Shown here one piece after another: positions 1 to 64,000 of a stretch of DNA of 64,000 nt. Each line of letters begins with the position of its first letter. Position 1 is the stretch's first letter. The notes beneath the pieces were generated by a model, which saw nothing but the letters and a program-made list of their open reading frames with translations, had not been told where the DNA came from and searched no databases. Source of the DNA: an uncultured Sphingomonas sp. (GTDB taxonomy: Bacteria; Pseudomonadota; Alphaproteobacteria; Sphingomonadales; Sphingomonadaceae); the NCBI RefSeq assembly GCF_937859915.1, contig NZ_CALMAW010000024.1:1-64000 (forward strand), given 5' to 3'. A program made the translations under genes and the position numbers.

Positions 1-54
1 CCGAGATCTACACTATCCTCTTCGTCGGCAGCGTCAGATGTGTATAAGAGACAG
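1..54 (+). other. Illumina Nextera adapter left on the contig end (not genomic)
   Basis: The bases match the P5 adapter tail (1-13), an 8-base i5 index TATCCTCT (14-21, which is Nextera index S503), the read-1 adapter TCGTCGGCAGCGTC (22-35) and the Tn5 mosaic end AGATGTGTATAAGAGACAG (36-54), in library order. Genomic sequence begins at 55. Translation through the mosaic end gives the familiar artefact MYKRQ at the start of the first protein. This should be trimmed before annotation. Confidence 0.98.
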
Positions 55-729
55 GATGTCGACTACGGCCCGGTTCCCAAGAGCATCGCCAATCCCGCCA
101 ACGTCTGGGTGCGCGACGGCGACGACATCGTCCATGCCGACCTCGTCAGCGGCACGGGGACGGCTGTGAAGCTCACCGGCGTCACCGTATACGACCGCGA
201 CGGCGGCGAACTGCGCCGCGTGTTCAAGGCGCCGTCGGCGGCAATCAAGCCCGGTGGTGGCTGGACCGCCGTCGGCACGACGATGTTCGACGTCGTCTCG
301 GGCAACGAGCTCAAGGTCGCGCATTATGAGTTCGGCGCACACGTCACCGCCGAACAGTTCACGCTCGCCTCGGTCTCGGCCGACGAGCGTTCGCTGACCG
401 ATCTTGGCACCGCGGTCGACGAGCTCGAGTCCGCAGGCAGGCCGACGGGCCCGCTCGAGACCGGATGGTGGCACAAGCTCTCGGGCCCGCTGTCGTCCGT
501 GCTGATGCCCCTGCTTGCCGGGGTTGCCGCCTTCGGCCTCGCACGGTCGGGCCAGCTGTTCGTGCGCGCAATCATCGGCATGGCGCTCGGCTTCGCCTAT
601 TTCGTCGCGGACAATTTTGCGGTCGCGATGGGCAATCTCGGCGCCTATCCGCCTTTCCTCGCCGCCTGGGCACCGTTCCTTCTGTTCCTGCTGATCGGCG
701 AGACCGTGCTGATCCGCACCGAGGAGTAG
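55..729 (+). CDS. lptG: LPS export ABC transporter permease LptG, 3' part only
   Basis: This is the C-terminal 224 residues of a YjgP/YjgQ-family permease. LptG with LptF and LptB2 pulls lipopolysaccharide out of the inner membrane and passes it to LptC/LptA. The visible part holds the end of the periplasmic beta-jellyroll domain (about residues 1-135 of the fragment) and then three hydrophobic helices, ending in the proline-rich PPFLAAWAP helix and a short RTEE tail, which is typical of LptG. Full-length LptG is about 360 residues, so the first third is missing because the contig begins inside the gene. The GTG/MYKRQ start that an ORF finder reports lies in adapter sequence and is false. LptF is the alternative call and shares the fold. 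Confidence 0.8.
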   Translation, partial: DVDYGPVPKSIANPANVWVRDGDDIVHADLVSGTGTAVKLTGVTVYDRDGGELRRVFKAPSAAIKPGGGWTAVGTTMFDVVSGNELKVAHYEFGAHVTAEQFTLASVSADERSLTDLGTAVDELESAGRPTGPLETGWWHKLSGPLSSVLMPLLAGVAAFGLARSGQLFVRAIIGMALGFAYFVADNFAVAMGNLGAYPPFLAAWAPFLLFLLIGETVLIRTEE

Positions 730-911
730 CGGCCGGCCGCCTGCGTCCTGCGGCGCGATTGCCCACCGCTTCGACCCCCTCTGCTGCAATCCCTGCAATT
801 GCACCTATCTTGACGGCGCCAGACGGTTGCCCAAAAGGCGCCGCATTGCCGGACCATAGCCACGGGTTCGGGAGTTGAGCCATTCCGCAACCGTCAGGGA
901 CGAACCGCCGC

Positions 912-1685
912 GTGAACACCACCGCCATCCGCCGCACCGGCTTCTGGTCGCAGTCGCACCATCTCGACCGGATGACGCTCCGGGAGCTGGTCGTCGCCTA
1001 TCTGCAATATCCGGCGATCCTTATCTATCTTGGCCTCGCCGCGGTCTCGATCGGCGCGTTCGTCTATCATCCGGCCTCGATCGGACGCACCGCGCTGTCG
1101 GTCGCGGTCGCGGTGCTGCTGTTCCCGCTGGTCTGGTACGGGCTGCACCGCTTCGTGCTGCACTCGCGCTGGATGTGGAAGGTGAGCTTCCTGGCGGCGA
1201 CCTGGAAGCGGATCCATTACGACCATCACCAAGATCCCAACCATCTCGAGGTGCTGTTCGGCTCGCCGCTCAACGTCGTGCCGACCGTCGCGCTGTCGAC
1301 GATCCCGATCGGCTATTGGATCGGCGGTCCCGGCGGCGCCGCTGCAGCGTTCGCGACCGGTCTGATCCAGACCTGCATCAACGAATTTTTCCACTGCATC
1401 CAGCACCTCTCCTACAAGCCCAAGAACAAGTGGCTGGCGATGATCAAGCAGCGCCACATGGAGCATCATTTCCACGACGAGACCGGCAATTTCGGCATCA
1501 CCAACTTCTGGTGGGACCATCTCGGCCGGACCCATTATGCCGGTGCCGCGGCCCGCCCGAAGAGCCGCACCGTGTTCAACCTCGGCTACACCGACGAGAT
1601 CGCCGAGCGCTATCCCAAGGTCCGCGACCTGTCCGGCGGGGTCATCTCGACCGCCGAGTTCCGGCAACGCAACAAGGCCGCCTGA
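912..1685 (+). CDS. FA2H-like fatty acid hydroxylase (di-iron membrane hydroxylase)
   Basis: A 257-residue integral membrane protein of the fatty acid hydroxylase/sterol desaturase superfamily. The histidine clusters that bind two irons are present: H79RFVLH84, H102YDHH106, H161CIQH165 and H182MEHHFH188. Order and spacing, including a GFGI-like GNFGITNFWWD segment after the last cluster, resemble eukaryotic FA2H/Scs7, which 2-hydroxylate the acyl chain of ceramide. Hydrophobic helices lie at about 32-52, 60-77 and 122-158. The start is GTG at 912. The next gene, 68 bases downstream on the same strand, is a GNAT protein resembling bacterial ceramide synthase. Sphingomonads are known for glycosphingolipids carrying 2-hydroxymyristate, so acyl 2-hydroxylation is a reasonable inference; carotenoid or other lipid hydroxylation cannot be excluded. 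Confidence 0.8.
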   Translation: MNTTAIRRTGFWSQSHHLDRMTLRELVVAYLQYPAILIYLGLAAVSIGAFVYHPASIGRTALSVAVAVLLFPLVWYGLHRFVLHSRWMWKVSFLAATWKRIHYDHHQDPNHLEVLFGSPLNVVPTVALSTIPIGYWIGGPGGAAAAFATGLIQTCINEFFHCIQHLSYKPKNKWLAMIKQRHMEHHFHDETGNFGITNFWWDHLGRTHYAGAAARPKSRTVFNLGYTDEIAERYPKVRDLSGGVISTAEFRQRNKAA

Positions 1686-1753
1686 CCAAGATTTAATGGA
1701 GCCGGGTGCGGCTTCCGGTTAGGTGTCCGGGCATCGGCAATCTGGGGCAGGGC

Positions 1754-2923
1754 ATGGCAGGCGCGATCGACATCTTCGAGGTAAAGACCAAGGCCGACAA
1801 GAAACGGTTCGTCGAGGTCCAGTTCGCGCTCAACCGGCATGATCCGGCCTGGGTGCCCCCCCTCAAGATGGACGTGCTCGAGCTGCTCACCCCGGGCAAG
1901 AACCCGTGGTACGAGCATGGCCATGGCAGCCTGTTCATCGCGACGCGCGACGGCAAGGATGTCGGGCGGATTTCCGCGCACATCGATCATCTCTGGCTCG
2001 AAATGCCCCCCGAGCAGGGCGGCGGTCGCGACATCGGCAATTGGGGGCTGATGGAAGCGGTCGACGCCGAGATCGCAGCCGCGTTGATCGCGCGCGCCGA
2101 GATATGGTTGCGCGCCGAAGGCATGACGCGCGCGGTCGGCCCGATGTCGATCTCGATCTGGGACGAGCCCGGCCTGCTCGTCGCGGGCCACGATCATTCG
2201 CCGACGGTGATGATGGGGCACCACAATCCGCGCTACGAGGCGTGGATCGAGGCCGCCGGCTATCAGGGCGTCAAGGATCTCTACACTTACGATCTCGACA
2301 TCACCAAGCCGTTCCCGCCGCTGATCCAACGCATCGTCGCCTCGGGCGAGCGCAACCCCCGCATCACCGTGCGCAAGGTCAACAAGAAGAACTTTGCCGC
2401 CGAGGCGGCGCTGATCCTGTCGATCCTCAACGATGCCTGGTCGGACAATTGGGGCTTCCTGCCGATCACCGACGCCGAGATCGCCTATGTCGGCAAGAAG
2501 CTCAAACCGATCGTCTTCAACGAACTCATCCGGATCGCCGAGGTCGACGGCGAGCCCGTCGCCTTCATGATGACCTGGCCCGATCTCAACGAGATGCAGA
2601 AGGACCTCGCCGGCGAGCTCTTCCCGTTCGGCGCGATTAAGCTGCTGTGGCGGCTCAATGGCGGATTCTCGGGCAAGCCGACGGTGCGCACCGTGCGCGT
2701 GCCGCTGATGGGCGTGGTCAAGCGGTTGCAGTCGACGCGGCTTGCCTCGCAGCTCGCCTTCATCATGATCGAATATATCCGCTCGGCCTCGGTGACCGAC
2801 TTTGGTGCGACGCGCGCCGAGATCGGCTGGGTGCTGCAGGACAATCAGGGCATGGTCTCGATCGCCGACGCGATCGACAGCAAGATGAACCGCACCTACC
2901 GGATCTACGGCAAGACGCTGTAG
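1754..2923 (+). CDS. GNAT-superfamily acyltransferase, candidate bacterial ceramide synthase (bCerS-like)
   Basis: A 389-residue cytosolic protein of the long GNAT type found in many proteobacteria. The N-terminus has the family pattern of this group: a DPAWVPPLKMDVLELLTPG stretch near residue 30, then NPWYEHGHGSLFIATRDGKDV leading into a V-G-R-I-S acetyltransferase beta strand. A second GNAT-like half occupies the C-terminus. From general knowledge, the Caulobacter ceramide N-acyltransferase bCerS belongs to this kind of long GNAT protein. The gene follows an FA2H-like hydroxylase on the same strand, which would suit a 2-hydroxy-ceramide pathway. ATG at 1754 is chosen; an in-frame GTG at 1706 would add 16 residues of poor composition. 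The ceramide role is inference; the GNAT fold is the firm part. Confidence 0.65.
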   Translation: MAGAIDIFEVKTKADKKRFVEVQFALNRHDPAWVPPLKMDVLELLTPGKNPWYEHGHGSLFIATRDGKDVGRISAHIDHLWLEMPPEQGGGRDIGNWGLMEAVDAEIAAALIARAEIWLRAEGMTRAVGPMSISIWDEPGLLVAGHDHSPTVMMGHHNPRYEAWIEAAGYQGVKDLYTYDLDITKPFPPLIQRIVASGERNPRITVRKVNKKNFAAEAALILSILNDAWSDNWGFLPITDAEIAYVGKKLKPIVFNELIRIAEVDGEPVAFMMTWPDLNEMQKDLAGELFPFGAIKLLWRLNGGFSGKPTVRTVRVPLMGVVKRLQSTRLASQLAFIMIEYIRSASVTDFGATRAEIGWVLQDNQGMVSIADAIDSKMNRTYRIYGKTL

Positions 2924-2930
2924 CCGTGGC

Positions 2931-4790
2931 TCATTTGTCGAGGCTGTAGCCGGGGACCGTCGGCGCGAGCGGCGCTCCCCTGACCTTGAGCGCGATCCCC
3001 GTGGCCGCGACGGCCAGCAGCGCGATCGCGACCAGGGCCGCACGACGCTGACGTTCGATCTGCGCCAGAGGCCACAATCCGGCCGCGACGATCAGCAACA
3101 GGGGCGCCAAGGCGGGTGCGAGCGGCGCACCGATGCCGAGGAAGGTGAGGTGCGCCAGCGGCAGCAGCGGAATGCCGACCAGCATTGCCGCGGCAGCGAT
3201 GATCGCCCAACTCGCCGGCCGCGCGAACGCGGCGTCGGTCCAAGCCACGACCGCGGCCGCCAGCGCGAACGTCAGGGCCGGCCAAGCGAAGATCCATGCC
3301 GCCAACGGTGCCTTTACCTGCAGGCCGATCGCAATCAGCAGCAGCACGGCGATCGCGCCCAGCCAGCCGCCCCAGCGTACCTGATTCTTCTCCCCAGCGA
3401 ACCAACCGGTCGGCAGCCCGATCAGCGTGCAACCGACGACAAGGCCGTGCGGCGCCCCCTGCTTCCAGCACAGCAGCGCGAGGCATAGCGTCGGCACGAG
3501 CCACGCGATCCGCCAGACCGGGCGACGAAGTAAAAATGTGCCGAGAAGAAGCGCCGCAGCCGCGAGCACCGCTTGCGCCTCGAGCATCGGCAACGCTGCA
3601 AGCCGATCATAATAATTGGGATGACGAGCGCTGCCCGACAGCAGGTTGACCGCGGCCAGCGCGAGCACGCCGTGCGCGAGCAGCCAGAACATCGCCCCTG
3701 CCCCGGCGAGCATCTCCGCGGGCGCGATACCGAGCCGCCGGATGCGTAGCACGGCGACGCCCCACAGCAGCGCTGCGCCGAGGATGAGCAGCCAGCCCGT
3801 CCCGATCGCGTAAGCAACGAGGCCATATCCGGCATAATCGAAGAACACCGCATCGCGGCCCGTCGCGGGCAATTTCGGCGCGAAGGCCAGTGCGATTGCG
3901 GTGCCGAGGGCCTGATCCCCCATATCCTGCACACTGCGCGGATCGACATGGTCCGCCATGGCGAGCGGCGAGTGATAATAGCCCGCCCGGCCGAGGTTCG
4001 CGAAGTTGAAACCGGGCAGCCCCTGCTCGTGCGGCACCGTGAAATCGGTGTTGTTGGGCATCAGCCGATAGGCAAGCACCGCCATCGAATCGGCGATCGG
4101 ATGCGCCACCCCGCGCCCGAACAGGCGGATCATCGCGGCATTGCCCGTGCCGGTCTCGAACATCGCCGCCCGGCCACCGGCGCCGCGCGACTCGAGGTTG
4201 ATGACGACGCCGACGTGCTTGGCGAGCGGATCGCCCGGCCAGAAGGCGCGCGCGCCCGACAGGCCGATCTCTTCGCCGTCGGTGAGTATGACGACGATGT
4301 CCCGCGCCGGCATCCCCTTCGCCCGGATCGCGCGCAGGATCTCGAGGATCGAGGCGACACCGATGCTATCGTCCGCAGCACCGGGCGATCCCCACACCGT
4401 ATCCAGATGCGCCATCAGCGCGACCGCGGGCTGCGCGCGGTCGCGCCCGGGCAGCACGCCGATCAGATCGACCAGTTCGGCCGACGCGCTGACCTGCGGA
4501 TTCCAGCTGCGCAGCCTGGCATAGCCCACGGGATCGACGAGATAGTGCCGTTCTTCGGTTGCGACGCCGAGCCCGCGCAACCGCCCCGCCAGATAGGCCC
4601 GCACGCGCGCATTATCGACGGTCGCGACGGGATGCGGCCGCTGTCCGATCGTCCGCAGATCGACCATCGCGCGGTCGGCCGAAAAAACGGTTGTCGAGGC
4701 CGAGGCCGGCACGACCGCCGGCGGCGCGATGGCGCGCAGCCCGAACCACAGCACGACCAGGATCGTCGCGATCAACGCCACAATCCGCAT
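2931..4790 (-). CDS. M28-family zinc aminopeptidase fused to a polytopic membrane domain
   Basis: A 619-residue membrane-anchored metallopeptidase. An N-terminal signal anchor (about residues 3-21) is followed by an M28 domain with the expected zinc residues: H128-L-D130, D140/D141 in the GAADDSIGVA motif, D171-G-E-E174 with the catalytic glutamate, and a downstream YYHSPLA histidine. From about residue 350 to the end come several hydrophobic helices separated by short loops, so the peptidase domain faces the periplasm and the rest is embedded. This layout resembles the Fxna/ER-type M28 subfamily. The start at 4790 is chosen because it gives a clean signal anchor; the in-frame extension back to 4982 overlaps xthA and is unlikely. 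The gene lies 44 bases after xthA on the same strand. Substrate is unknown. Confidence 0.8.
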   Translation of the reverse strand: MRIVALIATILVVLWFGLRAIAPPAVVPASASTTVFSADRAMVDLRTIGQRPHPVATVDNARVRAYLAGRLRGLGVATEERHYLVDPVGYARLRSWNPQVSASAELVDLIGVLPGRDRAQPAVALMAHLDTVWGSPGAADDSIGVASILEILRAIRAKGMPARDIVVILTDGEEIGLSGARAFWPGDPLAKHVGVVINLESRGAGGRAAMFETGTGNAAMIRLFGRGVAHPIADSMAVLAYRLMPNNTDFTVPHEQGLPGFNFANLGRAGYYHSPLAMADHVDPRSVQDMGDQALGTAIALAFAPKLPATGRDAVFFDYAGYGLVAYAIGTGWLLILGAALLWGVAVLRIRRLGIAPAEMLAGAGAMFWLLAHGVLALAAVNLLSGSARHPNYYDRLAALPMLEAQAVLAAAALLLGTFLLRRPVWRIAWLVPTLCLALLCWKQGAPHGLVVGCTLIGLPTGWFAGEKNQVRWGGWLGAIAVLLLIAIGLQVKAPLAAWIFAWPALTFALAAAVVAWTDAAFARPASWAIIAAAAMLVGIPLLPLAHLTFLGIGAPLAPALAPLLLIVAAGLWPLAQIERQRRAALVAIALLAVAATGIALKVRGAPLAPTVPGYSLDK

Positions 4791-4834
4791 GATCGGCGGC
4801 GCGCTGCTCAGCGTCCGGTCCTCGGCGGTGGCGA

Positions 4835-5608
4835 TCAGCGCAACTCCACCCAGGTCGGCGCATGATCCGAGGCCTTCTCGCGCCCGCGCACCGCCTTGTC
4901 GACATTGGCGTCGACCAGCCTGTCGGCGGCCTGCGGGCTGAGCAGCAGATGGTCGATGCGGAAGCCCGCGTCGCGCGGCCATGCCCCCGCCTGATAATCC
5001 CAGAAGGTATAGAGCGGCGCCGGTTCGGGATGGCGCGCGCGGATCGCGTCGGTCCAGCCCTGGTGAAGCAAGCGGCGCAGCGCGGCACGGCTTTCGGGCT
5101 GGGTCAGCGCATCATCGGCCATCGCGAGCACCGAGAAGGTGTCGATGTCCCTGGGAGTGACATTATAGTCGCCGGCGAGCACGACCGGCTTTTCCTCGAC
5201 CAGCAAGCTTGCCGCGTGATCGATCAGCCGTTCCATCCAGGCGAGCTTATAGTCGAACTTGGGACCGGGCTGCGGGTTGCCATTGGGCAGATAGATCGAG
5301 GCGACGACGACGCCGCCGACCTCGGCTTCGATATAGCGGCTGTGCGTCTCGTCGGGGTCATCGGGCAGGCCGCGGCGGCGTTCGACCGGCTGCTCGCCCC
5401 TGGCGAGGATCGCGACCCCGTTGAAGCCCTTCTGGCCGTGCCAGATGGCGCCATAGCCCGCATCCGTGATCGCCTGGATCGGGATCTTCTCGCCGTCCGC
5501 CTTGAGTTCCTGCAGGCAGGCGACGTCGGGCCTCGCCTCCTCGAGCCATTCGAGCAGCCGCGGCAGGCGGGCGTTGATACCGTTGACGTTGTAGGTGGCG
5601 ATCCGCAT
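4835..5608 (-). CDS. xthA: Exodeoxyribonuclease III (AP endonuclease)
   Basis: A 257-residue endonuclease/exonuclease/phosphatase-fold enzyme that cuts DNA at abasic sites and degrades duplex DNA from 3' ends in base excision repair. Recognisable residues are N7 in YNVNGIN, metal ligand E34 in LQELKADGEKIP, the YLPNGNPQPGPKF segment, the catalytic pair in GDYNVTPRDID, and the terminal SDHAP motif with the catalytic histidine. Length is normal for the family. It stands between an ErpA-type gene and the M28 peptidase on the same strand, with no functional link apparent. Confidence 0.93.
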   Translation of the reverse strand: MRIATYNVNGINARLPRLLEWLEEARPDVACLQELKADGEKIPIQAITDAGYGAIWHGQKGFNGVAILARGEQPVERRRGLPDDPDETHSRYIEAEVGGVVVASIYLPNGNPQPGPKFDYKLAWMERLIDHAASLLVEEKPVVLAGDYNVTPRDIDTFSVLAMADDALTQPESRAALRRLLHQGWTDAIRARHPEPAPLYTFWDYQAGAWPRDAGFRIDHLLLSPQAADRLVDANVDKAVRGREKASDHAPTWVELR

Positions 5609-5646
5609 CCGCGCGGTCTAGCCGGACCGCGGCCGGATCGGAAGCG

Positions 5647-5982
5647 TCAGATCGAGAAGCTCGATCCGCATCCGCAGCCCGACGCCGCCTGCGGGTTCTC
5701 GACCTTGAACGCCGCACCGCCCAGCGATTCGACATAATCGACCTGCGACCCGCGGACGAGATCGAGGCTGACCGGATCGACGACCAGCGTCACCCCGTCG
5801 CGCACCGCGAGAATGTCGTCGGCATCGGCCGCTTCGGCGAGCCCGAACACATATTGGAACCCGGCGCAGCCCCCCCCATCGACCGACAGGCGCAGCATCG
5901 CGGGCTTGCCCTGCTTGGCGGCGATCGCCGCGACGCGGGCCGCAGCGGCGGTGGTGATGTCGATGGCGGCGGGTTCGGTCAT
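5647..5982 (-). CDS. erpA: Iron-sulfur cluster insertion protein (ErpA/IscA/HesB type)
   Basis: A 111-residue A-type carrier that hands Fe-S clusters to apo-enzymes. The three conserved cysteines are C39 in the GGGCAGFQY motif and C103 and C105 in the C-terminal SGCGCGSSF motif. The protein is full length. No isc or suf genes are nearby, so the choice of ErpA over IscA or SufA rests on the solitary location and the GGGC motif. It ends 38 bases before the xthA start on the same strand. Confidence 0.87.
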   Translation of the reverse strand: MTEPAAIDITTAAAARVAAIAAKQGKPAMLRLSVDGGGCAGFQYVFGLAEAADADDILAVRDGVTLVVDPVSLDLVRGSQVDYVESLGGAAFKVENPQAASGCGCGSSFSI

Positions 5983-6013
5983 GTAACGGAGATAGGCCTC
6001 ACCGCCCGGTCAT

Positions 6014-6757
6014 TCAATCCGCGCCGGGATCTTCCGGACCGCCCATCGCGACCTGCGGGGTGTCGTGCGTCGGCGCGGTGCGGTTCTGCAGCGCCGTCAG
6101 ATAGTCGGCGGTCTGCAGGAAGGGCATCGGATTGACCGCGCGGCCGTCGATGCGAACCTCGTAATGGAGATGGCTGCCGGTCGAGCGGCCGGTCGAGCCC
6201 ATCAGCGCGATCAGATCGCCGCGATGGACGTGCTGGCCCTGATGGACCAGGATCTGCGAAAGATGGCCGTAGCGCGTCTCGATGCCCTTGCCATGCTCGA
6301 GCTGGACGAGATTGCCATAGCCGCCAAAAGTGCGCTCGGCGCGCCCGACATAGCCGTCGGCGGTGGCATAGACCGGCGTGCCGATCGGCGCCGCCATGTC
6401 GAGGCCAGGGTGCATTTCGCCGCCGCCGCCGAAGGGGTTGCCCCGTACGCCGAACACCGACGTGTAGCGGAAGTCGCGCACCGGCTTCTGCGAGGGCACC
6501 GAGACGAGGCCGCCATGCGGGACTGCGTCCATCTTCTGCCAGCCGTCGAACAGCGAGCGAAACATCGGATCGGCATGCGCGCCGATGCCCGCGGTCGACA
6601 CGGCGTCGAAGGCACCGACTGACGTCGTGGCGGCGGCGACAGTGTCGGCCGCGGCGGCGGGCTGCGCGACGGTGGCGAACGCGATCGCCGCGAATGCGAA
6701 TATCTTCAAACCGGCGATCCCGCGCGGCAACCGTTTGGCGATCGCCGCGTTATGCAT
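6014..6757 (-). CDS. Secreted M23-family (LytM-type) peptidoglycan endopeptidase
   Basis: A 247-residue exported zinc peptidase. The N-terminus is basic, then hydrophobic (FAFAAIAFATVAQPAAA), a signal peptide with a probable AAA-A cleavage site near residue 37. The LytM domain has the first zinc ligands H116 and D120 in MHPGLDMAAP and the second pair in GSHLHYEV (H196, H198), so it looks catalytically intact. It probably cuts peptide cross-links in the wall during growth or division. ATG at 6757 is chosen; an upstream TTG at 6826 would put 23 residues ahead of the signal peptide. Confidence 0.85.
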   Translation of the reverse strand: MHNAAIAKRLPRGIAGLKIFAFAAIAFATVAQPAAAADTVAAATTSVGAFDAVSTAGIGAHADPMFRSLFDGWQKMDAVPHGGLVSVPSQKPVRDFRYTSVFGVRGNPFGGGGEMHPGLDMAAPIGTPVYATADGYVGRAERTFGGYGNLVQLEHGKGIETRYGHLSQILVHQGQHVHRGDLIALMGSTGRSTGSHLHYEVRIDGRAVNPMPFLQTADYLTALQNRTAPTHDTPQVAMGGPEDPGAD

Positions 6758-6894
6758 CGAGCTGGTATAAAACGTCACGATTTTGGTCACCCCGCGCGTA
6801 TCCGTGGTGCGGGAGCGATGCCGCAATCACAGATCTTTTGGCTCTGCCGTCGTGGAAAGCCCCTCCCGCTGACAGCGCTCGATGTCTGACCCGA

Positions 6895-7725
6895 TCAGGT
6901 TAACGCCGCAAGTGTACCGTAATAATCCAGCGTCAGACCGGCCGCATCGCGCGCCGAAGCGTTGAATGGCGGCTTCACGAGCCCGGGGAATCGCCCTGCG
7001 ATAATGTGCTGCCACGCCGTCGATGGCGTCTGCGCGGCCTCTTTGCAGCACTGTTCGAACCACCGCGTACCAACCGCGACATGCCGGATTTCGTCGACGA
7101 AGATGCGTGTCAGAATACGCGCCGAGCGCATGTCGCCTTGCGCTGCGAAGCGCTCGACGGTGGCCGGCGTGACGTCGAGACCGCGGGCCTCCAAGGCCAT
7201 CGGCACGACCGCGAGCCGTGCCAGAAGATCGTCGCGCGTCTTGCCCGCCGCTTCCCACAGGCCGTCGTGCGCCGGTAGCGTCCCATAGCCCGAGCCCAGC
7301 GCGCGCAGCCGGCGGTCGAGCAGCGCGAAGTGCATCGCCTCGTCCGCGCCGACATGCAGCCAGTCGTCGACGAAGTTCCGCGGCATCGTCTCACCGAACC
7401 GGCCGGCGCAATCGAAGGCGAGATCGATCGCGACATATTCGATGTGCGCGAAGGCGTGCAGCATCGCGATACGCGACCGTTCGGAGCCGCCGCGCTTGCG
7501 CCGCGGCAGATCGCGCGGCGCGACAAGGATCGGCTGGGCGGGACGTGGCGGCGTGTCGGGCATCGAGACGTCGAAGCGATGGGCAAGCCCCCCGCCGCGC
7601 CATGTCCGCGCCGCCACCCGTGCCGCCATCGCCTTCTCGTGCGGGTCAGCGGTCCGCAGCACCGCCGCGCACGCCTGCGCGATGGTCTGCGCCGCACGGA
7701 CGCCCGCCCGCCCGCGCGGCGTCAT
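6895..7725 (-). CDS. DUF455 ferritin-like domain protein
   Basis: A 276-residue protein of the DUF455 family (a ferritin-like helical fold with a predicted di-metal site). Candidate metal ligands occur as HIEYVAIDLAFD, DEAMHFALLDRRL and DEIRHVAVGTRW, three helices carrying E/H pairs. The start codon at 7725 overlaps the bcp stop in an ATGA tetranucleotide, so it is probably translationally coupled to the thiol peroxidase gene, with glnE upstream in turn. The biochemical function of the family is not established; the pairing with bcp hints at an oxidative stress role, which is only inference. Confidence 0.8.
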   Translation of the reverse strand: MTPRGRAGVRAAQTIAQACAAVLRTADPHEKAMAARVAARTWRGGGLAHRFDVSMPDTPPRPAQPILVAPRDLPRRKRGGSERSRIAMLHAFAHIEYVAIDLAFDCAGRFGETMPRNFVDDWLHVGADEAMHFALLDRRLRALGSGYGTLPAHDGLWEAAGKTRDDLLARLAVVPMALEARGLDVTPATVERFAAQGDMRSARILTRIFVDEIRHVAVGTRWFEQCCKEAAQTPSTAWQHIIAGRFPGLVKPPFNASARDAAGLTLDYYGTLAALT

Positions 7726-8201
7726 CCGCGCGCCAGCGCTTCGCCCGCCTCGAGCACCTGCTGCGCATGGCCGGGCACCTTCACCTTGCGCCAGATCCGT
7801 ACGATGCGGCCCTCGGCATCGATCAGGAAGGTCGCACGGTCGATGCCCATATATTTGCGGCCATAGAGGCTCTTTTCGATCCAGGTGCCGAACGCCTCGC
7901 ATACGCTGTCGTCGGGATCGCTGGCGAGGCTGATCGTCAGCCCATGTTTGGTCGCGAATTTGGCGTGCTGCGCGGGCGTATTCTTCGAGACGCCGAGAAT
8001 GTCGATGCCGGCCATATCGAACGCCGACTTGAGCGCCGAGAAATCCTTGGCCTCGGTGGTGCAGCCCGGCGTATCGTCCTTGGGATAAAAATAGAGGACG
8101 AGCGGGCGGCCGCGCAGCTGCGCCAGGGCCAATGTCCCGCCGTCGGGGGTCGCGAGCGACACATCAGGGGCCATGTCGCCGGGTTGCAGATCGCTTGCCA
8201 T
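7722..8201 (-). CDS. bcp: Thioredoxin-dependent thiol peroxidase (BCP/PrxQ)
   Basis: A 159-residue cytosolic peroxiredoxin that reduces peroxides with electrons from thioredoxin. The peroxidatic cysteine is C47 in DDTPGCTTEA. The second cysteine usually found five residues later in E. coli-type BCP is absent; the only other cysteine is in DSVCEAFG, so this enzyme may be a 1-Cys or atypical 2-Cys form. The start at 8201 shares one base with the glnE stop (TGATG) and the stop overlaps the DUF455 gene start, giving a tight glnE-bcp-DUF455 run. Confidence 0.92.
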   Translation of the reverse strand: MASDLQPGDMAPDVSLATPDGGTLALAQLRGRPLVLYFYPKDDTPGCTTEAKDFSALKSAFDMAGIDILGVSKNTPAQHAKFATKHGLTISLASDPDDSVCEAFGTWIEKSLYGRKYMGIDRATFLIDAEGRIVRIWRKVKVPGHAQQVLEAGEALARG

Positions 8202-10897
8202 CAATGCTCTCCTGTCTCGCCGGCGATCGCCCGCCACGCCTCGCCAACGCTCTGCCGCGCCGTATCGAGCCCGGCAAGCAGCGCCGACCAGTCCGCCATG
8301 CCGCACGCGCGAGCGATCGCCTCACGGGCCGCCGGCGCCGGCATTGCAGCACTGGGCGCCATCAGCCGCATCGTCACCAGCAGGCGCGTGAGCAGATCGT
8401 GCGCGACAAGCAGGGAAGCCGGCAGCAGCTCGGCTTCGACGAGTTGCGCAATCGCGACGCCCAACCGCGGATCGAAACCGATGCGATAGTTGAGCTGCGT
8501 GACATGGACGAGGAATTCGAGATCGACCAGCCCGCCCGGCATCAGCTTGACATCCAGAGGCCCGTTGGGGGGTTTATGCGTGGCAATGTCGGCGCGCATC
8601 TTGGCAGCGTCGGCAACCAGCTTCACGGGATCGCGATCGCTACGCAGCGTCAGAGCGACAACCGCATCCAGCGCCAGACGTGCGGCGGCCGATCCGAATA
8701 CGATACGGGCCCGTGCGAGCGCCATATGCTCCCAAGTCCAGGCATTCTCGCGCTGATAGCGCGCGAAACTGTCGACCGAGACCGCCAGCAGCCCCTGCGC
8801 GCCCGAAGGTCGCAGCCGCGTGTCGATCTCGTACAGCGGCCCCGCCGCGGTCGGCACCGACAAAGCGGCGGTGACTCGCTGCGCCAGTCGGTTGAAATAG
8901 AGCGTGGCGCCGAGCGGCTTGGCGCCATCGGACTCGGCGAGATGGTCGCCGGTGAACAGGAAGACGAGATCGAGATCGGAGGCATGGGTCAGCGCCGCGC
9001 CGCCGAAGCGGCCGAGCGCCAGGATCACCAGCTCGCCGCCAGGGATGCGGCCATGGATCGCCTCGAACGCGGCGATCGCCGCGTTCGCCAGCGCCGCGAG
9101 CGCGGCCTCGGCGATCCGCGCATAGCCGCCGGCGACATCAAGCGGGTCGCTTGCCGCCGAGACGATCTGCACGCCCTGCGCGAAGCGCAGCTCGCCGACC
9201 TCGCGCCGCACGCGATCGAGCAGCGACTGATAATCCTCGCCCTCCCCCCCGGCAAAGCCTGCCGCGAGCTGCGCAACCGATCCCGGCGGGTCAAGCGCCC
9301 GCGCATCGATCAGCGCGTCGATCAGATCGGGGCGCCGGCCAAGCATGTCGGCGAGTGTCGGCGCGAGGCTGAACACGTCACAGGCAAGCTTCGCCAGCTG
9401 CGGCCTGGCCTCGAGCAGGCGGAACAGGTTGATTGCGCTGGGCAGCTTTTCGACGACATTGTCGAACCGGTTGAGTGCCGCAGCCGGATCGGGCGCCGCG
9501 CCGAGTGCGGCAATCAAGCCCGGCAGCACGGCTTCGAGCGCATTCTGCGCCGCCGCAGACCGTAGCGACCGCACGCTTCCACCCCGCCAATGCGCGATGC
9601 GCGTCGCCGCCGCCTCGGTATCGGCGAAGCCAGCCCCCGCGAGCGCCGCCGCCAGCTCGACGTCGTCGCTCGGCAGCGTGCGATCCTCCGGTGCGTCGAG
9701 CGCGTCATAGATCGACCCGACGCGCTCGACATGCGGACGCAAGACGTCGAGCAGCGACGCCGCATCGGCACGGCCATCGAGCAGCGCGACGTTGTCGAGT
9801 GCCGCCAGATCGGCCGGCAGGCTGTGCGTCTGGCGATCCTCGACCATCTGCAACCGGTGCTCGACGGTGCGGTAGAGGCGATAGGCCGCCGCGAGTTCGG
9901 CGGCTTCGTCGGGATCGATCCGTCCCGCTTCCGCCAGGGCCGCCAGCGCATCCAGCGTCGCCGGCGCCCGCAGCAGGCGTTCGCGACCACCGTGAATCAG
10001 TTGGTGGATCTGCGCGAAAAACTCGATCTCGCGGATGGCGCCGCGGCCGCGCTTGAGATCATAGCCTGGCCCGAAGCGCTGCCCGGCCTCATAATGGCTG
10101 CGGATGCGGCGCGAAAGCGCGCGAATTTCGCCGATCGCGCCGAAATCAAGCGCGCGCCGCCAGACGAAGGGGCGGATTTCGTCGAGAAACCGCTCGCCCA
10201 GCGCGACGTCGCCCGCCGCGGCGCGCGCGCGGATGAAGGCGGCACGCTCCCACGGCAGTGCGCTCGACTCATAATAGGCGATCGCGGCCGACACGGGGAG
10301 CGCCAGAGGGGTCGCTTCGGGCGCCGGTCGCAGCCGCAGGTCGACGCGGAACACATAGCCGTCGGCGTCGATCGTCTGGAGCAGCTCGACGACCCGGCGC
10401 GCGATCCGCACCGCCGCCTCGACGGGTTCCTCGCGCGCACGCCGCGGCAGCGTGTCGGGATCGAAGATCAGGATCGGATCGATATCGGACGAATAATTCA
10501 GCTCGCGACTGCCATGTTTGCCAAGTGCCAGCGCGGCAAAACCGGCAGGCTCGGCGTCGGGCGTCCGCTCCGTGATGGCGGCACGGATCGCGGCATCGAG
10601 GGCGCGGTCTGCGAAGTCGGACAATCGCTGCGTCACCGTCTCGAGCGGCAGCACGCCGGAGAGGTCGCCGACGGCAAGCGCGAGGGCCAACCGCCGTTTT
10701 GCGCCACGAAGCGCCGATGCGACGCCGGCCTCGCCTTCGACGCGGGCGGTCGTCTTATCCCAGGCGGACCCGAGGTCGCCGGCGTCGAGCGCCATCGCCA
10801 CCGCCGTCTCGCGCCGTGCCAATCGTCGCAGATAAGGCGCGTGGGCCTGCGCCCGTGCCAATGCAGCGACCACCGCCCGATCCGGGACATTACTCAT
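8201..10897 (-). CDS. glnE: Bifunctional glutamine synthetase adenylyltransferase/adenylyl-removing enzyme
   Basis: An 898-residue two-domain nucleotidyltransferase that adenylylates glutamine synthetase when nitrogen is plentiful and removes AMP when it is scarce, responding to PII. Each half has its own catalytic signature: an N-terminal GSRELNYSSDIDPILIF segment (deadenylylation half) and a C-terminal GGAALTHASDLDLVFLF segment (adenylylation half), each giving the G-S..D-x-D metal site. Length is typical of alphaproteobacterial GlnE, slightly shorter than the 946-residue E. coli enzyme. It is the first gene of the glnE-bcp-DUF455 run. Confidence 0.95.
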   Translation of the reverse strand: MSNVPDRAVVAALARAQAHAPYLRRLARRETAVAMALDAGDLGSAWDKTTARVEGEAGVASALRGAKRRLALALAVGDLSGVLPLETVTQRLSDFADRALDAAIRAAITERTPDAEPAGFAALALGKHGSRELNYSSDIDPILIFDPDTLPRRAREEPVEAAVRIARRVVELLQTIDADGYVFRVDLRLRPAPEATPLALPVSAAIAYYESSALPWERAAFIRARAAAGDVALGERFLDEIRPFVWRRALDFGAIGEIRALSRRIRSHYEAGQRFGPGYDLKRGRGAIREIEFFAQIHQLIHGGRERLLRAPATLDALAALAEAGRIDPDEAAELAAAYRLYRTVEHRLQMVEDRQTHSLPADLAALDNVALLDGRADAASLLDVLRPHVERVGSIYDALDAPEDRTLPSDDVELAAALAGAGFADTEAAATRIAHWRGGSVRSLRSAAAQNALEAVLPGLIAALGAAPDPAAALNRFDNVVEKLPSAINLFRLLEARPQLAKLACDVFSLAPTLADMLGRRPDLIDALIDARALDPPGSVAQLAAGFAGGEGEDYQSLLDRVRREVGELRFAQGVQIVSAASDPLDVAGGYARIAEAALAALANAAIAAFEAIHGRIPGGELVILALGRFGGAALTHASDLDLVFLFTGDHLAESDGAKPLGATLYFNRLAQRVTAALSVPTAAGPLYEIDTRLRPSGAQGLLAVSVDSFARYQRENAWTWEHMALARARIVFGSAAARLALDAVVALTLRSDRDPVKLVADAAKMRADIATHKPPNGPLDVKLMPGGLVDLEFLVHVTQLNYRIGFDPRLGVAIAQLVEAELLPASLLVAHDLLTRLLVTMRLMAPSAAMPAPAAREAIARACGMADWSALLAGLDTARQSVGEAWRAIAGETGEH

Positions 10898-10962
10898 ACT
10901 AAAGAGACGTCGCCTGCGAAGATGCCACGCAACCCTCGCGCAACTTGCGGCGTTGACCCCCT

Positions 10963-11139
10963 ATGGGACAGCAGGACTGGACATCCGCGACCGATCGCCA
11001 AGCGCAGCTCAGCGGTGCGGCCAAGCTGGTCGGTACGCCGAGCGAGACAGCCGATCTGGGCACTGCGCTGCGCGGAGCATTCCGATGCGAGAAGGGCTCG
11101 ACGGCCGATTTCGACACGTTGCTCGCCAAGCTTCGCTAG
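10963..11139 (+). CDS. Small NepR-like protein (possible second anti-sigma factor)
   Basis: A 58-codon ORF starting at ATG 10963 and ending at TAG 11139. Its C-terminal half reads TADLGTALRGAF...DFDTLLAKLR. This lines up with the NepR at 13148-13315 (DVGHALRSVY...LLDLLGKLS) if two residues are deleted between the helices: an acidic residue, then G-x-A-L-R and an aromatic, and at the end L-L-x-K-L. NepR proteins bind and hold EcfG until PhyR takes them away. The ORF ends 4 bases before the end of ecfG and converges on it. A stop two codons before the ATG fixes the start within that short interval. I see no good Shine-Dalgarno sequence and no EcfG promoter ahead of it, so expression is uncertain. 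Confidence 0.5.
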   Translation: MGQQDWTSATDRQAQLSGAAKLVGTPSETADLGTALRGAFRCEKGSTADFDTLLAKLR

Positions 11140-11143
11140 GCGC

Positions 11144-11806
11144 TTAGCGCCCCGGTCCATCCCGGCTCAGATCGTCGACCTGATCCATGATCGTCTGCAA
11201 CGCCGTGGTGTTCGGATCGGTCGTGTGCGTCCGTCGTGATGGCAATTTGCCGTCCGTCAACAGAGCCTCCAGCGCGACGCGACCGCGCGCGACGCGGCTC
11301 TTGATCGTGCCGACGGCGCATCCGCAAATCTCGGCCGCCTCTTCATAGGCGAAGCCGCCCGCGCCGACGAGGATCAACGCCTCGCGCTGCGGTTGGGGGA
11401 GATGGAGCAACGCACGCTGCATGTCGCCAAGTTCGACGTGGCGATCCTGACTGGCCGGTGCAGCGAGCAGCTTGTTGGCGGTGATCTCGTCCCACTCGCC
11501 CTTGAACCGCGCGCGGCGCATCTGGCTGAGGAACAGATTGCGCAGGATGATGAAGGTCCAGGCACGCATGTTGGTCCCGGCCTGGAAACGCTGACGCGCC
11601 GCCCAGGCCTTGAGCAACGTCTCTTGCACCAGATCGTCGGCGAGGTCGCGATTGCCCGAGAGCGAGCGACCGAAAGCACGCAGATGCGGGATGACCTGCG
11701 CCAACTGCGTCTTGAATTCATTGTCGGGCAGCGGCGTGTGGACGTAGGGAACTTCCTCGCCTGCCTCGTCAGCGCCTTCCACATCCTGCGGAACGTCGGT
11801 CGTCAT
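11144..11806 (-). CDS. ecfG: ECF-type general stress response sigma factor EcfG
   Basis: A 220-residue ECF sigma factor. Region 2 runs from about residue 40 with GNRDLADDLVQETLLKAW and the -10-contacting NMRAWTFIILRNLFLSQMRR. Region 4 contains LPQPQREALILVGAGGFAYEEAA, then CAVGTIKSRVARGR as the -35-binding helix. EcfG directs the alphaproteobacterial GSR from promoters of the form GGAAC-N16/17-CGTT, several of which occur in this locus. A strong GGGGGAC ribosome site lies just before the ATG. It follows a 45-residue membrane protein gene that has an EcfG promoter, so sigma and small gene are probably one autoregulated unit. The tail beyond region 4 (about residues 180-220) is unusually long and polar. 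Confidence 0.92.
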   Translation of the reverse strand: MTTDVPQDVEGADEAGEEVPYVHTPLPDNEFKTQLAQVIPHLRAFGRSLSGNRDLADDLVQETLLKAWAARQRFQAGTNMRAWTFIILRNLFLSQMRRARFKGEWDEITANKLLAAPASQDRHVELGDMQRALLHLPQPQREALILVGAGGFAYEEAAEICGCAVGTIKSRVARGRVALEALLTDGKLPSRRTHTTDPNTTALQTIMDQVDDLSRDGPGR

Positions 11807-11915
11807 CAGTCCCCCAGGGCTCCCTTGGCAGCGATCCTACCCTTGCCGCGCAAAGATAGGCGCCCGCTCGCCCCAACACCAGAGGCGAGGTCGTCATTGA
11901 TCGTAAGCGATTAGG

Positions 11916-12053
11916 CTAACGGTTGATAAACAACAGGATAGCGAAGATCACGATGATCGCCGCCAGCGAGATGCCGAGCACGTAGCGGACCGTATTGGTC
12001 TTCTGTCCGCCCCGAGCCTCGGTAGCGGACAGATGGGTCTGCTTATCGTCCAT
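11916..12053 (-). CDS. 45-residue single-pass membrane protein in the ecfG unit
   Basis: The ORF runs from ATG at 12053 to TAG at 11916. A polar N-terminus (MDDKQTHLSATEARGG) leads into a 20-residue hydrophobic helix (VLGISLAAIIVIFAILLF) ending with INR, so a small inner-membrane protein with its N-terminus probably in the cytoplasm. A GGGAGAG ribosome site stands about 7 bases before the ATG, and a perfect EcfG promoter ends 30 bases before it. ecfG follows after 109 bases. The context implies stress induction; the function is unknown. Confidence 0.7.
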   Translation of the reverse strand: MDDKQTHLSATEARGGQKTNTVRYVLGISLAAIIVIFAILLFINR

Positions 12054-12082
12054 CGACGCTCTCCCGATCGTTTCGACATGCT

Positions 12083-12108
12083 AACGTCGGGCCGGGCGCC
12101 GCGGTTCC
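12083..12108 (-). promoter_or_regulatory. EcfG-type promoter for the small membrane protein and ecfG
   Basis: On the minus strand GGAAC (12108-12104), a 17-base spacer and CGTT (12086-12083) match the alphaproteobacterial EcfG consensus exactly. It begins three bases after the phyR stop and would start transcription near 12076, giving a leader of about 23 bases for the 45-residue gene. This implies positive autoregulation of ecfG. Confidence 0.8.
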
Positions 12109-12110
12109 GT

Positions 12111-12908
12111 TCAGGCGGGAACCGTCGACGTGTCGAAGAACAGCGCCTGTGCGATCGCGGCTTTGACGGTCGATCGCTGGAACGGCTTGGTGATCAGGAA
12201 GGTCGGCTCGGGCCGCTCGCCGGTGAGCAATCGCTCGGGGAAGGCGGTGATGAAGATCACGGGCACTTCGAATTGGGCCAGGATGTCCTTGACCGCGTCG
12301 ATGCCCGAACTGTCGTCGGCCAACTGGATGTCGGCAAGCACGAGACCGGGGCGACGCGCCATCGCCTGCGCGACCGCCTCGTCGCGGGTCACCGCAACGC
12401 CGGTGACGCCATGGCCGAGATCACGCACGATCGTCTCGAGATCCATGGCGATGATCGGCTCGTCCTCGATGATCAGCACGTCGGCATGGGTCTGGCGCTC
12501 GATCTCGGACAAGGCATCGGCGACCAGCGTGTCGACCTCGTCGGTATCGACGCCGATCAGATAGGCGGCATCCTCGCTGGTGAAGCCTTCCATCGCGGTC
12601 AGCAGCAGCGCCTGGCGCGAGCGCGGGGTGATGCGGGCAAGGCGCGCCTGCGCGATCACCTCGGGTTGGGCATTGTCCTGCCCGCCATCGACGCCGGTCT
12701 CGACATTGGCGGACGACCAGATCGCCTGGAAGGTGCGATAAAGGCCAAGCCGCGGATCGACATCACGCGGAAAATCTTCCGGCGCCGCAACGATCGCCTC
12801 GAGCGTCGCGCGGACATAAGCATCGCCCTGTTTCTGGGTGCCGGTCAGCGCGCGCGCATAGCGCCGTACGAACGGAAGATGCGGCGCAAGATCTTGTCCA
12901 AGCGACAT
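12111..12908 (-). CDS. phyR: General stress response anti-anti-sigma factor PhyR
   Basis: A 265-residue response regulator with an inverted layout: an EcfG-like domain (about residues 1-135) followed by a receiver domain (about 142-262). The receiver has the acidic pocket in IIEDEPI, the phospho-acceptor D193 in LADIQL, the conserved T in FITAFPE and K in ITKPF. When phosphorylated, the sigma-like part binds NepR and frees EcfG. ATG at 12908 is chosen; the longer frame upstream runs into the promoter region of the divergent nepR. Neighbours are ecfG downstream and nepR-phyP divergent, the classic GSR locus. Confidence 0.95.
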   Translation of the reverse strand: MSLGQDLAPHLPFVRRYARALTGTQKQGDAYVRATLEAIVAAPEDFPRDVDPRLGLYRTFQAIWSSANVETGVDGGQDNAQPEVIAQARLARITPRSRQALLLTAMEGFTSEDAAYLIGVDTDEVDTLVADALSEIERQTHADVLIIEDEPIIAMDLETIVRDLGHGVTGVAVTRDEAVAQAMARRPGLVLADIQLADDSSGIDAVKDILAQFEVPVIFITAFPERLLTGERPEPTFLITKPFQRSTVKAAIAQALFFDTSTVPA

Positions 12909-13021
12909 AAATATTTCCCAACTCCAATGCGGGGCACCTAATGGCCCAGCGCCGGATCCGCATTTGCAATGCGCCCCGCCCCTGCGATGACCGCCCCACA
13001 GCCTAAGGTTCATCAGGGGGT

Positions 13022-13045
13022 GGAACCAACGTGCGACTTTTTTGT
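13022..13045 (+). promoter_or_regulatory. EcfG-type promoter for nepR-phyP
   Basis: GGAAC at 13022-13026, then 16 bases and TGTT (13043-13046), or 17 bases to GTT. This fits GGAAC-N16-CGTT except for T in place of C. It lies in the phyR/nepR divergent gap, about 100 bases before the nepR start, and would let EcfG drive its own anti-sigma factor and PhyP as negative feedback. Confidence 0.6.
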
Positions 13046-13147
13046 TTCCACGGCCACGCGAGGATTTTATCGCGGTATCTCTGCTGACCGTCTACACAGC
13101 CTGGGAAGGGCGTGTGGCGTGCGGCCGGCGACTGGGGACGGGGCACG

Positions 13148-13315
13148 TTGGCGTTGAGCGACGAAAAGAAGACCAAGCGTAAGACCGGGGGCAAGCCATC
13201 CAGCGACGGCACCGCCGACCGCGACGTTGGCCATGCGCTTCGATCGGTCTATTCCAAGACCGTGAGCGAGGATGTCCCCTCTGAGCTGCTGGACCTTCTA
13301 GGCAAGCTTAGCTGA
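13148..13315 (+). CDS. nepR: Anti-sigma factor NepR
   Basis: A 55-residue helical protein with a lysine-rich start (SDEKKTKRK) and the NepR core DVGHALRSVY...VPSELLDLLGKL made of two helices. NepR holds EcfG inactive until phosphorylated PhyR sequesters it. The start is probably TTG at 13148 or TTG at 13154, since a GGGGACGGGG ribosome site lies at 13134-13143; a GTG at 13112 is a less likely alternative. It is divergent from phyR and 5 bases ahead of phyP, so the two are co-transcribed. Confidence 0.85.
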   Translation: MALSDEKKTKRKTGGKPSSDGTADRDVGHALRSVYSKTVSEDVPSELLDLLGKLS

Positions 13316-13320
13316 CGGGC

Positions 13321-14907
13321 GTGCCCGCCGCCGCGCCATCGGAATCCATGTCGCAGCCTTCGTCCATGCTTCGTGCGTTCGCGCGGCTGTCGACCAGCCT
13401 GAAAATTCTCATCGTGCTGTCGCTGGCCTTGCTGCCGCTGGGCATCATCGCGTCACTCGCCTCGATCGAGACAGCAAAGGCCAATCGCACGAATCGCGAG
13501 GCGGCCGCGCGCCTGCTCGCGAACGACAGCGCCGAACGTTTCAACCTTTATATCGACCATGTCGCTGGGCTCCTCCATGCCGCCCAGCGGAACGGCCCAG
13601 CCGGCTGCCGCCGTGCGATCACCGCGCTGGACGCACCGGGCGCGGCCGTCGCGATCTTCAACGCTGGCGGCAAGCTGATCTGCTCGAGCCGCCCGCTGGT
13701 CGCGACCTCGCCGATGCTGGCGGCCGGCCCCGCCCCGATCGCAACGATCGATGGCGAGGATCAGGCGGTTCGCCTGATCGCGAGCGCCGGCGACGTGCCC
13801 GGCTGGGCGTTCGCCGTGCTACCCAAGGCGCTGTTGGCCCGCTCGCTGCATCCCAATGCGCTCGACGGCAGCTATGCGCTCCGGCTCGACGACCAGAGCG
13901 GCCAGACGCTGAGCCTCGCCACGATCGAGAGCGTCCCGCTCGGCCGCAGCGTGTTGGCCAGTTTCCCGATCGCCGGCGGCCAGCTGCGGCTGACGATGAC
14001 GATCGCGACCCCGCCGCTCAGTGCCAACGAGATCCTGCTCACGCTTCTGCCGCTGCTGATGTGGATCTCGGCCGCCGCGATCGGCTGGCTGGTCGTTGAC
14101 AGGCTGATCCTGCGCCCGCTCGACGCGATGCAGGAGGCGGTCGACCGCTACCGGCTCACCGGCCATTTCGAAACGCCGCCGCTCACCACCCCCGCCCTCG
14201 AGATCCGCACGCTGGGTCACGCCTTCCAGCGCGCCGCGCTGACGATCACGCGGCATGAGGCCGAGCTCGAGGAGGGTCTTGCCCGGCAGACCAAGCTGAC
14301 CCGCGAGGTCCATCATCGCGTCAAGAACAACCTTCAGGTCGTCGCCAGCCTGCTCAACATTCACGCGCGCGGCGCCCGCACGCCCGAGGCCGCCGACGCC
14401 TATGCCACGATCCAGCGCCGGGTCGACGCGTTGGCGCTCGTCCACCGCAGCCATTATGCCGAGCTTGAGGTCAACCAGGGCATCGCGCTGCGCCCGCTGA
14501 TCGGCGAGCTCGCCGCCAATCTGCGCCGGTCACTCCCGGGTAAGATCAAGCCGCCGGTGATCTCGCTCGCTGTCGGCCTTTTCCATGTCCAGCAGGACGC
14601 TGCGATCTCCGCTGCCTTCCTGCTCGTCGAGCTGGTCGAGACCGCAATGACGCGGCTGCCCGGCACGACGATCGCGATCACGCTAGAGGCGGTGCGCGGC
14701 CGCGGCGATCGCGCCCTGCTGACGGTCCGCTCGCCCGCGCTGGCACGCGACGCCGCCCCGGTCGACGACCGCTTCGAGCTGTTCGAGCGCGTCGTCGGCG
14801 GACTGGCCCGCCAGATTCGCGCGCCGCTCGAGCGCGACGAAGTCCGCGGGACCGCGACAATCGAGCTCACCGTATTGGACGAGGCGACGCGCGCCGGCGC
14901 CGCCTGA
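13321..14907 (+). CDS. phyP: PhyP-like HisKA_2 sensor protein with a degenerate ATPase domain
   Basis: A 528-residue membrane protein: transmembrane helices at about 28-48 and 238-260 enclose a periplasmic sensor domain, followed by a HAMP-like linker and a HisKA_2 dimerisation domain with H332 in EVHHRVKNNLQ. The remaining 170 residues should hold the HATPase domain, but the N-box asparagine is missing (ELVETAMTRL where E-x-x-x-N is expected) and I find no DxGxG G1 box or G2 box. From general knowledge, sphingomonad PhyP, encoded beside phyR, is thought to act as a PhyR phosphatase rather than a kinase. The start is GTG at 13321; ATG at 13348 is an alternative. Confidence 0.75.
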   Translation: MPAAAPSESMSQPSSMLRAFARLSTSLKILIVLSLALLPLGIIASLASIETAKANRTNREAAARLLANDSAERFNLYIDHVAGLLHAAQRNGPAGCRRAITALDAPGAAVAIFNAGGKLICSSRPLVATSPMLAAGPAPIATIDGEDQAVRLIASAGDVPGWAFAVLPKALLARSLHPNALDGSYALRLDDQSGQTLSLATIESVPLGRSVLASFPIAGGQLRLTMTIATPPLSANEILLTLLPLLMWISAAAIGWLVVDRLILRPLDAMQEAVDRYRLTGHFETPPLTTPALEIRTLGHAFQRAALTITRHEAELEEGLARQTKLTREVHHRVKNNLQVVASLLNIHARGARTPEAADAYATIQRRVDALALVHRSHYAELEVNQGIALRPLIGELAANLRRSLPGKIKPPVISLAVGLFHVQQDAAISAAFLLVELVETAMTRLPGTTIAITLEAVRGRGDRALLTVRSPALARDAAPVDDRFELFERVVGGLARQIRAPLERDEVRGTATIELTVLDEATRAGAA

Positions 14908-14991
14908 GCGCTCAGCCTCGCTTTGCAGCGGGCGCCCCGTGCCGTCGCGCCGCCCTGCTCGCCGCGCATCGCCAGAAATTTCGCCAGCGCC

Positions 14992-15016
14992 GGAACCGCT
15001 CTCGGTCTTGCCCGTT
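14992..15016 (+). promoter_or_regulatory. Canonical EcfG promoter
   Basis: GGAAC at 14992-14996, 16 bases, then CGTT at 15013-15016: an exact match to the EcfG consensus. Transcription would begin near 15022-15025, right at the foot of the first hairpin described below and about 200 bases before the next ORF. Confidence 0.75.
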
Positions 15017-15022
15017 TTATAC

Positions 15023-15120
15023 CACGGATAGCGACCTTTTGCCCCCCCGCTCTCGCTATCCATCCATACCGGGCCCGGTACCCCGTCTTCCCCCCCAGAC
15101 GGCGTTCCGGGCCCAAATTG
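15023..15120 (+). ncRNA. Candidate EcfG-controlled small RNA or structured leader with two C-rich loops
   Basis: Hairpin 1 pairs GGATAGCGA (15026-15034) with TCGCTATCC (15053-15061), 9 perfect pairs, and its 18-base loop contains seven consecutive C. Hairpin 2 pairs GGGCCCGG (15071-15078) with CCGGGCCC (15107-15114) and, inside that, CCGTCT (15083-15088) with AGACGG (15097-15102), closing on the loop TCCCCCCC. Unpaired C-runs resemble anti-Shine-Dalgarno loops of alphaproteobacterial sRNAs such as Caulobacter GsrN. No U-tract follows hairpin 2 (AAATTG does), so it may be a separate RNA processed from, or simply the leader of, the entericidin-like mRNA. Confidence 0.5.
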
Positions 15121-15153
15121 TATCCGACGAAGATCGCAGACGCGCCAAGTTGC

Positions 15154-15178
15154 GGAACCATTGTTTCGGGGGCGCATT
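15154..15178 (+). promoter_or_regulatory. Weak EcfG-like promoter before the entericidin-like gene
   Basis: GGAAC at 15154-15158, 16 bases, then CATT (15175-15178), one mismatch from CGTT. It is 48 bases before the ATG at 15226, a sensible leader length. It may be a second, weaker EcfG site. Confidence 0.35.
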
Positions 15179-15225
15179 GTCCGGACGGCGACGACGCATC
15201 ATGCTCGTCAGGTAAGGAGCTCATC

Positions 15226-15363
15226 ATGGTTCGCAAGATTTTGACCGTTGGACTGATCGCTGGCACGTTCGCAATTTCCGCCTGCAACACCGTTGCCGGC
15301 GCTGGCAAGGACGTCTCTTCGGTCGGTCACGCGACCACGAAGGCCGCCGACAGCAACAAGTAA
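15226..15363 (+). CDS. ecnB: Entericidin A/B-family small lipoprotein
   Basis: A 45-residue protein with a basic start (MVRK), a hydrophobic helix and a lipobox ending at C20 (AISAC), followed by NTVAGAGKDVSSVGHATTKA, the typical entericidin pattern. The mature peptide is a 26-residue outer-envelope lipoprotein of unclear role. ATG at 15226 has the ribosome site GGTAAGGAG. The gene lies in the GSR locus behind one perfect and one imperfect EcfG promoter, so stress control is likely. It ends in a strong terminator. Confidence 0.85.
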   Translation: MVRKILTVGLIAGTFAISACNTVAGAGKDVSSVGHATTKAADSNK

Positions 15364-15387
15364 GTCCGTCCCCGGACGAGCTAGCGA

Positions 15388-15417
15388 GGGCGCTGCCGGC
15401 AACGGCGGCGCCCTTTT
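15388..15417 (+). terminator. Rho-independent terminator after the entericidin-like gene
   Basis: GGGCGCTGCCG (15388-15398), loop GCAA, CGGCGGCGCCC (15403-15413), then TTTT. The stem is 11 pairs with one G-T wobble. It closes the plus-strand GSR unit before the oppositely oriented tatC. Confidence 0.8.
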
Positions 15418-15435
15418 CGCGTCGGATGTCGGGAC

Positions 15436-16203
15436 CTAAGCGGCTTCGGCTTCGCGCGCGCGGCGGCGCTCGGTGAACCAGATCGCGATCAGCGCGAACT
15501 CGTAGAGCAGCACCAGCGGCACCGCGAGCAGCAGCATCGACACGACATCGGGCGGCGCCAGCAATGCGGCGATGCCGAAGATCGCGACCACCGCATAGCG
15601 CCGGCCCTTGACGAGCTGGGTGCGCGTGACGATCCCCGCGCGCTCGAGCAGCATCATCAGCACCGGCAGTAGAAACGCGACGCCGAAGCCGAACAGGAAT
15701 TTGGTGACGAAGGCGAGATAATTGCCGATCGCCGGCAGCGCCTCCTGCTGGATCCCGCCGACATTGCCCTGGAAACCGAGCAGGAAGTGCAGCGCCAGTG
15801 GCATCGCCATATAATAGGCCATCGCCGCGCCCGACAGGAACAGCACTGGGGTCAGGATGAGGAACGGCAGCAGCGCGCGCTTCTCCTTGCCGTAGAGCCC
15901 GGGTGCGACGAACCGCCAGATCTGGTTGGCGACGACGGGGAAGCTCAGCATGATCGCCGAAAATAGCGCCACCTTGAGCTTGGCGAAAAACGCCTCGAAC
16001 ACGTCGGTATAGATCAGCTTGCCCTGACCCGCACGCAGCAGCGGCTGAACCAGGAAGGCGAAGATATTCTCCGCGAAATAATAGCACACGCAGAACGCCA
16101 GCCCGAGCGCAGCGAACGCCCAGATCAGCCGGCGCCTGAGCTCGATCAGATGTTCGAGAAGCGGCGCACGCGTGTCGTCGAGCTCGTCCTCGCCCCCGGT
16201 CAT
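15436..16203 (-). CDS. tatC: Sec-independent protein translocase subunit TatC
   Basis: A 255-residue polytopic inner-membrane protein, the twin-arginine signal receptor of the Tat pathway. It shows the N-terminal LLEHLIELRRRLIW motif, the FAENIFAFLVQPL first periplasmic segment, the conserved FxAxLKVALF start of TM2, and the FVAPGLYGKEKRALLPF loop. Six hydrophobic helices are visible. It follows tatB by 3 bases and tatA before that, so the operon encodes the full TatABC translocase. Confidence 0.95.
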   Translation of the reverse strand: MTGGEDELDDTRAPLLEHLIELRRRLIWAFAALGLAFCVCYYFAENIFAFLVQPLLRAGQGKLIYTDVFEAFFAKLKVALFSAIMLSFPVVANQIWRFVAPGLYGKEKRALLPFLILTPVLFLSGAAMAYYMAMPLALHFLLGFQGNVGGIQQEALPAIGNYLAFVTKFLFGFGVAFLLPVLMMLLERAGIVTRTQLVKGRRYAVVAIFGIAALLAPPDVVSMLLLAVPLVLLYEFALIAIWFTERRRAREAEAA

Positions 16204-16206
16204 CGT

Positions 16207-16581
16207 TCAGCCCTGCCGCTGGGCTTCAGCGGGCGGTGTCGGCTGATGCTCAAGCGCGACGGCCGCCTCGGACGGTGACGCGATCGCAGGCACAGACGCA
16301 GGCGCCGCGATCTCCCCGGCCGGCGTCGCCCCACCGCCGATCAGATCGGCATGCTCGCGCATGATCCGCTCGTTCTCGGCTTTCCACTTCGCTTCCATCT
16401 CATGCAACTCGGCATCGCGGACCATGTCGTCCATCGCGGTGCGGAAATGGCGTGCCATCGTCCGCCCCTTGCCGACCCACTGGCCGACGAAGCGCATCAC
16501 GCGCGGCAGGTCCTTGGGACCAATGAAGACAATCGCGACGAGGGCCACGAGCATCATCTCGGACGGGGCGATATCGAACAT
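16207..16581 (-). CDS. tatB: Sec-independent protein translocase subunit TatB
   Basis: A 124-residue protein with one N-terminal membrane helix (MLVALVAIVFIGPKDLPRV), the glutamate at position 8 (MFDIAPSE) typical of TatB, and the FIGPKDLP hinge. A long amphipathic helix (about 35-80) and a proline/alanine-rich tail follow. TatB with TatC forms the substrate receptor. It lies between tatA and tatC. Confidence 0.92.
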   Translation of the reverse strand: MFDIAPSEMMLVALVAIVFIGPKDLPRVMRFVGQWVGKGRTMARHFRTAMDDMVRDAELHEMEAKWKAENERIMREHADLIGGGATPAGEIAAPASVPAIASPSEAAVALEHQPTPPAEAQRQG

Positions 16582-16616
16582 CGACGCTCAGTGCTGGAGG
16601 GACGGTCGCGACGCGC

Positions 16617-16871
16617 TCAGTCGTGCGGCCGGTCGTCGCGCATCGGCTGGAGGTTGCGATCGACGGTCGGATCGAGCGGCGCCTGCTGCTGAAGCTGCGC
16701 GGTGGTACGCGGCGGCACGGGATGGGTGGCGTCGTCTTCGTCAGCCATGCCCTTCTTGAACTGCTTCACGCCCTTGGCGACATCGCCCATCAACGCGGAG
16801 AAGCGGCCGCCGCCGAGCAGGAGCGCCGCGACCACGGCGAGAAGCAGGATGTGCGGAAGGGACAGGCCCAT
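16617..16871 (-). CDS. tatA: Sec-independent protein translocase subunit TatA
   Basis: An 84-residue single-pass protein that oligomerises to form the Tat channel. The N-terminal helix (PHILLLAVVAALLL) leads into a GGGRFSALMGDVAKGVKQFKKG amphipathic helix that matches TatA, although the usual F-G hinge is replaced by GGGRF as in other alphaproteobacteria. The tail is charged and ends with DDRPHD. It is 32 bases after scpB and 35 before tatB. Confidence 0.92.
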   Translation of the reverse strand: MGLSLPHILLLAVVAALLLGGGRFSALMGDVAKGVKQFKKGMADEDDATHPVPPRTTAQLQQQAPLDPTVDRNLQPMRDDRPHD

Positions 16872-16903
16872 GACAAATCTCCGGAAGGATAATTAACCCC
16901 TAT

Positions 16904-17476
16904 CTAGGCGTCATCGTCGCCGCTTGCTACCTCGACGTTGAAAAGCGCTTCGTCGACCGGATCGAGCAGCCCCGCGGCGCGCAGATCGTCGATCCCCGGC
17001 AGGTCGCGCCGGCTGGCCAGGCCGAAATGCGTGAGGAAGCTTGCGGTGGTCGCGTAGATCAGCGGCCGCCCCGGCACCTCGCGCCGGCCGGCCGGCCGCA
17101 CCCAGCCAGCCTCCATCAGCACGTCGAGCGTCCCCTTAGAGATCTGGACGCCGCGAATCGCCTCGATCTCGGCCCGGCTGACGGGCTCGTGATAGGCGAT
17201 GATCGCCAATGTCTCGATCGCAGCGCGGCTAAGCCGACGCGGTTCTTCGCGCGTTCGGCGCAGGATGTGCGCAAGATCGGGCGCGGTTTCGAAATGCCAG
17301 CGTCCGCCGCGTTCGACCGGCCGAATGCCACGCGACGCATAGCGCTCGACGAGCGTCGCGAGGGCGGTAGCGACATCGACGCCCTCTCCCGCCGCGGCCG
17401 CGATCTCGGCGACCGACAGCGACTGCTCGGCGGCGAACAACACCGCCTCGACGGCTCGATCGTCATGCCCGATCAT
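16904..17476 (-). CDS. scpB: Segregation and condensation protein ScpB
   Basis: A 190-residue winged-helix kleisin partner of the SMC-ScpAB condensin, needed for chromosome compaction and segregation. It shows the ScpB pattern of an N-terminal AVEALFAAEQSLSVAEIA-like segment, the ALATLVERYASRGIRPVERGGRW hinge, and AAIETLAIIAYHEPVSRAEIE with RGVQISKGTLDVL in the second winged helix. The ATG at 17476 overlaps the scpA stop by 4 bases (ATGA). Confidence 0.93.
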   Translation of the reverse strand: MIGHDDRAVEAVLFAAEQSLSVAEIAAAAGEGVDVATALATLVERYASRGIRPVERGGRWHFETAPDLAHILRRTREEPRRLSRAAIETLAIIAYHEPVSRAEIEAIRGVQISKGTLDVLMEAGWVRPAGRREVPGRPLIYATTASFLTHFGLASRRDLPGIDDLRAAGLLDPVDEALFNVEVASGDDDA

Positions 17477-18195
17477 GCCGCGCGGACCCACAGCGTTGCA
17501 AAGGCCGCATCCTGTCGCAGCTCGAGCCGGCCCTGCTTGGCAAGTTCGAGCATCGCGAGGAAGCTTGACGCCCGCGCCGACCGCGCCATCGTGGGATCGC
17601 TGGTTGTGGGTAGGAAGCCTTCGAGCGCAGTCCAGTCGAGCGTATGGCCGAGCATCGCCTCGACGCGCTGCAGGGCGGCGTCGAGCATCATCACCGGGCG
17701 GCGCGAGACGACGTGGAGCACCGGGACGTTGCGCGCGGTGATCGCGCCATAGGCGGTGATCAGATCGTAGAGATCGGCCTGCCACGCCGCCTTGCGGATC
17801 ACGCGCAGCCCTTCCGGCGCGCCGCGCGCGAAGACGTCGCGCCCGATCCGGTCGCGCGCCATCAGCCGCGCCCCTGCCTCGCGCATCGCATCGAGCCGCT
17901 GGAGACGCAGTTGCAGTCGCAGTGCCAGTTCGGCGGGGTCCGGCTCGATGTCGGGATCGCGCGGCAGCAGCAGCCCCGATTTGAGATAGGCCAGCCACGC
18001 CGCCATCACGAGATAATCGGCGGCGATCTCGAGCTTGAGCGCGCGCGCGTCCTCGATGAAGGCGAGATATTGTTCGACCAGGGCAAGGATCGACAATTCG
18101 CGCAGATCGACCTTCTGCGAGCGCGCCAGCGTCAGCAGCAGATCGAGCGGCCCCTCCCAGCCGTCGATGTCGATCGTGAGCGTGTCGTCGTCCAT
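17473..18195 (-). CDS. scpA: Segregation and condensation protein ScpA (kleisin)
   Basis: A 240-residue kleisin that bridges SMC heads. The N-terminal WEGPLDLLLTLARSQKVDL motif, the YLVMAAWLAYLKSGLLLP helix and the C-terminal winged helix (SSFLAMLELAKQGRLELRQD) are all in place. It precedes scpB with a 4-base overlap. The upstream neighbour nagZ is separated by a 165-base gap that holds an inverted repeat. Confidence 0.93.
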   Translation of the reverse strand: MDDDTLTIDIDGWEGPLDLLLTLARSQKVDLRELSILALVEQYLAFIEDARALKLEIAADYLVMAAWLAYLKSGLLLPRDPDIEPDPAELALRLQLRLQRLDAMREAGARLMARDRIGRDVFARGAPEGLRVIRKAAWQADLYDLITAYGAITARNVPVLHVVSRRPVMMLDAALQRVEAMLGHTLDWTALEGFLPTTSDPTMARSARASSFLAMLELAKQGRLELRQDAAFATLWVRAA

Positions 18196-18259
18196 GGGGG
18201 CAAGCTAGCGCGCGACCGCCGCGCTGCCAAACCGGGGGAATGCGAATTTCGCAGCGCTA

Positions 18260-18360
18260 CCGTTCCCTGGCGAACGCCGGGGCCCAGGTCTCACGCTTGC
18301 AATTGCCGTCACCTCCGCCACGGGTTCGGGGCCTGGGCTCCGGCTTCCGCCGGGGAACGG
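18260..18360. repeat. Paired inverted repeat (REPIN-like) between nagZ and scpA
   Basis: Two 29-base arms, 18260-18288 and 18332-18360, are inverted copies of each other with four mismatches (both run CCGTTCCC-x-GGCG...GCCGG-x-GCCCAGG on opposite strands), separated by 43 bases. The second arm touches the nagZ stop codon. The pair could form a long hairpin in the nagZ-scpA transcript. Organisation as two inverted palindromic units resembles REPINs. Confidence 0.65.
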
Positions 18361-19368
18361 CTAAGCCAAGGCCAGCAGCGCGTCTCGCCGCGCGGCGAGA
18401 TCGTCGAAGCTGTCGACCGGCGCCGCACCGGCGATCGTCGCCATCGCGCGATCGAGCCGCGTCATCGCCGCCGCGCCGATCGGCCCCAGCGCGCCCGCCA
18501 CCGCTTCCATCTCGGCGAGATCGCCCGAGCAGTGCAGCGCGATGTCGCAGCCGGCCGCGATCACGCCGCCCGCGCGCTCGCTGAAATCGCCGGACAGCGC
18601 GCGCATGCCGAGGTCGTCGGACATCAGCAGTCCGTCGAAGCCGATCCGGCCGCGGATGATGTCGGCGATCACGACCGGCGACAGGCTGGCGCAGCGCTCC
18701 GCGTCCCAGGCGGTGTAGACGACGTGCGCGGTCATTCCCATCGGCGCGTCGCGCAATCGCTCGAACGGACGGATGTCGTCGGCAAGCGCCGCGTCGGACG
18801 CTGTGACGACGGGCAGTACCTTGTGGCTATCCGCCATCGCGCGGCCATGGCCGGGCATATGCTTGACGACGCCGACGACGCCGCCCTCGCGCAAGCCGTC
18901 GAGCACCAACCGGCCGAGCGAGGCGACCTGGATCGGGTCGGCACCGAACGAGCGGTCGCCGATGATCGCATCGGCATCGGGCCGGCGCACATCGAGCAGC
19001 GGCAGGCAGTCGACGGTGATGCCCGACTCGCGCAACATCACTGCGATCGCCAGCGCGTTGAGCCGCACCGCCTCCATCGCCGAGACCGGCGCTTTCTCAT
19101 ACAAGCGGGCAAAGGGTTCGGCGGCCGGCAGCTCCGGCCATTCGGGCGGCGCCATACGCTGGACGCGCCCGCCCTCCTGGTCGATCAGGATCGGCAGATC
19201 GTCGCGTCCCGACAGCGCACGCAGATTGTCGGTCAGCGCGCGCAATTGCGCACGATCGACGCAATTGCGCTTGAAGAGGATGTAGCCGGCCGGGTCGGCC
19301 GCGCGGAAGAAGCTGCGTTCGGCCTCGCCGAGCACCGGCCCGGCGAGGCCCAGAAAGGCCGGTATCAT
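18361..19368 (-). CDS. nagZ: Beta-N-acetylhexosaminidase NagZ
   Basis: A 335-residue glycoside hydrolase family 3 enzyme that removes N-acetylglucosamine from anhydro-muropeptides during cytosolic wall recycling. Visible signatures are the early DQEGGRVQRM motif, KHMPGHGRAMADSH with the catalytic loop histidine, and SDDLGM with the nucleophile aspartate. Length matches NagZ (about 340) and there is no signal peptide. It lies between the SPOR protein and scpA, the arrangement seen in sphingomonads. Confidence 0.93.
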   Translation of the reverse strand: MIPAFLGLAGPVLGEAERSFFRAADPAGYILFKRNCVDRAQLRALTDNLRALSGRDDLPILIDQEGGRVQRMAPPEWPELPAAEPFARLYEKAPVSAMEAVRLNALAIAVMLRESGITVDCLPLLDVRRPDADAIIGDRSFGADPIQVASLGRLVLDGLREGGVVGVVKHMPGHGRAMADSHKVLPVVTASDAALADDIRPFERLRDAPMGMTAHVVYTAWDAERCASLSPVVIADIIRGRIGFDGLLMSDDLGMRALSGDFSERAGGVIAAGCDIALHCSGDLAEMEAVAGALGPIGAAAMTRLDRAMATIAGAAPVDSFDDLAARRDALLALA

Positions 19369-19386
19369 GGGGTCAGGCGCTACGCC

Positions 19387-20184
19387 TCAGCCGACGACCG
19401 TGCAAGCCTCGCCCGCGACCTTGAGCTTCGAGCAGACCGTCGCGGCCTGGCCGCCGGCACCGGCGCGGAGCCGGTAATAGGTCTTGCCGTTGACCTCGGC
19501 CTTGACCACCGAATGGGTCAACGCGCCGAGATAGGCATAGCGGCCTGACAGCGACTTCCAGGCGGCGTCGGCCTTGGCCTGGCTGTCGAGCGCGCCGAGC
19601 TGGATCGTCCCGCCTGCAGCCGGAGCCGATGCGGTGACCGACTCGACGGGGGCGACCTTGGCCGGTGCCGGCTTGGCGGGGGCAAGCTTCGCCGACGCGA
19701 CCGGGGTGGGCTCAGGCTTGGCGGTCTCGGCCTTGGCGGGCGCGATCTTGGCGGGCGCGATCTTGGCCGGCTCGACCGGCTTCGCCTCGGGCGCCTTGGC
19801 ATCCGCGGTCTTGCCCTTGATCGGCGCCTCGGGAATCGCGGAGAGGTCAATCTTGGCGTTGGGGTCGGCGCCTTCGCTCGCCGCGTAGCTCGAATCGCCC
19901 TGGCCCTTGACCTGCATGCCGCCGGCATCGGCCGGCTTGGTCTTGTAGGGACCGGACTGCGCCGCGATCAGCGTCGGGTCGCTCGCCGAGGTACCGGGGC
20001 CGCCCGCACGCTGCTTGAGCCAATAGACGCCGCCGACGACGAGACCCAGCGCGATCAACGCCACCACGACACCCGCGATCAGGCGGGCGGCAGAGACGCC
20101 TTCTTCGGCGCCCTCCTCGTCCACCGGCTCCAGCCAGGGCAGGCGATCCTCTTCCATAGTGCCACGCCCAAGGTCCGACATCAT
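19387..20184 (-). CDS. SPOR-domain membrane protein
   Basis: A 265-residue inner-membrane protein: a cytosolic acidic start, one transmembrane helix (about 33-53, LIAGVVVALIALGLVVGGVYW), a long alanine/lysine/proline-rich periplasmic linker with repeated PAK units, and a C-terminal SPOR domain (about 190-265, beginning IQLGALDSQAKADAAW). SPOR domains bind denuded glycan at the septum, so a division-associated role is likely. The first ATG at 20184 shares a base with the argS stop (TAATG); the second ATG is 3 bases later. Confidence 0.88.
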   Translation of the reverse strand: MMSDLGRGTMEEDRLPWLEPVDEEGAEEGVSAARLIAGVVVALIALGLVVGGVYWLKQRAGGPGTSASDPTLIAAQSGPYKTKPADAGGMQVKGQGDSSYAASEGADPNAKIDLSAIPEAPIKGKTADAKAPEAKPVEPAKIAPAKIAPAKAETAKPEPTPVASAKLAPAKPAPAKVAPVESVTASAPAAGGTIQLGALDSQAKADAAWKSLSGRYAYLGALTHSVVKAEVNGKTYYRLRAGAGGQAATVCSKLKVAGEACTVVG

Positions 20185-21908
20185 TACATCTCCTCGGCCG
20201 CGGCGACCCCCATGATCGCCAGACCGTTTCGCACTATCTGCCCGATGGCTTCGGCAAGGGAAAGCCGTGCTTGTGTCGTAGCGGGATCGCCCTGCACCAA
20301 AAAGCGACGATCGGGCGCGTCGTTGCCGCGATTCCACAGCGCGTGGAACGCGCCGGCGAGATCGTAGAGGTAGAAGGCGACGCGATGCGGCTCGCGCGTC
20401 GCGGCGGCCTGCTCGACGATCCGCGGGAATTGCGCGGCGAGCCGGACGAGTCCGAGCTCCTCGTCGTCGAGCCGCGCCCAGTCGGCCGCGCCCTCGCCCG
20501 CCAGGCCGAGTTCGGCCGCCTTGCGCTGCACCGAGCGAATCCGGGCATGCGCATATTGGACGTAGAAGACCGGATTGTCCTTCGAGGCCTCGACCACCTT
20601 GGCGAAGTCGAAATCCATCTGCGCGTCGGCCTTGCGGGTCAGCATCGTGAAGCGGACGACGTCGCGCCCGACCTCGCGCACGACATCGGCCAGCGTCACG
20701 AACTGCCCCGAGCGCTTGGACATTTTGACCGGCTCGCCGTTACGCAGCAGCTTGACCATCTGAACAAGCTTGACGTCGAAGCGCTTGCCGCCGGTGAGCG
20801 CCTTCACGGCCGCCTGGATGCGGCTGACGGTGCCGGCATGATCGGCGCCCCAGATGTCGATCAGTTCGTCGGCCTCTGCCGCCTTCTGCGCGTGATACGC
20901 GAGATCGGTGCCGAAATAGGTGAGCCCGCCCTTGGAGTTGCGCACCGGGCGATCCTGGTCGTCGCCGAACTGCGTCGAGCGGAACAGCGTCATCTCGACC
21001 GGCTCCCAGTCGTCGGGAAGCTTGCCTTTGGGCGCCTCGAGCACGCCCTGGTAGAGCAGGCCCTTGGCCTCGAGCTCCGCAAAGGCGGCCGTGACCTTGC
21101 CGGAATCCTGGACCTCGGCCTCGGAGGCGAACAGGTCGTGATGGATGCCGAGCAAAGCGAGGTCGGCGCGGATCATGTCGAGCATCGCCGCCACCGCCTT
21201 GGCACGGAACAGGTCGAGCCATTCGGCCTCCGGCGCCCTGGCATAGCGTTCGCCAAATTCGGCGGCGAGCGCGGCACCGACGGGCACCAGATAGTCGCCC
21301 GGGTAGAAACCCTCCGGAATCTCGCCGATGTCCTCGCCGAGCGCTTCGCGGTAGCGCAGATGCGCCGAGCGGCCGAGCGTCTGGACCTGCGACCCGGCGT
21401 CGTTGACATAATATTCGCGCGTCACCGGATGACCGACGAAGGCGAGCAGGCTGGCCAGCGCATCGCCGACGACCGCGCCGCGGCAATGGCCCATGTGCAT
21501 CGGCCCGGTCGGGTTCGCCGAGACATATTCGACGTTGACGCGGTGCCCCGCGCCCGCGGTCGAGCGGCCATAGTCGCCGCGCAGGTCGAGGATCGCCGCG
21601 AGTTCGTCGTGCCACACGTCCGGCGCGAGCCGCAGGTTGACGAAGCCCGGCCCCGCGATCTCGACTGCGGTGACGCCCGGGATCTGCGCCAGCTTGGGCA
21701 GCAGCAGCGCGGCCAGCGCGCGCGGATTGCTGCCGGCGGGCTTGGCGAGCACCATCGCGGCATTGGTCGACAGGTCGCCATGGCTCGGATCGCGCGGCGG
21801 CTCGATCGAGACCGCGCGGCGTGGCAGGCCCGGCGGCAGCGCGCCATCGGCTTCGAGACCATCGAGGATACGGCCGATCTCATCGGCGAAACGGAGGTAG
21901 AGCGTCAC
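20184..21908 (-). CDS. argS: Arginine--tRNA ligase
   Basis: A 574-residue class I aminoacyl-tRNA synthetase. It has the N-terminal Add-1 domain, the HIGH-type motif in SANPTGPMHMGH, the KMSKR loop, and the DALR anticodon-binding domain with the VQYAHARIRSV motif. The start is GTG at 21908, which gives the usual beginning LYLRFADEIGRIL; the frame stays open for another 330 codons upstream without homology. It heads the argS-SPOR-nagZ-scpAB-tatABC run. Confidence 0.95.
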   Translation of the reverse strand: MTLYLRFADEIGRILDGLEADGALPPGLPRRAVSIEPPRDPSHGDLSTNAAMVLAKPAGSNPRALAALLLPKLAQIPGVTAVEIAGPGFVNLRLAPDVWHDELAAILDLRGDYGRSTAGAGHRVNVEYVSANPTGPMHMGHCRGAVVGDALASLLAFVGHPVTREYYVNDAGSQVQTLGRSAHLRYREALGEDIGEIPEGFYPGDYLVPVGAALAAEFGERYARAPEAEWLDLFRAKAVAAMLDMIRADLALLGIHHDLFASEAEVQDSGKVTAAFAELEAKGLLYQGVLEAPKGKLPDDWEPVEMTLFRSTQFGDDQDRPVRNSKGGLTYFGTDLAYHAQKAAEADELIDIWGADHAGTVSRIQAAVKALTGGKRFDVKLVQMVKLLRNGEPVKMSKRSGQFVTLADVVREVGRDVVRFTMLTRKADAQMDFDFAKVVEASKDNPVFYVQYAHARIRSVQRKAAELGLAGEGAADWARLDDEELGLVRLAAQFPRIVEQAAATREPHRVAFYLYDLAGAFHALWNRGNDAPDRRFLVQGDPATTQARLSLAEAIGQIVRNGLAIMGVAAAEEM

Positions 21909-22136
21909 GGGCGGTCCGGTCTTGTGCTGGCGGTGCGGGCCTGCGCCTGTAGCGTGGCGGCGGCGGCGGGGCAAACCGACTGCGGCATCTCTCGATCTGT
22001 CGCTCGCGTGCGCAGATGCGGGCTTCGCCTTGTGCCGCGGCGAGCTCCCGACGTCCGCCGCCGAACCGCGCCCGCGATGATTGCCGCGCCACATCGCCCC
22101 GATTGCGGATGCTGCTTGGAGATGCGATCCTGCGGC

Positions 22137-23195
22137 ATGCAGGACGTTGCGCCGACCGCGAAAAGGACATCCGGCTGGCTTTCGGTCGCGGGCTTCGCCG
22201 GGCTCGGCGCGTTCGCCGCCATGTCGCTCGGTCGCGTGCGAAAATTGCGCAGGGTGTCGCCGGACCTGCGCAGCGCCGGGCTGATGTTGATGCCGCCAAT
22301 CGCGGCGCCGCTGATACCGATGATCCGGCACGCGACGCGGCGGCGCGCTGCATCGACACCGGTGCCGGACGGCGTCGCCGTGTCGTACCAGCATGTCCGC
22401 GGCGCGCCTGGCGCACCGGACGTTCGTGTGATGACGGTCGCACGGGCCGGCCATGCCGGGACGGGCCCGGCGCTGCTCTGGCTGCACGGCGGCGGCTATG
22501 TGTTCGGCACGCCGGAGATGGACCTGCCTTTGCTGGCACGCATCGTCGAGCGCGCGGATATCCGGATCTTTAGCGTCGACTATCGGCTCGCGCCGCACGC
22601 CCCTTATCCCGCCGCACTCGACGATGCGATGGCGGCGCTGCGCTGGATCGTCGAAGGCGCCGCGGCGCTTGGCGTAGACCCGCGGCGTATCGCAATCGGC
22701 GGCAACAGCGCAGGCGGCGGGCTTGCAGCCGCACTCGCGCAACGCGCCTGCGACGAGGGCATGACGCCTGCCTTCCAGCTGCTGATGTACCCGATGCTCG
22801 ATGACCGGACGGTCTGTCGGGGCGACCGGCAGGGCCGCGGGGAGCTGGTCTGGACACCGCGCAACAACCGCCATGGCTGGGCCGCCTATCTCGGTCATCC
22901 GCCCTGCCGCGATGACGCGCCATCCTATGCGGCACCAGCCCGACGCGAACAGCTAGGCGGCCTGCCTCCGGCCTGGATCGGCGTCGGCACGCTCGACCTC
23001 TTCCACGACGAGGATGTCGCCTATGCGGAGCGGCTGCGCGCGGCGGGCGTCCCGTGCGCGCTCGCCGTCGTCGCCGATGCCCCGCATGCGTTCGACCTGT
23101 TCAATTTCGAGTCGCGGATTGCGCACCATTTCCACGACGGGATGATTTCGGCGCTGCTCGCAGCCTATGCGAAGATCACGCCGACGCCGCCCTAG
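22137..23195 (+). CDS. Alpha/beta hydrolase of the hormone-sensitive lipase family
   Basis: A 352-residue esterase. The HSL oxyanion motif HGGGYVFG and the nucleophile elbow GNSAGGG are present, with the acid in DLFHDED and the histidine in ADAPHAFDLF. An N-terminal hydrophobic segment (LSVAGFAGLGAFAAMSL) may anchor it. The start is uncertain: ATG at 22137 is chosen, ATG at 22122 and ATG at 22221 are alternatives. It overlaps the convergent UVR-motif gene by 4 bases at the 3' end. Substrate is probably a short acyl ester, not determinable here. Confidence 0.82.
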   Translation: MQDVAPTAKRTSGWLSVAGFAGLGAFAAMSLGRVRKLRRVSPDLRSAGLMLMPPIAAPLIPMIRHATRRRAASTPVPDGVAVSYQHVRGAPGAPDVRVMTVARAGHAGTGPALLWLHGGGYVFGTPEMDLPLLARIVERADIRIFSVDYRLAPHAPYPAALDDAMAALRWIVEGAAALGVDPRRIAIGGNSAGGGLAAALAQRACDEGMTPAFQLLMYPMLDDRTVCRGDRQGRGELVWTPRNNRHGWAAYLGHPPCRDDAPSYAAPARREQLGGLPPAWIGVGTLDLFHDEDVAYAERLRAAGVPCALAVVADAPHAFDLFNFESRIAHHFHDGMISALLAAYAKITPTPP

Positions 23196-23476
23196 CCGCG
23201 CCGCGGGCGACGTCCTTGGCTGCGCGTCATCGGATCGGGCTTGGGCGGCGCCTTCCAGCCAGGGGGCGGCGTCAGGCGCTGCTGGCTGGACCCCAGGCCC
23301 ATCGCGCCCGGCTGTTGCCGCGTCAGGCCGGTCGTGTCGGCGGAGGCGGCCTCGTCCGCTTCGGCACCTCCGCGCATCAGGCTTATCCGATCGCGTAGCC
23401 GACGCGCCTCTTCGAAATCGAGCGCAGCCGCAGCGGCCTCCATCTGTACGCGTAGCTGGTCGATCGTCTCCGCCAT
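23192..23476 (-). CDS. Small UvrB/UvrC-motif protein
   Basis: A 94-residue protein whose first 36 residues form a UVR helical hairpin: IDQLRVQMEAAAAALDFEEA then RRLRDRI, the signature used by UvrB and UvrC to bind each other. The rest is basic and proline-rich (QGRRPRRG at the end), with no nuclease domain. Such small UVR proteins are widespread but their role is unknown. Confidence 0.75.
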   Translation of the reverse strand: MAETIDQLRVQMEAAAAALDFEEARRLRDRISLMRGGAEADEAASADTTGLTRQQPGAMGLGSSQQRLTPPPGWKAPPKPDPMTRSQGRRPRRG

Positions 23477-23527
23477 CTAACGACAACGTCCGTGCGATCC
23501 GCTGGGTTCACGCCGGTGACCGTCCGG

Positions 23528-24691
23528 TCAAAAACCTTCGGGCAGCGTCACCGGCCCGACCACCGCGCAATGACGCGTAATCGCATAGCGATCGGTCATG
23601 CCGGCAATGAAGTCGGCGATGTGGCGCGTGCGATCGGGATCGGCGGCGGGCAGCGTCCGGCGCCATTCCGGCGGGAGAAGAGACGGATCGGCGGCATAGG
23701 CCGCGAACAGCCGCACGAGCACGCCACGCGCCTCGTCCGCGACCGCAATCTGCGAGGGGCTGTGATACAGCGTCGCATACATGAAGCGCTTGAGCGCGCG
23801 CTCCTCGGCCGCCATCTCGCTCGAAAACCCCGCAAGCTCGACACCCGCCGAGCGGACGTCGGCGACGGTCTCGACACCCGCCGCCACGATCCGGCGACGC
23901 GTCTCTCCGATCACGTCGTTGACCATCACCCCGATCTGGTCGCGGACGAGTTCGCGTGCCAGGCCATCGTGCGGCACATCGGGATGGCGTTCGCAGACCG
24001 CACGCCACCGATCCGCGACCAGCGGCACCGTGCACAGCTGATCGAGATCGAGGATGCCGGCGCGAAGGCCGTCGTCGATGTCGTGATTGTCGTACGCAAT
24101 GTCGTCGGCGATCGCGGCGACCTGGGCTTCCAGGCTGGGCCAGCGATCGAGCGCGAGCGGAAACGTCGCATCGATCGCGGCCAGCGCCCACGGCGCGTCG
24201 GCGACCGGCCCATTATGCTTGGCGAGCCCCTCGAGCATGTCCCAGCTCAGATTGAGCCCGGCCCAGCGCGGATAGGGGCTTTCCAGCTGCGTCAGCACGC
24301 GCAGCGTGTGGGCATTGTGGTCGAAGCCCCCGGCGTGCGCGGTGGCGGCCTCGAGCGCGTCCTCGCCGGCATGGCCGAAAGGCGGGTGGCCGATGTCATG
24401 CGCTAGGCACAGCGCCTCGGTCAGATCCTCGTTGAGCCCCAATGCGCGGGCGATCGTGCGGCCGATCTGCGCGACCTCGAGGCTGTGGGTCAGCCGAACA
24501 CGGAAATGATCGCCGTCGGGGGCGATGAACACCTGCGTCTTGTGGCGCAGCCGGCGGAAGGCGATCGCATGGATGATGCGGTCGCGGTCCCGCTGGAAGG
24601 CGTCGCGCGGCCCCCGCGTCTCGCCGCTCGGCGCAGCATGCTGACGGACCGCGCCCACCGGGTCCGCCGCATAGGATGCAGGCTCCGTCAC
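23528..24691 (-). CDS. dgt: dGTP triphosphohydrolase-like HD protein
   Basis: A 387-residue HD-superfamily phosphohydrolase that splits dNTPs to nucleoside and triphosphate. It shows [10 protein letters not shown], then the metal-binding [13 protein letters not shown] and the HD pair in [16 protein letters not shown], and a third ligand in [14 protein letters not shown]. The length and [11 protein letters not shown] motif fit the shorter dGTPase-like group. The start overlaps the stop of the TPR/SPOR gene by 4 bases (ATGA). Confidence 0.9.
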
Positions 24692-26925
24692 TGGCCGGTG
24701 TCGACCTTCTCGACCTTCTGGCCCTTGCTCGTCTTGACGGTGAAGCCCGACAGCCCCTTGCCTGCCATCTTGTTGACGAAGACCTGCGCCTCGTCCTCGC
24801 TCTTGAACGGTCCGACCAGCAGGCGATTGGTCGCCTTGACCGGCGTGGTCTGCGCGGTCTTGCCCTTGAGCAGGTCCGGGGCTTTTTTCTTCAGCCCCGT
24901 CCAGGCCTTGTCCATGTCGTCCTTGTTGGCGCCGCCGGCGACCTGAACGAACACGCGCTCCGGCTCGGCCTTGGCCGACTCCCTCTTCGATTTCGCCGGC
25001 TTGTCGCCGTCATCATCCTGCAGCGCCTTCCTGTCGCGCGCCGCCTTGCGCGATTTCGGCGTCTCCTCGCTGCTGTCGTCGGCGGCGGCCAGCTTGCCGT
25101 GCACCGCCTTGCGGGACTTGGCGCTGTGCTCGTCGCGATCATCGGTCGCAGCCAGCTTGCCGCGCGCACCCTTGCGCGAGGATGTGGTGTCGCTGCCGGC
25201 ATCGTCCACCGCGGCGCGACTATTCTTGCGGCCCTTCGCGCTGACCTTGTCGCCGCCAGTATCCGCATCGGCGAGCGTGTCGCGAGCCGCCTTTGCACCC
25301 TTGCGGCGGGTGCTCGCGCTGTCGTCCGCGTCATCCGTCGTCGCCGACGCGCGCGTCTTGCCCTTGGCCGACGCATCGTCGTCAGCCGAAGCCGTGCGGG
25401 TGGCATGGCGGCCCCTCGTCCGCGTCGATGTCGGCTCGTCGCTGGCCTTGTCGACCATCGGCGCGCTGGACTGGTCGGCGTTCTCGTCGGCGTGGGCGAG
25501 CCTCATGCGCGGCGGCTTCGTCCTGGGCGTGACGTGGACGACGGGCGTGCCGACCGTCTGCTGCGACGCGACGCTCGCCGGCGCAGCGCGCTGCTCCGCG
25601 ACGGTCGGCGCCACAGTGGCCGGCGTCGAGGGCATCGGCGTTGGCGAGACCGTTTGCGGCCTGGCCGCAGCCGCTCGCCCAACCGGCCTGACCGCATCGT
25701 GCGGCAGGTCATAATGTCCGGTCGGCGCCGGTGTCGGTAGATCCGGTTCGCTGGCCGCAGCCGCCGGTGGTGGCCCCGCCTGGGCGAGCGTCGCCGCCGG
25801 CGGAACCGATGCAGGCGCCTTGGCCGCCGGCATGACCTGCGGGCCCGGCGACGATGCGGTGGGCATCGCGGTGGTGCCCGAAGAGAGCGCGGCAGATCGC
25901 TCGGTCGCCGGCGCTGCCGTCGTCGGCGCTGAAACCGCTGGAGCCGCGGCAGGCTTCACCACCGCAACGCGCGGCGCAAGCGCCGGCGACGGCCCGACGC
26001 GCGCCACTGTCGACGCGGGGATCGGTGCCAGATCGCTCGCATGTGTCGCGACCTGCGGCGACGGCGCAACCGTCGGCGCCGGTCTCGCCGCCGCGCGCGG
26101 TGGCGTCGCGTAGGTCGGCGCGACGCCGGTGTTGGCGAGTTCGGTCGCCGAATAGGCACGACCGGCGGCAGGCATCTCGCCGAAATTGACCGCGCGCGCC
26201 TTGTCGGCGGGCGACAGCGTCGCGAGCCGGACCAGGAAGGGCTGCAGCATCTCGGCCTGTTGCGGCAGCATGATGTGCGTGATGGAAGCAGCCCCCTTGG
26301 CGTCCCCATTCATCGCCAACACGAAGGTCTGCGCGCGCCAGCCAGCGATGTCGCGCTTGCGGATCAACGGGTCGAGGGTCGCGATCGCCGCCGCCTTGTC
26401 GCCCGAAATCCCCTGCGACAGCGCGAGCCGGCGGCGGACCAGATCATTCTCGGGATGTGCGCCGAGCACCACGGCATAGTCGTGCTGTGCACGGCGCGTA
26501 TCCCCGGTCAGGTCGTAGGCGAGCCCGCGATCCTCGGCGAGGTCCTCGTCGGGCACGCCGAGCCTGCTCGCCTCGGCGAACAGACGCAGCGCGTCCTGAG
26601 GCTTCTCGAGCTCGACCAGCGCCGAGCCCAGTCCCGCCTTCACGCGTCCGTCGTGCGGCGCGATCTCCTGCGCACGGCCGAAGAAACCGACCGCGGCATT
26701 GGGATCGCCGAGCACCAGCGCATTGTGGCCGGCGGCGGTCAGCGCCGCGAGATTGCCCGGTTCGACCGCGAGCGTACGCAGCGCCTGCGCGAGCAGTTCG
26801 GCGGGATCGCCGGGGCGCGGCAACGACTGGACCACCGCCCCCGTCGGATATTGTGCGAGCGCAGCAGGTGCCGCCGAAAGCAGCAGGACGGGCAGAGCCC
26901 AGCGGAACGAGGACGGGATCGGCAT
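24688..26925 (-). CDS. Secreted TPR and SPOR-domain protein with charged repeats
   Basis: A 745-residue exported protein. A signal peptide (ending [11 protein letters not shown] near residue 24) precedes TPR-like repeats (about 40-240: [34 protein letters not shown], and so on), a long proline/alanine-rich disordered stretch (about 260-480), a lysine/aspartate-rich block with repeated [13 protein letters not shown]-like units (about 540-660), and a C-terminal SPOR domain (about 665-745, starting RVFVQVAGG). The SPOR domain should direct it to septal glycan; TPRs may recruit a partner. It is coupled to dgt by a 4-base overlap. Confidence 0.85.
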
Positions 26926-27077
26926 GGCGCAAGGCTTTGGGCGAGGTTGGCGGCCCGTGCAAGGGGCCCCCGCCTCGACACGCGCCCGATGCCCGCCGCA
27001 CCGCGCTCGACCGATGGTTAAGCGCTTCTTTACCGATGCGAGTGCCTAGTCGCGCCAGACCAGGACGAGGAATGGTG

Positions 27078-27839
27078 ATGAGTGGATTCGCACGATCGCG
27101 GCAGGCAGCGGCCCTCGGTGTGGCGCTCGCCGCCTGTAGCTCCTGTTCGCATCCGGCCGCCAAGCTCGCGGATGCACCGCAGGCGGCGCCCGTCGCCCAG
27201 CCGCGTCCCGTCCTTCCGGCCGAGTTCGGCGCGATCGTGCCGCCGCCCCGCGCGGCGGACGGCGGCTATCAGACGATCAATCACGGCATCGATGCCAAGC
27301 AGATGATCTGGCACGTCCGCGCCGCGCTCAATGTCGCCGCGATCGGCTGTCGCAGCGAGGCCGACGCCGCCCTTGTCCCGGCCTATAATGCGCTGCTCAA
27401 GCAGCAGAAGGTCGCTCTTGCAGGCGCCGACGCGGCGGTGAAGGCCGATTTCCACAGGCGGCTCGGGTCGGGCTGGCAGACGGCGCACGACGCCTACATG
27501 ACCCAATTGTACAATTTCTTCGCGCAGCCCGCCGCCAAGGCACGCTTCTGCGCCGCCGCCGACATGGTCGCGCCGCAAGCCGCGGCGGTGCCGGCCGGCG
27601 GCTTCGAGACCTTCGCGCAGACTGCGCTCCCGCAGCTCGAGGCGCCCTTCATCGCCAGCTTCCGCGCCGTCGACGACTATCGCCTGGCTCTGGCGCAATG
27701 GACCGCCGAACAGAACGGGGCGCCCCGGACAGAACTCGCCGCGACGGCTCCGGTCAGCCGACCGCGGCTCAGCTATGCGGCGATGCCCGCGCTGCTGGCG
27801 TGGCAGCCCGATGCGGCGACGCGGATCGCGTCACGCTGA
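27078..27839 (+). CDS. Predicted lipoprotein of unknown function
   Basis: A 253-residue protein with a signal peptide and lipobox (VALAAC, C20), then an extracytoplasmic domain with several cysteines (CRSE, FCAA). I do not recognise the domain. ATG at 27078 is preferred to ATG at 27072 because the GAGGA ribosome site at 27067-27071 would touch the earlier codon. It is monocistronic, between the divergent TPR/SPOR gene and the convergent end of ftsZ. Confidence 0.7.
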   Translation: MSGFARSRQAAALGVALAACSSCSHPAAKLADAPQAAPVAQPRPVLPAEFGAIVPPPRAADGGYQTINHGIDAKQMIWHVRAALNVAAIGCRSEADAALVPAYNALLKQQKVALAGADAAVKADFHRRLGSGWQTAHDAYMTQLYNFFAQPAAKARFCAAADMVAPQAAAVPAGGFETFAQTALPQLEAPFIASFRAVDDYRLALAQWTAEQNGAPRTELAATAPVSRPRLSYAAMPALLAWQPDAATRIASR

Positions 27840-27983
27840 GGGCAAGCGTCCACGCTCACTGCAGTGCATGCCGGTATTGAGCCGGTATTGAGCCTGCACC
27901 CAGCGCCTTAATCATATCGTTCGCGGCCCTGGATCCCGAATCACGTCCGGGATAGCGGGCGAGACCGGCTGAGCGCGCCAGCC
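27840..27983. other. Gap after the lipoprotein gene with an 11-base tandem repeat
   Basis: The 144 bases between the two convergent genes hold GCCGGTATTGA twice in tandem (27870-27880 and 27881-27891) and a short inverted repeat ATCCCG/CGGGAT (about 27933-27955) without a T-run on either strand. I see no gene. Confidence 0.6.
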
Positions 27984-29435
27984 TTACTGGTTGTTCTGGC
28001 GGTTCAAAAAGCCCGGCAGATCGAGCGGATCCTTGCGCGACGCGGCAGGCTCTTCCTCGACCTGCGCCTTGGCCGCGCCACGCGCGATCGACGACATCCG
28101 CTCGAACAGCGTGCCGCCCTCGCGTGCCGCGCCCGCGGCGGCGCGGCCGGTACGCGGCGTCGCCGGCTCTGCGGCGATCTCGCCCGACGCGTTCCAGCGG
28201 CGGTTACCCTGCAAGGCGGCCGGATCGGCGTTGATCGACTCCGCCTGCGGCGGCAGCGGGTTCGGCGACACCGGCGGGGTAAGGATCGTCTCGCTGCCGA
28301 GCAGCAATTCGTCGGAATCGTCCGTCGCGGCAGGCGCGTCTTCGGCGTGCTCGACGGGCGTCACCGCGGTCGGCGTCACTGGCGCGGCAACCGCGGCCGG
28401 GGTGCCATCGCTGCGCGGCTTGGCGGCCGGGAAGCTGAACACCTTGGCGGGCTCGGCAGCGGCGGACTCGGCCGCCTCGATCCCGGTCGCCACGACCGAG
28501 ACGCGGATCTTGCCCTCGAGGTCGTTGTTGAAGGCCGAGCCCCAGATGATGTTGGCGTCGGGATCGACCAGCTCGCGGATATGATTGGCGGCCTCGTCGA
28601 CCTCCATGAGGCGCATGTCCTCGCCGCCGGTGATCGAGACGATCACGCCCTTGGCGCCCTTCATGCTGACGCCGTCGAGCAGCGGATTGGCGATCGCCTT
28701 CTCGGCGGCCTCGATCGCGCGATTGTCGCCCGAGGCCTCTCCGGTGCCCATCATCGCCTTGCCCATCTCACCCATGACGGAGCGGACGTCGGCAAAGTCG
28801 AGGTTGATCAGGCCGGGCATCACCATCAGGTCGGTAATGCCGCGAACGCCCTGCTGGAGAACCTCGTCGGCCATCTTGAACGCGTCCTTGAAGGTCGTGT
28901 TCGGGTTGGCGATCAGGAAGAGATTCTGGTTCGGAATGACGATCAGCGTATCGACGTGCTTCTGCAGCTCCTCGATCCCCGCTTCGGCCGAACGCATGCG
29001 ACGTGCGCCCTCGAAGCTGAACGGCTTGGTGACGACGCCGACGGTCAGAATGCCGCGCTCGCGCGCCGCCTTCGCGATGACCGGGGCCGCACCGGTGCCG
29101 GTGCCCCCGCCCATGCCGGCGGCGATGAAGCACATATGCGCGCCCTCGAGCGCCTTTTCGACCTGCTCCATCGTCTCTTCGGCCGCGGCGCGCCCGATTT
29201 CGGGGCGCGAGCCGGCACCGAGGCCCTGGGTGATGCGGAGCCCGAGCTGGATGCGGCGCTCGGCGGGCGAATGGTTGAGCGCCTGCGCATCGGTGTTGGC
29301 GACGAGGAAGTCGACGCCCTGCACGGACGCCTCGATCATGTTGGCGATCGCGTTGCCGCCGGCGCCGCCGACGCCGATCACGCTGATGCGGGGGCGGAGC
29401 TCATCGACCTCAGGCCGCACGAATTCGATGCTCAT
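27984..29435 (-). CDS. ftsZ: Cell division protein FtsZ
   Basis: A 483-residue tubulin-like GTPase that forms the division ring. The nucleotide-binding loop [10 protein letters not shown] lies near residue 20, the tubulin signature [12 protein letters not shown] near 105, and the [10 protein letters not shown] and [10 protein letters not shown] segments follow. A long variable linker (about 320-465) precedes the conserved C-terminal peptide [15 protein letters not shown], which binds FtsA. ATG at 29435 has the ribosome site AAGGAG. It is the last gene of the dcw cluster and, unlike most others there, is set off from its neighbour by 128 bases. Confidence 0.97.
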
Positions 29436-29563
29436 CTTCAGACTCCTTGGAGCCGGGAGTGCCCCCAAAAGCTCGCTTCGCGTCAGCTTGCCAAAAGCAG
29501 CGCCCCGACGCACGCAAAAATATTAACAATCCACATATTTCTTAGTCGCGTGGCGCGGCAGAC
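29436..29563 (-). promoter_or_regulatory. ftsA-ftsZ gap with an AT-rich segment, probable ftsZ promoter region
   Basis: This 128-base gap is the longest inside the cluster. Reading toward ftsZ it contains an AT-rich stretch (ATGTGGATTGTTAATATTT, about 29519-29537) in otherwise GC-rich sequence, then the ribosome site. A separate ftsZ promoter here is usual in alphaproteobacteria. I cannot assign exact -35 and -10 boxes. Confidence 0.45.
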
Positions 29564-30823
29564 TCAATATCCGCTCCGGAACGCTGCGATCAGGCGGTGG
29601 ACCAGTCCGCTCGGCGTCCGGCGCTCGGTGGCACCGGGCGAATCCGCACCGCGCAGATCGACCGGGTCGGACGCTGCATAGAGGGCGAGGCCGGTCAGCG
29701 TCGCGAAGGCCGGCCCCGAATGCGCCTCGGGCAGCGCGGTCAGCCCGCGCGGCCGGCCGACGCGCACCGCACGGCCGAGCACGCCCTGGATATAGTCGGC
29801 GATGCCCTTGAGCTCGGCGCCGCCACCGGTCAGCACCACCTGCCGCCCGACCGGCCCGGCAAAGCCGAGCTGCTTGAGCGCCGCGGCGATCTCCGTCGAC
29901 AACAGGTCCAGCCGCTGGCGGATCACCGAGATCAGCTGCGCGCGCGTGATCCGCTGCGGCTCCGCCCCCTCTTCGACCCCCGCCATCGGCGCGACGTCGA
30001 TCATGTCGTGATTGTCGCGCGGGCTCGTCGTCGCCGAACCGTAGAAGCATTTGATCCGCTCGGCCTGGCTGCGACGCGTACCGAAGGCCGAGGCGATATC
30101 GTCGGTAATGTCGGACCCGCCATAGGGTATCGCCGCCAGACCCACGAGCATCCCGCCGGCGAACAGCGACACGTTGGTGACGCCCGCACCGAGCTCGACC
30201 AGCGCGACGCCGAGTTCGCGCTCCTCGTCGGAGAGGCAGGCGAGACCGGTCGCGATCGGTGCGGCAACGATCGCCTTGACCGCAAGATGCGCGGATCGCA
30301 CGGACAGGTCGAGGTTGCGCACCGGCGACGAATCCGCGGCGATGACGTGGATGTCGACGCCGAGCCGGTCGGCATGGAGCCCGAGCGGCTTCTTGACCCC
30401 CTGCACGCCGTCGAGCGTGTAGAGCGTCGGCTGCGCGTGGAGCACCATCCGCCCTTCGGGGTCGATCGAATTGCGCCCCGCATCGAGCAGGTCGTCGATA
30501 TCGTCCTGCTCGATCCGGTGTCCGCCGAGCTCGACCTCGACCGAGGCGACGCGGCTGACCAGGCCGCCGGCGGAGAAACCCACCCAGACCTGCTCGATAT
30601 TGACCCCGGCGATGCGCTCGGCCTGCTCGACCGCCTCGCGGATCGCGACCTCGGTGCGCTCCATGTCGGCGATATAGCCGCGCTTGACCCCGCGGCTCTC
30701 GCGCTGGCCGGTGCCGAGCACGGTCAGCTCACCCGTCTCGTTCAGCTGCGCGATCAGCGCGCAGACCTTGGACGAGCCGATATCGAGGGCGGTGATGAGC
30801 TTGTCGTTGCGGCCTTGCGCCAT
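29564..30823 (-). CDS. ftsA: Cell division protein FtsA
   Basis: A 419-residue actin-like ATPase that tethers FtsZ to the membrane. It starts with the phosphate-1 loop ALDIGSSKVCALI, has the VELGAGVTNVSLF phosphate-2 motif and VLTGGGAELKGI adenosine motif, and ends in an amphipathic membrane-targeting helix (LVHRLIAAFRSGY). The 1C domain replaces the actin 1B domain. It follows ftsQ by 11 bases. Confidence 0.96.
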   Translation of the reverse strand: MAQGRNDKLITALDIGSSKVCALIAQLNETGELTVLGTGQRESRGVKRGYIADMERTEVAIREAVEQAERIAGVNIEQVWVGFSAGGLVSRVASVEVELGGHRIEQDDIDDLLDAGRNSIDPEGRMVLHAQPTLYTLDGVQGVKKPLGLHADRLGVDIHVIAADSSPVRNLDLSVRSAHLAVKAIVAAPIATGLACLSDEERELGVALVELGAGVTNVSLFAGGMLVGLAAIPYGGSDITDDIASAFGTRRSQAERIKCFYGSATTSPRDNHDMIDVAPMAGVEEGAEPQRITRAQLISVIRQRLDLLSTEIAAALKQLGFAGPVGRQVVLTGGGAELKGIADYIQGVLGRAVRVGRPRGLTALPEAHSGPAFATLTGLALYAASDPVDLRGADSPGATERRTPSGLVHRLIAAFRSGY

Positions 30824-30834
30824 TCCCTTGAGCC

Positions 30835-31788
30835 CTAAATGGCGTCGGTTCCCGCCGGGGCCGGCGGGGTGGCGGGCGCGGTGACGGCGGGATCGCCGAT
30901 CTGGTGGCCGGGCTCCTGGCTGACGCGGACGACGGTCTTGCCGGGCAAGCGCATGTCGAAATGCACGAAACCCTGGCCGAGCAGCCGCGCGGCCTGGTCC
31001 ATCCGGTCGAACTTCGCATAGGCATCCTTGGCGGCCTGGTCGCCTTCGGGGAGCGCCAGCGTCTCGCCGCTGTTGAAGCGGATGTCCCAGCGCCGGTCGC
31101 CGACCCAGCTCGCGCCCGCAACCAGCGGCTTGAGCCGGCTCGCGGCCTCCATCACCCCGGCGAGGCTGGTCGCGTGCAGATTGGCGCCCGGCCCGATCAC
31201 GATCGGCAGATCGGGCATCGCCTGCGGATCGACCGCCTGCAGGACGACGCCATCCTTGTCGATCAGGCTAAGCTTGCCCTGATATTGCCAGATCGCGGAC
31301 GGCTGGCGCTCGACGATGTCGACGAGCAGCGTGTCGGGCAGCCGGCGCGAGACGCGTGCGTCGGCGACCCAGCCATATTGCATCAGCTTGTCGCGGATCT
31401 GGCCGAGGTCAACGAGCGGCATCGCGGTCGAATTCTGGTCGAGCGCGACCGAATAGACCGGCAGCCGGTCCATATGGTGGATGCCCTGAATCTCCACGCG
31501 CTTGACCGAGAACCCCGCCTTGCCGGCAAGTTCGCCGAGCTGGGCGCCGACGAACTGCGGCAGATGCAGCGCAAAGGCGGTCGCGACGATCGCCAGCGCG
31601 ACGATCAGAGCGGCGAGCCGGTACAGCCAGTTCTTGAGCTCGGCGGCAGGCAGCGGGCTGATCGCCAGCGCACGACCGGTGACCTGTTTCGCGCGCGCAT
31701 TGGCCGCCGCCGCGCCGCGCCGCGCCACCGCTGGCGTGCGGGCTTGCCTGGGCTGGGCGCCTCGCCTGATCCGCGCGCGTTCGCTCAC
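30835..31788 (-). CDS. ftsQ: Cell division protein FtsQ
   Basis: A 317-residue bitopic divisome protein: basic cytosolic tail (residues 1-50, rich in RRGAAAAN), one membrane helix (about 54-76), a POTRA domain (about 90-160, VEIQGIHHMDRLPV) and the FtsQ beta domain. It recruits FtsB/FtsL and helps regulate septal synthesis. The start overlaps the ddl stop by 4 bases. The proline-rich C-terminal tail (VTAPATPPAPAG) is a variable feature. Confidence 0.92.
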   Translation of the reverse strand: MSERARIRRGAQPRQARTPAVARRGAAAANARAKQVTGRALAISPLPAAELKNWLYRLAALIVALAIVATAFALHLPQFVGAQLGELAGKAGFSVKRVEIQGIHHMDRLPVYSVALDQNSTAMPLVDLGQIRDKLMQYGWVADARVSRRLPDTLLVDIVERQPSAIWQYQGKLSLIDKDGVVLQAVDPQAMPDLPIVIGPGANLHATSLAGVMEAASRLKPLVAGASWVGDRRWDIRFNSGETLALPEGDQAAKDAYAKFDRMDQAARLLGQGFVHFDMRLPGKTVVRVSQEPGHQIGDPAVTAPATPPAPAGTDAI

Positions 31789-32729
31789 GTTTCCGTCCCC
31801 CGCCCCACCGCTTCGTCGATCAGCCGCTGGACCAGCGTCTCATAGCTCATCCCGACGTGTCGCGCCTGTTCGGGAACGAGGCTCAACGGCGTCATGCCCG
31901 GCTGGGTGTTGACCTCGAGCAGATAGAGGCCCTCGACCCCCTGCTCGTCGTCCCAGCGAAAATCCGAGCGCGAGCAGCCTTTGCAGCCGAGCAGCCGATG
32001 CGCCTCCTCCGCCATCCGCATCGCGGCGGCGGCGACGTCCTCGGGAATCGCGGCGGGGCAGACATGGGTGGTCACCCCATCGGTATATTTATGCTCGTAA
32101 TCGTAGAAGCCGCTGTCGATCACCAGCTCGGTGACGGCGAGCGCGGCATCGCCGAGCACCGCGACGGTCAGCTCCTTGCCGCGGATGAACGGCTCGGCGA
32201 GCAGATGGTCGAACTGCTTCCAGGGGCCTTCGCTGTCCCGACCGATCGGATTGCCGTAATTGCCGGCATCGGTGACGATTGCGACCCCGACCGACGAGCC
32301 TTCGTTGACGGGCTTGAGCACATAGGGCCGCGGCAACGGATCCGCCGCGTACAGGCTCTCGCTGGCGACGACCTTGCCCGTAGGCATGCGGATGCCGTGG
32401 GGGACGAGCGCCTGTTTGGTCAGCTCCTTGTCGATCGCGATCACCGAGGTGGCGAGGCCGCTATGCGTGTAAGGCAGTCCCATGATGTCGAGCAGCCCCT
32501 GCACGGAGCCGTCTTCGCCAGGCGTGCCGTGCAGCGCGTTGAACACGACGTCGGGCGCGGCCAGCGTCAACTTGGTGGCGACATCGCGCGCCATGTCGAT
32601 CGCGACGACGCGGTGGCCGAGCTTGTCGAGCGCGGCGGCGACGCCGCGGCCCGAGGTCAGCGACACCTCGCGCTCGGCCGACCAGCCGCCCATCAGGACG
32701 GCGACGTGGAGAGGTTTTACGTCGCTCAC
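31785..32729 (-). CDS. ddl: D-alanine--D-alanine ligase
   Basis: A 314-residue ATP-grasp enzyme making D-Ala-D-Ala for the pentapeptide. Markers are the N-terminal AVLMGGWSAEREVSLTSG, FNALHGTPGEDG, the KPVNEGSSVGV lysine/serine loop and the C-terminal metal site YLLEVNTQPGMTPLSL. The start is GTG at 32729, overlapping the murB stop (GTGA), which matches the overlap style of the cluster. Length is usual for DdlB. Confidence 0.95.
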   Translation of the reverse strand: MSDVKPLHVAVLMGGWSAEREVSLTSGRGVAAALDKLGHRVVAIDMARDVATKLTLAAPDVVFNALHGTPGEDGSVQGLLDIMGLPYTHSGLATSVIAIDKELTKQALVPHGIRMPTGKVVASESLYAADPLPRPYVLKPVNEGSSVGVAIVTDAGNYGNPIGRDSEGPWKQFDHLLAEPFIRGKELTVAVLGDAALAVTELVIDSGFYDYEHKYTDGVTTHVCPAAIPEDVAAAAMRMAEEAHRLLGCKGCSRSDFRWDDEQGVEGLYLLEVNTQPGMTPLSLVPEQARHVGMSYETLVQRLIDEAVGRGTET

Positions 32730-33718
32730 GTCGCCGAACCCACGCGCTGGATTTCCCATTCGAGTTCGACGCCGCTGTGTGCGAGCACGCGACGCCGCAC
32801 CTCCTCGCCCAGCGCCTCGATATCGGCCGCGCTGGCGGCGCCGAGGTTGAGCAGGAAGTTGGTGTGCTTCTCTGACACCTGCGCATCGCCGATCGTCAGC
32901 CCGCGACATCCCGCGGCGTCGATCAGAGTCCAGGCCTTGTCACCGGCCGGGTTCTTGAAGGTCGAGCCGCCGGTGCGCGAGCGCAGGGGCTGCGACGCCT
33001 CGCGCTCGGCGGCGATGCGGTCCATTTCGGCGCCGATCTTAGCGGGGTCGCCCGCCCCGCCCTGCAGCAGCGCCTCGACGACGATCGCGCCATCGGGCAG
33101 TGCCGAATGGCGGTAGGAATAGCCGAAGCGGTCGGCCGTCCAGACCTCGATCGCGCCGCTCCGCGTGACGACGGTCGCCTCGATCAGAATGTCGGTCATG
33201 TCGCGGCCATAGGCGCCGGCGTTGCCGCGCACGGCGCCGCCGATCGCACCGGGAATGCCGCGCTGGAACTCGAGCCCGGCGATACCCGCGTCGCGCGCCG
33301 CGGAGGCGACGGTGATGCCCATCGCGGCCGCACCCGAGCGCACCCGGTGGCCAGGCTCGATCGAGACTTTCGCAAAGGCCTTGGGCAGCCGCACGACGAC
33401 GCCCGCGACACCGCCGTCGCGGACGATCAGGTTCGAGCCGACGCCCACCGCCATCACCGGCACCGCCGGATCGAGCGCAGCGAGGAAGGCGGCGAGATCC
33501 TCGACATCGGCGGGGCGGACAAGCCAGTCGGCAGCGCCGCCGGTGCGGAACCAGATGAAGTCGGCAAGGCTGGCGCGGGGTTCGATGGAGCCACGCAGCG
33601 CCATTCCCTCGCCGTTCGCACTGAGCGACGTCGACGTGCGGGCTTCGGGCGCAACGCCTGCAACGCGTCCTTCGACGTCGCTCAGGACGAACGGGGATTT
33701 TGCAGGAACCGCGCTCAT
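32726..33718 (-). CDS. murB: UDP-N-acetylmuramate dehydrogenase MurB
   Basis: A 330-residue FAD enzyme reducing UDP-GlcNAc-enolpyruvate to UDP-MurNAc. FAD-binding segments WFRTGGAADWL and GVGSNLIVRDGG are clear, as are GIPGAIGGAVRGNAGAYG and the catalytic serine region RTGGSTFKNPAG. The ATG at 33718 overlaps the stop of the preceding 66-residue gene (ATGA), supporting this start. The first 38 residues before MALRGSIEP are then encoded mostly by a REP-like inverted repeat and resemble no MurB. If translation really starts at ATG 33604 the protein has 292 residues and the repeat is in the leader. Confidence 0.93.
   Translation of the reverse strand: MSAVPAKSPFVLSDVEGRVAGVAPEARTSTSLSANGEGMALRGSIEPRASLADFIWFRTGGAADWLVRPADVEDLAAFLAALDPAVPVMAVGVGSNLIVRDGGVAGVVVRLPKAFAKVSIEPGHRVRSGAAAMGITVASAARDAGIAGLEFQRGIPGAIGGAVRGNAGAYGRDMTDILIEATVVTRSGAIEVWTADRFGYSYRHSALPDGAIVVEALLQGGAGDPAKIGAEMDRIAAEREASQPLRSRTGGSTFKNPAGDKAWTLIDAAGCRGLTIGDAQVSEKHTNFLLNLGAASAADIEALGEEVRRRVLAHSGVELEWEIQRVGSAT
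33612..33694. repeat. REP-like inverted pair inside the 5' coding part of murB
   Basis: Arm 1 (33612-33640) and arm 2 (33664-33694, inverted) share CCGTTCG-NN-CTGAGCGACGTCGA, 21 of 23 bases, and are 23 bases apart. The same family (CCGTTCGT...GAGCG..GTCGAAG) occurs between murE and murF at 41491. In the murB frame it is open throughout and yields a segment with FVLSDVEGR and a second Ser/Thr-rich part. Confidence 0.75.
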
Positions 33719-33915
33719 CCCTTGGGCGACCACAGCGCGATCCAATTCTGCCACGCCTGGATGCCCGCCTCGGCCGCCTCATGCGCCGATTTCTGGAAGG
33801 CGACCTCGTCCTGTCCTGCCTTGAGCGCCGTCTCCATCAGATCGAGCTGGCGCTTCTGGAAGCGCAGCACCTCCTGTTGGAATGCGACAAAGCCCATGAA
33901 CGGATGCTGGTTCAT
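33715..33915 (-). CDS. 66-residue protein between murC and murB
   Basis: A short ORF with ATG at 33915 overlapping the murC stop (ATGA) and a stop overlapping the murB start (ATGA), so it is part of the translationally coupled chain. The product is helical and soluble, MNQHPFMGF then a heptad-like stretch ([20 protein letters not shown]) and a tryptophan-containing tail (AWQNWIALW). The pattern recalls a phasin-like helical hairpin. I do not recognise a family; its place in the cluster suggests a wall or division role. Confidence 0.75.
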
Positions 33916-35339
33916 TCCGCCGGCTCCGACACTTTGGCGCGCTGACCCTCGATCGCTGCGGCGAGACCGGCAGCCCATTTGGTGATGTCGCCCGCGCCCA
34001 GGCAGATCACCATATCGTCGGGACGCAGTGTCGCCCCCAATTCGTCCGCGAGCGCGTCGGCGCCGGCGATCTCGGCGGCATTGCGATGCCCGCGGGTGCG
34101 CAGCCCTTGCACCAGCGCGGCGGCATCGACACCCTCGATCGGTTGCTCGCCCGCGGCGTAGACGGGGGCGACGTAGACGACGTCCGCATCGTTGAACGCC
34201 TGCTGGAAGTCGTCCATCAGATCGCGCAGCCGGCTGAAGCGGTGGGGCTGGACGACCGCGATGACGCGCCCCCTGGCGCCTTCGCGCGCCGCCGAGAGCA
34301 CCGCCTTGATCTCGACCGGATGGTGGCCATAGTCGTCGATGATCGTCGCGCCATCGACCTCGCCGACCTTGGTGAAGCGCCGCTTGACCCCGCCGAATTT
34401 GGCGAAGCCGGTACGGATGATCTCGTCGGAGACACCGAGTTCGAGCGCGACGCCGATCGCGGCGAGCGCGTTGGAGACGTTGTGGCGGCCCGGCATCGGC
34501 AATTCGATCCCCTCGATCGAGCGCACCGTACCGTCGCGGTGGCGGATGATCGTCTCGAAGCGGTTGCCGCCCGGGATCGGCATCACATTGACGCCGCGCA
34601 CGTCGGCCTGCGCCGAGAAGCCGTAGGTGACGATACGGCGGTCGCGCACGCGCGGCAGGATCGCCTGCACTTCCGGGTGATCGAGGCACAGCAGCGCGGC
34701 ACCGTAGAAGGGGACGTTCTCGACGAATTCGACGAACGCGTCCTTCACCGCGTCGAACGAACCATAATGGTCGAGATGCTCGGGATCGATGTTGGTGACG
34801 ATCGCATAGGTGCCGTCGAGCCGCAGGAAGGAGCCGTCGCTCTCGTCGGCCTCGACCACCATCCAGTCGGAGGCGCCCAGCCGTGCATTGGAGCCATAGC
34901 TGTTGATGATGCCGCCGTTGATCACGGTCGGGTCGACGCCGCCCGCATCGAGCAAAGCGGCCACCATCGACGTCGTCGTCGTCTTGCCGTGCGTGCCCGC
35001 CACCGCGACGGTCGACTTGAGCCGCATCAGCTCGGCGAGCATCTCGGCGCGGCGCACCACCGGCACGCGGGTCTCGAGCGCGAGCTCGACCTCGGGATTG
35101 CCGCGCTTGATCGCGGTCGAGGTAACGACCACCGCCGCATCGCCGAGATTGGCGGCGTCATGGCCGATCATCACCTTGATCCCGCGCTTGCGCAGGCCGT
35201 CGATCACATAGCTTTCGGCGACGTCCGAGCCCTGCACGGTGTAGCCGAGATTGCACATCACCTCGGCGATGCCCGACATGCCGATGCCGCCGATGCCGAT
35301 GAAATGGATGGTGCCGATGTCGGTGGCGACGCCCTTCAC
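33912..35339 (-). CDS. murC: UDP-N-acetylmuramate--L-alanine ligase MurC
   Basis: A 475-residue Mur ligase adding L-Ala to UDP-MurNAc. The N-terminal [16 protein letters not shown] binds the uracil nucleotide, the P-loop is [11 protein letters not shown], and [12 protein letters not shown] is the MurC-specific motif in the C-terminal domain. Start is GTG at 35339, overlapping the murG stop (GTGA). Confidence 0.96.
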
Positions 35340-36469
35340 GCAAATGCTTCCTTGAACTGGGGTACGGGCCCGATCGGGCTCGGAGTGGGTCCGGCGAGAT
35401 TGACGACGAGGTCGGCAAGATCGCGGGTGGCGTGCGGATAGCCCGCATCGCGCGCGCGCGTCGCGGCATTTTCGAGCGCGCCGGGCTCGAGCGCCATCTT
35501 CTGCATCTGCTTGGCGAGCCGTTGCGGGGTGAACGTCCCCTGCGGCATCGAGGCGGCGCCACCGGTTGCCGCCATCTCGCGCGCATTGGCGGTCTGGTGA
35601 TCGTCCATCGCGGAGGGCAGCGGCACCAGGATCGCGGGACGGCCCGCCGCGGTCAGCTCGGCGATGCTCGACGCGCCCGAGCGGCCGACGAACAAATGGC
35701 TCCAGCCAAGCCGCTCGGGCAGATCGCCGAGATAGGTCGCGCAGTCGGCGGGGATGTCGAGCTCGGCATAGCGCGCGCGGACGCGCTCGATGTCCTCGGG
35801 ACGGCACTGCTGGGTGACCTGGAGCCGGTGGCGCAGCGCGATCGGCAGCAGGCCCAGCGCGTCGGGAACAACGGTCGAGAGGATGCTGGCCCCCTGGCTG
35901 CCGCCGGTGACGAGCAGGCGGAAGATGCCGTCCTCGGTGAGCGGCGGGTAGGGCTGGTCGCGCAGCGCCAGCACCTCGGCGCGGACCGGATTGCCGACGA
36001 CGACGGGCATGACGCTGGCGGGCACGCGGTCGACCTGCCGGTACGCCGTGGCGAGCACCTTCACTCGCCGCGCGAGCAGCCGGTTGACGCGGCCGAGCAC
36101 CGCATTCTGCTCCTGCAGCGCGGTCGGCAGCTTGAGCGACAGCGCGGCGAGCAGCGTCGGCAATGCGGGATAGCCACCGAAGCCGACCACCGCGACCGGT
36201 TCGAGGTCGCGGATCAGCCCGCGCGCCGCGGTCCGCCCCTGCCAGATGCCCTTCGCCGCCTTGATCCAGCCGAGCACGCCGCCGCCGAGCCGTCCTGCCG
36301 GCAGGACATGGACGTCGACACCCGCGAACAGCCCGGGGATGCGCGCGCCGCGCGCGTCGGTGACTAGCGCGACCGCATGGCCGCGCCGGATCAGCTCCTC
36401 GGCCAGCGCATGCGCCGGGATCATATGGCCACCGGTGCCACCGGCAGCGAGCAGGAAGAGGCGTTTCAC
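35336..36469 (-). CDS. murG: UDP-GlcNAc:lipid I GlcNAc transferase MurG
   Basis: A 377-residue GT28 enzyme that converts lipid I to lipid II at the inner membrane face. It has the N-terminal [13 protein letters not shown] loop, [10 protein letters not shown], the G-loop VTGGSQGAS and the [15 protein letters not shown] and [14 protein letters not shown] segments that bind UDP-GlcNAc. I choose GTG at 36469, which overlaps the ftsW stop (GTGA) in the cluster's style; ATG at 36484 would add five residues. Confidence 0.95.
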
Positions 36470-37680
36470 CGCGGCTTGTTCCATGTCACGACATAGGGAG
36501 ACCGCGTCAGATACGGGTTCCGGCGCGTGAACGCCAGCAGCAGGCCGAAGCCCATCGACAGGGCTATCATCGACGAGCCGCCGTAGGAGATGAACGGCAG
36601 CGTCATCCCCTTCGAGGGTGCGAGCTGCAGGTTGACCGCCATGTTGATGATCGCCTGCGCGCCGAACTGCGTGGCGAGACCGGCGGCGGCGAGCAGGATG
36701 AAGCTGTCTTCCTCGTCGAGCAGCTTGACGAACACGCGCACGATGATCGCGACATAGATCAGCGCGATCGCGAGGCAGGCGATCAGCCCGAACTCCTCGC
36801 CGATCACCGAGAAGATATAGTCGGTATGCGGCTCGGGCAGCTTGAACTTCATAGTCCCCGCGCCCGGCCCGGTGCCGAACAGCCCGCCGTGCATCAGCGT
36901 GCGCCGTGCGGAGTCGACCTGATAGGTGTCGCCCGACTGGAAGAGAAAATTGTCGATCCTGAGCCGCGCCACCGAATAGAAGAGATAGGCCGAGATCACC
37001 GCCGCGATGCCGAGCCCGGCGAGCGCCGCCAGCCCTTTCATCGGCGCGCCCGAGAGCGTCAGCAGCGCGGTCCACATCAGGAGGAACATGATCGTCTGGC
37101 CGAAATCGGGCTGCTTCATCAGGATGCCCGCGATGGCCGCGGTCGCGACGAAGCTGATCGGCACCACCGGCAGCGTGCGGTCATGCTGCTTGAGCGACAG
37201 CAGCCAGGCGAGCGCCACGACATACAAGGGTTTGAGGAATTCGGACGGCTGGAACTGCGCGATTCCGACGCCGATCCAGCGCCTGGCGCCGTTGATCTGG
37301 TGGCCGAGGATCGGCGTCGCCGCGAGCGCGAGGACGAACACCGCCGCGCCGACGAGACACAGCCGGCGCGCGATTTCCTTGGGCAGCATCGAGACGACGA
37401 ACATCACCGGGATGCCAACCGCGAGCCACAGGCACTGGCGGTAGAAATAATAGAGCGGCGGGAACACGACCGCGCCGTCCGAATAGCGCACGCCCGCGGC
37501 CGGCGAGGCAGCGGCGACCGCGATCAGGCCGATCCCGATCAGCACCGTCACCAGCGCGAGCAGGACGAGGTCGATCTCCCAGAACCAGCGGCCGAGCGGC
37601 GAGCGATCGGCGCGGCCGAGCCGGGGCGGCTTGCCGCGGCGGAAACGACCCTTGCGGCCGGACGCGGGCTCCATCTTCAC
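36466..37680 (-). CDS. ftsW: Septal peptidoglycan polymerase FtsW
   Basis: A 404-residue SEDS-family glycosyltransferase with about ten membrane helices. It polymerises lipid II at the septum with FtsI. Signatures include [21 protein letters not shown], the [12 protein letters not shown] helix with the catalytic aspartate, the [17 protein letters not shown] motif and the final [10 protein letters not shown] basic N-terminal tail of about 33 residues precedes the first helix. Start is GTG at 37680 (GTGA overlap with murD); ATG at 37674 is an alternative. Confidence 0.95.
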
Positions 37681-39041
37681 ATCCGGTCTCCCAGCATGAC
37701 AACCGCCGCCTTGAACGCGTCCCCGCGCGCCTCATAATCCTTGAACTGATCGTAGGACGCGCACGCCGGCGACAGCAACACGGTCTCGCCCGCGCGCGCG
37801 ACCATCGCCGCGGCGCGCACCGCCGCCTCGAGCGTACCGACGTTGCGGGCATAGATGCCGGATTCGAGCAGCAGCTGCGCATAGAATTCGGCCGACTCGC
37901 CGATCGTGTAGGCGGCGACGACATGGCCGTAATGCGGCGCGCAGGAATCGAGCTCGTCGGTCTTGCGGCGGCCGCCCAATATCCAATGAACCTTGGGATA
38001 GGCGGCGAGCGCGGGCGCCGCCGAGGTCGCGTTGGTCGCCTTCGAATCGTTGACGTAGAGGACGCCATGGACCTCGGCGACACGCTCCATGCGGTGCGGC
38101 AGACCGGGATAGGAGCGCAGTCCCTGGGTGATCGCCGCCTCGGCAATGCCGAGCAGCCGCGCGACCGCGACCGCGGCCGCGACATTCTGCGCATTGTGCG
38201 GCCCCTGGAGCGCGGGCCACGCCGACTGGTCGCCCGCGTCGCGCGCCGAGACCGGAACAACGGTGGGCGAAGCCGGCGGCATCGGCAGCGGCATCTTCGC
38301 GCCGAACGCGCCATCGAGTGCGAGCGGTGCGGCCGGTGGGATCGCCAACCCATGCGCGAGATCGGCGCTGGGCTGGTCGTCGGTAGCGATCACCGCCACC
38401 TGCCCCGATCCCTGCATCGCGAATAGCCGCGCCTTGGACGCGGCATAGCCGTCGAAGCCCGCATAGCGATCGAGATGGTCCGGGGTGATGTTGGTCAGCA
38501 CCGCGATGTCGCAGGCTAGGCTGTGGGTCAGGTCGATCTGGAAGCTCGACAGCTCGAGCACATAGACTCCCCCTGCGGCGAGCGGTGCCTGCCCGAGAAT
38601 CGGCAGCCCGATATTGCCGCCCATCGTCGTCGGCACGCCCGCGGTGACGAGAATATGGTGGATCAGCGCGGTCGTCGTCGACTTGCCGTTGGTGCCGGTG
38701 ATGCCGACCACCTTGTGCGCCGGAAGTGCGGCGCGCGCCTGCGCGAAAAGTTCGATGTCGCCGATCACGGGCACGCCCGCCTTGCGCGCCCTCTCGGCGA
38801 TCGGATGCGTGTTGAGCGGCACGCCAGGCGAGACGACGATGCCGTCGAAGCCGGTCAGGTCGATCGCCATCGGATCGCCGAGCGTTGCGCCCGGGGTCAG
38901 GATCGCGCGCGCCTCGGCCCGCTCGTCCCATGCCGTCACCAGCGCTCCGCTCTCGACCAAAGCGCGCACCGTCGCCAGCCCCGAGCGCGCCAGCCCGAGC
39001 ACCGCATAGCGCCTGCCCGCGAAGGCCGGGTTGGTGATCAC
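37677..39041 (-). CDS. murD: UDP-MurNAc-L-alanine--D-glutamate ligase MurD
   Basis: A 454-residue Mur ligase adding D-Glu. The P-loop is [15 protein letters not shown], followed by the LELSSFQID motif typical of Mur[12 protein letters not shown], and the C-terminal [10 protein letters not shown] loop and [12 protein letters not shown] that bind the substrate. GTG start at 39041 overlaps the mraY stop. Confidence 0.96.
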
Positions 39042-40108
39042 CGCAGTTTCAGCGTGGCAAGGCCGGCGAGCGCCAGCACGAAGGCGACGATCCAGAAGCG
39101 GATGACCACGGTCGGTTCGGACCAGCCGATCTGCTCGAAATGATGGTGGATCGGCGCCATCTTGAACACGCGCTTGCCGGTGCGCTTGTAGAAGAACACC
39201 TGGATGATCACGCTCATCGCCTCGACCACGAACAGCCCGCCGACGATCCCCAGCACGATCTCGTGATGCGCCACCACCGCGATCGCGCCCAAGGCGCCGC
39301 CGAGCGCAAGACTGCCGGTGTCACCCATGAAGACCGCGGCGGGCGGCGCGTTGAACCACAGGAAGGCGAGCCCCGCGCCGATGATCGCGGCGCAGATGAT
39401 CGTCAGGTCGCCCGCGCCGGGCACGTGCGGTATGCCGAGATAATGCGCGAACTTCACGTTGCTGACGAGATAGGTGATCACGAAGAAGGCGAGGCAGGCG
39501 ATGATCACCGGCATCGTCGCCAGGCCGTCGAGCCCGTCGGTGAGGTTTACCGCATTGCCGAACGCGACGATCGTGAATGCCGCAAACGGGATGTAGAACC
39601 AGCCGAGGTTGATCACGGGCCCGTTGTAGAAGGGCACGTAAAGCTCGGTGCCGTTCATGTGGACGATCAGCCAGCTCGCGATGCCCGCGATCAGGAACTC
39701 GGCGGCCAGCCGCACCTTGCCCGAGACACCCTTGTGGCTGCGCTTCTTGACCTTGTCGTAATCGTCCATGAAGCCGATCGCGCCAAAGCCCAGCGTCACG
39801 AACAGCACCGCCCAGGTATAGCGGTTGGTGAGGTCCATCCACAGCAGCATCGAGACGACGAGGCTGGTCAGGATCATCAGGCCGCCCATCGTCGGCGTGC
39901 CGCGCTTCGCAAGGTGGGTCTGAGGGCCGTCCAGGCGGATCGGTTGCCCCTTGCCCTGGCGAATGCGCAGCCAGCCGATGAAGCGCGGCCCGATGATCAG
40001 CCCGAGGAACAGCGCGGTCAGCGCCGCCGCGCCCGCGCGGAAGGTGATGTAGCGCACCAGGTTGAGCGCGTGGGGAAAACCCAGATGATCGGCGAGCAGA
40101 TACAGCAT
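39038..40108 (-). CDS. mraY: Phospho-MurNAc-pentapeptide translocase MraY
   Basis: A 356-residue polytopic enzyme forming lipid I from UDP-MurNAc-pentapeptide and undecaprenyl phosphate. Key residues lie in [15 protein letters not shown] (aspartate pair), [14 protein letters not shown] (catalytic aspartate) and [14 protein letters not shown]. About ten hydrophobic helices are seen. The ATG shares one base with the murF stop (TAATG). Confidence 0.96.
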
Positions 40109-41481
40109 TAGAAAATGTCCCCCGCCAGCGCGTGGACGACGCGGGCGAGCCCTATGGCGTTGGATCCCTTGACGAGCACCGCGTCGCCGGGGCGGAGCAT
40201 CTCCGCCAGTCGGTCCCGCGCGGTCGCGGCGTCGGGGACATGCGCGACCGCCATCCGCCCGGCAAGCGATTCGGCGAGGGGCGTCATGCCGTCGCCGACG
40301 AGGATCGCGATCTCGGCCTTGGCATCGATCAGTGGCTGCGCGAGCGCGGCGTGGAAGTCATCCGACCCGGAGCCCAATTCGCGCATCTCGCCGAGCAACG
40401 CGAGCTTGCGGGTCGCGGGTTCGTGACCGAGTTCACGGATCGTTGCCGCCATCGAGGCGGGGTTCGCATTATAGCTTTCATCGATCAGCAGCGCCTCGCC
40501 GCCCGGCAGCGCGACATGCCGTCGTGCACCGCGTCCGGGAAGACCCGCCATTTCGGCAAGCGCCAGCCCGGCGGCGGCAAGGTCTCCCCCGACGGCGGCG
40601 ACCGCGGCGATCACCGCCAGCGCGTTCGACACCCAATGCTCGCCCGGCATCGCCAGCGTGAAGGTGAGCTGGCCACCCGGCAGCACCGCGTTGATCAGCG
40701 TCCCGTGCGGGCTCCGCATCGCTTCCGTGGCGTGAACGTCAGCCTGTCTGCTGCGTCCGAAGGTGACAATCTGCGCCGCATGGGCCGCGGCGGCGGTACG
40801 GAGACGCTCATAATGCGGGCTGTCATAGGGGATGATCGCGGTGCCGCCCGGTTCGAGCCCGCGAAAGATCTCGCCCTTCGCATCGGCGATCGCCTCTTCG
40901 CCAGAGAAGAAGGCGGAGTGGGCCGGGGCGATCGCGGTGATCAGCGCGACATGCGGACGGACCAAGCGGGTCAACGCGTCGAGCTCGCCGGCATGGTTCA
41001 TGCCCATCTCGAACACGCCGAACCGCGCGTCGCGTGGCATGCGCGCGAGGCTGAGCGGCACGCCGACATGGTTGTTATAGCTCTTGACCGAGCGATGCGC
41101 GGCGCCCGGCATGCCGCGGTCGAGTGCGGCGAAGAGCGCCTCCTTGGTCCCGGTCTTGCCGACCGACCCGGTGACGCCGATGATCCTGGCGGTCGTCCGT
41201 GCCCGCGATGCGGCGCCGAGCGCGTGGAGCGCGGCGGTGGTGTCGGCGACGCGGATGTGCGGGGCGTCGCAGGGCGCGGACACGATCACGCCCGCGGCGC
41301 CCTGCGTGATGGCCTGGGGGACGAAGCGATGGCCGTCGGTGCTCTCGCCGGTCAGCGCGACGAACAGGTCACCCGGGCCGACCTCACGCGAGTCATAGGC
41401 GACGCCCGAGACGGGGAAGTCGGCCGACGCGGTGCCGCCGGTGGCCGCCGCAATCTCGGCGGCTGTCCAGAGCGGCGTCAT
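40108..41481 (-). CDS. murF: UDP-MurNAc-tripeptide--D-Ala-D-Ala ligase MurF
   Basis: A 457-residue Mur ligase that adds the D-Ala-D-Ala made by Ddl. P-loop [15 protein letters not shown], the [15 protein letters not shown] motif typical of MurF, and the [13 protein letters not shown] loop are present. It is separated from murE by a 100-base gap with a REP-like repeat, the only such break in the upstream half of the cluster. Confidence 0.95.
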
Positions 41482-41490
41482 GCCTGATAT

Positions 41491-41564
41491 CCGTTCGTGC
41501 CGAGCGCAGTCGAAGCATGGTCACCGCTGGCGCATGGACGCCGGCGGTGACCATGCTGAACGGG
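41491..41564. repeat. REP-like repeat with a strong hairpin between murE and murF
   Basis: The element starts CCGTTCGTGCCGAGCG and contains AGCATGGTCACCG (41514-41526) paired perfectly with CGGTGACCATGCT (41545-41557) over an 18-base loop, ending in GAACGGGG. The outer part belongs to the same family as the pair inside murB. It lies in the transcript of the cluster and could act as an RNA stability or attenuation element. Confidence 0.75.
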
Positions 41565-41581
41565 GTGAGGCGAGGCGGCGC

Positions 41582-43036
41582 TCACGCCGCGCACTCGCGC
41601 GCGACCTGGACATCGTCGAACGACAATATGCGGTCGCCGACGATTTGCCCGACCTCATGACCCTTGCCCGCAATCAGCACGACATCGCCCTCGCCTGCCT
41701 CGGACAGCGCCGCGGCGATGGCGGCGCGGCGATCGCCGATCTCGCGCGCACCCGGCGCGGCGGCCAGGATCGCCGCGCGGATCACCGCGGGATCCTCGGA
41801 GCGGGGGTTGTCGTCGGTGACGATCGCGACGTCGGCCTGCGCAGCGGCGATCGCGCCCATTTCGGGGCGCTTGCCGGTGTCGCGATCGCCGCCCGCGCCG
41901 AACACGACGATCAGCCGCGCGGCATGCGGCTTGAGCGCTTCGATCGCCGCCTGCAGCCCGTCGGGCGTATGCGCATAGTCGACATAGACCGGCGCGCCCT
42001 TGGCGGTGATCACCGCCCGTTCGAGGCGCCCGCGCACCGGCTGCAGCCGCGACACGCCGCCGAGCACATCGCCGAGCGCGCCCCCCGTCGCGAGCGCGAA
42101 ACCCGCCGCGACCAGCGCGTTTGCCGCCTGATAGGCGCCGATCAGCGGCAGATTGACCTTATGCGTGCCGCCACCGAATTCCGCGCTCGCCTCGATCGTC
42201 AGCGTCTGGCCGAGTTGGGTCGGCACGCGCTCGACCAGCCGCAGCGTGTCGCCCCTGGTGCCGACCGTGATCAACCGCAGCCCGCGCTCGGCGGCGATCT
42301 CGATCACCCGCGACGAGGCGTCGTCGTCGGCCCACACCACCGCGGCACCATCCTTATCGACGACCTCGGAAAACAACCGCAGCTTGGCTTCGAGATAGGC
42401 CGCCATCGTGCCGTGATAGTCGAGATGGTCGCGGCTGAGATTGGTGAAGCCGGCAACGCGCACCGGCAGCCCTTCGGTACGGAATTGCGCAAGGCCATGA
42501 CTGGAGGCCTCGAACGCGGCGTGCGTCACGCCCTCCATCCGAAGGCCCGCCATGTTGGACAGGAAGGTGACGATGTCGGGCGTGGTCAGCCCGGTCGAGA
42601 CCTGCGCGGCCTTGCCGTCGGCATCGGTGGTGGTGACCCCGAGCGTGCCGATCGAGGCGGCGCTAAGCCCCCGCATCCGCCACAGCTGGCGGGTGAGTTC
42701 GACGGTCGAGGTCTTGCCGTTGGTGCCGGTGACCGCGACCACCGTCTCGGGGAAGGGCGCGAAGAAGCGGGCGGCGAGCCGGGCGAACGCCCGCCGGGGC
42801 TCGGCGTCGGCAATATGGACCGCGGGGCCGGGCACGCGGGCTTCAGGTCGCGCGACAACCGCCACCGCCCCCGCCTGGACGGCGCCGGCGATGAAATCCT
42901 CGCCGTCGCGGGCGAGGCCCCGGAACGCACCGAACACGGTGCCGGGGGCCACTTTGCGGTGGTCGATCGCGCAGCCGGTGACACGCGCGGCGGCGGCCTC
43001 GTCGGTCTGTCCGTCGGTCAGGTCGCCCAGTTTCAT
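41582..43036 (-). CDS. murE: UDP-MurNAc-tripeptide synthetase MurE (meso-DAP type)
   Basis: A 484-residue Mur ligase. The P-loop is VTGTNGKTSTVELT, followed by EASSHGLAQ and NLSRDHLDYHG. The C-terminal DDNPRSEDP motif is the DNPR signature of enzymes that add meso-diaminopimelate, so the wall is of the usual Gram-negative type. ATG at 43036 is 8 bases after the ftsI stop. Confidence 0.96.
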   Translation of the reverse strand: MKLGDLTDGQTDEAAAARVTGCAIDHRKVAPGTVFGAFRGLARDGEDFIAGAVQAGAVAVVARPEARVPGPAVHIADAEPRRAFARLAARFFAPFPETVVAVTGTNGKTSTVELTRQLWRMRGLSAASIGTLGVTTTDADGKAAQVSTGLTTPDIVTFLSNMAGLRMEGVTHAAFEASSHGLAQFRTEGLPVRVAGFTNLSRDHLDYHGTMAAYLEAKLRLFSEVVDKDGAAVVWADDDASSRVIEIAAERGLRLITVGTRGDTLRLVERVPTQLGQTLTIEASAEFGGGTHKVNLPLIGAYQAANALVAAGFALATGGALGDVLGGVSRLQPVRGRLERAVITAKGAPVYVDYAHTPDGLQAAIEALKPHAARLIVVFGAGGDRDTGKRPEMGAIAAAQADVAIVTDDNPRSEDPAVIRAAILAAAPGAREIGDRRAAIAAALSEAGEGDVVLIAGKGHEVGQIVGDRILSFDDVQVARECAA

Positions 43037-43044
43037 GTCCGCGA

Positions 43045-44796
43045 TCAGTCCTTGTCGTGGGCGGCGGCGGCCGCACCGGTCAGCTTGGGCTTGGAAATGC
43101 CGGGGTGCCACAGCAATGGCAGCAGGTCGCTCTCGTCGACGTCGTGGCTGGTGTCGGGGACGACGCCGAGCAGTGGTCCGATGCGGGCGATCGCCTGCCC
43201 GATCGCCGGACCCACCACCCAGGCCGCCGTCGTCTTGCCATAGGTGTCGGCGGTGCCGTGCGGGCCGTCGAGCGTCATCATGATGACGTATTTGGGATCG
43301 TCCATCGGGAAGACGCCCGCGAAGGTCGAGACGTTGAGCTTCTTGTTGTAGCCGCCCGCCTGCGCCTTCTCGGCGGTGCCGGTCTTGCCGCCGATGCGGA
43401 AGCCGGGAACGTCGGCGCGCCGGCCCGTACCCTCGGACGCCGGCATCACGTCGAGGCGGAGCAGCTGGCGCACGCGTGCGCTGGTCGTCTCCGAAATCAC
43501 GCGGTGACCGGTCGGCACGGGGTTGTCGGCGCTACGCTTGATCAGCGTCGCGGGGTGATAGGTGCCGCCATTGACCATCGCGGCGTAGGCGATCGCGAGA
43601 TTGAGCGGCGTCACCGCGATGCCGTGGCCGAAGCCGACCGTCATCACCGTCGTACGGCCCCAATAACCCGGCCAGAGCGGCTTGGCCTTGGCCTTGAGCT
43701 CGATCTCGGGTGCCGCATGAAATCCGAGCTTGTCGAACATCGCCGTCTCGCGCGCCTGGCCGAGCTCGTCCGCGATGCGCGCGGTCACGATGTTGGACGA
43801 TTTGACCATCATCTCGGGAATGTCGAGCCAGCGGCCTGCCGGCTCGTCATCATGGATGGTGAAGCGGCCGATCTTGAGCGGCGCGGTCGCGTCGTAGCGC
43901 TTGCCCATCGAGGTGACGACGCCGCTCTCGATCGCGTTTGCGATGGTGATCGGCTTGAAGGTCGAGCCCAGCTCGTAGACCGACTGGGTGACGTTGTTGC
44001 GCAGCGAATCGAGACCCGTCGCGCCAGGATCATTGGGGTTGAAGGTCGGCAGCGACACCATCGCCACCACCTCGCCGGTGCGCACGTCCATCACCAGCCC
44101 CGAGCCGGCCGCGGCGGTGAACTTGTCCTTGGCCGCCGACAGCTCCTCCTCGAGCGCCGCCTGCACGCGCGTGTCGATCGACAGCGACACCGGCACGCCG
44201 CGCTTGGCGGGATCGAGCAGCCGGTTGTTGAGCACGCGCTCCATGCCGAACACGCCGCGCCCGTCGATATCGGTCCAGCCGAGCACGTGCGCGGCGAGCG
44301 TCGTCTGCGGATAGAGCCGCTCGGGCTCCTGCGCGAGCGCAAGCGCCGGCTCACCGATCGCGTTGACCTGGGCGACGAGTTCGGGGGTCGCGCGACGGCG
44401 CAGATAGACGAAGCTCTTCTTCGCGCGCAGCATCGCGAAATAGTCTGCGGCGCTATGCTCGGGCATCAGCTGAGCGAGCTTCTGCGCGACCTCCATCGGA
44501 TCGTTGACGAGCTGCCGGGGATGGATGCCGATCGACCAGGCCTGGATGGTGGTGGCGAGCGGCACGCCGTTGCGATCGACAATGTCGCCACGCGCCGGCA
44601 GCAGGCCGTCGGCCGCGGGCGTCGCAGCGGCGCCACCGACGAAGATCGAGACGTAGAGAAGCCGGAGCGCGATAACGCCGACGACGCCGAGGAACAGCAG
44701 CATCACCACCATCAGGCGGAAATGCACGAGCGCCAGCGACTGCTGGCGCTGGCCGGCAAGCCGGACCCGATCCGGGCGCGCGACGAGGCCGGTCAC
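43045..44796 (-). CDS. ftsI: Septal transpeptidase FtsI (PBP3)
   Basis: A 583-residue class B penicillin-binding protein. One membrane helix (about 27-52) is followed by the dimerisation domain (ARGDIVDRNGVPLA) and the transpeptidase domain with active S278 in GSTFK, S333-S-N335, and the KTGTAE triad motif near residue 475. It cross-links septal peptidoglycan with FtsW. The start overlaps the ftsL stop by 4 bases. Confidence 0.95.
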   Translation of the reverse strand: MTGLVARPDRVRLAGQRQQSLALVHFRLMVVMLLFLGVVGVIALRLLYVSIFVGGAAATPAADGLLPARGDIVDRNGVPLATTIQAWSIGIHPRQLVNDPMEVAQKLAQLMPEHSAADYFAMLRAKKSFVYLRRRATPELVAQVNAIGEPALALAQEPERLYPQTTLAAHVLGWTDIDGRGVFGMERVLNNRLLDPAKRGVPVSLSIDTRVQAALEEELSAAKDKFTAAAGSGLVMDVRTGEVVAMVSLPTFNPNDPGATGLDSLRNNVTQSVYELGSTFKPITIANAIESGVVTSMGKRYDATAPLKIGRFTIHDDEPAGRWLDIPEMMVKSSNIVTARIADELGQARETAMFDKLGFHAAPEIELKAKAKPLWPGYWGRTTVMTVGFGHGIAVTPLNLAIAYAAMVNGGTYHPATLIKRSADNPVPTGHRVISETTSARVRQLLRLDVMPASEGTGRRADVPGFRIGGKTGTAEKAQAGGYNKKLNVSTFAGVFPMDDPKYVIMMTLDGPHGTADTYGKTTAAWVVGPAIGQAIARIGPLLGVVPDTSHDVDESDLLPLLWHPGISKPKLTGAAAAAHDKD

Positions 44797-45299
44797 GGCC
44801 GCGATGTCTTCCCGTCCGCGTCCAGATAGGTGATCAGGCTGGCGCGACGCAGCACCGGCCGCGCGGCCGGTGTGTCAAGGTCGAGCGAAACCGAATGAAC
44901 CAGACGCGTGGTCGGTGCCTCGACGCGATGATAGGCGACGCGCGCGACTTCGGCCGGCGCCTGCAGGCCCGCCGCATCGCCGCCAGCGGTCGGCACCGTT
45001 GGCGCGGTGATGGCAAGGCTGGCGAGCTGCATTTCGCCCGCCAGATACTGGTGCGCCTTGGGCGCGGTCAACGCCAGCACGTCGGCGTTCCATCGCTCCA
45101 ACTGCACGAGCCGGCTCCGCGTCTGCAATTCGGTCTGCAGCGAGCGGATGTCCTCGCGGTCGCCGAGCAGGCGGTGCTCGACCTGCGCGACCTGTGCGCG
45201 CTCGGCGGCGACGCGCAACGACACGAGGTAGCAGCCGAGCGCGGCGACGGCGACGCTCGCCACCCACCCTACTGTCCTGAAACGTGTCGCGATCATCAT
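44793..45299 (-). CDS. ftsL: FtsL-like divisome protein
   Basis: A 168-residue bitopic protein with a membrane helix (about 12-30) and a coiled-coil (about 33-75: [34 protein letters not shown]) that fits FtsL. The C-terminal half is longer and less conserved than in E. coli FtsL (121 residues). Position between rsmH and ftsI, with 4-base overlaps on both sides, makes the identification strong despite weak sequence conservation of the family. Confidence 0.85.
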
Positions 45300-46327
45300 C
45301 GGGCTCCTCGGCGCGCGGGCGGTGGGTGGTGGGAAGAAACAGGGGCGGACGCGGCGGGCTCAAGCGGCCAGGCCGGCATCGCGGTGCGATGTGCAGCGCG
45401 CAGCGTCGCGGATCGCGAGCGCGGGTTGCGGCGCTGCTCGGCCTCGCTCGCGCGGATCCCGCGCGAGACCGCCTCGAAGCTTGGCGGCGTCGCCGCGATC
45501 GCCTCCGGGCGATGGCGCGAACCGGCGCCCATGCCGCCGCCGCGGCTCTTGAGGAAGCGCTTGACGATGCGATCCTCGAGACTGTGGAAACTCACCACCG
45601 CGAGCCGGCCGGCGTCCGCAAGCAACGCCTCGGCGGCCGTCAACCCCTCTTCGAGCTCCTGAAGCTCGCGATTGAGGTGTATGCGGATCGCCTGGAAGGT
45701 CCGCGTCGCGGGATCCTTGGGCATGCCGGGATGATGACCCATGGCGCGGCGGACGACATCGGCCAGCTCGCCGGTGCGCGTCAGCGGCCGCGCCGCGACG
45801 ATCGCCCGCGCGATCCGGCGGGCACGAGGCTCCTCGCCGTAGAGATGGATGACGTCGGCGATTTCTGCCTCGTCTGCATCGTTGACGAAATCGGCAGCAC
45901 TCGTGCCGGCCTGCTCCATCCGCATGTCGAGCGGGCCGTCGCCCTGGAAGGAGAAACCCCGCGCCGCCTGGTCGAGCTGCATCGATGACACGCCGATGTC
46001 GAGCGTGACGCCGTCGACGCTGTCGACGCCAAGCGCGGCGAGCGCCTCGCGCATGCGCGAGAAACGCTCCGCGACCAGCACGAGCCGGCCACCGCTTTCG
46101 GCCTCGAGCGCGCGCCCGGCGGCGATCGCGTCGGGATCACGATCGAAGGCGAATACGCGCGCCGCGCCGGCCGCCAGGATCGCCCGCGTATACCCGCCGG
46201 CGCCAAACGTGCCATCGACATGCGTTTCGCCCGGCTGGACGGAGAGCGCGGCCATCACCTCGTCGAGCAGCACGGGAATGTGCGGCGCATCGGCAATCAG
46301 CTGGGCCTCGGCAGGCGTGGTGCTCAT
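45296..46327 (-). CDS. rsmH: 16S rRNA (cytosine-1402-N4)-methyltransferase RsmH
   Basis: A 343-residue SAM-dependent methyltransferase (MraW). The [13 protein letters not shown] start, [18 protein letters not shown] motif, [18 protein letters not shown] and [15 protein letters not shown] segments are typical. The last 40 residues are an alanine/proline/arginine-rich extension. The ATG overlaps the mraZ stop. Confidence 0.95.
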
Positions 46328-46830
46328 GCCGAGATCCCCCGCTCGGCGAGCAGGAAGGCCAGCACCTTGCGGTTGCGCGAGCCTTCGGGGAACGCGGCCA
46401 GCGCCTTGAGCGGGTTCCAGATCTGGATCGTCGAGCCGGCACCGAGGAAGAAGGCGAAGTCCTCGATCTCGCCGAGCGCCCGCAACATCGGCGACAGCAC
46501 CATCCGCCCGGCACTATCGAACTTGACCGGATCGAGACTGCCGAACGCGTCGACGCGCGCGGTCTCGAGCGCGACCATCCGCTCGGCAGCGGGGAGGTCC
46601 GCGACGCTGTCGCGCAGCTGTTCGTCGAATTCGGCAGAGGCGATCGCATCGAGCGCGGTGAGGCAGGCACCACCGGCATGCTCCCCGATCATCAGCATAT
46701 TGTCGGCATTCTGCTCATGGGCGAGCGCGCGCTTCTCGATCAGCGCACGGAAGCTGGCCGGCACGGACACCCGTCCCTTCGCGTCCACCGCGTTCAGCGC
46801 ATGGCCTTGAAAGAGGTACCCGACGTTCAA
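46324..46830 (-). CDS. mraZ: Transcriptional regulator MraZ
   Basis: A 168-residue AbrB-like DNA-binding protein with two SpoVT/AbrB-type halves: [17 protein letters not shown] near the start and [16 protein letters not shown] in the second half. MraZ represses its own cluster by binding TGGG-type repeats upstream of mraZ; four such boxes lie at 46930-46964. I choose TTG at 46830 since it has the ribosome site AAGGGG and gives an N-terminus aligned with other MraZ; an in-frame TTG at 46875 is possible. The glycine/alanine tail is normal. Confidence 0.92.
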
Positions 46831-46929
46831 ACCAAACCCCTTGGCGACGCGCTTGCCCCCGTCACCGTTCCGCAATGCGAAGAACCCCCGCTCCCCGAGG
46901 GCCTCCTTGCGGACCCCGTGGGGGTATCA

Positions 46930-46964
46930 TGGGATAGACATGGGCTTCAATGGGTTTGCATGGG
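46930..46964 (+). promoter_or_regulatory. MraZ box array: four TGGG repeats
   Basis: TGGG begins at 46930, 46941, 46951 and 46961; the last three are spaced exactly 10 bases apart, the TGGGN-N5 spacing reported for MraZ binding, and the first is offset by 11. The motifs read TGGG on the strand opposite to mraZ. They lie about 100 bases before the chosen mraZ start. Autorepression of the cluster is the likely role. Confidence 0.65.
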
Positions 46965-47057
46965 TTTTCGTGTGTATTTCTCGGAAGACTTTGGTCGACG
47001 AATTAGGAGGAACGGCTCAAAATGGGGGTTATTCCCACTTTGTTCTTTAGACAGGGC

Positions 47058-47066
47058 TGTGGATAA
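47058..47066 (-). promoter_or_regulatory. Perfect DnaA-box 9-mer upstream of the dcw cluster
   Basis: The minus strand reads TTATCCACA, the strict DnaA-box consensus, about 230 bases before mraZ. Only one copy is seen, so this is not an origin. It might let DnaA influence transcription of the cluster; chance occurrence is possible though unlikely in GC-rich sequence. Confidence 0.4.
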
Positions 47067-47147
47067 GTGTGTTGAAAGCGTCACGCGCAATCGAGCCGTG
47101 TCGCCGGATAGTATGCACGAGGCGAGCGCGGTGCGCGGCGCCGCGAA

Positions 47148-47456
47148 TCAGTGGTGCGGGGTCGTCGGTCGCTGGGCGGGCGGCACGGTCGCAGCCGCCA
47201 CCTTGGCGGGCGGGCCGCCCGGCGCGACACCAAGTTCGGCGAGCGGTTCCTTGGGCGGCTCCGCTGCAGCATTGGCCGCGACGGCACCATTGGCGAGGCG
47301 CGCACCCCGCGGCTCGTCCTGGCCGAGCATGCCGAGGATCGAGGCGGCGAGCAGCGTGAGCAGGAAGACCGCGGCGAGCCCGGTCAACCCGACGCGCACG
47401 CGCTGCATCGCCGCATCGCGGGGATCACGCGGAGGAAGGTCGCTGTCGTCGGCCAC
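47148..47456 (-). CDS. Small single-pass membrane protein of unknown function
   Basis: A 102-residue protein starting at GTG 47456 with the ribosome site AGGAAGG. A polar N-terminus (ADDSDLPPRDPRDAAMQRV) precedes a membrane helix (about 23-43, VGLTGLAAVFLLTLLAASILG) and an alanine/proline-rich periplasmic tail that ends TVPPAQRPTTPHH. It is 20 bases after cysK on the same strand. I do not recognise a family. Confidence 0.7.
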   Translation of the reverse strand: MADDSDLPPRDPRDAAMQRVRVGLTGLAAVFLLTLLAASILGMLGQDEPRGARLANGAVAANAAAEPPKEPLAELGVAPGGPPAKVAAATVPPAQRPTTPHH

Positions 47457-47476
47457 GCGCCTTCCTAGCGCAGGCG

Positions 47477-48472
47477 TCAGCGCGGCTCCAGCCACGGCGG
47501 CACGGTAAGCCCCTTTGCGCGCAACCACGTCGGATTGGACAGGGTCGAGAGATAACGCATCCCCGAATCGCACAGGATCGTGACGATCGTCCTGCCCGGC
47601 CCCATCGCCTTGGCGAGCGCAACGGCACCCGCGACGTTGATCCCCGACGACAGGCCGACATGCAGGCCCTCCTCGGCCAGCAGCCGGTGCACCCAGACCA
47701 GTGCGTCCTCGTCCGAGATGCGAAACTGCGCGTCGACCGGCGCACCGTCGAGATTCGCGGTGATCCGGCTCTGCCCGATCCCCTCGGCGACCGAGCTGCC
47801 CTCGGCCGCGAGCTCGCCGCAGGCGTAATAGCTGTACAGTGCAGCACCATGCGGATCGGCAAGCGCGATCGTCACGCCATCCTTCTCGGCCTTGAGCCCA
47901 AGACCGACGCCGGCAAGCGTGCCGCCGGTCCCGCAGGCGCAGATGAAACCGTCGATCGCGCCGCCGGTCTGCGCCCAGATCTCTGGCGCTGTGGTGCGGA
48001 TATGCGCCATGCGGTTGGCGGTGTTGTCGAACTGGTTCGACCAGAAGCCGCCGGGCGTCTCCTCCGCGATGCGGCGCGAGGTGTGAACATAATGCGCGGG
48101 GTTGGAATAGGCGGTCGGCGGCACCTCGACCAGTTCGGCACCCAGCGCGCGCAGCGTGTCCTTCTTCTCCTGGCTCTGCGTCTCGGGGATGACGATGATC
48201 GTCTTATAGCCCTTGGCGTTGGCGACGAAGGCGAGCCCGATGCCGGTATTGCCCGCGGTGCCCTCGACGATCGTGCCTCCTGCTTTCAACAGTCCGCGTG
48301 CCTCGCCATCCTCGATGATCGCGAGCGCGGCCCGATCCTTGACCGACCCGCCGGGGTTCATGAACTCGCATTTGGCCAGGATCTCGCAGCCGGTCTCCGC
48401 GGACGGACCGGCGAGGCGGACGAGCGGCGTGTTGCCGATCAGCGAAAGCGCATCGCGCGCGATGGAAGTCAT
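47477..48472 (-). CDS. cysK: Cysteine synthase A (PLP-dependent O-acetylserine sulfhydrylase)
   Basis: A 331-residue fold-type II PLP enzyme making cysteine from O-acetylserine and sulfide. It has IGNTPLVRLAG, the PLP lysine in NPGGSVKDRAAL, EGTAGNTGIGLAF (substrate loop), the phosphate-binding CGTGGTLAG loop and a serine in LCDSGMRYLS that contacts the pyridine nitrogen. ATG at 48472 is chosen. It could also be named as cysteine synthase family; cystathionine beta-synthase is less likely given its length and lack of CBS domains. Confidence 0.88.
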   Translation of the reverse strand: MTSIARDALSLIGNTPLVRLAGPSAETGCEILAKCEFMNPGGSVKDRAALAIIEDGEARGLLKAGGTIVEGTAGNTGIGLAFVANAKGYKTIIVIPETQSQEKKDTLRALGAELVEVPPTAYSNPAHYVHTSRRIAEETPGGFWSNQFDNTANRMAHIRTTAPEIWAQTGGAIDGFICACGTGGTLAGVGLGLKAEKDGVTIALADPHGAALYSYYACGELAAEGSSVAEGIGQSRITANLDGAPVDAQFRISDEDALVWVHRLLAEEGLHVGLSSGINVAGAVALAKAMGPGRTIVTILCDSGMRYLSTLSNPTWLRAKGLTVPPWLEPR

Positions 48473-48633
48473 GCCGCCGACATAGGCGGCGCCTGCGCGG
48501 GCGGCAACGCAGCTTTGCTTGGGGCCGCCCAACCGCCTGATGACCGCACCGCAACCATCTGTCGCAGGAAAACGTGATGCAGCGCACAACGCGCTTGACG
48601 GGCGCGCCTGGGTTGTCGATCAGCGGGATCGCT

Positions 48634-49038
48634 ATGCGAACCCCCCTCACGCTCCGCGCCGCCCCGGCTCTCGCCGGATTCCTCCTCCTCACGCTCGCCG
48701 GGTGCAACAACCAGCCGACCAACATCGGCGCCGACGAGACCGACGACATGAAGACCCAGCTGGCGACCGCCAAGCCGGTCTCGCTGCCGCCGTCGATCGC
48801 CGCGACCAAGTCGCTGCGCTGCGCCGACAACAGCGTCGTGTTCGTCGACTTCTATTCGGACGGCAAGAGCGCCGGCGTCCATCTCAAGAAGGACAGCCCG
48901 CCGACGATCGTCAAGGCTGACGCGGCCGGCAAGCCGATGACGGCGGACGGCGGCTATGTGATCGACGGCTCGCAGACGGCGTCTTCGGTCAAGGTCACGC
49001 TGCCGGGCAAGCCTGCACAGAGCTGCGACACCGAATAA
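48634..49038 (+). CDS. Small lipoprotein, possibly MliC-like
   Basis: A 134-residue lipoprotein: signal peptide with lipobox LAGC (C24), then a domain with conserved-looking cysteines in SLRCADNSVVFVDFY near residue 67 and in the last six residues (SCDTE). The order of a CADNS-type beta strand, an AAGKPM turn and a C-terminal cysteine resembles MliC/PliC lysozyme inhibitors, where the two cysteines form a disulfide, but similarity is weak. ATG at 48634 is used; an in-frame ATG at 48574 would add 20 residues before the signal peptide. Confidence 0.7.
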   Translation: MRTPLTLRAAPALAGFLLLTLAGCNNQPTNIGADETDDMKTQLATAKPVSLPPSIAATKSLRCADNSVVFVDFYSDGKSAGVHLKKDSPPTIVKADAAGKPMTADGGYVIDGSQTASSVKVTLPGKPAQSCDTE

Positions 49039-49065
49039 GCGCGGCGGCTTTTCCTGAAACACCCA

Positions 49066-49093
49066 GGCCGGCGACGATCTCGCCGGCCTTTTT
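49066..49093 (+). terminator. Rho-independent terminator after the lipoprotein gene
   Basis: GGCCGGCGA (49066-49074), loop CGATC, TCGCCGGCC (49080-49088), then TTTTT. A 9-pair perfect stem with a T-run 28 bases after the stop codon. Confidence 0.88.
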
Positions 49094-49180
49094 CTTGAGC
49101 CGCGCGCAAAGCCACCACGCCTGCAAAGCCGCTAACGCCATCCTTCCCTAATCCGCGCCTCCGCGCTATCGGCTCGCGGC

Positions 49181-51379
<2,199 letters not shown>

Positions 51380-51487
51380 CGACGCAGGCCCTTCCCGCGA
51401 GACGGCGAGGCGAAGGAAATGTTGACCCAGGCGTCATCTTGCGATTCGATCGTCCCGACCGCGAGTAGCGCGGCCGAGGAGACGAGC

Positions 51488-51691
51488 ATGATCCGATCGC
51501 TGATGACCGCCGCTGCCCTGCTGTCGCTGGCCGCCGCGCCCGCGCTGGCCGCGCCGTGCAAGGACGCCAAGGGCAAGTTCACCAAATGCCCGCCAGCCGC
51601 CGCCCCTGCCGGCGCGCGCTGCAAGGATGCCAAGGGCAAGTTCGCCAAGTGCGGCGCCCCTGGCGCGACGCCGATCGCTGCCAAGAAATGA
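51488..51691 (+). CDS. Secreted small protein with a duplicated cysteine motif
   Basis: A 67-residue protein. A signal peptide (cleavage after APALAA near residue 22) leaves a mature peptide of about 45 residues with two near-identical units, CKDAKGKFTKCPP and CKDAKGKFAKCGA, split by an alanine/proline spacer. Each unit has a C-x9-C pair that could form a disulfide loop. The ribosome site GAGGAG lies before the ATG at 51488. Function unknown. Confidence 0.75.
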   Translation: MIRSLMTAAALLSLAAAPALAAPCKDAKGKFTKCPPAAAPAGARCKDAKGKFAKCGAPGATPIAAKK

Positions 51692-51835
51692 TCTCAAGGC
51701 CCGGCGGCGGCATATGGCGGCCGCCGGGCACTTGCCGATGCCGGCAGCTGATAGACGCCCGAAACGCGGTCTGACGACCTATGAACCGCCGGCTCCCGGC
51801 TTGACGCTCTGGTCCCGCCGCGACACGTCCGTACG

Positions 51836-53083
51836 ATGACAGCCGTCCCCCGCTACGCCTCGATCGACGCGCTGCGCGGGCTTGCGGTGATGGGCATCCT
51901 GCTGATGAATATCGCCGATTTCGCACTGCCGTCGGGCGCCTATTTCAATCCCCTCGCCGGCGGCGGCACGCGGCCCGTCGATCTCGCGGCCTGGGCGGTG
52001 TCGTTCGTGCTGGTCGACGGCAAGATGCGTGCGCTCTTCTCCATCCTGTTCGGCGCCTCGACGCTGATCGTGGTCGAACGCGCCGAGGCGGCGGGCCGCA
52101 ACGGCACGCGCGTCCACTTTGCGCGGATGGCGACGCTCGGGTTGTTCGGCGTCGCACACCTCCTCCTGATCTGGCCGGGGGACATCCTGCTCCACTATGC
52201 GCTGGTCGGCACATTGGCGCTGCCATTCGCGCTGCTCGAGCCCCGCCAGCAATTGCGCATCGCTATCCTGTTGCTGTGCGTGCAACTGGTCGTCGGCGCG
52301 CTGTTCTTCCTCAATTTCGTCGAGCTGCGCCACGCCGCCAGCCTGGCCGACGCCAGCGCCGCGACGCGCGCCGCCTGGCACAGCTTCGCCGATGGCGTCG
52401 GGGTCGGCCAGCCATCGGACGTCGCCGCGGAGATCGCGGTGGCGCGCGGATCGTGGCATGGTTTCGTCGCGCACAACCTTGCCGTCCAAGGCGGCGGGCC
52501 GGTCTTCCTGCTCGCCTTCGACGGCTTCGAGACGCTGGCGTTCATGCTGATCGGAATGGCGGCGCTACGGTCGGGGTTCGTTACCGGGACGTGGACGCGG
52601 GCGCGCTATCTGCGCTGGTCGGGGCTCGGGTTCGCGGTCGGCCTGCCGCCGACGGTCGCCCTGTGCGGGCTGAGTGCCGCCGGCGGTTTCGATACGCTCA
52701 CAACGTTTGCGGCGGCGACGCTTGGCAGCGTGCCCTTCCGCCCGATCCTGGCGCTCGCCGAGGCCAGCCTCGCGCTCGCCTGGCTGACAGGCCGTCCGCA
52801 TCCGCGGCTCGAGGCGGCAGGCCGCGTCGCGTTCAGCAACTATCTCGGCACCAGCATCGTCATGATGCTGGTCTTCGACGGCTGGGGCCTCGGGCTGTTC
52901 GGCCGGGTGGAACGAGTCATGCTCTACCCGATCGTCCTCGCGACATGGGCGGCGATGCTGACATGGAGCCCATGGTGGCTAGCGCGCTTCCGCTACGGCC
53001 CGCTCGAATGGGCGTGGCGCTCGCTCGCGCGCGGAAAAGCGCAAGCGATGCGCATAAATGATATTGCAACTGTGTCGCAGTAG
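51836..53083 (+). CDS. DUF418-domain membrane protein
   Basis: A 415-residue polytopic protein of the DUF418 family. The N-terminal IDALRGLAVMGILLMNI motif resembles acyltransferase-3 family heads, and the C-terminal DUF418 part (about 245-400) ends with GPLEWAWRSLARG, the typical GPxEWxWR signature. About ten hydrophobic helices are seen. The substrate is unknown. The 144-base gap before it shows no other gene. Confidence 0.85.
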   Translation: MTAVPRYASIDALRGLAVMGILLMNIADFALPSGAYFNPLAGGGTRPVDLAAWAVSFVLVDGKMRALFSILFGASTLIVVERAEAAGRNGTRVHFARMATLGLFGVAHLLLIWPGDILLHYALVGTLALPFALLEPRQQLRIAILLLCVQLVVGALFFLNFVELRHAASLADASAATRAAWHSFADGVGVGQPSDVAAEIAVARGSWHGFVAHNLAVQGGGPVFLLAFDGFETLAFMLIGMAALRSGFVTGTWTRARYLRWSGLGFAVGLPPTVALCGLSAAGGFDTLTTFAAATLGSVPFRPILALAEASLALAWLTGRPHPRLEAAGRVAFSNYLGTSIVMMLVFDGWGLGLFGRVERVMLYPIVLATWAAMLTWSPWWLARFRYGPLEWAWRSLARGKAQAMRINDIATVSQ

Positions 53084-53116
53084 TCCTAGTCTGATGTCAT
53101 CGCCATCGGAGGCACT

Positions 53117-53287
53117 ATGGTCGTCTGCATCTGCAATGCGTTGCGTGAAAACCAGGTACGGGACGCCGCGCGCGCCGGTTGCCGCGATCCACTTTCCGCC
53201 TATGCCTCCCTGGGATGCCGCCCGCGCTGCGGTCAGTGCGTGCCCTTCGCGCGCGAGCTGATCGCGTCCGAATCCGCTGCCGCCTGA
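53117..53287 (+). CDS. bfd: Bacterioferritin-associated ferredoxin
   Basis: A 56-residue [2Fe-2S] protein. C4-I-C6 near the start and C38-G-Q-C41 after a 31-residue interval give the BFD cluster ligands. Bfd carries electrons to bacterioferritin to release stored iron. The bacterioferritin gene follows after 94 bases, which supports the call. An AT-rich stretch at 53054-53069 (ATAAATGATATTGCAA) lies about 50 bases upstream and may be part of an iron-responsive Fur or Irr site. Confidence 0.88.
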   Translation: MVVCICNALRENQVRDAARAGCRDPLSAYASLGCRPRCGQCVPFARELIASESAAA

Positions 53288-53298
53288 AAGCGCCGTCT

Positions 53299-53324
53299 GC
53301 GAACGACTTGCGCGAGTCGTTCGC
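53299..53324 (+). other. Perfect hairpin between bfd and bfr
   Basis: GCGAACGACT (53299-53308) pairs with AGTCGTTCGC (53315-53324) over a 6-base loop. No T-run follows, so it is probably not a simple terminator; it may set the relative level of bfd and bfr mRNA. Confidence 0.55.
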
Positions 53325-53381
53325 GGTGGGATTTGCGCCTGATCGGGGTTAAACCACGCTTCTGCACATTGGGAGCTGGGT

Positions 53382-53882
53382 ATGAAGGGCGACGCACGCG
53401 TCATCGAGATATTGAACGTGGCGCTCAAGAACGAGCTGACCGCGATTAACCAATATTGGCTTCACTATCGCATGCTCGACCATTGGGGCGTGCAGAAGCT
53501 CGCCGATTTCGAGCGCCACGAATCGATCGACGAGATGAAGCATGCCGATTGGCTGTCGGAGCGCATCCTGTTTCTCGACGGCCTGCCTAATTTCCAGCTG
53601 CTCGGTCGCCTGCGCATCGGCGAATCGGTCGAAGAGATCCTCAAGGCCGACATGGCGCTCGAAGAGGAGGCGATCCCGACGCTGCGCGACGGCATCGCGC
53701 AGGCCGAATCGGTGCGCGACTATGTATCGCGCGACCTGTTCCTCAAGATCCTCGCCAACGAGGAGGAGCATGTCGACTATCTCGAGAAGCAGTTCGACCT
53801 GATCAAGCTGATGGGGATCGGCAACTACATCCAGCTGCAGAGCAAGCCTGCGAACGAGGAAGGCGCCTCGACCGGAGACTGA
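53382..53882 (+). CDS. bfr: Bacterioferritin
   Basis: A 166-residue four-helix iron-storage protein. Ferroxidase ligands are E18, E51, H54, E94, E127 and H130 (NELTAINQY, DEMKHAD, EEEAIP, NEEEHVDYLE). M52 is the haem ligand that separates Bfr from ferritin. Together with bfd upstream it forms an iron storage and release pair. Confidence 0.95.
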   Translation: MKGDARVIEILNVALKNELTAINQYWLHYRMLDHWGVQKLADFERHESIDEMKHADWLSERILFLDGLPNFQLLGRLRIGESVEEILKADMALEEEAIPTLRDGIAQAESVRDYVSRDLFLKILANEEEHVDYLEKQFDLIKLMGIGNYIQLQSKPANEEGASTGD

Positions 53883-53986
53883 CTCCCAGGCCGTGCGGCG
53901 TGGGGGCAATCGCGCTCATGCCGCGCGGCGGCTGTGCCCCGGCGCGTTCGGGCCGAAACGTTATCGATACGCGCGCAGGCGACGCC

Positions 53987-54421
53987 TCAGCGCTGGGCGA
54001 CCCCGAAGCTGCCCGACGCCTTACGGCCGAAACCCGTGGTGCGGCGGTCGACCAGCGGATTGACCTCGCGGTCGAACAGACGGAGCGTCGCCTCGAACAG
54101 CGGGCGCAGTTCGACAATGCGCTCGATCAGTTCGTCCGGCGTCTCGCGCGCCTCGACGCAGCGCCGCGCGGTCGCCTCGATCTCCTCGGCGATCTCGGCG
54201 AGCGGCATCGCACCAAATTGTCGCGCCTCGCCCTTCAGCGTATGCGCGGGCAACACCAGCGCGGCCGCGGAGCGATCGCGAATCGCCTGCTCGATGACAC
54301 CGACGGCCTTGATTCCGTCTTCGCGGAAATAGCCGAGAATACGCACGAATCCGGAGCCAAGCTCGGTGCGTACGCGGGCGAAAACGCCCCAATCGACCAG
54401 TTCTGCGGCTCCCATCGCCAC
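53987..54421 (-). CDS. Hpt-domain phosphotransfer protein
   Basis: A 144-residue helical protein with an Hpt domain: phospho-acceptor histidine in PAHTLKGEARQFGA about residue 59, and the surrounding helices. It has no kinase or receiver domain, so it is a free-standing phosphorelay intermediate; its partners are not nearby. Start is GTG at 54421 with AAGGGG about 8 bases ahead; ATG at 54415 is possible. The 104 bases after bfr show no feature. Confidence 0.8.
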   Translation of the reverse strand: MAMGAAELVDWGVFARVRTELGSGFVRILGYFREDGIKAVGVIEQAIRDRSAAALVLPAHTLKGEARQFGAMPLAEIAEEIEATARRCVEARETPDELIERIVELRPLFEATLRLFDREVNPLVDRRTTGFGRKASGSFGVAQR

Positions 54422-54485
54422 GAGCGATCCCCTTGAACACAGTATCTAATATTCGAGCTATGCCAGTATTGGGGTAAATAGAGCG

Positions 54486-54713
54486 TTACCGTCGCATAGC
54501 GTTTAGTCGAAGGCCCTGCCCAATTTCCGTTGCCTGCGGTGATATCCGCCAGCCGCGCTCGTCCGCGACCGCGGTGATTTCGCGCGCCGCGGCGGGGTCG
54601 TCCGCCACCACAAGGATCACCGCGCCCAGTGCGGCTTCACGGATCGCGCGCGCAACCCGGAGTGCCGGCCACGGGCAGCGGAGCCCCCGCAGATCGAGCA
54701 GCGTCTCGCTCAA
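54486..54713 (-). CDS. TusA-family sulfurtransferase-like protein
   Basis: A 75-residue protein with [19 protein letters not shown], the TusA motif in which C-P-x-P carries the persulfide cysteine, and a second beta-strand half ([22 protein letters not shown]). The frame starts at TTG 54713, overlapping the der stop (TTGA), so it would be translated by coupling to der. It may take part in sulfur relay; the exact partner is unknown. Confidence 0.72.
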
Positions 54714-56104
54714 TCGTCGCGCGTGTCGTTGGGCCGGTTGCCGTAGGGGTTCTTGGGCGCACGCAGCGTCAGCCGCACCGGCACCGCGCCGAAGCCGAGA
54801 TCCTTGCGAATGCCGTTGAGCAGATAGCGCTGATAGCTGACCGGGAGCTGATCGACGCGCGTGCCGAACAGCACGAAGCCGGGCGGCCGCGTCTTGGCTT
54901 GCGTCAGGTAGCGCAGCTTGATCCGCTTGCCGCCGGGCGCGGGCGGCGGGTTGCGCTCGACCGCCTGCTCGAACCAGCGGTTGAGCGCGCCGGTGCCGAC
55001 GCGCTTGGACCAGGCGTCGCGCGTCTCGAAGGCAGCGGCGAGCAGCTGGTCGAGGCCCTTGCCCGTCTCCGCCGACACGGTGAGCAGCGGCACGCCCTTG
55101 ACCTGGCTGAGCCCCTCGTCGAGCGCCGCCTTGACGCCGTTGAACAGCGCCGAGGCGCCTTCGGCGACGTCCCATTTGTTGAGCGCGATCACCAGCGCAC
55201 GGCCTTCGGACAGCACCTTGTCCGCGATCCGCAGGTCCTGCGCCTCGAGCCCGCGCGTCGCATCTAGCAGCAGCACGACGACCTCGGCGAAATCGACCGC
55301 GCGCATCGTGTCGGAGGCGGACAGCTTTTCGAGCTTGTCCTCGATCTTGGCCTTCTTGCGCAGCCCCGCCGTGTCGATCAGCCGCACCGCCCGCTCGCGA
55401 CCCTCGGGGCTCGGCCACATCCAGTCGATCGAGATCGAATCGCGCGTGATGCCGGCTTCCGGCCCGGTGATCAGCCGCTGCTCGCCAAGCATCTTGTTGA
55501 CCAGCGTCGACTTGCCCGCATTGGGGCGGCCGACGATCGCGAGCTTGAGGATCGCGTCGGGATCCTCCTCGTCATCGTCGGGCGCCTCCTCTTCGACGTC
55601 GCCGCGCTCGATATGCGGCAGCAGCACCTCGAACAGATCAGCCATGCCGTCGCCATGCTCGGCCGACAGCGCGATCGGATCGCCGAGACCCAACCGGAAC
55701 GCCTCGAAGATCGCCGATTCGGCGGCGCGGCCCTCCGCCTTGTTGGCGAGCAGGATGATCGGCGTGTCGCTGCCGCGCAGCCAGCGCGCGACCTCGGCAT
55801 CGAGCGGGGTTACGCCCGCACGCGCGTCGATCATGAACAACGCGGCGTCGGCTTGCGCCACCGCGGCCTCGGTCTGCGCGCGCATCCGGCCCGGAAGCGT
55901 CTGCGCATCGTCTTCCTCATAGCCGGCCGTGTCGATGATGCGGAACTGCAGCCCGAGCAGGTCGGCGTCGCCCTCGCGCCGGTCGCGCGTGACACCCGGA
56001 CGATCGTCGACCAACGCGATGCGCTTGCCGACGAGGCGGTTGAACAATGTCGACTTGCCGACATTGGGGCGGCCGATGATCGCGACGGTAGGCTGTTGCT
56101 TCAT
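54710..56104 (-). CDS. der: GTPase Der (EngA), ribosome assembly
   Basis: A 464-residue protein with two GTPase domains in tandem: [14 protein letters not shown] with DTAGYEED, and [14 protein letters not shown] with [13 protein letters not shown] and NKWD, followed by a KH-like domain ([17 protein letters not shown]). Der acts in 50S subunit maturation. The acidic linker ([15 protein letters not shown]) separates the two G domains. Confidence 0.96.
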
Positions 56105-56210
56105 ATCAAATCTCCGCCGCCGCCCCTACACGATCGCCCGCGGGCGTTCGCCCCCTAAACGACTGCTCCAGGAGCGCACCCCTGCAAGACAGGGACAGCG
56201 GCGGCGCGGC

Positions 56211-57614
56211 CTACCGGAGCGCGGCGAGCTTGTTGTCGCTCGACAGCAGGAACATCATGTTGTTGGCGATGATCGGCGCGAGTGAGAACGGCTTCTTCGA
56301 CACCTTCTCGGTCGAGACGACCTTGCCGGTGTCGACCGCGACCGAAACCAGCGCTCCCTGCGAGTTGGTCAGCCACAGCTTGCCGCCGCCGAGCACGGGC
56401 CCGCTCCAGATGATCTGGTTGGTCTTCTTGGTTTCGTTCTTCCAATGCGGCAGCTGGGTCGACCAGCGGATTTTGCCCGTCGTGCGCTGGACGCAATAGA
56501 GATGCGCGTCGTCGGCGACGACGAACAGCCAATCGCCACCAAGCGCCGGCGTCGAGATGCCACCGATGTTGATCTCCCACAGCCGCTGGCCGGTGAGCAG
56601 GTCGAGCGCGACCATGCGGCCGCCGGCGCCCACCGCATAGACGCGCGTGTCGTCGATCACCGGGCTGGCATCGACGTCGGTGACGTCGCCGACCGTCGTC
56701 GACATGCTGGTGCGGGTCAGCGCGTCCTGCCACACGACGCGGCCATTCTCGTAGCGATAGGCGTCGAGATCGCCCGACGAGAAGCCGGCGATCACCGTGC
56801 TACGCGCGACCGCGGGCGCTCCCGTGCCGAACACGCCGGCGGTCTCGAGCGGGCCGCTTGCGGTCCACTGGGTCGTGCCGTCGGCGAGGTTGAGCGCGTA
56901 GATCTGGTTGTCCTGGCTCATCACATAGGCCGAGCCGCCGGCGATGCCCGGGGCGCCGCGCAGCGGGCCGCCCGGCGTCACGCGCCAGCCGATCTTGCCG
57001 GTCGCCGCATCGAGCTGCGCGACCTCGCCAAGCCCGTTGGTCGCATACAGCTTGCCGTCGTCGAAGCTGACGCCGCCGCCGAACAGCGAGGCGGTGTAGC
57101 GCTTATGCTCCTTCTGTCCGAGCAGGCCGGGAATCCCCGCCTTGCGCAGCGCCGGGCCGGGCGTGCCCTTGATCTGCGTCGACCACAATTCCTTGCCCGA
57201 GGCCGCGTCATAGGCACGGACGTTGGCGAGCGTATCGATCACATAGACATGGCCGCCCGCCACCACCGGTGGCGCTGCCAACCGCGCCGCCTTGCTCGAC
57301 TTGGCGAGCTGGACCGTCCAAATCCGCTGCGGGCTGGCGCCGAGCGCGAGATTGCCCATCGCCTTCTGCGAATTGCCGCCGGGCTGCGTCCACTCGGCAT
57401 TGGGCTGCGCCTCGGGCACGGTCACCGGCGTGGTGACGATCGATGCGTCGTTGCCCGCGCTGCTCTCGACCGTCAGCACCGGAATGCGCTCGCCGAGCAC
57501 CTCGGTCTTGGGCTTCTTGTCGCCCTTGAAGATACCGCAGCCCGACAGCAGCGCGACCGCGGTCAGCGCCGTCGCCAGCGCCGTTACCGACGATTTCGTC
57601 CTGCGCGTGCCCAT
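56211..57614 (-). CDS. bamB: Outer membrane assembly lipoprotein BamB
   Basis: A 467-residue PQQ-like beta-propeller lipoprotein of the BAM complex. Signal peptide with lipobox LLSGC (about C25), then repeated WT/AxDxxTG blades such as AYDAASGKELW, QLDAATGKIGW, ALNLADGTTQW, ALDLLTGQRLW. The ATG at 57614 is used because GGGGCGGGA stands before it and it gives a standard lipoprotein leader; an ATG at 57689 overlaps the preceding gene but would add 25 residues. Confidence 0.92.
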   Translation of the reverse strand: MGTRRTKSSVTALATALTAVALLSGCGIFKGDKKPKTEVLGERIPVLTVESSAGNDASIVTTPVTVPEAQPNAEWTQPGGNSQKAMGNLALGASPQRIWTVQLAKSSKAARLAAPPVVAGGHVYVIDTLANVRAYDAASGKELWSTQIKGTPGPALRKAGIPGLLGQKEHKRYTASLFGGGVSFDDGKLYATNGLGEVAQLDAATGKIGWRVTPGGPLRGAPGIAGGSAYVMSQDNQIYALNLADGTTQWTASGPLETAGVFGTGAPAVARSTVIAGFSSGDLDAYRYENGRVVWQDALTRTSMSTTVGDVTDVDASPVIDDTRVYAVGAGGRMVALDLLTGQRLWEINIGGISTPALGGDWLFVVADDAHLYCVQRTTGKIRWSTQLPHWKNETKKTNQIIWSGPVLGGGKLWLTNSQGALVSVAVDTGKVVSTEKVSKKPFSLAPIIANNMMFLLSSDNKLAALR

Positions 57615-57688
57615 ACTGTCCCGCCCCATCATATTGTCATAGTCCTGTCGTGTCGTAGCCGGCGCCCGGGCGCCCGATCGCGCCGCCA

Positions 57689-58387
57689 TCAGGAGGCCGG
57701 GCTGTCGGAGGGCTGAACGGGGTCGAAGCCGAGATCGGCGGCAAGCTGGGCGACGCGCGATTGCAGCGTGCGGGGCACGGTCGGGTCCTTGGTCATCGCG
57801 ACGAACAGCGCGCCGGCCTGCTTGGGCTGGCCCATCCGCATATAGGCGACGCCGAGCATCTCGCCCGCGCTGCCGAACCAGGGATTGCCGGTGACGGCGA
57901 TCGGCTTGAGCCGCGCGACCGCGGCCTGGGGCGTGATCGTGTCGAAATCGATCGTGGTCGCGCGCAGCGTCGCGACGTCGCGCAACTGCTGCGGCACCGC
58001 GCTATCGTTCGCGATCGCCAGGAAGGCGGCCGCCGCGGCCGGAGCCTTGCCGTCCTTCACGAGGATGTCGGCCTGGAGCATCCGCGCGAGCGGCGCATAG
58101 CCTTTGTCGTGCGTGTCGACGAGCGTCTGCAGCGTCTTGCCCGCCTGCGCCTCCTGGTTGGCGTTGAGCGACGCCATCGCGGCGATCAGCTGGTCGCCAT
58201 GCTCGCCCGCCACCGCCGCACGGTGCGAGCGCCACCACAGCGCCACGCCAAGGACGATCAGCGCCAGCACGACCAGCCCGGCCAGCATCACGCCATAGCG
58301 GCGCGCGGCCTCGCCGAGCTTCTCGCGGCGCACTTCGTCGTCGACCTCACGAAAGAAGGCGTCGTTATTCTGCGGGGTCAGGGCCAA
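57689..58387 (-). CDS. YfgM-like TPR membrane protein
   Basis: A 232-residue protein with one membrane helix (about 31-51, YGVMLAGLVVLALIVLGVALWW) and periplasmic TPR-like repeats. The position directly before bamB and der matches E. coli yfgM-bamB-der; YfgM is an ancillary factor of the SecYEG translocon. Start is TTG at 58387 with GGAG seven bases before it. Confidence 0.82.
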   Translation of the reverse strand: MALTPQNNDAFFREVDDEVRREKLGEAARRYGVMLAGLVVLALIVLGVALWWRSHRAAVAGEHGDQLIAAMASLNANQEAQAGKTLQTLVDTHDKGYAPLARMLQADILVKDGKAPAAAAAFLAIANDSAVPQQLRDVATLRATTIDFDTITPQAAVARLKPIAVTGNPWFGSAGEMLGVAYMRMGQPKQAGALFVAMTKDPTVPRTLQSRVAQLAADLGFDPVQPSDSPAS

Positions 58388-58458
58388 TCGAAATCTCCAG
58401 GGGCGGTCCGCCCGAAATTGCCGCGGACCTTAGCGGCGTCGCGGCCGGAACGGAACAG

Positions 58459-59331
58459 CTACTTGGGCGCGTAGGTCTCGGCCGCGGTTGGAAAGGCGCG
58501 CGACCGCACCTCACACGCATAGGCCTGCGCCGCCGCCGTGATGCGCGGCGCCAGATCCTCGTATCGCTTCACGAAGCGCGCGGTGCGCTCGAACATGCCG
58601 AGCATGTCGTCGATCACCAGCACCTGGCCATCGCACTGCGCCGAGGCGCCGATGCCGATCGTCGGGCAGGCGACCTCGCGCGTGATCCGCGCGGCGATCG
58701 GCTCGACCACGCCCTCGATCACCAGCGCGAACGCGCCCGCATCGGCGACCGAGGTGGCATCGCGGACGATCTTCTGTTCCTCCACCTGGCTCCGCCCCCG
58801 CGCCGCATAACCGCCGAGCATGTTGACCGCCTGCGGGGTGAGCCCGACATGGCCGACCACCGGGATGCCGCGCGCGACCAGGAAGGCAACCGTCTCCGCC
58901 ATCGCCTCGCCGCCCTCGAGCTTGACCGCGGCGGCCCCCGTCTCCTTGAGGATGCGCGCGGCGGAGGCGAAGGCGTGCTGGGGCGAGGCCTCGTAGCTGC
59001 CGAACGGCATGTCGATCACGACGACGCTATGCCAGCTGCCGCGCACCACTGCGGCGCCATGCGCGCACATCATCTCGAGGCTGACCGGGATCGTCGAGGG
59101 CAGGCCGTAGATCACCTGCCCCAGGCTGTCGCCGACGAGCAGCATGTCGCAGTGCGGATCGAGCAGCTGCGCCATCCGCGCGGTATAGGCGGTGAGCATC
59201 ACCACCGGCTCGGCGACGGGCTCGGGCCCGGTCTTGCGCGCGAGAATCGCGGGCGCGGTCAGCCGCTTCATCGGTGCCGGCGTCGGCGTGGCACGGCTGG
59301 TCGCGCTGTCGAGCGTGAAGGTGGTGGACAT
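58459..59331 (-). CDS. panB: 3-methyl-2-oxobutanoate hydroxymethyltransferase PanB
   Basis: A 290-residue TIM-barrel enzyme that makes ketopantoate for pantothenate and coenzyme A. The [14 protein letters not shown] start, [14 protein letters not shown], the metal-binding [22 protein letters not shown] and [15 protein letters not shown] segments fit PanB. ATG at 59331 is chosen over TTG at 59337. The N-terminal 30 residues are a non-conserved extension. Confidence 0.94.
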
Positions 59332-59394
59332 GGGCAACGTCTAGCCGGTGGCGCGGCGGCGGGCAAATCGTGCGGCAATGCGATCCCGTATGAT

Positions 59395-59742
59395 CTATCC
59401 CACTGCCGCCGCGTAGACGTCCGGCTTGAACCCGACCAGCGTTCGGCCGCCAAGGTCGAGCACGGGCCGCTTGATCATCGAGGGCTGCGCCGACATCAGC
59501 GCGATCGCCTTGCCGGCGTCGATCCCCTCGCGGTCCGCGTCGGGCAGCGTGCGGAAGGTCGTGCCGGCGCGGTTGAGGATCGTCTCCCAGCCATGTTCGG
59601 CGACCCACTTGGCCAGCGTCGCGCCATCGATCCCCGACGCCTTGTAGTCGTGGAAGGCATAAGCGACGCCCTGCGCGTCGAGCCAGGCGCGCGCCTTCTT
59701 GATCGTGTCGCAATTCTTGATGCCGTACAGCGTTGGCGTCAC
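59395..59742 (-). CDS. ArsC/Spx-family protein of the YffB type
   Basis: A 115-residue thioredoxin-fold protein with LYGIKNCDTIKKARAWL at the start and the MIKRPVLDLGG motif. The single cysteine in KNCDTIKK and the lack of other ArsC cysteines match YffB-like members, whose arsenate reductase activity is doubtful. Start is GTG at 59742. The function is unknown. Confidence 0.83.
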   Translation of the reverse strand: MTPTLYGIKNCDTIKKARAWLDAQGVAYAFHDYKASGIDGATLAKWVAEHGWETILNRAGTTFRTLPDADREGIDAGKAIALMSAQPSMIKRPVLDLGGRTLVGFKPDVYAAAVG

Positions 59743-59936
59743 GCCCTATCCTTCCGATCCTGGCCGTCATGTGGGCAATAGCAAGCGGCGGCGGGAAACA
59801 CAGTGGTTCGTCGTCGTGCCAGGGCCGGCGTCACGATGGCGGCACGGCGACGCGAACGCAGCCTAACCCACCGTTAACCTCTTTCGCCTACCGACCGCAC
59901 CGCGCTGAAAAGTCAGCACAAAAAGGGGTAGAGCTT

Positions 59937-60584
59937 TTGAAATCACTGGTCATTCTCGGCGTAACGGCAGCGGCCTCGATCGCCTTGGGCGCTACGTGCG
60001 CGAATGCGGACGACGGCCCCTATACGGGCTTCCGGGTCGAAGCACAGGGCGGCTGGGACCATATCGGCACGACCGCCAAGCTGTCTTACGACAACGCCGT
60101 GTTCCAAGAGGCAAAGGGCAGCGAGAACGGCGTCACCTATGGCGCCAACGTCGGCTATGACAATGACATGGGCGCGGGCTTCGTCCTCGGCACCGAAGCC
60201 GGGATCAACTGGTCGTCGATCAAATATTGCACGGTGTTCGGCGGCGACGACCGCGCCTGTGCCAAGCCCGGCCGCGAGATCGAGGTCGGTATCCGCGCGG
60301 GTAAGCAGTTCGGCGACACGGGTCCGCTCGTCTACGGCAAAGTCGCGTACGTGAACGGCCAGGTGAAGGGCCACGACGATGCGAGCGATCTGCGCTTGCA
60401 GGACAATCGCAGCGGCGTTCGGCTGGGCGTCGGGATTGAGGACAAGATCTCGCGCCACGTCTATGTGAAGGCGGAATATCGCTATACCGACTTCAAGGCG
60501 TATAAATTCGTGGTCGACGGCGATGCGCTGAAGATCGATTTCGACCGCAATCAGGTTATCGCCGGAGTCGGCTACTTGTTCTAA
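59937..60584 (+). CDS. Opacity-like outer membrane beta-barrel protein
   Basis: A 215-residue exported protein: signal peptide ending ATCANA|DDG near residue 25, then alternating strands (GFRVEAQGGWDH, TYGANVGYD, LGTEAGINWSS) and a terminal aromatic GVGYLF, the BAM recognition signal. Two cysteines (KYCT, RACAKP) may form a disulfide in a surface loop. Start is TTG at 59937 with AAGGGG nine bases ahead. Probably an 8-stranded porin-family barrel of unknown function. Confidence 0.82.
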   Translation: MKSLVILGVTAAASIALGATCANADDGPYTGFRVEAQGGWDHIGTTAKLSYDNAVFQEAKGSENGVTYGANVGYDNDMGAGFVLGTEAGINWSSIKYCTVFGGDDRACAKPGREIEVGIRAGKQFGDTGPLVYGKVAYVNGQVKGHDDASDLRLQDNRSGVRLGVGIEDKISRHVYVKAEYRYTDFKAYKFVVDGDALKIDFDRNQVIAGVGYLF

Positions 60585-60621
60585 CGCCTCTTCGCCTGTC
60601 GCTTCGACACGCAAAAACAGG

Positions 60622-60650
60622 GCCCCCGGTGGAAACATCGGGGGCTTTTT
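60622..60650 (+). terminator. Rho-independent terminator after the beta-barrel gene
   Basis: GCCCCCG (60622-60628), loop of 10 bases, CGGGGGC (60639-60645), then TTTTT. It lies 38 bases after the stop codon. Confidence 0.85.
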
Positions 60651-60685
60651 GGTGCGCTCCGTCGATCGCGATCGCGACCGATAGC

Positions 60686-61123
60686 CTAGTCCGCTCCGTC
60701 CAGCCGTCGTCCGAGCACTATCGTCGTCTGCCGCTCGAAGCCCAGCGCCGAATAGAAGCCGAGCGCCGCTTGGTTGTCGTCGCGCACCATCAGCTGCAGC
60801 TTGGGCGCGCCCTGCCCGCGTAGCCAGTCCTCGGCCGCCGTCATCAGCGCGCGACCCAGTCCGGCGTGGCGGCGATCGGGTGCGACCGCGAGATAATAGA
60901 CCCAGCCGCGGTGACCGTCGAAGCCGACCATCACGCTACCGACCACCTCGCCCGCATCGCGCGCGACGATCATGGTCGCGCCCGCCGTGGCGCGTGCCAG
61001 ACGGAAGTCGGCCTGCGGATCGTTCCATGGGCGGGTAAGCCCACTCGCCCGCCACAGCGCGACCACCGCGGCTTCATCGCTAGCGGTTGCAACGCCGAAT
61101 ATCGGCCGGGCCGCGCTGCTCAC
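60686..61123 (-). CDS. GNAT-family N-acetyltransferase (YpeA/RimI-like)
   Basis: A 145-residue GNAT protein. The acetyl-CoA loop is VAPDRRHAGLGRAL (R-x-x-G-x-G), followed by RDDNQAALGFYSALGFE, the usual motif B. It resembles E. coli YpeA. It lies 67 bases downstream of guaA, same strand. Substrate unknown. Confidence 0.85.
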   Translation of the reverse strand: MSSAARPIFGVATASDEAAVVALWRASGLTRPWNDPQADFRLARATAGATMIVARDAGEVVGSVMVGFDGHRGWVYYLAVAPDRRHAGLGRALMTAAEDWLRGQGAPKLQLMVRDDNQAALGFYSALGFERQTTIVLGRRLDGAD

Positions 61124-61190
61124 ACGCTGCGACGGCTTGCGCCGCCGAGTAAGCCGGGCAGACGTCCACCGGACGTCCGCTCTTTCCGGC

Positions 61191-62753
61191 TTACTCCCAC
61201 TCGATCGTGCCCGGCGGCTTGCTGGTATAATCGTAGACGACGCGGTTGATGCCCGCGACCTCGTTGACGATCCGCGTCGCGACCCGGCTGAGGAAGGCGC
61301 CGTCGAACGGATAGACGTCGGCGGTCATGCCGTCGACCGAGGTCACCGCACGCAGCCCGCACACCGAATCATAGGTGCGATGGTCGCCCATCACGCCGAC
61401 CGTCTTGACCGGCAGCAGCACCGCGAACGCCTGCCAGATCGCGTCGTAGAGCCCGGCATTGCGGATCTCCTCGAGATAGATCGCATCCGCCTTGCGCAGG
61501 ATGTCGCAGCGCTCCTTGGTGACCTCGCCGGGGATGCGGATCGCGAGGCCCGGTCCCGGGAAGGGGTGGCGGCCGACGAACGCCTCGGTCAGCCCGAGCT
61601 CGCGGCCGAGCACGCGGACCTCGTCCTTGAACAGCTCGCGCAAGGGCTCGACCAGCTTCATGTTCATCCGCTCGGGCAGCCCGCCGACATTGTGGTGGCT
61701 CTTGATCGTCACCGACGGCCCGCCGGTGAAGCTGACGCTCTCGATCACGTCGGGGTAGAGCGTGCCCTGCGCCAGGAAATCGGCGCCGCCGATCTTCTTC
61801 GCCTCGTCCTCGAACACCTCGATGAAGGTCTTGCCGATGAACTTGCGCTTGGCCTCGGGGTCGGTGACGCCAGCGAGACCGTTCAGGAACAGCGTCTCGG
61901 CGTTCACATGGACGAGCGGAATATTATAGTGGTTGCGGAACAGCGAGACGACCTGCTCGCTCTCGCCCGCGCGCATCAGGCCATGGTCGACATAGACGCA
62001 GGTGAGCTGCTCGCCGATCGCCTCGTGGATCAGCACCGCGGCGACCGACGAATCGACCCCGCCCGACAGCCCGCAGATCACCCGCCCCTTGCCGACCTGG
62101 GCACGGATCTCCTCGATCTTGGCCGCGCGGAAGCCCGCCATCGACCAATCGCCGCCGAGCCCGCAGACATGACGCACGAAATTGGCGATCAGCTTGCCGC
62201 CATCGGGGGTGTGGACCACCTCGGGGTGGAATTGCACGCCGTAGAAGCGCCGCGTCTCGTCGGCGGTGATCGCATAGGGCGCCCCCTCCGACACCGCGAT
62301 CGGGACGAAGCCCTGCGGCAGCCGGGTGACCTTGTCGCCGTGGCTCATCCACACCTGGTGGCGCTCGCCCTCGGCCCACATTCCGTCGAACAGCGCCGAG
62401 CGGCTGCGAACCTCGACGAAGGCGCGGCCGAACTCGCCGCCCTCCCCCGACACGACGACCTCGCCGCCGAGCTGCTGGCACATCGTCTGCTGGCCGTAGC
62501 AGATGCCGAGGATCGGCAGCCCCGCCTCGAAGAAGCGCTGCGGCGCGCGCGGCGCATGCTCTTCGGTCACCGAGGCCGGGCCGCCCGAGAAGATCAGTCC
62601 GGACGGTGCCATCCGGTCGAATGCAGCCTCCGCCGACTGGAAGGGCGCGATTTCGCAATAGACGCCGGCCTCGCGCACGCGGCGCGCGATGAGCTGCGTC
62701 ACCTGGCTGCCGAAATCGACGATGAGGATGCTGTCTGGGGGCGTGACGGTCAT
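61191..62753 (-). CDS. guaA: GMP synthase (glutamine-hydrolysing)
   Basis: A 520-residue enzyme making GMP from XMP. N-terminal class I glutamine amidotransferase with cysteine in GICYGQQ and the H-P-E pair in VQFHPEV; then the ATP-pyrophosphatase loop [11 protein letters not shown] and the C-terminal dimerisation domain ending PPGTIEWE, which is characteristic of GuaA. ATG at 62753 is chosen. Together with purL it places purine synthesis twice in the window but in separate units. Confidence 0.97.
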
Positions 62754-62880
62754 GGCGAGCCGATAAAGCGCGGGCCGCAGCCTGTCCAGCGTCCGGAGGC
62801 GCCTCGCGCCGACGATGGTCAACGCTTCGTTTACGGATCGGCGCTAGGGTAGAGGCTCATACTCGTTCGAGGATTTCTTG

Positions 62881-63936
62881 ATGCCGCGTCGGATCCGATC
62901 CTTGCTGTCCACGCTCCGCGAGGAGGTCCAACATTATGCTGCCGAAACGCAGGCGATCGCCGGGCGGACCAATCTGCTCGCGCTCAACGCGACGATCGAG
63001 GCCGCCCGCTCGGGCGAGGCCGGACGCGGATTTTCGGTGGTGGCGCAGGAGGTCAAGGCGCTGGCGGGGCAAGCGCGCACCAGCGCGGCAACGTTTCGCG
63101 CTGAAGTGCTCGATCGGCTCGCGCAGGGCGCCAGCATCGCCGACGAGTTGGTCGCCGAAGTCGAAGGCGCGCGGCTCGCCGAACTCGCGCAGTCGATCAT
63201 CCAGACGATCGCGCGCTCGCTGTTCGACCGTTCGATCGACGTCCGCATGCTCTCCACCGATCCGTCGATCATCGCGGGCGCGGCCCACGCGCGCACCGAC
63301 CCGTTGGCCGAACAGCGCGCGGTCGAGCGCCTCCGCGCGATGCTCCATTTCTCGCCCTATTTCCTCAACGCCTTCGTTGCCGACGACGAGGGCAATGTCG
63401 TCGTCACCGCGCACGCCAATGCCGAGGTCCGCTCGTTCAACCTGCGCAACGAGCCCCAATATAATGCCGCGCTGTCGGCCATGCCCGGCGAGGACTGGTT
63501 CACCGACGAGGTCTGGGAAAACCCCTATTCGCAGAACCGCAAAGTGCTCATCTACGTGGCGCCGATCCGCGCCGAAGGGCGGACGATCGGCGCCTGCTAT
63601 CTCGAATATGATTGGGAGACGCAGGCCGCGGCGATCCTCCATTCGGTCGAGCAGGCCAATGGCAACGGCGTGGTCTCGATCGTCGACGAGCAGAACCGGA
63701 TGATCTCGTCGACCGGACGCTATGTCTTCAACGAGGCGCTCAACATCGCCAGCGTCGCGACGGCGGCCGGCCGCCACGTCGAGACCCGCGACGATTCGAT
63801 CGTGGCGCAGGCGATGGCGACGCCGTTCAACGGCTTCGACGGCCTCAATCTGCGCTGCGTCATCGAGCAGCGCGTTCCAGGCGAGCGCGAGATCGCCGAT
63901 TCGCTTACCGGCCCGCGGGCGCGGGCGGCGGCATAG
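62881..63936 (+). CDS. Soluble MCP-like protein with an N-terminal signalling segment and C-terminal Cache/PDC domain
   Basis: A 351-residue protein without a membrane helix. Residues 23-66 hold the tip half of a methyl-accepting chemotaxis signalling domain: [19 protein letters not shown] then [17 protein letters not shown] second helical part (about 67-130) leads to a PDC/Cache-like sensor (about 150-300: FFNAF-like [52 protein letters not shown]). Normal MCPs place the sensor first, outside the cell. ATG at 62881 has GAGG about nine bases ahead. It is divergent from guaA, with no che genes in view. Confidence 0.78.
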
Positions 63937-63948
63937 CGGACGGCGGTC

Positions 63949-64000
63949 CTAGACCGCCAACCCCGTCCAATAGGCCGCAAACGCCCACAGGTCGGCGGTC
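63949..64000 (-). CDS. 3' end of a minus-strand gene cut by the window edge
   Basis: The last 52 bases read on the minus strand end in DLWAFAAYWTGLAV and TAG, with GC-rich third positions. This is enough to suspect a coding end but not to name it. The stop codon is at the centre of the palindrome GGCGGTC-CTA-GACCGCC, which might serve as a bidirectional transcript end with the MCP-like gene. Confidence 0.35.
   Translation of the reverse strand, partial: TADLWAFAAYWTGLAV

Follow-up and report, generated by a model that had tools for sequence, protein, structure and literature searches.

A candidate RNA between phyP and ecnB

Most of what is understood about the alphaproteobacterial general stress response (GSR) concerns its proteins. 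A post-transcriptional arm is already known from Caulobacter, and a sphingomonad relative is named as lacking one in the available text of PMC5869019. The sphingomonad DNA analysed here, a stretch of 64,000 nucleotides referred to as the window, raises the question of whether such an arm is encoded in the GSR locus itself, as an EcfG-type promoter is followed there by two hairpins (whole feature, 14992-15125, + strand). Our reading, held at a probability of about 0.7, is that this feature is a free-standing, EcfG-driven small regulatory RNA whose C-rich loops pair with G-runs, with nepR as the favoured target. Sequence comparison supports the promoter, the two hairpins, their C-loops, the locus and the nepR G-tract as its elements. 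A large part of one family thereby gains a candidate RNA in the core locus, for which loop, promoter and model are all defined.

Neighbouring genes were identified using Pfam and NCBIfam. These are an ecfG-like ECF sigma factor gene (11144-11806, -), phyR (12111-12941, -; NF006623 above cut-off), the anti-sigma factor gene nepR (ORF as listed, 13112-13315, +; PF18557) and, as upstream neighbour, a phyP-like HWE/HisKA_2 sensor kinase gene (13321-14907, +), which we take to be phyP. An ecnB-like gene for an entericidin-family lipoprotein lies downstream (15226-15363, +; PF08085), and TatC is also among the neighbours identified. Because these are an EcfG-like sigma factor, PhyR, NepR, a kinase, an entericidin and TatC, the feature lies inside the GSR locus, between phyP and ecnB, where the first-pass annotation had placed it. 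Between phyR and ecfG lies a conserved ORF (11916-12053, -) of 45 aa that includes a membrane-like segment and has no Pfam or NCBIfam match.

The -35 element GGAAC (14992-14996, +) and the -10 element CGTT (15013-15016, +), separated by a 16-nt spacer, were read in the sequence and are present in relatives. The EcfG promoter that the annotation had claimed is thus found as GGAAC-N16-CGTT at 14992-15016, at start-site distance before hairpin 1, and transcription would start near 15023. Upstream of the -35 element, the window carries an A/T-rich, UP-like stretch, AAATTT (14976-14981, +); among the matches listed (129 distinct loci), the A/T fraction at positions 13 to 17 upstream of GGAAC is 0.84-0.94. 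Exact GGAAC-N16/17-CGTT sites occur only twice in the 64-kb window, at 14992 (+) and 12108 (-). The latter (12108-12083, -) is aimed at the small ORF and ecfG, which suggests autoregulation. A separate EcfG-like site, GGAAC-N16-CATT (15154-15178, +), was read ahead of the entericidin gene, with GGAAC at 15154-15158 and CATT at 15175-15178. Its spacer, GTTTCGGGGGCG, is near-identical in several other own-genus genomes, beyond the promoter elements.

Hairpin 1 (15026-15061, +), supported by both fold and covariation, comprises a 9-bp stem and the loop CCUUUUGCCCCCCCGCUC. Its arms are GGATAGCGA (15026-15034) and TCGCTATCC (15053-15061), and its loop, CCTTTTGCCCCCCCGCTC, exposes seven cytosines (C7) at 15042-15048, as had been annotated. 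The near-invariant loop motif CCUUUUGCCCCCCCGCUCU (15035-15053, +), which contains this C7, is the proposed seed. Hairpin 2 (15071-15114, +) is terminator-like, with a C7 loop at 15090-15096; of the nested 8+6-bp hairpin described earlier, the C7 loop stands and the stem is corrected to 8+2+6 bp. It is followed by an A/T-rich 3' stretch, AAATTGTATCC (15115-15125, +), which forms a weak U-tract. At positions 4 to 7 past hairpin 2, the T fraction is 0.51-0.59 in 123 core sequences (5 of the 128, with odd hairpin-2 length, were omitted), so that in many relatives, as in the window, the T-tract is a weak one, though the hairpin itself is strong. The earlier statement that no ORF follows for 200 bases holds from the start site; counted from hairpin 2, the entericidin start at 15226 is about 110 nt away.

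The region 15021-15125 folds at -45.5 kcal/mol (z = -7.8), and none of 200 shuffles folds equally well. The opposite strand also folds well (z = -6.4), as expected of any hairpin; the RNA strand was taken as + because of the promoter and the T-rich stretch past hairpin 2. Runs of C7 or longer are scarce in the 64-kb window, with five in total and no G7 or longer run; the three further C7+ runs are at 1856, 5870 and 9244.

Conservation and covariation

We performed a BLAST search with the 189-nt region, which was found in 12 of 40 relatives, namely all 10 genomes of the genus (its own included) and two from other genera. The loop motif is present in all 11 other genomes matched by the whole 189-nt region. 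In a collection with one genome per species, the exact loop 20-mer was found at least 119 times (a count of stretches rather than of distinct genomes). Taxa among the matches listed are Sphingomonas, Stakelama, Sphingomicrobium, Sphingosinicella, Allosphingosinicella and Parasphingopyxis, together with unassigned sphingomonad or alphaproteobacterial bins. A plasmid collection gave no match.

The promoter was scored in relatives as GGAAC-N15-18-[N]GTT or CATT. It lies upstream of all 114 checkable loop-20-mer matches, whereas the same pattern was found at 261 of 20,000 random positions (1.3%) in the same loci. As the 20-mer search was blind to the promoter, this is independent evidence that promoter and hairpins form one unit. 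Over all fetched loci, the promoter is present in 151 of 151 complete matches (129 distinct, among the matches listed), a count that includes our own copy, duplicates and 14 loci from a BLAST search whose query contained the promoter; 5 of the 156 matches, too close to a contig end, were omitted. The distance from the end of the -10 element to the motif is 21 nt in 145 of the 151, 22 nt in five and 20 nt in one, and the promoter spacers in relatives are 16 or 17 nt.

Alignments were inspected for compensatory change, the absence of which had been named in the annotation as grounds for refuting it. The first alignment (A1) comprises 70 of the 128 core sequences, chosen by k-mer difference and including our own; a paralogue was excluded and three sequences were trimmed at the 3' end. 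The hairpins are kept by compensatory change, since 19 of 24 stem pairs in A1 have changes on both sides and 96.5% of cells are paired, against at most 46.8% when the partner is slid by 1-3 columns. Across the 70 sequences, two-sided changes are seen at 5 of the 9 pairs of helix 1, in which 99.8% of cells are paired, and at 14 of the 15 pairs of hairpin 2. A deeper set (A2) of 54 hand-chosen sources, aligned by covariance model and thus leaning towards the model, has 27 of 28 pairs doubly changed and 93.8% of cells paired, against at most 42% in slid controls.

Loop 1 contains C7 in 126 and C6 in two of the 128 core sequences, and loop 2 has runs of 5 to 13 C in the same set. Since the core 20-mer search fixed the C7 of loop 1, part of this loop's invariance is built into the core set, and the unselected set weighs more. 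Sixty model matches, hand-picked for divergence, extra copies or doubt, were fetched. The promoter is present in 38 of these, and 36 of the 38 carry C5 or longer runs in both halves, with both stems differing; among the 22 without promoter, seven do so. Among divergent relatives, the sequence flanking the C-run in the loop drifts, and it is mainly the C-run that is retained. Aligned lengths modulo 3 are spread 19/23/28; with no consistent multiple of three, the region is not coding. Judged by these comparisons, the promoter with its two C-loop hairpins is a conserved RNA gene.

Distribution and gene context

The covariance search proposed in the annotation was run genome-wide. Model R1 matched 129 of 298 family genomes at E 0.01; model R2 matched 127 of 298, about two in five, at E 0.001, in 46 of 96 genera. 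Some of the weakest R1 and R2 matches in the family look like chance, and the promoter-less weak matches L228-L231, L236, L257, L259, L261, L268 and L269 were taken as such. In the order, R2 matched 18 of 118 genomes, 16 of them in the window's own family and the other two weakly. One genome outside the family with a weak R2 match (G026) has two C-loop hairpins and no EcfG promoter. In the class, R1 matched 3 of 289 genomes, two of the window's family and G441. The G441 element (L235), from another family of the class, has two hairpins, their loops containing C7 and C5, and no GGAAC promoter, and may be convergent, transferred or due to chance. By this count almost nothing like the RNA appears outside the family.

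Rfam 15 gave no match for window positions 13000-17000 at E up to 5, a single tRNA for 20 loci at gathering score, and two weak matches, neither over the RNA, for three loci at E up to 10. The possibility that genomes without an R2 match hide a diverged copy near tatC was also considered and rejected, as the neighbourhoods of 28 such family genomes (27 readable; G050 was cut at a contig end) contained no EcfG site with two C-runs. On the tatC side of one genome without an R2 match (G011), an EcfG-like site is followed by one C6 run and then a small ORF.

The usual site of the RNA is between phyP and ecnB-tatC. Loci with too little flank were left out of the synteny counts, which retain 122 and 113 of the 129 core loci and 39 of the 40 deep ones. 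Of 122 core loci, 113 have a PhyP-type kinase on the same strand no more than 600 nt upstream. Of the 113 core loci scored downstream, 99 have TatC on the opposite strand, 82 an entericidin-like ORF on the same strand, and 82 a loose-pattern EcfG-like site within 350 nt. In the divergent set of 39 loci, which includes some chance matches, the counts are 25 for downstream TatC, 22 for an entericidin-like ORF and only 9 for a close upstream PhyP-type kinase. As the covariance model is ignorant of genes, the shared gene context supports common descent.

A paralogue (L013/L219, G004:C1:2293348-2293441) bears the same 20-nt loop, unchanged, on a stem that is unrelated; it has a promoter of its own (GGAAC..CGTT) and ends in a classic terminator that lacks the second C-loop. 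In the surrounding stretch that was searched, no GSR or Tat protein of the window was found.

Comparison with known small RNAs

The CcsR/CuckooRNAs of Rhodobacter are stress-induced and expose a motif resembling an anti-Shine-Dalgarno sequence in two of their loops; they differ from the sphingomonad RNA in the motif (CCUCC), the sigma factors and the gene context. Erythrobacter litoralis is a sphingomonad relative. It has no apparent gsrN-like gene according to the available part of PMC5869019, which describes GsrN of Caulobacter crescentus as an EcfG/SigT-driven RNA, about 100 nt long, in which a C6 5' loop decides the targets, with many G-rich partners. The same part reports BLASTn homologues of GsrN in Caulobacteraceae only, others being predicted by position and promoter, and places the predicted homologues typically near ecfG, nepR or phyR (PMC5869019). 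The parallel with GsrN drawn in the first-pass annotation, with a C-rich loop as targeting element, is therefore apt, since the C6 5' loop is what chooses targets in the text available (PMC5869019).

The sphingomonad RNA resembles GsrN in having an EcfG-type promoter at start-site distance and a C-run exposed in the loop of its 5' hairpin. It resembles the typical GsrN homologues, though not that of C. crescentus itself, in being encoded near core GSR genes. The two are alike in the loop core as well: from GsrN target sites such as AAGUCGGGGGGCG, as far as the available text of PMC5869019 goes, the core of its loop would be GCCCCCCG, and the sphingomonad RNA has GCCCCCCCG. In contrast to GsrN, both hairpins of the sphingomonad RNA have C-run loops, the terminator-like one included, and the flanking loop sequence differs. 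GsrN has an intrinsic terminator as its 3' hairpin; the candidate counterpart in the sphingomonad RNA is a strong hairpin with a weak T-tract. GsrN is further marked by a stress-dependent transcript, an effect of Hfq and cleavage to a stable 5' form. For the katG leader, a target of GsrN, support is not clear in the genus genomes. We read the sphingomonad RNA as working like GsrN, a likeness drawn from the features compared, and as at most a candidate member of the same family.

PmaR of Agrobacterium is also a stable hairpin with a C-rich loop, which in PmaR is the part that pairs with targets; no EcfG link, such as the sphingomonad RNA has, is seen for it in the accessible part of PMC6234868. 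That part gives its range as Agrobacterium and a closely related Rhizobium only, and its regulation as mostly positive and away from ribosome sites (PMC6234868). Searches of the open full-text literature turned up no description of such a sphingomonad RNA. The terms 'sRNA' and 'small RNA' are absent from the main text, as available, of the sphingomonad GSR papers PMC6599016 and PMC7083833; the references of the latter, in the part available, cite a different sphingomonad RNA, SuhB.

nepR as candidate target

The annotation had suggested pairing with G-rich ribosome sites, and indirect support for such pairing comes from a candidate site at nepR, located 1.9 kb upstream of the RNA. The proposed pairing site is GGGGACGGGGCACG, in the ribosome-site region (13134-13147, +), with the G-tract GGGGACGGGG at 13134-13143. 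The nepR start codon is probably TTG at 13148 or 13154, inside the listed ORF. A G-run of at least 4 at -20 to -4 is present in 71 of 71 core loci with recognised nepR (at least 5 in 49); nepR had been recognised by motif, the 120 loci yielding 71 distinct leaders, and the best of all candidate starts was used. Among other orthologue-anchored starts in the same loci, G4+ was found in 86 of 691, among them ecfG (33/76), the small ORF (20/67, from tblastn relatives of the 45-aa ORF with a start), phyR (12/93) and TatA/B/C (7/247). These starts are a better control than an earlier one of 'other ORFs', which contains spurious antisense ORFs. On these counts nepR is the favoured target.

In 49 genomes without an R2 match, nepR has G4+ in 10 and G5+ in 3. 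These are the 51 top-scoring NepR genomes minus G202 and G072, which have R2 matches, and hence not a random sample; two of them, G062 and G124, have weak R1 matches, that of G124 judged to be chance. RNA-less genomes in genera with RNA-bearing members have G4 at nepR in one of three cases, and divergent RNA-bearing genomes have G4+ in 15 of 27. Further RNA-bearing sets gave 5 of 20, with some doubtful NepR matches, and 12 of 14 in an overlapping set. Because presence of the RNA follows clades, shared ancestry could explain the nepR contrast; p-values for the comparison with the other orthologue-anchored starts take no account of it and are not to be read literally. The nepR G-tract is predicted to be only 38% unpaired on average. 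The G4+ runs at ecfG would act in the opposite direction, and the window's own ecfG leader contains GGGGG, so that negative feedback on ecfG is possible too.

Other targets were looked for in the 10 genus genomes. Leaders of katG (10 loci in 9 of the 10 genomes) have no conserved G6 tract, though start sites are uncertain and those of L307 and L309 probably misread; the G004 katG has two G5 runs upstream. A search with the 16-nt loop complement, allowing up to 2 mismatches, gave no perfect match outside the RNA itself (two in G004, which has the paralogue), and a target of long complementarity was therefore rejected. Of 33 near-matches, 19 loci were read by eye (L287 in the wrong orientation). 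One was noticed at a start codon, that of ftsA in G002 (GGGGGGCAAATGG), with the same motif in G009; ftsA was rejected as a target because the motif is missing from the 7 readable of the 8 other genus ftsA starts.

Proposed mechanism and alternative explanations

From these features we infer transcription, termination at hairpin 2, pairing and the sign of regulation. RNA polymerase with EcfG would transcribe an RNA of about 100 nt (about 15023-15122), with its start very close to the base of hairpin 1 and its end at hairpin 2. The C-loops would pair with mRNA G-runs, mainly at ribosome-binding sites, and translation would be blocked or altered during stress. At nepR, a C-loop covering the ribosome site would lower NepR synthesis and leave EcfG free for longer; since EcfG is released as NepR falls, the RNA would strengthen its own induction or make it last longer. 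The second C-loop could serve to bind another target, or to hold two G-tracts. In its most specific form, a family-specific GSR-locus RNA that silences nepR by its C7 loop on the G-tract ribosome site as translational positive feedback, the proposal is tentative, and we would not bet on it at even odds. If true, the PhyR-NepR-EcfG partner switch would gain a translational positive-feedback arm, and with two C-loops a single RNA could hold a pair of mRNAs or of G-tracts. nepR is a concrete candidate target, which makes RNA tuning of the anti-sigma switch testable by a few point mutants in a laboratory Sphingomonas such as S. melonis Fr1.

A GsrN-like RNA with many mRNA targets and no special link to nepR, whose G-tract would be a pre-existing Shine-Dalgarno sequence, falls only a little short of an even chance. 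The exact loop motif in so many stretches is what a seed under many constraints would give, G-runs are partly present also at ecfG and the small conserved ORF, nepR keeps its G-run in some genomes without detected RNA, and GsrN has many G-rich partners according to the available part of PMC5869019. Against this, no other neighbour gene comes near the 71 of 71 of nepR, the three Tat genes jointly reaching 7 of 247. A C-loop bound by a protein, or titrating one, rather than pairing with mRNA is improbable: the entire loop is conserved in the core set, CCUUUU and GCUCU included, and no long complementary target was found in the genus genomes, but the drift of the flanks with retention of the C-run in divergent loci suits pairing with G-runs.

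That the hairpins form a long 5' leader, a regulatory UTR of the entericidin gene, would account for the entericidin-like ORF being next on the same strand at most core loci, and we consider it a little less probable still. It was set aside as the main reading because ecnB in the window has its own EcfG-like site past hairpin 2, with a loose site at a similar place in 82 of 113 core loci, and because the paralogue sits elsewhere, with no GSR or Tat protein of the window found in the stretch searched and a classic terminator at its end; hairpin 2 with its T-rich stretch also resembles a terminator. Chance hairpins, or a DNA-level element without RNA function, are very hard to reconcile with the compensatory changes, the fixed promoter distance and the conserved locus, and we give this almost no weight. 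The free-standing regulatory RNA thus stays our preferred reading.

Additional copies and divergent forms

A few genomes carry extra copies of the RNA, G004 with its paralogue among them, and G021 has three. A locus in G021 (L258, G021:C7 near 148377) has three consecutive hairpins, each with a C6-C7 loop, and no GGAAC promoter was seen directly upstream. In genus g4, L224 and L227 have two hairpins, the first loop lacking a C-run, with no clear EcfG promoter, and NepR was not found in their genomes. The L224 hairpins lie upstream of TatC, the usual place.
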